This document shows positions 1-21,175 of a stretch of 21,175 bases of DNA, one piece after another. A program made the position numbers and the translations under genes. The DNA is taken from positions 1 to 21,175 of the IMG/VR virus record IMGVR_UViG_3300031975_000198, one strand, 5' to 3'. The DNA comes from a virus. The notes under the pieces are model-generated. The model searched no databases and was not told the DNA's origin. It worked only from the letters and a program-made list of their open reading frames with translations. The first letter of the stretch is position 1, and the number at the start of each line of letters is the position of its first letter.

Positions 1-92
1 TATTGACAGGTAATGATGGTTGTGTACAATACAACACAGAAGTAATTACTATATTGTGTAATCAAATAGAAGAAGTAGAAAGGGAGGTATAG
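1..92 (+). CDS. 3' end of an upstream gene (partial)
   Basis: A reading frame starting with the codon at position 3 is open from the window edge to a TAG at 90-92 and gives about 29 residues ending in an acidic stretch (QIEEVEREV). It has no start codon in the window and fits the tightly packed gene arrangement that follows: the ribosome binding site of the next gene lies inside its last codons. The function cannot be told from so short a piece. It could also be chance open sequence, because 29 codons are weak evidence. Confidence 0.45.
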   Translation, partial: LTGNDGCVQYNTEVITILCNQIEEVEREV

Positions 93-93
93 T

Positions 94-288
94 ATGTATA
101 AAAAACACATAAAAACATATTTAATCTTTCATATATATGACCATGAGGAAGAAACTTCATTTCAAATTGTTTCCAAGAGTAAGTTTATGAGTTGGTTAAA
201 TACTCATGCAGATAATCAAAGGTATTCTTTTTTTTCAACACAGGAAAAGTTAGACAATTACATAACAGAAATAGAACAGGAGATATAA
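94..288 (+). CDS. Small hypothetical phage protein, 64 aa
   Basis: I do not recognise this protein. It is soluble-looking, aromatic-rich in the N-terminal half and acidic at the C-terminus (TEIEQEI). The start is well supported by an AGGGAGG Shine-Dalgarno at 81-87 with six bases to the ATG. The next small gene begins two bases after its stop. Its place just before the integrase suggests an early, host-interaction or regulatory gene, but nothing in the sequence shows that directly. Confidence 0.7.
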   Translation: MYKKHIKTYLIFHIYDHEEETSFQIVSKSKFMSWLNTHADNQRYSFFSTQEKLDNYITEIEQEI

Positions 289-289
289 A

Positions 290-421
290 ATGTGGCATAG
301 ACTGATAGACTTTTTTAATGAAGATTTCAATAAAAAATATGGCGAGGGTACAAAGTATGACCTTGACTATGGTAAGTTATTAATTATAGGACTATGTATT
401 TATATAGCATTTCAGGTGTGA
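290..421 (+). CDS. Small single-span membrane protein, 43 aa
   Basis: ATG at 290 opens a 43-residue frame ending in TGA at 419-421, two bases before the integrase start. The first 28 residues are charged and aromatic (MWHRLIDFFNEDF...). Residues about 29-43 are almost all hydrophobic (KLLIIGLCIYIAFQV) and would make a C-terminal membrane anchor with the bulk in the cytoplasm. AGGAGAT at 278-284 is a good ribosome binding site at the right distance. It fills exactly the gap between its neighbours, which supports it being a real gene. Function is unknown. Confidence 0.6.
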   Translation: MWHRLIDFFNEDFNKKYGEGTKYDLDYGKLLIIGLCIYIAFQV

Positions 422-422
422 C

Positions 423-1349
423 ATGAATATAAATAGCTTAGTAGACAAGTATTATTTGTCTAGTGATTTCAATATGTTAGCAGATAAAACTAAAGTAGAC
501 TATTCAAATTGTTTATCTGTAATGTTGAACACTAAGATAGATGATAAGTTTGTCTATACAACTAAGGTCAATAAATTGACAGGTGCAATAGCTAGACAGT
601 CATATGAAGTGTGGCTAAAACGTGGCATTTATATGGCTAATCATATATGTGCTACATCTAGGAAAGTGTATTCATTTGGAATGGAGATGGGTTATGCTGA
701 GACTAATCCATTCTCTACATTTAAGTGTAAAGTTACCAAGCCTAGAAAAGTTACATGGACAAAAGAACAGATTATGCAGTTATTAGATTTCTGTTATGCA
801 GATTTTCAATATCGTAGTCTAGGTTTAATTGTACAAATGGCATATGAATGGTGTCAAAGGATAGGAGATATGAGATTACTACAGTTTGATAGCATAGACT
901 ATGACAAAAAGATACTCAACTTAGAGCAATCCAAGAGAGGTGCAACAGTTCATCTACCTATAAGTGATGACCTACTTGAAATGCTTATACAACAGAAAGA
1001 TGACTATAGTTTTCAGAAATATGTTGCACCTTATCCCAAAGCTCTGAAAGGCTCTTATAAGCCCTATACATTGACTAGGCTATCCATAGTAGCTAGACGA
1101 GCAATGAACCTCTGTGGACTGCCTGATGAGCTACGAATAGCTGATTTAAGACGGACAGGTACTACAGAAATGGTGGAAGCAGGTGTAAGTATGGGTCAAA
1201 TAATGTCTGTTACAGGTCATGCTAATCCACAATCTGTGAAACCTTATATGAAAAATACTTTGGACTCTGCAAAAAATGCATTGACAATACGAAAAAAGTA
1301 TGATATAAGCACAGATAACGTGCCGAACAAAGAACTATATAACATATAA
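423..1349 (+). CDS. int: Tyrosine recombinase / phage integrase
   Basis: This 308-residue protein has the layout of a tyrosine site-specific recombinase: an N-terminal SAM-like DNA-binding domain (about 1-105) and a C-terminal catalytic domain. Visible catalytic residues are R146 in CQRIGDM (box I), K171 in the beta-hairpin (QSKRG), R243 in ADLRRTG (box II), H266 in TGHANP, and the nucleophile Y275 in VKPYM. The box II histidine of the usual HxLR motif is replaced by A240, which some family members tolerate. It would integrate or excise the phage genome at an att site or resolve DNA forms. No tRNA-like attachment core is apparent beside it. It lies at the head of the replication genes, 14 bases upstream of the primase. 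Family assignment is firm; whether the phage is temperate is inference. Confidence 0.9.
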   Translation: MNINSLVDKYYLSSDFNMLADKTKVDYSNCLSVMLNTKIDDKFVYTTKVNKLTGAIARQSYEVWLKRGIYMANHICATSRKVYSFGMEMGYAETNPFSTFKCKVTKPRKVTWTKEQIMQLLDFCYADFQYRSLGLIVQMAYEWCQRIGDMRLLQFDSIDYDKKILNLEQSKRGATVHLPISDDLLEMLIQQKDDYSFQKYVAPYPKALKGSYKPYTLTRLSIVARRAMNLCGLPDELRIADLRRTGTTEMVEAGVSMGQIMSVTGHANPQSVKPYMKNTLDSAKNALTIRKKYDISTDNVPNKELYNI

Positions 1350-1363
1350 GTGGTATATTATAA

Positions 1364-2137
1364 ATGAATATATATAATTATGTAAGTGATTTACAATTAA
1401 GTGTAGGAGAGAGTAAACGATTTAACTGTCCTAATTGTAATGGATATAAAACTTTTACTGCTACGAATAATATGGGCACGTTACTATGGAATTGTTATAA
1501 GATATCTTGTAGTATATCAGGTTCAACTCGTATTAGATTATCTGTAGATGATATAAGAGATGCGATAGACCCAAGTGTATTAGATGATGACATAAACGAT
1601 TTCGTATTGCCTGACCACGTTGTACCTCACAGAGATAGACCAAAGGTGTTAGACTTTTGTAAATCATGGGAGATTGATACATCAGCATTGGACATTTACT
1701 ATGATGTTAAAGATGACAGAATAGTGTTTCCAATATTGTATGATGGTAAAATGGTAGATGCAACAGGAAGAACACTAGGTTCTAAACTACCTAAGTGGAA
1801 AAGGTATGGAAGAAATAACTTGCCTTTTGTACATGGTTGTGGTAACGTGGCAGTAGTTGTTGAGGATTGTGTTAGTGCTATCGCAGTAGGCAATGAGGTA
1901 TATGTTGGGGTAGCAGTGTTGGGTACATCATTAGCTGAATCACACAAACGATACCTTTCACAATTCTCAACTGCTATAATTGCATTAGACCCTGATGCAC
2001 TACCCAAAATATTATCTTTCGCAAAAGACTTGCGAGGATATGTAAGAGATGTTAAGGTGCTTAGATTGAAAGATGATTTAAAGTACCAACATGAAGAAGA
2101 CTTTAACCAACTACACGCAATAACCCCAAAGGAGTAA
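1364..2137 (+). CDS. DNA primase, zinc ribbon plus TOPRIM (T7 gp4 N-terminal type)
   Basis: This 257-residue primase has a zinc-ribbon-like head with C22/C25 and C44/C49 (CPNC, then NCYKISC) that would recognise the priming site. It is followed by a TOPRIM catalytic fold with E167 in VVVEDCVSA and the D209-P-D211 motif in ALDPDA, which bind the catalytic metals. It would make RNA primers for the polymerase encoded at 3790. In T7 primase and helicase are one protein; here the helicase is a separate gene starting five bases after the primase stop. No clear Shine-Dalgarno precedes the ATG, so the start could be slightly off, but it must lie upstream of the zinc ribbon. Confidence 0.86.
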   Translation: MNIYNYVSDLQLSVGESKRFNCPNCNGYKTFTATNNMGTLLWNCYKISCSISGSTRIRLSVDDIRDAIDPSVLDDDINDFVLPDHVVPHRDRPKVLDFCKSWEIDTSALDIYYDVKDDRIVFPILYDGKMVDATGRTLGSKLPKWKRYGRNNLPFVHGCGNVAVVVEDCVSAIAVGNEVYVGVAVLGTSLAESHKRYLSQFSTAIIALDPDALPKILSFAKDLRGYVRDVKVLRLKDDLKYQHEEDFNQLHAITPKE

Positions 2138-2142
2138 CCAAC

Positions 2143-3369
2143 ATGGAATTATCATTAATAAGAAGTTTGATGGACAAGGAGTTCTACAGTGAGCATAGAG
2201 GTGCTAAGTGTCCTGATAGACTATTCAGTAAAGACGTAAGAAAGATTAAGACTGCCATAGATAAAGCTATGGACAGATATGAAAGAACAGTAACACCTGA
2301 TGAGATTGAAGCATTGTTTATGTCTAACAATCCATCTATGACTACTGCACAGAAACAAGCATACTCAAGTTTGTTTAAACAAATAAAAAAGGAGTTGCCA
2401 CTTGGAAGTGACATCGCACAAGAAGTATTATCTAAACTGTTTCAACAGGTTGTTGGCGAAGACATTGCTAATCTTGGCTTTGACTATGTTAATGGTACTA
2501 AATCCACACTTGAACCTCTTAGAAATGTTCTTGAGTTATATGCTGATGATTTTACTCCCAATCTAAAAGTTGAGTGGGATGACATAAGCATTGAGACATT
2601 ACTAGAAAGGAATGACTTGGAAGCTAGATGGACATTTAATATACCTTGTCTAACTAGAAAGGTAGAGGGTGTCAATGCAGGTCACTTGATTGAGGTAGGT
2701 GCTAGACCTAATACAGGTAAGACATCTTTCCATGCATCATTGATTGCTAGTCCAAATGGATTTGCTCATCAAGGTGCTAAGTGTATCATCTTATGTAATG
2801 AGGAATCTGCTCACAGAGTTGGTGCTAGATACTTAACATCAGCTACAGGCATGACTATGCATCAGATAAAGAAAGACCCAAGTAAAGCACGTGAATTGTA
2901 TGAGCCTGTGAAAAAGAATATACACATCAAGGATGCATCCAATCGTGACATGGCATGGGTTGAAAGTATCTGCAAGGCATATAAGCCTGACATAGTTGTA
3001 CTAGACATGGGAGATAAGTTTGCTAGGACAGGTGGCTTTGCAAGGACAGATGAAGCACTGAAAGCTAATGCTATACATGCTAGACAGATAGCTAAACAAC
3101 ATGAGTGTGCTATATTTTATATGTCGCAGTTGTCTGCTGAAGCTGAGGGTAAGATATATCTCAATCAGGCTATGATGGAAGGTAGTCGTACAGGAAAAGC
3201 TGCAGAAGCTGATTTGATGGTTCTTATAGCTAAAGATACAGTTAAGAATCCTGATGGTGGTGAAGAAGAAAGTCCTGCTAGACACTTGAACATAGTGAAG
3301 AATAAGTTATCAGGTTGGCATGGTGTTGAGCATTGTGAGTTAGATTATATAACTGCTAGGTATCAATAA
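2143..3369 (+). CDS. Replicative DNA helicase, RecA-fold (DnaB/T7 gp4 C-terminal type)
   Basis: This 408-residue protein carries a hexameric-helicase ATPase core from about residue 160. The Walker A is GARPNTGKT (186-194), followed by the catalytic-type glutamate E220 (CNEES), a Walker B ending at D288 (DIVVLDMGD), and a glutamine sensor Q329 (FYMSQLS). KNKLSG near 386-391 sits where the core usually carries its basic, nucleotide-contacting end. The first 150 residues are an alpha-helical region that may contact primase. It would unwind the fork together with the separate primase upstream. The start has AAAGGAG at 2128-2134. The stop overlaps the next start as TAATG. Confidence 0.88.
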   Translation: MELSLIRSLMDKEFYSEHRGAKCPDRLFSKDVRKIKTAIDKAMDRYERTVTPDEIEALFMSNNPSMTTAQKQAYSSLFKQIKKELPLGSDIAQEVLSKLFQQVVGEDIANLGFDYVNGTKSTLEPLRNVLELYADDFTPNLKVEWDDISIETLLERNDLEARWTFNIPCLTRKVEGVNAGHLIEVGARPNTGKTSFHASLIASPNGFAHQGAKCIILCNEESAHRVGARYLTSATGMTMHQIKKDPSKARELYEPVKKNIHIKDASNRDMAWVESICKAYKPDIVVLDMGDKFARTGGFARTDEALKANAIHARQIAKQHECAIFYMSQLSAEAEGKIYLNQAMMEGSRTGKAAEADLMVLIAKDTVKNPDGGEEESPARHLNIVKNKLSGWHGVEHCELDYITARYQ

Positions 3370-3806
3370 TGCAACATGAAATGTTTGACATAGAATTATT
3401 TAATACAGATGGAGAGACTAAAACTTGCAGTAAGTGTAATAAAAAATTACCATTGGCTAGTTTTAGTGTTTCATCAGGTGCAAACTTTCTTAGACCTGAG
3501 TGTAGAAAATGCAATACTGAATTAACTAAAGTTAGAAATACTCTTAGAGCAAAATATGGTATGCCTACGGAAGGTCATGTTTGCCCTATATGCGAAAGGA
3601 ATGAATCAGATGTTGCAGGTAAAGGTGGATTAAGAAATGGTGCATGGGTTATTGACCATTGCCATGATACTGAAACTTTCAGAGGTTGGTTATGTCATAG
3701 TTGTAATAGAGCATTAGGTGGTTTTTCAGATAGTGTTGACATTTTAAAAAAAGCTATTATGTATTTAAAGAAACATAGGGAGACACTAAATGAAACTAAC
3801 ACTTGA
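3369..3806 (+). CDS. Recombination endonuclease VII-like nuclease
   Basis: This 145-residue protein has two cysteine-knuckle units. C20/C23 with C45/C48 form an N-terminal zinc-finger-like motif. C72/C75 with C109/C112 frame the beta-beta-alpha-metal nuclease core, where D96-H97 (VIDHCHD) are the catalytic residues, and the segment after it (RGWLCHSCNRALG) is characteristic of T4 endonuclease VII relatives. The family cuts branched DNA such as Holliday junctions and packaging intermediates. It sits between helicase and polymerase, starting within the helicase stop (TAATG) and overlapping the polymerase start by 17 bases. A free-standing HNH homing nuclease is the main alternative, but the cysteine layout favours endonuclease VII. 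Confidence 0.85.
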   Translation: MQHEMFDIELFNTDGETKTCSKCNKKLPLASFSVSSGANFLRPECRKCNTELTKVRNTLRAKYGMPTEGHVCPICERNESDVAGKGGLRNGAWVIDHCHDTETFRGWLCHSCNRALGGFSDSVDILKKAIMYLKKHRETLNETNT

Positions 3807-5802
3807 TGTAGAGAATACAGTTACACACAGAGATGGTAAGTTACATCTTGACCCATTTGAATCTAACAATAGATTGGTTATGGTTGGTTGTCTAACTGAT
3901 AGTGGCAAGGAATACTTATTCAGAGATAACTTTGATGGAGTACAAGAGTTACTAGACCAAGCGACTATACTCATAGGACATAACATAGTCCATGACTTAC
4001 TGTGGCTATGGGAGTGTGGATTAAAGTATGATGGTGCAGTGTTTGATACTATGCTAGTAGAGTATGTGTTACAAAGAGGTAACAAACAACCTTTATCACT
4101 TGAAGCATGTGCTAATAGATATGAGTTAGCTACAAAGAAACAAGACACTATGAAAGAATACTTTAAGAATAAAACACCTATAGATGAGATACCTAAGCAA
4201 GAGTTGTCTGACTACTTATCTGCTGACTTAAAAGCAACACAAGAATTATCAGATGTGTTATACAAGAAACTAAACACAGAAGAGTATGCAGGTTTAATGA
4301 ATACAGTTGTATTGACTAATCGTGTATCTGTTACACTAGCAAAGATATATCAGAATGGATTCACTGTAGATGTTACAAAATTAAATGATGTTAGAGATGA
4401 GTTTGAGAAAGAAAAATTTGAGACTGAGAAGAGACTAAACATACAAGTAAAAGAGTTAATGGGAGATACACGTATCAATCTCAATAGTCCTGAGCAAATG
4501 TCTTGGGTAATTTATAGTAGAAAGCCTAAAGATAAACTTGAATGGGCAAATACATTCTCTCCTTATATGGACAATACTGAATATAAAAAGAATGTCAAAG
4601 AGAAGTCTGACATAGTGTACAAGACGGATGCACAACAGTGTGCAGGTTGTCTAGGCACAGGCTCTGTAAGAAAGGTTAGGAAAAATGGAACTCCTTATGC
4701 TAGAACCAACAAGTGTGATTATTGTAATTCTGTTGGCTACATTTTTGTACCTAGTAAGGTGGTAGCAGGACTGAAGTTTACTGCACCTACTGCTAAGTGG
4801 GTAAGTGCTAATGGATTTACAGTTAATAAAACCAACTTAGCTACACTACAAGGCATAGCTAGGAAGAATAATCTACAACAGGCAGTTAGTTTCTTAACTG
4901 ACCTACAAAGACTATCAGCTTTAGATACATACTTGTCATCTTTTGTTGAGGGCATTACTACACACACTAAGCCTGATGGCAAGTTACATGTAAGATTACT
5001 ACAACACAGGACTGCAACAGGTAGATTCAGTGGTGCTGACCCTAATATGCAGAATATGCCTAGAGGTGGTACATTCCCTGTTAAGAAAGTATTTATATCA
5101 CGTTGGGAAGGTGGTCAGATACTTGAAGCTGACTTTGCACAACTAGAGTTCAGAGTATCAGCATACTTATCACAAGACAAAACTGCAATGAAGGAGATAG
5201 AAGATGGTTTTGACGTTCATAGTTATACTGCTAGTGTTATTAGCGATGCAGGTGAGAAGACATCTCGCCAAGAAGCAAAGGCTCATACCTTTGCACCCCT
5301 CTATGGAGCAACAGGGTTTGGAAGGACACCTGCTCAGGCTACATATTATAAACACTTCACAGAAAAGTACGAAGGAATCGCATTATGGCACTCCAAATTG
5401 GCTAAAGAAGTTATAAGTACTAGAAAGATAACTACACCATCAGGTAGACAGTTCTCATTCCCTGACGTTAGACGAAACTCGTATGGTAAGGTGTCTCACT
5501 TTACACAGATAAAGAACTATCCTGTTCAGTCGTTTGCTACTGCTGATATAGTTCCTCTTATATTAATAAATATAGAAAATGAATTAGCAAACTTAAAGTC
5601 TTGTATTGTAAACAGTGTGCATGATTCTATAGTCATAGACATACACCCTGAAGAGATACAAAAAGTTATTCATGTTATTAAAATAGTCAATAGTAAAATG
5701 ATTAATTTAATTAATAATGAGTTTGCATTAGAGTTCAATGTTCCATTATTATTAGAAGCAAAAATAGGTAATAATTGGCTTGACACAAAAGACGTTATGT
5801 GA
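3790..5802 (+). CDS. polA: Family A DNA polymerase with 3'-5' exonuclease and DnaJ-like zinc insert
   Basis: This 670-residue replicative polymerase has an intact proofreading domain (about 1-160): D6/E8 in exo I, N65/D69 in exo II, Y142/D146 in exo III. Palm and fingers occupy about 395-670, with motif A around D448 (EADFAQLEFR), motif B R493, K497, F501, Y505 (RQEAKAHTFAPLYG), and motif C H611-D612. F501 matches E. coli Pol I residue 762. Between the domains, C284/C287 (CAGCLGTG) and C309/C312 (CDYCNSVG) form half of a DnaJ-type zinc centre; this partial DnaJ domain is known from HMO-2011. No 5'-3' exonuclease domain is present. The start follows GGGAG with seven bases spacing and overlaps the endonuclease gene by 17 bases. 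Confidence 0.96.
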   Translation: MKLTLDVENTVTHRDGKLHLDPFESNNRLVMVGCLTDSGKEYLFRDNFDGVQELLDQATILIGHNIVHDLLWLWECGLKYDGAVFDTMLVEYVLQRGNKQPLSLEACANRYELATKKQDTMKEYFKNKTPIDEIPKQELSDYLSADLKATQELSDVLYKKLNTEEYAGLMNTVVLTNRVSVTLAKIYQNGFTVDVTKLNDVRDEFEKEKFETEKRLNIQVKELMGDTRINLNSPEQMSWVIYSRKPKDKLEWANTFSPYMDNTEYKKNVKEKSDIVYKTDAQQCAGCLGTGSVRKVRKNGTPYARTNKCDYCNSVGYIFVPSKVVAGLKFTAPTAKWVSANGFTVNKTNLATLQGIARKNNLQQAVSFLTDLQRLSALDTYLSSFVEGITTHTKPDGKLHVRLLQHRTATGRFSGADPNMQNMPRGGTFPVKKVFISRWEGGQILEADFAQLEFRVSAYLSQDKTAMKEIEDGFDVHSYTASVISDAGEKTSRQEAKAHTFAPLYGATGFGRTPAQATYYKHFTEKYEGIALWHSKLAKEVISTRKITTPSGRQFSFPDVRRNSYGKVSHFTQIKNYPVQSFATADIVPLILINIENELANLKSCIVNSVHDSIVIDIHPEEIQKVIHVIKIVNSKMINLINNEFALEFNVPLLLEAKIGNNWLDTKDVM

Positions 5803-5836
5803 TATAACTGAGAAACTTTGATAGAAAGGAAAAAGT

Positions 5837-6757
5837 ATGGTTAATGAAGTTACTACAATAGATACCAATAACTACGCAGATATGGCGAAAGCTATGGGTA
5901 TCGCAGGTGAAACAGGTTCTGCTGATACAAGTAAAGCAAACCCTTTACCTAGAATGAGATTGCATCATAATAATATTATGGGCATGAAGAAAGTTGGAGA
6001 TGAGAGTGTAGAAGCAGTAGTAGTTAAGGGTGGTTCATTCAAGTTAGAACGACCTGATATGCCTGTTGTTTATTCTCCAACTGTTGAGATAAGACCATTT
6101 ATACAGAGGTTCATGTATAAGAGGTTTGTTAAGAATATGTCTGCAAAGGCAGGAGAACCTATGGGTACTTATCATAAGACACTTATGGCAGATAACCTTA
6201 ACTCCGACCTTAAGGACAATCAAGGTAGCTTTAACTGTGGTAAACCTTCAGGGTATATCAAAGACTTTAAGGCACTACCTGTTGCAACACAGGAAGTTAT
6301 CAAGCAGATTAAAAGAGTAAGAGTAATCTTTGGTCTAATTGATATGCCTAATGCTACTGACGAGAAAGGTAATAAAGTAACCTTAGATGACAACACTCCA
6401 TTCATATGGGAGATTGATAATCGTGATGCATTTAAAACAATAGGAGAACCTTTTAATAAGTTTAATCAAACTAAAAGGCTTCCTGTTCAGCATTACATTC
6501 AGTTAACTAGTGAAGAGAGAAAGTTACCTAGTGGTTCATCATTTTATTTACCTAACTATTCTCTAGACTTACAGAAAACTGTTCAAGTAACAGACGAAGA
6601 CCAAAATACTTTCATTAACTTCATGGCATGGATAGATAACTATAATAGTTATATATTTAATGAGTGGGAAATGAAAGCTAAAGCACCTGTTAGTCAAGAA
6701 GACAAAGACATTGTTGATGATTTCATTGATGTTGATGTTGATGAAGAGGTAGCATAG
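5837..6757 (+). CDS. Probable single-stranded DNA-binding replication protein
   Basis: This 306-residue protein lies directly after the polymerase and before a recombination nuclease. It ends in a strongly acidic tail (residues about 290-306, DDFIDVDVDEEVA), a typical feature of phage and bacterial ssDNA-binding proteins, where the tail recruits partners. The central part is rich in basic and aromatic residues (RFMYKRFVKNM) that could bind DNA. No catalytic motif is seen. The SSB call is inferred from tail and position, not from a recognised fold; it may be only a conserved marine-phage protein. AAAGGAAAA precedes the ATG. The stop overlaps the next start as TAGTG. Confidence 0.72.
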   Translation: MVNEVTTIDTNNYADMAKAMGIAGETGSADTSKANPLPRMRLHHNNIMGMKKVGDESVEAVVVKGGSFKLERPDMPVVYSPTVEIRPFIQRFMYKRFVKNMSAKAGEPMGTYHKTLMADNLNSDLKDNQGSFNCGKPSGYIKDFKALPVATQEVIKQIKRVRVIFGLIDMPNATDEKGNKVTLDDNTPFIWEIDNRDAFKTIGEPFNKFNQTKRLPVQHYIQLTSEERKLPSGSSFYLPNYSLDLQKTVQVTDEDQNTFINFMAWIDNYNSYIFNEWEMKAKAPVSQEDKDIVDDFIDVDVDEEVA

Positions 6758-7605
6758 TGAACCATCCTGCTGAAATGATGATTCATCAGTATCTTGAAAA
6801 TGCCACAAGTGGTAAGTCTGCTATGAGCCAAGAGAATATTGAGCAAGTAGCTACAGACATTAAAGATGCATTGAATCGTCAGTTCAACACGAAGCGAGAA
6901 GATAAGTTTAGGTTACGTATGTCTAATATAGGTAGACCCTCATGCCAACTTTGGTTTGAGAAGAATAGACCTGAGACTGCGTTACCTAAACCTACTACCT
7001 TCGTAATGAACATGATGATTGGTGACATAGTTGAAGCAGTATTTAAGGCAGTACTAAGAGAAGCTAATGTTAAGTTTGAAGACACAGACAATGTAACACT
7101 TGAACTTGATGAGGATACTAAAATATCAGGCTCTTATGATTTAGTTATGAACGATTCAGTTGATGATATTAAGTCTGCATCTGATTGGTCATACAAGTAT
7201 AAGTTTGATTCATATGAATCTTTACATTCAGGTGATAGCTTTGGTTATGTTGGACAACTAGCAGGTTATGCTAAGGCACTAGGTAAGAAAGCAGGTGGTT
7301 GGTGGGTACTTAATAAAGCCAATGGTCTGTTCAAGTATGTTCGTGCTCACATTGATATGGACAAGGAGCTTGATAAAATAAAGAAGAACGTCAAGGCAAC
7401 TGAATCAAAGGAACTAGTCAGATGTTTTGAACCTGAACCTGAAACATTTAGAGGTAAAGAGACAGGTAACATTGTTCTTAATAAAAACTGTACATTTTGC
7501 TCATATAGAAATGCCTGTTGGGAGAATCTAATAGAGCTTCCTGCACAAATGTCTAAAGCAAAAGAACCTAAGATGGTTCAGTATGTAAGTCTTAAGGGAG
7601 CATAG
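6757..7605 (+). CDS. PD-(D/E)XK nuclease, Cas4/RecB-like with Fe-S cysteines
   Basis: This 282-residue nuclease shows the Cas4/RecB-family core: G89-D90 with E93, D128 (GSYDLV), D137 and K139 (DIKSA), and the downstream Q167/Y171 helix (GQLAGY). C63 plus a C-terminal cluster C245, C248, C254 (CTFCSYRNAC) match the four-cysteine iron-sulfur arrangement of Cas4 and AddB nucleases. It probably resects DNA ends during recombination or degrades host DNA to recycle nucleotides. The start codon is GTG overlapping the upstream TAG stop, with GAGG seven bases upstream; an internal ATG at 6775 is less favoured. Family is well supported; substrate is not known. Confidence 0.85.
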   Translation: MNHPAEMMIHQYLENATSGKSAMSQENIEQVATDIKDALNRQFNTKREDKFRLRMSNIGRPSCQLWFEKNRPETALPKPTTFVMNMMIGDIVEAVFKAVLREANVKFEDTDNVTLELDEDTKISGSYDLVMNDSVDDIKSASDWSYKYKFDSYESLHSGDSFGYVGQLAGYAKALGKKAGGWWVLNKANGLFKYVRAHIDMDKELDKIKKNVKATESKELVRCFEPEPETFRGKETGNIVLNKNCTFCSYRNACWENLIELPAQMSKAKEPKMVQYVSLKGA

Positions 7606-8064
7606 ATGTCTCCTCATAAGATAAGACGAGATGCTATAAAGCATGGGTATAGGAGTGGGTTAGAACACACCATATCAATTTATCTAACGGAGTTGAAGTA
7701 CAGATATAAGTACGAAGCTATGAAGATTGAGTGGGAAGATTTAACATATCGCACTTATACCCCTGACTTTATATTAAAGAATGGTATAATAATAGAAACT
7801 AAGGGTAGATTCTTATCAGCAGACAGAAAAAAACATATAGCTATTAAGAAACAACATCCTGATTTAGATATTAGATTTGTGTTTACTAATAGTAGAAGTA
7901 AGTTACAGAAAGGTGCTAAGTCCTCTTATGGTCAATGGTGTGATAAATACGGATTTAGATACTACGATAGAATAATACCTGAAGATTGGCTAAAGGAAAA
8001 GGGTAAAGATAAACACCCTAAGTTCATAAAGTTTAAGGGTATTAAATTAAGGAGACCCAAGTGA
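7606..8064 (+). CDS. T7-type endonuclease I (Holliday junction resolvase)
   Basis: This 152-residue protein matches T7 gp3 endonuclease I closely in size (149) and in active-site spacing: E20 (SGLEHTIS), D54 (YTPDFIL), E64 and K66 (IIIETKG) correspond to E20, D55, E65 and K67 of T7. The enzyme is a domain-swapped dimer that resolves branched replication intermediates and helps break down host DNA. The ATG follows the nuclease stop directly, with GGGAG five bases upstream, so the two nucleases are translated in tandem. The C-terminus is basic (KFKGIKLRRPK), useful for DNA binding. Confidence 0.93.
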   Translation: MSPHKIRRDAIKHGYRSGLEHTISIYLTELKYRYKYEAMKIEWEDLTYRTYTPDFILKNGIIIETKGRFLSADRKKHIAIKKQHPDLDIRFVFTNSRSKLQKGAKSSYGQWCDKYGFRYYDRIIPEDWLKEKGKDKHPKFIKFKGIKLRRPK

Positions 8065-8399
8065 GTATACTAAGTAAAGTATTCAATGAAGATTTTATAA
8101 TAGATGTAAGACCTGAGATTGATAAGAATGATAAGTGGACAGGTGGAGTAAACATATCTATAATGACATCTCCTGAGAATCCATTAGATGATGCTGATTA
8201 TTATGGTGTACTAGATTTCTGTAGAAGTATATGTGCTAGTGTTCCTCTAATGGAAAGAGATGAAGACCTAAGACAGAGACTAATAAAAGAAGCAGAATAC
8301 AATGAAGAAAAACCTCAACCTAAGCTGAAAGTTGTTGACAAAAAGGACAATGTTGTGGTACTGTCTTTTGAGTCAGACAAGGATAACAAAAAATGCTAA
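8061..8399 (+). CDS. Hypothetical phage protein, 112 aa
   Basis: I do not recognise this protein. It starts with GTG, overlapping the endonuclease I stop as GTGA, with GGAG at 8051-8054 six bases upstream. It has a mixed alpha/beta, acidic N-terminal part with DADYYGVLDF and a charged lysine-rich C-terminal third (about 85-112). Two cysteines (CRSIC) and a terminal cysteine are present but form no recognised motif. Its place among replication and nucleotide genes suggests an accessory role in that process. Confidence 0.75.
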   Translation: MSILSKVFNEDFIIDVRPEIDKNDKWTGGVNISIMTSPENPLDDADYYGVLDFCRSICASVPLMERDEDLRQRLIKEAEYNEEKPQPKLKVVDKKDNVVVLSFESDKDNKKC

Positions 8400-8650
8400 G
8401 ACATATGGAGTATATGAAAATGATGGCAGAGAAAGAACAAGACATGGTTAATCACCCTAAGCATTACAATGAATCAGGCATTGAATGTATAGATGCATTA
8501 GAAGCTATGTTGGGAGATGGTTTTGAGTCTTACTTACAAGGAAACATTGTTAAGTATCTATGGAGATATAAGTATAAGAATGGCTTAGAAGATTTAAAGA
8601 AAGCACAGTGGTACTTAAATAAATTAATAGGAGTTATTGATGAAAGTTAA
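8393..8650 (+). CDS. DUF3310 family protein (T7 gp1.7 / SaV-like)
   Basis: This 85-residue protein shows the DUF3310 signature almost end to end: VNHPKHYN, then GIECIDALEAM, then KYLWRYKYKNGLEDLKKA and WYLNKL. The family is widespread in phages; T7 gp1.7, a nucleotide kinase acting on dTMP and dGMP, is usually placed with it, so a role in nucleotide metabolism is plausible here beside the ribonucleotide reductase. The domain starts at about residue 19, so ATGs at 8405, 8414, 8420 or 8423 are possible alternative starts. It overlaps the upstream stop by seven bases. Confidence 0.85.
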   Translation: MLRHMEYMKMMAEKEQDMVNHPKHYNESGIECIDALEAMLGDGFESYLQGNIVKYLWRYKYKNGLEDLKKAQWYLNKLIGVIDES

Positions 8651-8798
8651 AATTATGGTAACTCTTTCAGTTGACCCTGATGAGTACCCTGTTCCTTCAG
8701 ATGGAGATGTAACAGAAGATTTTGAAGATTATATGCGTGAATTATTTCACGATTTAGAGGGTGTAAAAATATCCCATATTAAAGTACTAACGGAGTAA
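8640..8798 (+). CDS. Small acidic hypothetical protein, 52 aa
   Basis: ATG at 8640 opens a 52-residue frame ending in TAA at 8796-8798, three bases before the ribonucleotide reductase start. A strong Shine-Dalgarno AGGAG (8629-8633) sits six bases upstream, inside the DUF3310 gene, which it overlaps by 11 bases. The protein is acidic (DVTEDFEDYMRELFHDLEG) with a short beta-like N-terminus (MKVKIMVTLSV) and a closing ISHIKVL strand, a pattern seen in small ferredoxin-like domains. No function is recognised. Without it the interval would be an unexplained gap of about 150 bases. Confidence 0.72.
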   Translation: MKVKIMVTLSVDPDEYPVPSDGDVTEDFEDYMRELFHDLEGVKISHIKVLTE

Positions 8799-8801
8799 AA
8801 G

Positions 8802-10715
8802 ATGATAAGCAACTACCTACCAACAGATTACCAAAACTTTATAGCACTCTCTCGCTATGCAAGATGGAAAGACGATGAACAACGCAGAGAGAATTGGGGT
8901 GAGACAGTAGACAGATACTTTAGTTACATGACTAAGCACCTTAAAGATAATCATAAATATGACTTGACAAAAGCATTAAAAGAAAAGTTAAACACACAGA
9001 TAATGAACTTAGGTGTTATGCCTAGTATGAGAGCCTTGATGACATCAGGACCTGCATTAGATAGATGCCACGTAGGTGGTTACAACTGTAGCTACATACC
9101 TGTCGATAGTCCACGTTCATTTGATGAATGTATGTACATACTTATGTGTGGTACAGGTGTTGGTTTCTCTGTTGAACGTGAGAATGTAGACAAGCTACCC
9201 ATAGTTAATGAACACTTTGAGGACAGCACTACTATCATAACTGTTGGTGACAGCAGACCCGGTTGGGCAAAGGCATTGAGAGAACTTATTGCTATGTTAT
9301 ATGTAGGACAAGTGCCTACATGGGATGTGTCACAAGTAAGACCAGCAGGTGCAAGGCTCAAGACATTTGGTGGTAGGGCATCTGGACCTGCTCCATTAGT
9401 TGAGTTGTTTCAATTCTGCATACAGAAGTTCAAGGGTGCTAAAGGCAGACGATTGTTTCCTATTGAGTGCCACGACTTGATGTGCAAGATAGGTGAAGTT
9501 GTAGTTGTAGGTGGTGTCAGACGTTCTGCTCTTATATCATTGTCTAACTTAGGTGATGACCAAATGAGACATGCTAAGTCAGGTCAATGGTGGGAGAATG
9601 AAGGACAGAGAGCATTGGCTAATAACTCTGTAGCATTTAAAGGTAAGCCTGAGATGGGTACATTCATGCGAGAATGGACATCCTTATATGAATCTAAGTC
9701 AGGTGAACGTGGTATCTTCAATAGAAAAGCTGCTCAAGTCAAAGCATCTGAAAATGGCAGACGAGATGCAGACCATTACTTTGGTTGCAATCCATGTAGT
9801 GAGATTATACTTAGACCTTATCAGTTTTGTAATCTTACAGAGGTAGTGTGTAGAGTTACAGATGACTTAGTATCCTTAAAAGAAAAGGTACGTATGGCTA
9901 CAATCTTAGGTACATTTCAATCAACTCTTACTAATTTTAAATACTTACGTAAGGTATGGAAGGATAATACAGAAGAAGAAAGACTATTAGGAGTTTCCCT
10001 AACAGGTATTCTTGACTGCCCTATATGGAATGAAGAGATATTACAAATCTTAAAAGATGTAGCAGTAGAAACTAACAAGAAGATGGCTAAAGACTTAGGT
10101 ATTCCACAGTCAACTGCAATCACTTGTGTTAAACCTAGTGGTACAGTTAGTCAATTAGTTGACAGTGCTTCAGGTATTCATGCTAGACATAATGATTACT
10201 ACATTAGAACTGTACGTGGCGATAACAAAGACCCACTCACACAGTTTATGAAAGATAGTGGCATACCAAGTGAGCCATGTGTTATGAAGCCTGACAGTAC
10301 AACAGTGTTCAGCTTTCCTATGAAGTCACCTGATGGTGCTACTACAAGAACAGAGATGTCTGCTATAGAACAGTTAGAGTATTGGCTCATGTTCCAAAGA
10401 CATTGGTGTGAGCATAAGCCTTCTGTTACTGTGTCTGTTAAAGAAGATGAGTGGATGAAAGTGGGAGCATGGGTATATGATAACTTTGATGAAGTATCAG
10501 GTATATCCTTTTTACCTTTTAGTGACCATACATATGCTCAAGCACCTTATCAGGATATAGAAAGAGAAGAGTACTTAGAGTTAAAACAGATAATGCCTAA
10601 GTCTATTGATTGGTCTAAGTTAGCAGATTATGAGAAGGAAGATACTACTACAGGTGGTAGAGAACTTGCTTGTACTGCTGATTCATGTGAGTTTGTTGAT
10701 ATAGAAGCTAGTTAA
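8802..10715 (+). CDS. nrdJ: Class II (adenosylcobalamin-dependent) monomeric ribonucleotide reductase
   Basis: This 637-residue enzyme would reduce ribonucleotides to deoxyribonucleotides for phage DNA synthesis. Residues match the monomeric RTPR type of class II: C96 (YNCSYIPVD) and C343 as the active-site redox pair, C332 and E334 in NPCSE as the radical cysteine and its acid partner (C332 to C343 is 11 residues, as in Lactobacillus RTPR), and the C-terminal relay pair C624/C629 (ACTADSCE). It is shorter than bacterial RTPR (about 740). It needs B12 coenzyme from the host and no separate small subunit. The stop overlaps the next ATG as TAATG. No thioredoxin gene is visible here. Confidence 0.94.
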   Translation: MISNYLPTDYQNFIALSRYARWKDDEQRRENWGETVDRYFSYMTKHLKDNHKYDLTKALKEKLNTQIMNLGVMPSMRALMTSGPALDRCHVGGYNCSYIPVDSPRSFDECMYILMCGTGVGFSVERENVDKLPIVNEHFEDSTTIITVGDSRPGWAKALRELIAMLYVGQVPTWDVSQVRPAGARLKTFGGRASGPAPLVELFQFCIQKFKGAKGRRLFPIECHDLMCKIGEVVVVGGVRRSALISLSNLGDDQMRHAKSGQWWENEGQRALANNSVAFKGKPEMGTFMREWTSLYESKSGERGIFNRKAAQVKASENGRRDADHYFGCNPCSEIILRPYQFCNLTEVVCRVTDDLVSLKEKVRMATILGTFQSTLTNFKYLRKVWKDNTEEERLLGVSLTGILDCPIWNEEILQILKDVAVETNKKMAKDLGIPQSTAITCVKPSGTVSQLVDSASGIHARHNDYYIRTVRGDNKDPLTQFMKDSGIPSEPCVMKPDSTTVFSFPMKSPDGATTRTEMSAIEQLEYWLMFQRHWCEHKPSVTVSVKEDEWMKVGAWVYDNFDEVSGISFLPFSDHTYAQAPYQDIEREEYLELKQIMPKSIDWSKLADYEKEDTTTGGRELACTADSCEFVDIEAS

Positions 10716-10873
10716 TGATAGAGGGGAATGAATTACTTTGGTGGCAGTGGTGGTTATTAATCGCCATTTCCATCAACACTACAATAAACTTAATAGTTTT
10801 CTTTCGTGGTAGGAAGTTACATATACGAGAGTTTTTACATTTGAAACCTAAACCTAAACGGAGTATAAAATGA
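10715..10873 (+). CDS. Small membrane protein, 52 aa
   Basis: This short gene fills the interval between ribonucleotide reductase and the next gene. Its ATG shares a base with the reductase stop (TAATG at 10713-10717), and its TGA overlaps the next start (ATGA at 10870-10873), so translation looks coupled on both sides. Residues about 9-30 form one hydrophobic segment with an unusual tryptophan cluster (WWQWWLLIAIS...), followed by a basic tail (FFRGRKLHIR and KPKPKR). This predicts an inner-membrane anchor with a positive cytoplasmic end. Function is unknown; host-membrane interaction or a holin-like role are possibilities without direct support. Confidence 0.68.
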   Translation: MIEGNELLWWQWWLLIAISINTTINLIVFFRGRKLHIREFLHLKPKPKRSIK

Positions 10874-11121
10874 GAGATATGATAATTGGAGCACTTAAAA
10901 CTAAACTGCTAGGACAGATGAATAGTCATATAGCTAATATAGAAGTTATGATGACTAATCCTGTTGGTGTTGGAGACCATCCTACTATAATAGATACTAT
11001 AGAAAAAGAGTTAGCAGCCTTAGATAGTGATAATGGTAAATTAAATGTTTTAGTAAAGTATTTAGAAAGGAATCAAAATGAAACCATTGAAGAGCAGAAA
11101 AAGGAATCCAAATCTAAGTAA
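10870..11121 (+). CDS. Conserved marine-phage hypothetical protein, 83 aa
   Basis: This 83-residue, mostly helical protein has the pattern MRDMIIGALK ... NIEVMMTNPVGVGDH ... IEKELAALD, which I associate with small conserved proteins of marine podoviruses and cyanophages of unknown function; that association is from memory. The last 15 residues are highly charged (EEQKKESKSK), and their codons overlap the next gene by 44 bases. There are no membrane segments and no catalytic motif. It lies in the nucleotide-metabolism end of the operon. Confidence 0.78.
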   Translation: MRDMIIGALKTKLLGQMNSHIANIEVMMTNPVGVGDHPTIIDTIEKELAALDSDNGKLNVLVKYLERNQNETIEEQKKESKSK

Positions 11122-11320
11122 GTATGATGCACCCTTAAAGATACAGTTTACTAAGGGTATGACAGACTTCAAGAGAGGTAAGATTACTAATCCATATCAT
11201 GCGAATAGTATGCAATCACGTGAGTGGCTTAGAGGTTTTAACACCTCATTCTACCAAAAGTTAGAGAAAGTAAAGAAAAATGAAACTAGAAGAAGAAGCG
11301 AGGAAATACATGAAAGATAA
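11078..11320 (+). CDS. Small basic protein resembling ribosome modulation factor
   Basis: This 80-residue basic protein contains a spaced motif G27, G34, N38-P-Y40, and W50-L-R-G53-F54 (NPYHANSMQSREWLRGFN). It resembles the G...G...(C/N)PY...W-L-x-G-(F/W) pattern of bacterial ribosome modulation factor, a protein that dimerises 70S ribosomes, and related small phage proteins. The N-terminus is strongly basic (KSRKRNP), fitting RNA binding. It overlaps both neighbours, starting inside the previous gene (AAGGAA upstream of the ATG) and ending inside MazG. The RMF relation is a by-eye motif match and needs a profile search; the coding call itself is stronger. Confidence 0.68.
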   Translation: MKPLKSRKRNPNLSKYDAPLKIQFTKGMTDFKRGKITNPYHANSMQSREWLRGFNTSFYQKLEKVKKNETRRRSEEIHER

Positions 11321-11669
11321 GTTATTTATTGAAGAGGTTATAACACCTGACCTGTATGAAAAACTAGCAGGATGGACTGCTGTCTTTCCTGAAGACAAAG
11401 CACTAGAGTACTTAGCATTAGGTATGACAAGTGAAGCAGGAGAAGTTGCAGGGAAGGTAAAGAAACTTATACGTGATGGTGCTGATAAGGAAGACTTTGA
11501 AGTAAAGAAACTTGCTATAGCATCAGAGATAGGTGACGTACTTTGGTACTGTGCTATGATGGCAAAGGAAGTGGGAGTTCCCTTGAATACTATTATGCAA
11601 GAGAACTTGAGGAAGTTACATGATAGGAAAGAACGTGGAACATTACAAGGGTCAGGGGATGACCGTTAG
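11310..11669 (+). CDS. mazG: MazG-like nucleotide pyrophosphohydrolase
   Basis: This protein carries the all-alpha NTP-pyrophosphohydrolase metal motif in two helices: SEAGEVAGKVKK (ExxE) and SEIGDVLWY (ExxD), E52/E55 and E83/D86 counted from the upstream ATG at 11280. It ends in the usual NLRKLHDRKERGT segment. It would hydrolyse nucleoside triphosphates, possibly including (p)ppGpp-related or aberrant nucleotides; marine phage MazG proteins are commonly discussed as modifying the host nucleotide and starvation state. I chose ATG 11310 because AGGA (11301-11304) lies five bases upstream; ATG 11280 adds ten residues with a weaker site. Its TAG stop overlaps the converging gene's stop. Confidence 0.9.
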   Translation: MKDKLFIEEVITPDLYEKLAGWTAVFPEDKALEYLALGMTSEAGEVAGKVKKLIRDGADKEDFEVKKLAIASEIGDVLWYCAMMAKEVGVPLNTIMQENLRKLHDRKERGTLQGSGDDR

Positions 11670-12973
11670 GTACGTGCCATTAGTCCACCACGTTTAAACT
11701 TGTAACGAACTTGATTATCTATAGGAACATCTCCTTTTGCAGGTAGAGGTTTAGGTGCATCTGCTTTCTTCCAATATGTTACACCCTTAGCATAAACTCT
11801 GTCTCTAAATACAGTAGCTAAATCAAACCCTTTAACAGCCTGTCCTGTTTTTAAGTCAACAAACAGGTGGCTGTTTCTTGGGTTTGTTCCTATTTCTATT
11901 ACAGATTCATCCATCTCATCAAATATATTTCTATTTTTAGTATACTTTCCTTGCACAGACATAGCAGGTACTTTCATACCATCCTCTGCTATCTTTCTTC
12001 TAAGGTTTTGGTCTATATGAAAAGTACCATTTTCTAGACTGACTGCTGTTTTGTATGAGTCGGCTTGTTTGTAATTAGGTTGTCCTTTTACTACAGGATG
12101 TATTGTTTGCATATGATTGAAGGGTGCTTTAGGACCATCTGGGTCTATCTTAGAATTTAAATTTAATCTAACAGAAACTTCTTTACCGTCTTCAACAGTA
12201 GCATTTATTTTTTCATCGCCCTTAGAGCCTAATCCTGATTTACTACGACCACTAACCCTTTCAGTGTTTGCAAAATCATCTATACTATAATTTTTTAATA
12301 GCTTATCAGAGTTTTCTACATTAAATTTACTTAAGCCTATTTCTAAGGGAGGAGAAAGCATCCTTTCGGTTTCAGTCATTTGTCTTACAGGAGAAGGTTC
12401 ACGTTTAGCAGTCATAGCCATTACTTCACTTCTAGTGTAAGTCTGTGGTGCTTTGTCATTAAACTCTTTACCTATCTCGTCAACTTTACGTGTAGCATTT
12501 TCTTTAGATTTCATAGCCACAGCTTCTACACGAGAAAACTCATCTTTAATCTTATCCATTTTAGTAACAGCCTTAACTGCACTACCACCTGCGATAGGTG
12601 GAGTGACAAACTCACCTGCTGAAAAACCTGCTTTAGCATCTTCTTTTAATGTTGGGTCTACTTCTAAGCTGTCAACAAACTTATCAAACACGCCTTTATA
12701 ATACTGAGACCCTAAGTTTTCTTTTGAGAACTCTGAGAAACCATCAGTAAATGCATCCAACCTCTTACCATCTTCTGCTGTTGCAGCTTCCTTTAATCCA
12801 CTGAGTATACCCACTAAATCGGTAGGTAATCCTAATGTAGCACCTACAGCACCTGAAACTGCTCCACCTACAGTTGTGGCTACACCTGTTAGTGCATCAC
12901 CTACACTGTCATATCTAGTAGACTTCTTATCTAAGTCTTCAGATAGTTTTGCTAATTCATTGTCTATTGCCAT
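11666..12973 (-). CDS. Probable internal virion protein, 435 aa
   Basis: This is the last gene of the minus-strand structural operon. The N-terminus has a glycine-zipper-like hydrophobic segment (about 25-62, GVATTVGGAVSGAVGATLG), then a helical, charged middle and a globular C-terminal region with NPRNSHLFVD and KGVTYWKK. It ends in KRGGLMART, a tail shared with the virion protein at 17530. I do not recognise a catalytic domain; the C-terminal region recalls parts of large phage polyvalent proteins, but only by impression. It starts in the stop of the 1127-residue gene (TAATG), so the two are probably made together and may work together in DNA ejection. Converges on MazG with a four-base overlap. 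Confidence 0.8.
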   Translation of the reverse strand: MAIDNELAKLSEDLDKKSTRYDSVGDALTGVATTVGGAVSGAVGATLGLPTDLVGILSGLKEAATAEDGKRLDAFTDGFSEFSKENLGSQYYKGVFDKFVDSLEVDPTLKEDAKAGFSAGEFVTPPIAGGSAVKAVTKMDKIKDEFSRVEAVAMKSKENATRKVDEIGKEFNDKAPQTYTRSEVMAMTAKREPSPVRQMTETERMLSPPLEIGLSKFNVENSDKLLKNYSIDDFANTERVSGRSKSGLGSKGDEKINATVEDGKEVSVRLNLNSKIDPDGPKAPFNHMQTIHPVVKGQPNYKQADSYKTAVSLENGTFHIDQNLRRKIAEDGMKVPAMSVQGKYTKNRNIFDEMDESVIEIGTNPRNSHLFVDLKTGQAVKGFDLATVFRDRVYAKGVTYWKKADAPKPLPAKGDVPIDNQVRYKFKRGGLMART

Positions 12974-15900
12974 TATAATTCACCTGCCTTTGAACCATAT
13001 ATTTTAGCTAATTGTAATCCAAAATTTAAAATATTCATAGGCTCTCCATTGTACATTATATACTTATCTCTATCAGCATCAATAGATTTGCCCTTATATC
13101 TCTTGGTGTAATACTCGTTTACTCTATCTTTATATAATTGAGTAGTCCTTGACCACTCCGTAACACTTAATCTAGAGTAATTTGCTCCGTTTTTCATGGC
13201 TTCTGCTTCTATTCTTTCACGTGCTATATCTCTAGCTTCATCTATTTTAATTTTTGCTTTTCTTTTTAGCTCAACACGTTTTGCCTTTACTCCGTCAAGA
13301 TTTTTGTATTCTTCACTGTCTATAAAGTTAGCCATACTTTCATTTAAATTACCTTCTCCTCCTGCCTTACTAAGTATTTCAGTCATGTATAAATCTAACA
13401 TTTCGTCAGAAGGTCTCTTATATAACTCTCTATCTTCCATATTTAAGTTAGCTATTTCATTTTGAAACTTATTCTTAGGTGCTCTTCTAGATGCACCAAA
13501 CATTTGTTTTTCTGCTGGAAGTACAGCTTTTATATCACCTGTTACAAAAGGTGTTCTTAATGGTTTTTCATAAGGACCTTCACCTGTCCAATCAACTACA
13601 GGGAAATCAGGAAGTGCTCTTGTCGCTTTATTATACACAATATCAAGAAAGTTAGTATCTCCAGTTTTAGATTCAGGTACATATCTTGATTTTTCATCAT
13701 ACTGTGAATAAAAATCTTTTACTACAGATGCAGGTAAAGCAAAAGTATTACCTATATTTCCCACAAATTGACCAGCTACTTTTTTCCACGCATCACCTGA
13801 ACCACTTCCAAAGTCAGTCCAAAGTTTATCTAGTGCATACAATCCCATACCTGTTCTAAAAGTAGAGCCTAACAAAGCCTGTGCTATGTCTGTGCCATAT
13901 CTTCTGATAGAAAAAGTAGGCAGTGTGCCTTCCATTGGCTTATCATGTTCAAGTATAGTTCCTTTAGTTTTATCATATATAAACTGTCCTGCTTGAGTTC
14001 TGTATAAAATATCTGCTGCCAACATAAAGGGAGCAAAAGGACCATATAAAGGTCTACCATCTATAGTATTTCCTTGAGAGTCAGTCATCTCATACCATCT
14101 ATTAGTGTTGCCCTGCTTTGCTCTCCAAGCATATGCTGCAGTAAAAAGAAGAGCACCTGTTAACTGTTTAGATGTTCTATCCTTCCAATCATATGCTTTA
14201 GCACCTTTAGCTGTTCTAGATTCTATACCTAATCGTAGCCTATCAAGTGGTAACATACCTATTAAAGGAGTGTGTTCATATACAAATTTAAGTTGGTTAG
14301 CAACATAACGTGGGAAGGGAAGTAAACTAGATATAACAAAAGGAACAGCTTTATGTAGTGATATAACTCCTTTACCTAATTGTCCAAAGAAGTTATCACC
14401 TTTAGGTGTTGCTTGATAAGTAAATTCAAATGCATCTTGAGTTGATTTTTTTAATATATCGTCAGGTATTAATTTAAAGTTACCTGACTCTAATATTGTC
14501 TCTAGTGTGTGGAATTTTTGTTTATCTAAACTTAGACTTTTAACAGTGGCTGTGTAGTCAGGGGATTGCCTATAGTCATCTCCTAACTTTTGTTTTAGTC
14601 TACCTTTAATTATAGTTTCTTTGTGAGCATCTGTCAAGACTAATTTTTTAGTAGCCTTACTCTTATTCAAATCATTTATATTTCTTCTTAGAGATGACAC
14701 AAACACGGCACGTTTAAATATGTTATCAGAAAACGTATTCATAACATTTAACTTTATGCCTATTTTTTGTAGTCCACTACCTGCACCTGTAGCAACTTCA
14801 ATGTCAGCCATATCTCTAAACAACCTACCTGCTGCATCAGGAAAGTCCTTTTTAAATATTTGTTTTACTACTTGTGCTTCATATGGGTTAAGTAAAAACT
14901 TAGCCACATCAAATGTGCCACTAAAAGGATTTCTTAAATTCAATACGTTATCAAAACTTCTACTAAATGCATCTACAATAACACGAAAACCTGCGTTCTC
15001 TGTGTTACGCATAGCTGTTGCAGGTTGCGATGTCATAACACCTAATCTAAGTTGGTCAATGTTTCTTCCCATACCACCAAAAGGATTTATATAATCTAAA
15101 GTCTTACCCATTATAGATGGTTTTTTTGTTATCTGTTCCATCTCTTTACCTGTAACAGAAGCTAAACCCTCTTCACCTAGCTCATCAACATCTCTTAATA
15201 ACGTTTGAACAGACTTACTAACCTGACCTGATGCTTGAAGTGTTCTACCTGCATCTGATACTTCAGATAGATACATCAAAGAAAACTGCTCGGAGCTTAA
15301 ATTATGCTCATCTAGTATTTTAGTTATATCAGTAGATACTATGTCTTCATTTCTCAGTGACCTAGCAATAGCACTAGTTATTCTTTCACCTTTTTGTGGT
15401 TTAATCTTGTTACGTATTTGAATAGCTGCGGCTGATATGTTTTGAAATAGTTCAGCAGGAATACTAGCAGTTAATGTATCGCTTTCTGATAAAGACTTTC
15501 TAATATTTTTACCTGATGCAACGTCTACTTCATCTAATGGGTCTAGTTTACCTTTTGCTTCAGGCTTTAATGATTTTAGTGATTGTTCAACACTATCTAA
15601 GTCTTCCTTAGATGCATTTTTAAGTACTTCATCTGTTTTTACTTTAGCTTCTGCAGCCTTAGTAACATCAACATTCTGTATTCTCTCTAATCTTTGAGCA
15701 GCTTTAATTGCAGAAGGTGTTAATAAACCACTAGTGACAGCACCTATACCACCACCTACAACTGCACTACCTAGTCCTGTAGCTAAAGTTCTACGACCTG
15801 TAAATGTTTCCTGAAGACCTGTCTCAACTCTAGTGCCTTCTTGAGCTGCACCTTGAACTGTTCCTATAGCACCTTCAACTGCACCTGCCTTCAAACCACC

Positions 15901-16356
15901 TTTTAATGATTGTGAAAGTATAGTACGTAATCCAAACTTAATGCCTTGTTGCCCTGCAACAGATGCAAGTTTACCTGCACCACCTGTTAGTATACCTGCT
16001 ATAGTAGATGGAGCAGACACTATACCACCAAAATAGTCACCTACTTTACGCATAGACATCTTTTCATCTGCCATGTTATCATACACATCCATGACCCTAC
16101 CAAAGTTTGCACGTTGTTCTTGCGTACCATTCTGTGCATATTCGTAGTCACGTATAGCTGTTACTTCATTGACATCTTGATAACGAAAGTGTTCCATGAA
16201 AGCATCATAGACATCTTCACTTGATTGCATATTCTCAGGAGATGAACTAGCACGTTCAGTTAAAAACTTACGTGCATCAGCAATGAAGTCCTCATCTTGC
16301 GAGAGAACTTCTTTATTCATATCTTCTTTTGTGTAGTAATTATAATCTTTTAACAC
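12973..16356 (-). CDS. Large internal virion / DNA-ejection-like protein, 1127 aa
   Basis: This is the largest gene of the window. Residues 1-100 are charged and helical (RYQDVNEVTAIRDYEYAQ). Residues about 105-215 are glycine- and alanine-rich with zipper-like spacing (AGAVEGAIGTVQGAAQEG; GLGSAVVGGGIGAVTSGLL), suited to membrane insertion. The rest is long, mainly helical, with a marine-phage internal-protein segment near LGVMTSQPATAMRN. No lysozyme or transglycosylase motif is seen. Size, place at the end of the virion operon and hydrophobic segments fit a T7 gp16-like ejection role, which is inference. The start codon is GTG (16354-16356) with AGAAAG upstream; an in-frame ATG at 16320 is an alternative. 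Confidence 0.82.
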   Translation of the reverse strand: MLKDYNYYTKEDMNKEVLSQDEDFIADARKFLTERASSSPENMQSSEDVYDAFMEHFRYQDVNEVTAIRDYEYAQNGTQEQRANFGRVMDVYDNMADEKMSMRKVGDYFGGIVSAPSTIAGILTGGAGKLASVAGQQGIKFGLRTILSQSLKGGLKAGAVEGAIGTVQGAAQEGTRVETGLQETFTGRRTLATGLGSAVVGGGIGAVTSGLLTPSAIKAAQRLERIQNVDVTKAAEAKVKTDEVLKNASKEDLDSVEQSLKSLKPEAKGKLDPLDEVDVASGKNIRKSLSESDTLTASIPAELFQNISAAAIQIRNKIKPQKGERITSAIARSLRNEDIVSTDITKILDEHNLSSEQFSLMYLSEVSDAGRTLQASGQVSKSVQTLLRDVDELGEEGLASVTGKEMEQITKKPSIMGKTLDYINPFGGMGRNIDQLRLGVMTSQPATAMRNTENAGFRVIVDAFSRSFDNVLNLRNPFSGTFDVAKFLLNPYEAQVVKQIFKKDFPDAAGRLFRDMADIEVATGAGSGLQKIGIKLNVMNTFSDNIFKRAVFVSSLRRNINDLNKSKATKKLVLTDAHKETIIKGRLKQKLGDDYRQSPDYTATVKSLSLDKQKFHTLETILESGNFKLIPDDILKKSTQDAFEFTYQATPKGDNFFGQLGKGVISLHKAVPFVISSLLPFPRYVANQLKFVYEHTPLIGMLPLDRLRLGIESRTAKGAKAYDWKDRTSKQLTGALLFTAAYAWRAKQGNTNRWYEMTDSQGNTIDGRPLYGPFAPFMLAADILYRTQAGQFIYDKTKGTILEHDKPMEGTLPTFSIRRYGTDIAQALLGSTFRTGMGLYALDKLWTDFGSGSGDAWKKVAGQFVGNIGNTFALPASVVKDFYSQYDEKSRYVPESKTGDTNFLDIVYNKATRALPDFPVVDWTGEGPYEKPLRTPFVTGDIKAVLPAEKQMFGASRRAPKNKFQNEIANLNMEDRELYKRPSDEMLDLYMTEILSKAGGEGNLNESMANFIDSEEYKNLDGVKAKRVELKRKAKIKIDEARDIARERIEAEAMKNGANYSRLSVTEWSRTTQLYKDRVNEYYTKRYKGKSIDADRDKYIMYNGEPMNILNFGLQLAKIYGSKAGEL

Positions 16357-16372
16357 TATCTATCTTTCTATA

Positions 16373-17530
16373 TTACGGAAAATACTTTTTGACTATAGCT
16401 ATTGCTCTTTCTCTATTCATACCACCTATTTCTATAAGCTGTTTAATAAACTGTTGTCTGAACTTTGCTTTACCATTAGAATCTAACTTCTTAAACTTTT
16501 CTGAATTAGCACCTGTAATTTGTTCCTTTAATATTTTAGCAATCTCATTAACATTTTCAGGAACTTTTGGTATCACAGGTTTTTTATTACCATCACCCTT
16601 GGGTTTTTCAGGTATTAAATTTTCAGGGTCTGCATCTCCAATTTTTTTATTATTATCTACTTTTAGAGTACCCTGTGTAGCTAACTCTTGGTCTTCTTTT
16701 ATTCTTTTTAATATCTCTTCATAGGCTTCTTCTTTATTATAGTTACCACTCCTAACTAAAGACCTCCAAAGACTAATATACTTTGCTGATAATTCTTCAG
16801 AAAAATTCTTATCTGAAACTCTTTGCACATTAAACTTAGGCTCTCCACCAATAAAAGATAAATCTCCTCCTAGCTTACCAACTATATATCTTTGTAAATC
16901 GTTTTTAACTTTAGAAGCTGTTAATGTACCACTTTCAGACCTTAATAATTCTTGAGCTTTAGGAGTTACGTTACCACTAAGAGCACTAGCTAAAGCATCA
17001 AAGTCAACAGTACTATCTGATTCTGTTGGAGACAGTGATTCTACACGTTGTTTTATCTTATCGCTTGGGTCTCCCTCTATTCCTATAGCACTCAAGAAAG
17101 TTCCTCTCTTAGGTATTCCAGATAAATCTATAGTAGGCTGTTTATATTTACCTACAATGGCTTCAGATAAATCAGAAACAGACAATGCTCCGTCATACTT
17201 AGATGTTACTTTATATAAAGTATTTAATTTATCTTTAGGTGTTGTTTTGGCTAACTTAATAAAATCGTTTGTCAACCCTTGACTTACAATACCTGCTGAT
17301 TCTTGTTTGCCATATCCTACAGCAACAAGCTGAGACATTTCTTTACTATATTCACTTACTCTCTGCCTTCTTCTTTCTTTAGAATCTAATCTAGCTTTAA
17401 TAATCATACTAGCTGAATCTTTAACTAATTCATTAGTGTATGCTTCATCTTTGTCTATTACTTCTTCTACACCAGAAGCAACACCACCTAAAAAACTTAC
17501 TGCTTTATTTGATAAGCCAAATAAACCCAT
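16373..17530 (-). CDS. Probable internal virion protein, 385 aa
   Basis: This protein starts with a short glycine-rich hydrophobic stretch (GLFGLSNKAVSFLGGVASG). It continues as a helical charged region, then carries a Pro/Lys-rich linker (about 305-330, IPEKPKGDGNKKPVIPKV) before a C-terminal helical module. No enzyme motif is recognised. Its ATG overlaps the preceding stop (TAATG at 17528-17532), and 16 bases separate it from the 1127-residue gene, placing it in the same transcript. Context suggests a virion core or ejection component comparable in position to T7 gp14/gp15, but this is inferred from order alone. Confidence 0.75.
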   Translation of the reverse strand: MGLFGLSNKAVSFLGGVASGVEEVIDKDEAYTNELVKDSASMIIKARLDSKERRRQRVSEYSKEMSQLVAVGYGKQESAGIVSQGLTNDFIKLAKTTPKDKLNTLYKVTSKYDGALSVSDLSEAIVGKYKQPTIDLSGIPKRGTFLSAIGIEGDPSDKIKQRVESLSPTESDSTVDFDALASALSGNVTPKAQELLRSESGTLTASKVKNDLQRYIVGKLGGDLSFIGGEPKFNVQRVSDKNFSEELSAKYISLWRSLVRSGNYNKEEAYEEILKRIKEDQELATQGTLKVDNNKKIGDADPENLIPEKPKGDGNKKPVIPKVPENVNEIAKILKEQITGANSEKFKKLDSNGKAKFRQQFIKQLIEIGGMNRERAIAIVKKYFP

Positions 17531-18042
17531 TAACTTCTCCTTGCCATTAATCCCATAGCAGGTTCATCTTTTTCTTCTACTATGTCCATTTCTTCAGTTT
17601 CTTGCATACCTTCTTCTGTGCCACCTAAATCATCTTTTAATGTAGCTAATGCTGCAGCTATATCTGAATCTTTTGTTTCAGTCTTTGCATCTCTTTCCAT
17701 ACCTGTAACATAATCAATACCTTCATTCTTAGCTATCAATTTCATCATTTCAATAAGCACAGGCATAACAAGAATACCTACGTCTACACTATGCCTTCCT
17801 TCCATAACACCTGCTAATTGTATTGTATTTGCTAGTGTTGTTAAGGGCATACCCATTTCAATAACATTTAATAAACTATCTGTAAAAGCATCATCTTGCA
17901 TACGAGGTAAGTAGTATTGTATTGCTTCTTCTACTGTAGGATACTGTGCAGGTTGCTGCCAAGGTCTAGAACCTACCTCGTTAGTCATAGCCATTCCGGG
18001 AATAGGTGCTTCAAGTCTTGGCTCTAATTTAGGCACTGCCAT
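17530..18042 (-). CDS. Marine-phage virion-associated protein, 170 aa
   Basis: The core VEEAIQYYLPRM ... VIEMGMPLTTLANTIQLAGVMEGRHSVDVGILVMPVLIEMM resembles a small conserved virion-associated protein of marine podoviruses and myoviruses; its exact place in the particle is unknown to me. It has a proline-rich head (PKLEPRLEAPIPG), an acidic tail region and a final GLMARRS. The frame extends to an ATG at 18051, but the AGGAG at 18052-18056 touches that codon; the ATG at 18042 has nine bases of spacing and gives the more natural start MAVPKLEP. It overlaps the upstream gene by 14 bases. Confidence 0.82.
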   Translation of the reverse strand: MAVPKLEPRLEAPIPGMAMTNEVGSRPWQQPAQYPTVEEAIQYYLPRMQDDAFTDSLLNVIEMGMPLTTLANTIQLAGVMEGRHSVDVGILVMPVLIEMMKLIAKNEGIDYVTGMERDAKTETKDSDIAAALATLKDDLGGTEEGMQETEEMDIVEEKDEPAMGLMARRS

Positions 18043-18265
18043 TTGATTCATCTCCTATATCTCTAATAGTTTTTACGTACTGAGCTACTCTAGCTAGAGG
18101 ACTTTTTTCCCTATCGTCATTTTTGTTTTTTATGCTTTTGGTTGACCTTAAAAGACCACTCTTACCACTACTTGTTTTCTTTTCACTTTTACCTTCTAGA
18201 CTCTTTAAATAAGCATCTATCTTATTTACAATCTGAGGTGCTGGGTTACTACTGTATCTACTCAT
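18029..18265 (-). CDS. Small basic hypothetical virion-operon protein, 78 aa
   Basis: This is a lysine- and serine-rich protein with a basic middle (SEKKTSSGKSGLLRSTKS) and a helical C-terminal end (ARVAQYVKTIRDIG). The frame is open up to an ATG at 18313, but the ATG at 18265 is preceded by AAGGAGA (complement of 18274-18280), which overlaps the stop of the upstream 671-residue gene; I take it as the start. No known domain. Basic composition could mean DNA or RNA contact inside the capsid; that is a guess. Confidence 0.75.
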   Translation of the reverse strand: MSRYSSNPAPQIVNKIDAYLKSLEGKSEKKTSSGKSGLLRSTKSIKNKNDDREKSPLARVAQYVKTIRDIGDESNGSA

Positions 18266-18273
18266 ATTATGTT

Positions 18274-18280
18274 TCTCCTT
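18274..18280 (-). promoter_or_regulatory. Shine-Dalgarno AAGGAGA deciding the start at 18265
   Basis: Read on the minus strand, AAGGAGA lies eight bases before the ATG at 18265 and overlaps the TAA stop of the 671-residue gene. It argues against the longer frame starting at 18313, which would have to initiate within the upstream coding sequence. Confidence 0.7.
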
Positions 18281-20294
18281 AACTAAATAAACCTGCTGAT
18301 ATAGCTGAAGCACCTAATTTACCTAATAGACTACCTATAGCCGAAGCTCCTGCTGAACCTGCATTTTCAGAAGCCACAGCTGCTCTAACATCAGCATCAA
18401 TGTTAGCTTTTGCTAACTCCGTGTTCCTGTCTAATTCTCCTTCAGCACTCTTCCATGCCCACTCCATAGTGTCTGCATAAAAGTTCCAAAGGTTAGCATA
18501 CTCTGTATTAGATACGTCTAACACTGCTTTAGCATTTAATTCATTGGCACGATTAACTGCGGCAGTATCTGCTGTGGCAATCTCTCTTCTCCACACTGCA
18601 TTGTTCTGTGCAATAGCTAATTGGTTAGTAGCATTAAATTGGTCACGTTGATTAGCTACTTCTGCATTAAATCTTCCTACAGTATTTTCTTCTCCTGCAT
18701 TAAATTGATTTTGTGCATTTCTTTGTGTAGCATTATATTGTGATATTTGATTTGCTAAATTAGACATGAATTGGTCTGTTTGATTCTGAGAAGTAGCATT
18801 AAATTGATTTGCAGCATTTGTAGCAGCTTGGTCTGTTAACAGTGCTGTGTTAATAGCTTCTGCATTAAATAAAGCAGTTTGTTGTTCATTAGTTAAGTTA
18901 GCCATTTCCATATCTATAAACGACTTAGCATTATTAACTGCTGCTTGTTGCCTGTTATTTAAGTTAGTAGTATCTAGTTGTGTAAGAGCTGCAGCTTCTG
19001 CCATGACTAGTGCCTGACTATTACTTAAGTTTTGTAAGTTCATAGTATTTACAGCACGACTATTCTCTAAGGCAATATTTTGTTCAGCAGTAAAATTCTT
19101 ATCGGCTATGTCACCTATCCTAGCAGAGTTCTGCACTCTTGCTTGAAAGGCTTGGTCAAATTCCTGACCTATAAATGTTGCACGTTGCTCTGCCGCTAAC
19201 ATTGCTCTAGCTTGTCTGTTAGATAAGTTCTGAGACTCAAACTTTGCTGTTGTTGCTGCATCAGCCTGTGCTATAGGAAGTGCTGATTCTAATGCACCTT
19301 GTATCATGGCTTGTCCTGCCATTGAAGATGCACCCATTCCTCTAGCAGCCATCTGTGCCTGAATACCTCTTAATGTTCCTGCTGCCCACGGTGGTGGGTT
19401 ATTAGAATCAAAGTTTGCAGTAAGACCTGCTAGTTGTCCTTGAACAGTAGCCTTTTCTGAAGGGGTAGCAGTGGCAGCTTGTATCTGTTCTGTATACTTA
19501 GATGCTTTCTCTGCATTAGCAACACCATCAATTAACTCACCATCTTGTATTTCCCTCTGCATAGGGTTTTCCATTAATATGGCATTACCCTGTGCAGCAT
19601 CTAAATCTCCTACACTAGAAGTTGTCTGTTGAGCTGCTGTAATCTTTGCTTTTGGGTCATCGGGGTCTAGTTGAGCTGCCGTATTAGCTTCTACTGCTGT
19701 CCTTATATCAGGAGTTACATCTGTTGATGTTACAGTATTAGCAGTTATCTGTTGAGCAGAATCAGCCTGTGCTGTATCAGCAGTAGATGTAGTTACATCA
19801 GTAGCATCTCCTACCTCACCTGTGCCTGTAGCAACTAATTGATTTTCATTTTGTTGTATTAGTTCAGGTTGTGTAACAGCACCTACAGGTATAGCACCTG
19901 TCTGTGCTAGTTTTGCAGTTACATCTGTTACTGTAGCAGGTCTAGTGCCCTCTACAGGATTACCCTCTTCGTCATACGTAGTAGTAGCTATATCACCATA
20001 AGCATCTACCTGACCCTCTCCTGTTCCTAGTGTGGGTACATAGGCTTGTTCTTGAGGTTCAGGCGTAACAGGTGGCATTGGCTGTGTAGTTACATTATCA
20101 CCACCTTCAGCAAACCTACGTACAGAACCACCACGAGCCATCTGTTGTGCTTTAGCTCTATACACAATCATCTCACGTTCTTTGTCAGGGTTTGCCTTTA
20201 TGTAGTCATCAAACTTCTCCATATCACCAGCATAACCCATGCGAGTAGCTATCTTCTGTAATCCTTGTGGCTTAAAGCCTTTAAACATTGCCAT
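18279..20294 (-). CDS. Large repeat-containing virion protein, 671 aa
   Basis: This is a multi-part structural protein. Residues 1-65 are basic and globular, ending in ARGGSVRRFAEGG, a linker-like motif I associate with marine phage virion proteins. Residues about 66-230 are low complexity, rich in T, Q, D and P. A globular piece follows (about 230-350). Residues 356-597 form a continuous 11-residue repeat rich in A, N and Q, probably a long coiled coil. The C-terminus (about 640-671) is a Gly/Ala/Ser-rich hydrophobic tail (GASAIGSLLGKLGASAISA). It could be a tail-needle, tail-tube-extending or ejection protein; no enzyme motif is seen. AGGA lies nine bases before the ATG. Confidence 0.85.
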   Translation of the reverse strand: MAMFKGFKPQGLQKIATRMGYAGDMEKFDDYIKANPDKEREMIVYRAKAQQMARGGSVRRFAEGGDNVTTQPMPPVTPEPQEQAYVPTLGTGEGQVDAYGDIATTTYDEEGNPVEGTRPATVTDVTAKLAQTGAIPVGAVTQPELIQQNENQLVATGTGEVGDATDVTTSTADTAQADSAQQITANTVTSTDVTPDIRTAVEANTAAQLDPDDPKAKITAAQQTTSSVGDLDAAQGNAILMENPMQREIQDGELIDGVANAEKASKYTEQIQAATATPSEKATVQGQLAGLTANFDSNNPPPWAAGTLRGIQAQMAARGMGASSMAGQAMIQGALESALPIAQADAATTAKFESQNLSNRQARAMLAAEQRATFIGQEFDQAFQARVQNSARIGDIADKNFTAEQNIALENSRAVNTMNLQNLSNSQALVMAEAAALTQLDTTNLNNRQQAAVNNAKSFIDMEMANLTNEQQTALFNAEAINTALLTDQAATNAANQFNATSQNQTDQFMSNLANQISQYNATQRNAQNQFNAGEENTVGRFNAEVANQRDQFNATNQLAIAQNNAVWRREIATADTAAVNRANELNAKAVLDVSNTEYANLWNFYADTMEWAWKSAEGELDRNTELAKANIDADVRAAVASENAGSAGASAIGSLLGKLGASAISAGLFS
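18504..19229 (-). repeat. Hendecad (11-residue, 33-bp) protein repeat tract
   Basis: Residues 356-597 of the 671-residue protein fall into 22 consecutive 11-residue units without a break in phase. 22-residue pairs start at N356, E378, N400, N422, N444 and N466 with leads such as NLSNRQ, NFTAEQ, NLSNSQ, NLNNRQ, NLTNEQ. Later units show a recurring aromatic at F476, F498, F509, Y520, F531, F542 and F553 within (Q/R)(F/Y)NA. The repeat is visible in the protein but weak in the DNA, so it is old and maintained by structure. Such periodicity is typical of slightly right-handed coiled coils. Confidence 0.85.
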
Positions 20295-20305
20295 GTATTC
20301 TTATC

Positions 20306-20500
20306 CTACTTCATTACTATTGCGACTACTAAAGCTACTACACCTAAAGTTCCCACCATAGACATAGCTTCTATTCGCCACATTCTTTTGTCTAAACCTT
20401 CTAGTTTATCATTGACCATCTGATACCTGATAGCACATTCTTTCTCGTGTGCATCAAGCTCTAGTTGTACTTTTAGTTCAGGTTGCATACTCATTTTCAT
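20306..20500 (-). CDS. Small coiled-coil protein with C-terminal membrane anchor (XhlA-like topology)
   Basis: This 64-residue protein has a charged helical first half (ELDAHEKECAIRYQMVNDKLEGLDKRMWRIE) and one C-terminal transmembrane helix (about 46-63, MSMVGTLGVVALVVAIVM). That topology is shared by XhlA-type holin accessory proteins and small phage membrane proteins, so a lysis role is possible. It is placed between tail genes, and no endolysin is in the window. In-frame ATGs lie at 20500, 20494 and 20488; AGG on the minus strand is only one base from the first and seven from the second, so the second may be the true start. Confidence 0.75.
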   Translation of the reverse strand: MKMSMQPELKVQLELDAHEKECAIRYQMVNDKLEGLDKRMWRIEAMSMVGTLGVVALVVAIVMK

Positions 20501-20502
20501 AC

Positions 20503-20685
20503 CTAGTCTGCTTCAGCTATTGTGTTGCCATCTATCTTTGCCCACTCAAGGATTGCTTGGTAGTCTGTGTTTGCAGGGTCTAGTGGTACAGATAAAACTA
20601 CGTTGTTATTCACGTGAGTTACTTGATAACTACAAACTTGATTTGTTATTATGTCTATATTCTTTTTTACTGTATTTATAATCAT
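20503..20685 (-). CDS. Small tail-operon protein, 60 aa
   Basis: This 60-residue protein has a beta-like N-terminal half and a C-terminal segment, SVPLDPANTDYQAILEW ... GNTIAEAD, that I associate with short proteins next to tail-fibre genes in marine phages, where it would be a virion or fibre-assembly component. It starts in the stop of the fibre gene (ATGA at 20682-20685), so it is probably translated with it. Function unknown. Confidence 0.75.
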   Translation of the reverse strand: MIINTVKKNIDIITNQVCSYQVTHVNNNVVLSVPLDPANTDYQAILEWAKIDGNTIAEAD

Positions 20686-21175
20686 AACTCTGCTCCAAAC
20701 GCTAAATATGCACTTGCATTATTAGTTCTCATAAACCCTGCTTGACCTGCTGTTATATTACTAACAGCTTCTGTATTTCTAAATTCTACTCTTTGTATTC
20801 CGGGAATAGTAAGTGTAATACTATCAAATGTATCACTGTTAGAATCTGCAATTATTGAAAAATAATTAGTAGCATCTTCTTGAAATGCACTAGGTATTGC
20901 TCTCATTTCTACTGGTAAATCAACTATGGCATAAGCATTTGAAGCATTATATTTTGCGACTATGCCTATACTTGAACTATTACCATTACCTTCGGCAATC
21001 GCAGTATAATACCTTTGACACAAAGCTAGTTCTTCCCCAAATGACCTATGCTCAAATGGTGTGGCTTGTGAGCCTACTTCTAGTTGGACTCCAGTGATGA
21101 AGAATGTTCTGGCATCACTATCAAAGATAGATGTATGGCTTTCTGCCATTCTAGTGTTTTCTACTATGTCTTTCC
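20682..21175 (-). CDS. Tail-fibre-like protein, C-terminal part (5' end outside window)
   Basis: The frame stays open upstream of the first in-window ATG (21149) to the window edge, reading KDIVENTR before MAESHTSIFD, so this is the end of a longer gene. It carries a module common at the ends of phage tail fibres and receptor-binding proteins: FFITGVQLEVGSQATPFEHR, then FGEELALCQRYY, where the LEVG segment closes a carbohydrate-binding-like beta sandwich. This is followed by a roughly 105-residue beta-rich terminal domain with many N, S and T residues, likely facing the receptor. Host recognition is inferred from the family. The length of the whole protein cannot be known here. Confidence 0.85.
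   Translation of the reverse strand, partial: KDIVENTRMAESHTSIFDSDARTFFITGVQLEVGSQATPFEHRSFGEELALCQRYYTAIAEGNGNSSSIGIVAKYNASNAYAIVDLPVEMRAIPSAFQEDATNYFSIIADSNSDTFDSITLTIPGIQRVEFRNTEAVSNITAGQAGFMRTNNASAYLAFGAEL

Follow-up and report, generated by a model that had tools for sequence, protein, structure and literature searches.

Whole-unit length changes in the 11-residue-repeat rod of a candidate DNA-ejection protein from HMO-2011-type short-tailed phages

The locus and its conserved gene cassette

The window analyzed here is a stretch of viral DNA of 21,175 nucleotides (IMG/VR record IMGVR_UViG_3300031975_000198). Its minus strand carries gene R, which encodes a rod protein and is followed on that strand by S, T, U, V and X:

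18279..20294, stop included, minus strand: gene R, rod protein, 671 aa (open reading frame)
18029..18313, minus strand: gene S, small protein called at 94 aa with an uncertain start, overlapping the 3' end of R; 14 homologs
17530..18051, minus strand: gene T, a PIPGxSLT-family member of 173 aa whose C-terminus is a GLMARR tail, accompanying R
16373..17530, minus strand: gene U, 385 aa, quickly diverging and hydrophobic at its N-terminus, in the position of gp15/gp20-like ejection proteins
12973..16356, minus strand: gene V, a large protein of 1127 aa, in the position of gp16-like ejection proteins
11666..12973, minus strand: gene X, 435 aa, with a C-terminal GGLMART tail; 5 homologs found, all with the tail
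17539-17553 (in T) and 11672-11689 (in X), minus strand: GGLM[A/S/G]R tails, a C-terminal motif

Homologs of R were found by tblastn in 27 phage records, in which they are labelled hypothetical, apart from one 'huntingtin' and one unannotated entry. They occur in HMO-2011, the Roseobacter CRP phages, Pelagibacter phages, phiM6 and related Rhizobium phages, Vibrio phage CHOED, Aeromonas phages MQM1 and 1233 and Pseudoalteromonas phage Slicky01, with a more distant one in vB_Pun_Y3. IMG/VR holds 570 stretches related to R, and HMO-2011-type phages are among the commonest virus groups of the ocean. PHROGs, Pfam and NCBIfam contain no family for R. A Pfam search with 13 R-family members (E 0.1) returned nothing except S74 and a chance family, and a sequence search of solved structures with profiles of R, T, U and V gave nothing useful. 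In the literature, we found no proteomics or structure for any R-family member.

R, T, a mid-size U and a large V close the virion block in every annotated relative for which this region is shown, and the order R-T-U-V recurs in HMO-2011, phiM6, CHOED, MQM1, HTVC115P, Slicky01, CRP and ctYwJ313. T adjoins or closely trails R in each relative examined, distant ones included. It is strongly conserved, and held-out homologs were recovered from HTVC033P (E 3.5e-42) and CRP-212 (E 1.7e-33); U and V diverge quickly. Profile searches revealed no solved or annotated relatives of U or V, and a sequence search of solved structures yielded none for T. A tail of the form GGLM[A/S/G]R closes 147 of 160 T proteins, 5 of 5 X proteins and a small number of U and V proteins, compared to 1.6% of other ORFs, and R itself carries a related motif, MAxGGxV, near residue 55. 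Judging from these sequences, the GGLMAR-like tails may act as a common packaging or docking signal. Elsewhere in the window, DNA polymerase A (3790-5802) shows a weak match to a DnaJ-type CXXCXGXG profile (Pfam E 0.0017), and HMO-2011 carries the same annotation.

Domain architecture of R and its 11-residue period

R is composed of the following segments:

20100..20294, minus strand: residues 1-65, N-terminal helical domain ending in a MAxGGxVxxFAxGG motif, kept in HMO-2011-type homologs
19461..20099, minus strand: residues 66-278, variable Thr/Ala/Pro-rich linker (83 N-terminal lengths; Pro 6.7%)
19239..19460, minus strand: residues 279-352, head module, PxWA...ARGxxxSSxAxxA...ALPIAQxDA, the top conserved block in all subfamilies
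19269-19277, minus strand: residues 340-342, PIA anchor, a measuring point for rod length
18504..19229, minus strand: residues 356-597, hendecad rod (periodicity, length quantization, no Pro, predicted helix)
18585..18593, minus strand: residues 568-570, WRR anchor, the other measuring point for rod length
18363..18503, minus strand: residues 598-644, post-rod segment with a conserved W/Y-rich block, predicted to be helical
18282..18362, minus strand: residues 645-671, Gly/Ala-rich C-terminus, mildly hydrophobic by hydropathy

The first-pass annotation of this DNA had described a strict 11-residue phase, kept for 22 units. The phase is exact, as the 242 residues of the rod equal 22 x 11. Self-identity amounts to 19-22% at lags 11, 22, 33 and 44 (z 4.7-5.6 against shuffles, with a 99.9% quantile of 4.5 for the maximum over lags), while none of the remaining lags up to 49 rises above z 1.7. 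The peaks at 11 and 22, by which that annotation proposed to check its claim, are thus both found. Column information against shuffles is equally selective, with z = 10.0 at period 11 and z = 9.6 at period 22, and never more than 1.0 at other periods from 3 to 24. Of the 22 units, 16 have Asn at phase 1 (p about 8e-9), and F/Y recurs over six successive 11-residue steps (residues 498, 509, 520, 531, 542 and 553). The two halves that had been distinguished, the first with NLxNxQ and the second with (Q/R)(F/Y)NA, are both present. The term strict applies to the phase and not to the residues, as several single units are degenerate. The 11-residue period is present in each R homolog examined.

The composition of the rod follows the same phase. 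Proline is absent from the rods of the family (0 of 43,874 residues), against 6.7% in the N-terminal regions of the same proteins. In all subfamilies, phases 5 and 9 hold most of the charged residues, phases 1, 4, 6 and 7 are rich in Asn/Gln and phases 2, 8 and 11 are apolar. Two AF2 runs, both of monomers and uninformative on oligomers, predict helix nearly throughout residues 324-669 (mean pLDDT 62-64, pTM 0.26-0.28), and on these models the body of R is probably one long, proline-free alpha-helix in 11-residue phase. In a Foldseek search, all matches to the first model had E >1 and were to unrelated proteins, for the most part coiled coils. The proposal of a straight helical coiled coil of about 35 nm therefore holds in part: the lack of proline, the kept phase, the quantized length and the predicted helix all favor a long straight helical element, but clear support is lacking for a plain hendecad coiled coil with a single hydrophobic seam. 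That reading is weakened by the placement of apolar residues at phases 2, 8 and 11 and of amides at 1, 4, 6 and 7, and by the apolar harmonics, of which 11/4 is the strongest and the 3.67-residue harmonic is weak. Given these harmonics, each rod helix may touch neighbors on several of its sides, in the manner of a bundle or barrel.

The segments around the rod differ in their conservation. Residues 11-50 are predicted as helices at pLDDT 81-89, and the head module is kept even in the distant vB_Pun_Y3 protein. The C-terminal tail differs between subfamilies. Its Gly/Ala-rich, hydrophobic character had been put forward as suitable for membrane contact; the tail exists, but the membrane argument is weak, since its best 19-residue hydropathy is 1.38, under the usual transmembrane cut-off of 1.6, a level reached by none of the tails of the anchored homologs. 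In 35 of 193 homologs, including HMO-2011 (locus L081, 19888-20118), an extra CWVAREVYG domain follows the Gly/Ala tail; within the phage collection, it occurs in HMO-2011 only. Genomes with CWVAREVYG-like segments (L337-L389) are mostly Planctomycetota, in which the proteins have Gly/Met-rich linkers before the segment, some segments lie mid-ORF and several occur per genome. As a clue to the function of R, this domain led nowhere. A Peptidase_S74 intramolecular chaperone forms the C-terminal end of the homolog in Roseobacter phage CRP-738 (L087, 10609-13023; Pfam 1.7e-10, also found by PHROG). The match of this homolog to phrog_4287, a 'DNA ejection protein', lies entirely within this chaperone and consequently holds no information on the rod.

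Rod length changes in whole units

Rod length was measured between two conserved anchors, the PIA motif ahead of the rod and the WRR motif close to where the rod ends. Among 225 homologs (193 anchored by pattern and 32 by alignment), only nine values occur, i.e., 143, 154, 165, 176, 187, 231, 286, 319 and 341 residues. These correspond to 13, 14, 15, 16, 17, 21, 26, 29 and 31 units, with no exception to a multiple of 11 (0 of 225). Some contigs are represented more than once among the 193 pattern-anchored loci; at 90% identity, 93 rods are left. The vB_Pun_Y3 protein, which lacks the second anchor, was left out. No modulo-11 preference is seen in the same proteins outside the rod, where 83 distinct lengths occur on the N-terminal side and 34 on the C-terminal side. 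If indel sizes were free, the chance that nine lengths (at least eight changes) are all multiples of 11 is estimated at about (1/11)^8. Duplication of units accounts for steps in length, but the absence of any other indel is explained only by a constraint. At 0.15 nm per residue, as helix, the predicted rods are about 21 to 51 nm long over the family, with 35 nm for the R of the window and 28 nm for that of MQM1. The longest rod measured (31 units) belongs to the ctYwJ313 homolog (L089, 10345-12936), the one annotated as 'huntingtin', which is presumably a low-complexity misannotation.

Comparison with known systems

The closest working model for R is the DNA pilot protein H of phage phiX174 (PDB 4JPP). 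Its tube is a decameric helical conduit that starts with three hendecads, is lined mostly by Gln, Asn and Arg and spans the cell wall (PMC7354561). Like H, R is alpha-helical (predicted) with consecutive Q/N-rich hendecads (PDB 4JPP; PMC7354561). H is ejected, spans the wall and is monomeric before use (PMC7354561). Unlike R, H continues in heptads after its three hendecads, measures 17 nm and serves an ssDNA phage, whereas R comprises 21-22 hendecads over about 35 nm. We claim no sequence relation between the two, and tube formation by R is putative.

In sequence architecture, R most resembles a subset of tape-measure proteins with 11-residue units and aromatic markers, in which units are duplicated and lost so that their number differs between proteins (PMC3271669); the R family has nine unit counts. 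Tape-measure proteins set the length of long tails, however, whereas R occurs in short-tailed phages, its rod exceeds the tail and no profile similarity is found. By gene position, R corresponds to P22 gp7 and T7 gp14 (PF25688 and PF24072), the first small ejection proteins, which likewise occupy the slot before two larger ejection proteins. A Gly-Ser motif, an N/Q/A-rich helical stretch and a Gly/Ala-rich C-terminus are also shared by eye only, but gp7 and gp14 are about 200 aa long and lack an 11-residue rod; R is larger than a gp14. The likeness of the RG-SS module and the Gly/Ala tail to gp7, gp14 and LUZ24 gp53 is equally by eye and has no statistical backing. Comparison by hhalign, whose sensitivity is limited by shallow reference alignments, gave probabilities of at most 2.6% for P22_gp7 and T7_gp14 (an HMM search was negative as well) and at most 0.1% for P22 gp26, and homology of R to P22 gp7, gp20 or gp26 or to T7 gp14 is rejected on present evidence.

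A candidate ejection protein and the rival readings

It is from its gene neighborhood that we infer R to be a virion protein. R sits among the last virion genes, the place of podophage ejection proteins, and the R-T-U-V order matches the operon order described for such proteins (PMC8954989); the fast divergence of U and V is in keeping with this class. We give about an even chance to the reading that, in HMO-2011-type short-tailed phages, R serves in DNA ejection as an internal virion (pilot) protein and forms an envelope-crossing helical rod or tube. An extended ejection conduit would best fit the neighborhood and the analogies with phiX174 H and tape-measure proteins. Several copies of R would be packed inside the virion together with the partner proteins T, U and V. 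At infection, these copies would exit via the tail and assemble laterally into a thin rod or tube, which would lengthen a tail of about 10 nm across the periplasm and act as a conduit for DNA. We propose that rod length changes in whole 11-residue steps because each step would hold the contacts between helices in register. The accessible part of the MQM1 description (PMC10410586) gives a tail of 9.2 nm and notes no protruding needle; compared to this tail, the predicted 28 nm rod fits better if stored inside. Several observations weigh against the ejection reading: no homology to P22 gp7, P22 gp20 or T7 gp14 emerged from the shallow alignments, none of the homologs has a confident transmembrane segment, the usual single hydrophobic seam is not seen, the monomer models have modest AF2 confidence, and the CRP-738 homolog bears an S74 chaperone.

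The same neighborhood allows an external role, which we regard as unlikely though of some weight: R would be a trimeric needle or fiber like P22 gp26, a tail plug aimed at the host, with the rod as its shaft and the C-terminus as an exchangeable tip. R lies after tail-fiber genes and before ejection-type genes, which is the slot of gp26 in P22, and coat and tail-hub annotations in relatives are of P22 type. The gp26 tail needle also combines a long helical shaft with a gene directly ahead of the ejection genes. The S74 trimer chaperone of the CRP-738 homolog is typical of external fibers, and C-terminal modules are swapped, as the CWVAREVYG domain exemplifies. On the other hand, R shows no similarity to the gp26 family by hhalign, and gp26 is external; R has a large disordered N-terminal half, and a long disordered linker of this kind is unlike a needle plug. 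The GG-V motif near the N-terminus of R is similar to the GGLMAR tails found in T and X, which suggests a shared internal route, and the MQM1 tail, only 9.2 nm by TEM, contrasts with the length of the rod. The external needle keeps its modest share because of the S74 end in CRP-738 and the P22 needle slot beside the ejection genes. From the first-pass suggestion of an undescribed rod or needle, the long helical element emerges well supported, and the external needle is disfavored by the MQM1 tail.

A ruler or plug along the portal/tail channel or inner core, comparable to a tape-measure protein and matched in length to the channel rather than to the envelope, appears rather improbable. In its favor, some siphophage tape-measure proteins have a variable count of F/W-marked 11-residue units (PMC3271669), reminiscent of the six F/Y steps at residues 498-553 and the whole-unit length changes in R, and the crAss001 cargo protein gp45 spans from the capsid to the tail barrel (PMC10172136). 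Yet the R phages are short-tailed, R matches no tape-measure family profile and, in the single case of MQM1, the predicted rod is about three times as long as the tail, so that it is not a ruler of tail length in that phage (PMC10410586).

It is very improbable that the units are amphipathic helices coating a membrane, as in apolipoproteins or alpha-synuclein. The 11-residue period and the mildly hydrophobic C-terminus would suit such a coat, but the 11-mers of R are not strongly amphipathic (hydrophobic moment 0.15 at 98 degrees and 0.21 at 100 degrees), 28% of the rod residues are Asn or Gln, the net charge is -7 and charge is confined largely to two phases. Hardly credible, finally, is a repeat that is a mere by-product of tandem duplication without structural role: duplication of units, documented in tape-measure proteins (PMC3271669), would by itself give multiples of 11, but in 93 rods at <=90% identity the phase persists, with zero non-unit indels and zero Pro, and conservation differs sharply between phases in every subfamily.

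Within the preferred reading of R as an ejection protein, a more specific form is less likely than not: in an abundant class of ocean phages, a single protein would build a DNA conduit 21 to 51 nm long, alpha-helical, rich in amides and quantized in length, as a dsDNA counterpart of the phiX174 H tube, with the number of units tuned per lineage to the barrier. For phages with short tails, R links two known ideas, tape-measure proteins made of units and the H tube of phiX174. Because its rod changes only by whole units, the construction and sizing of ejection channels become clearly open to testing.
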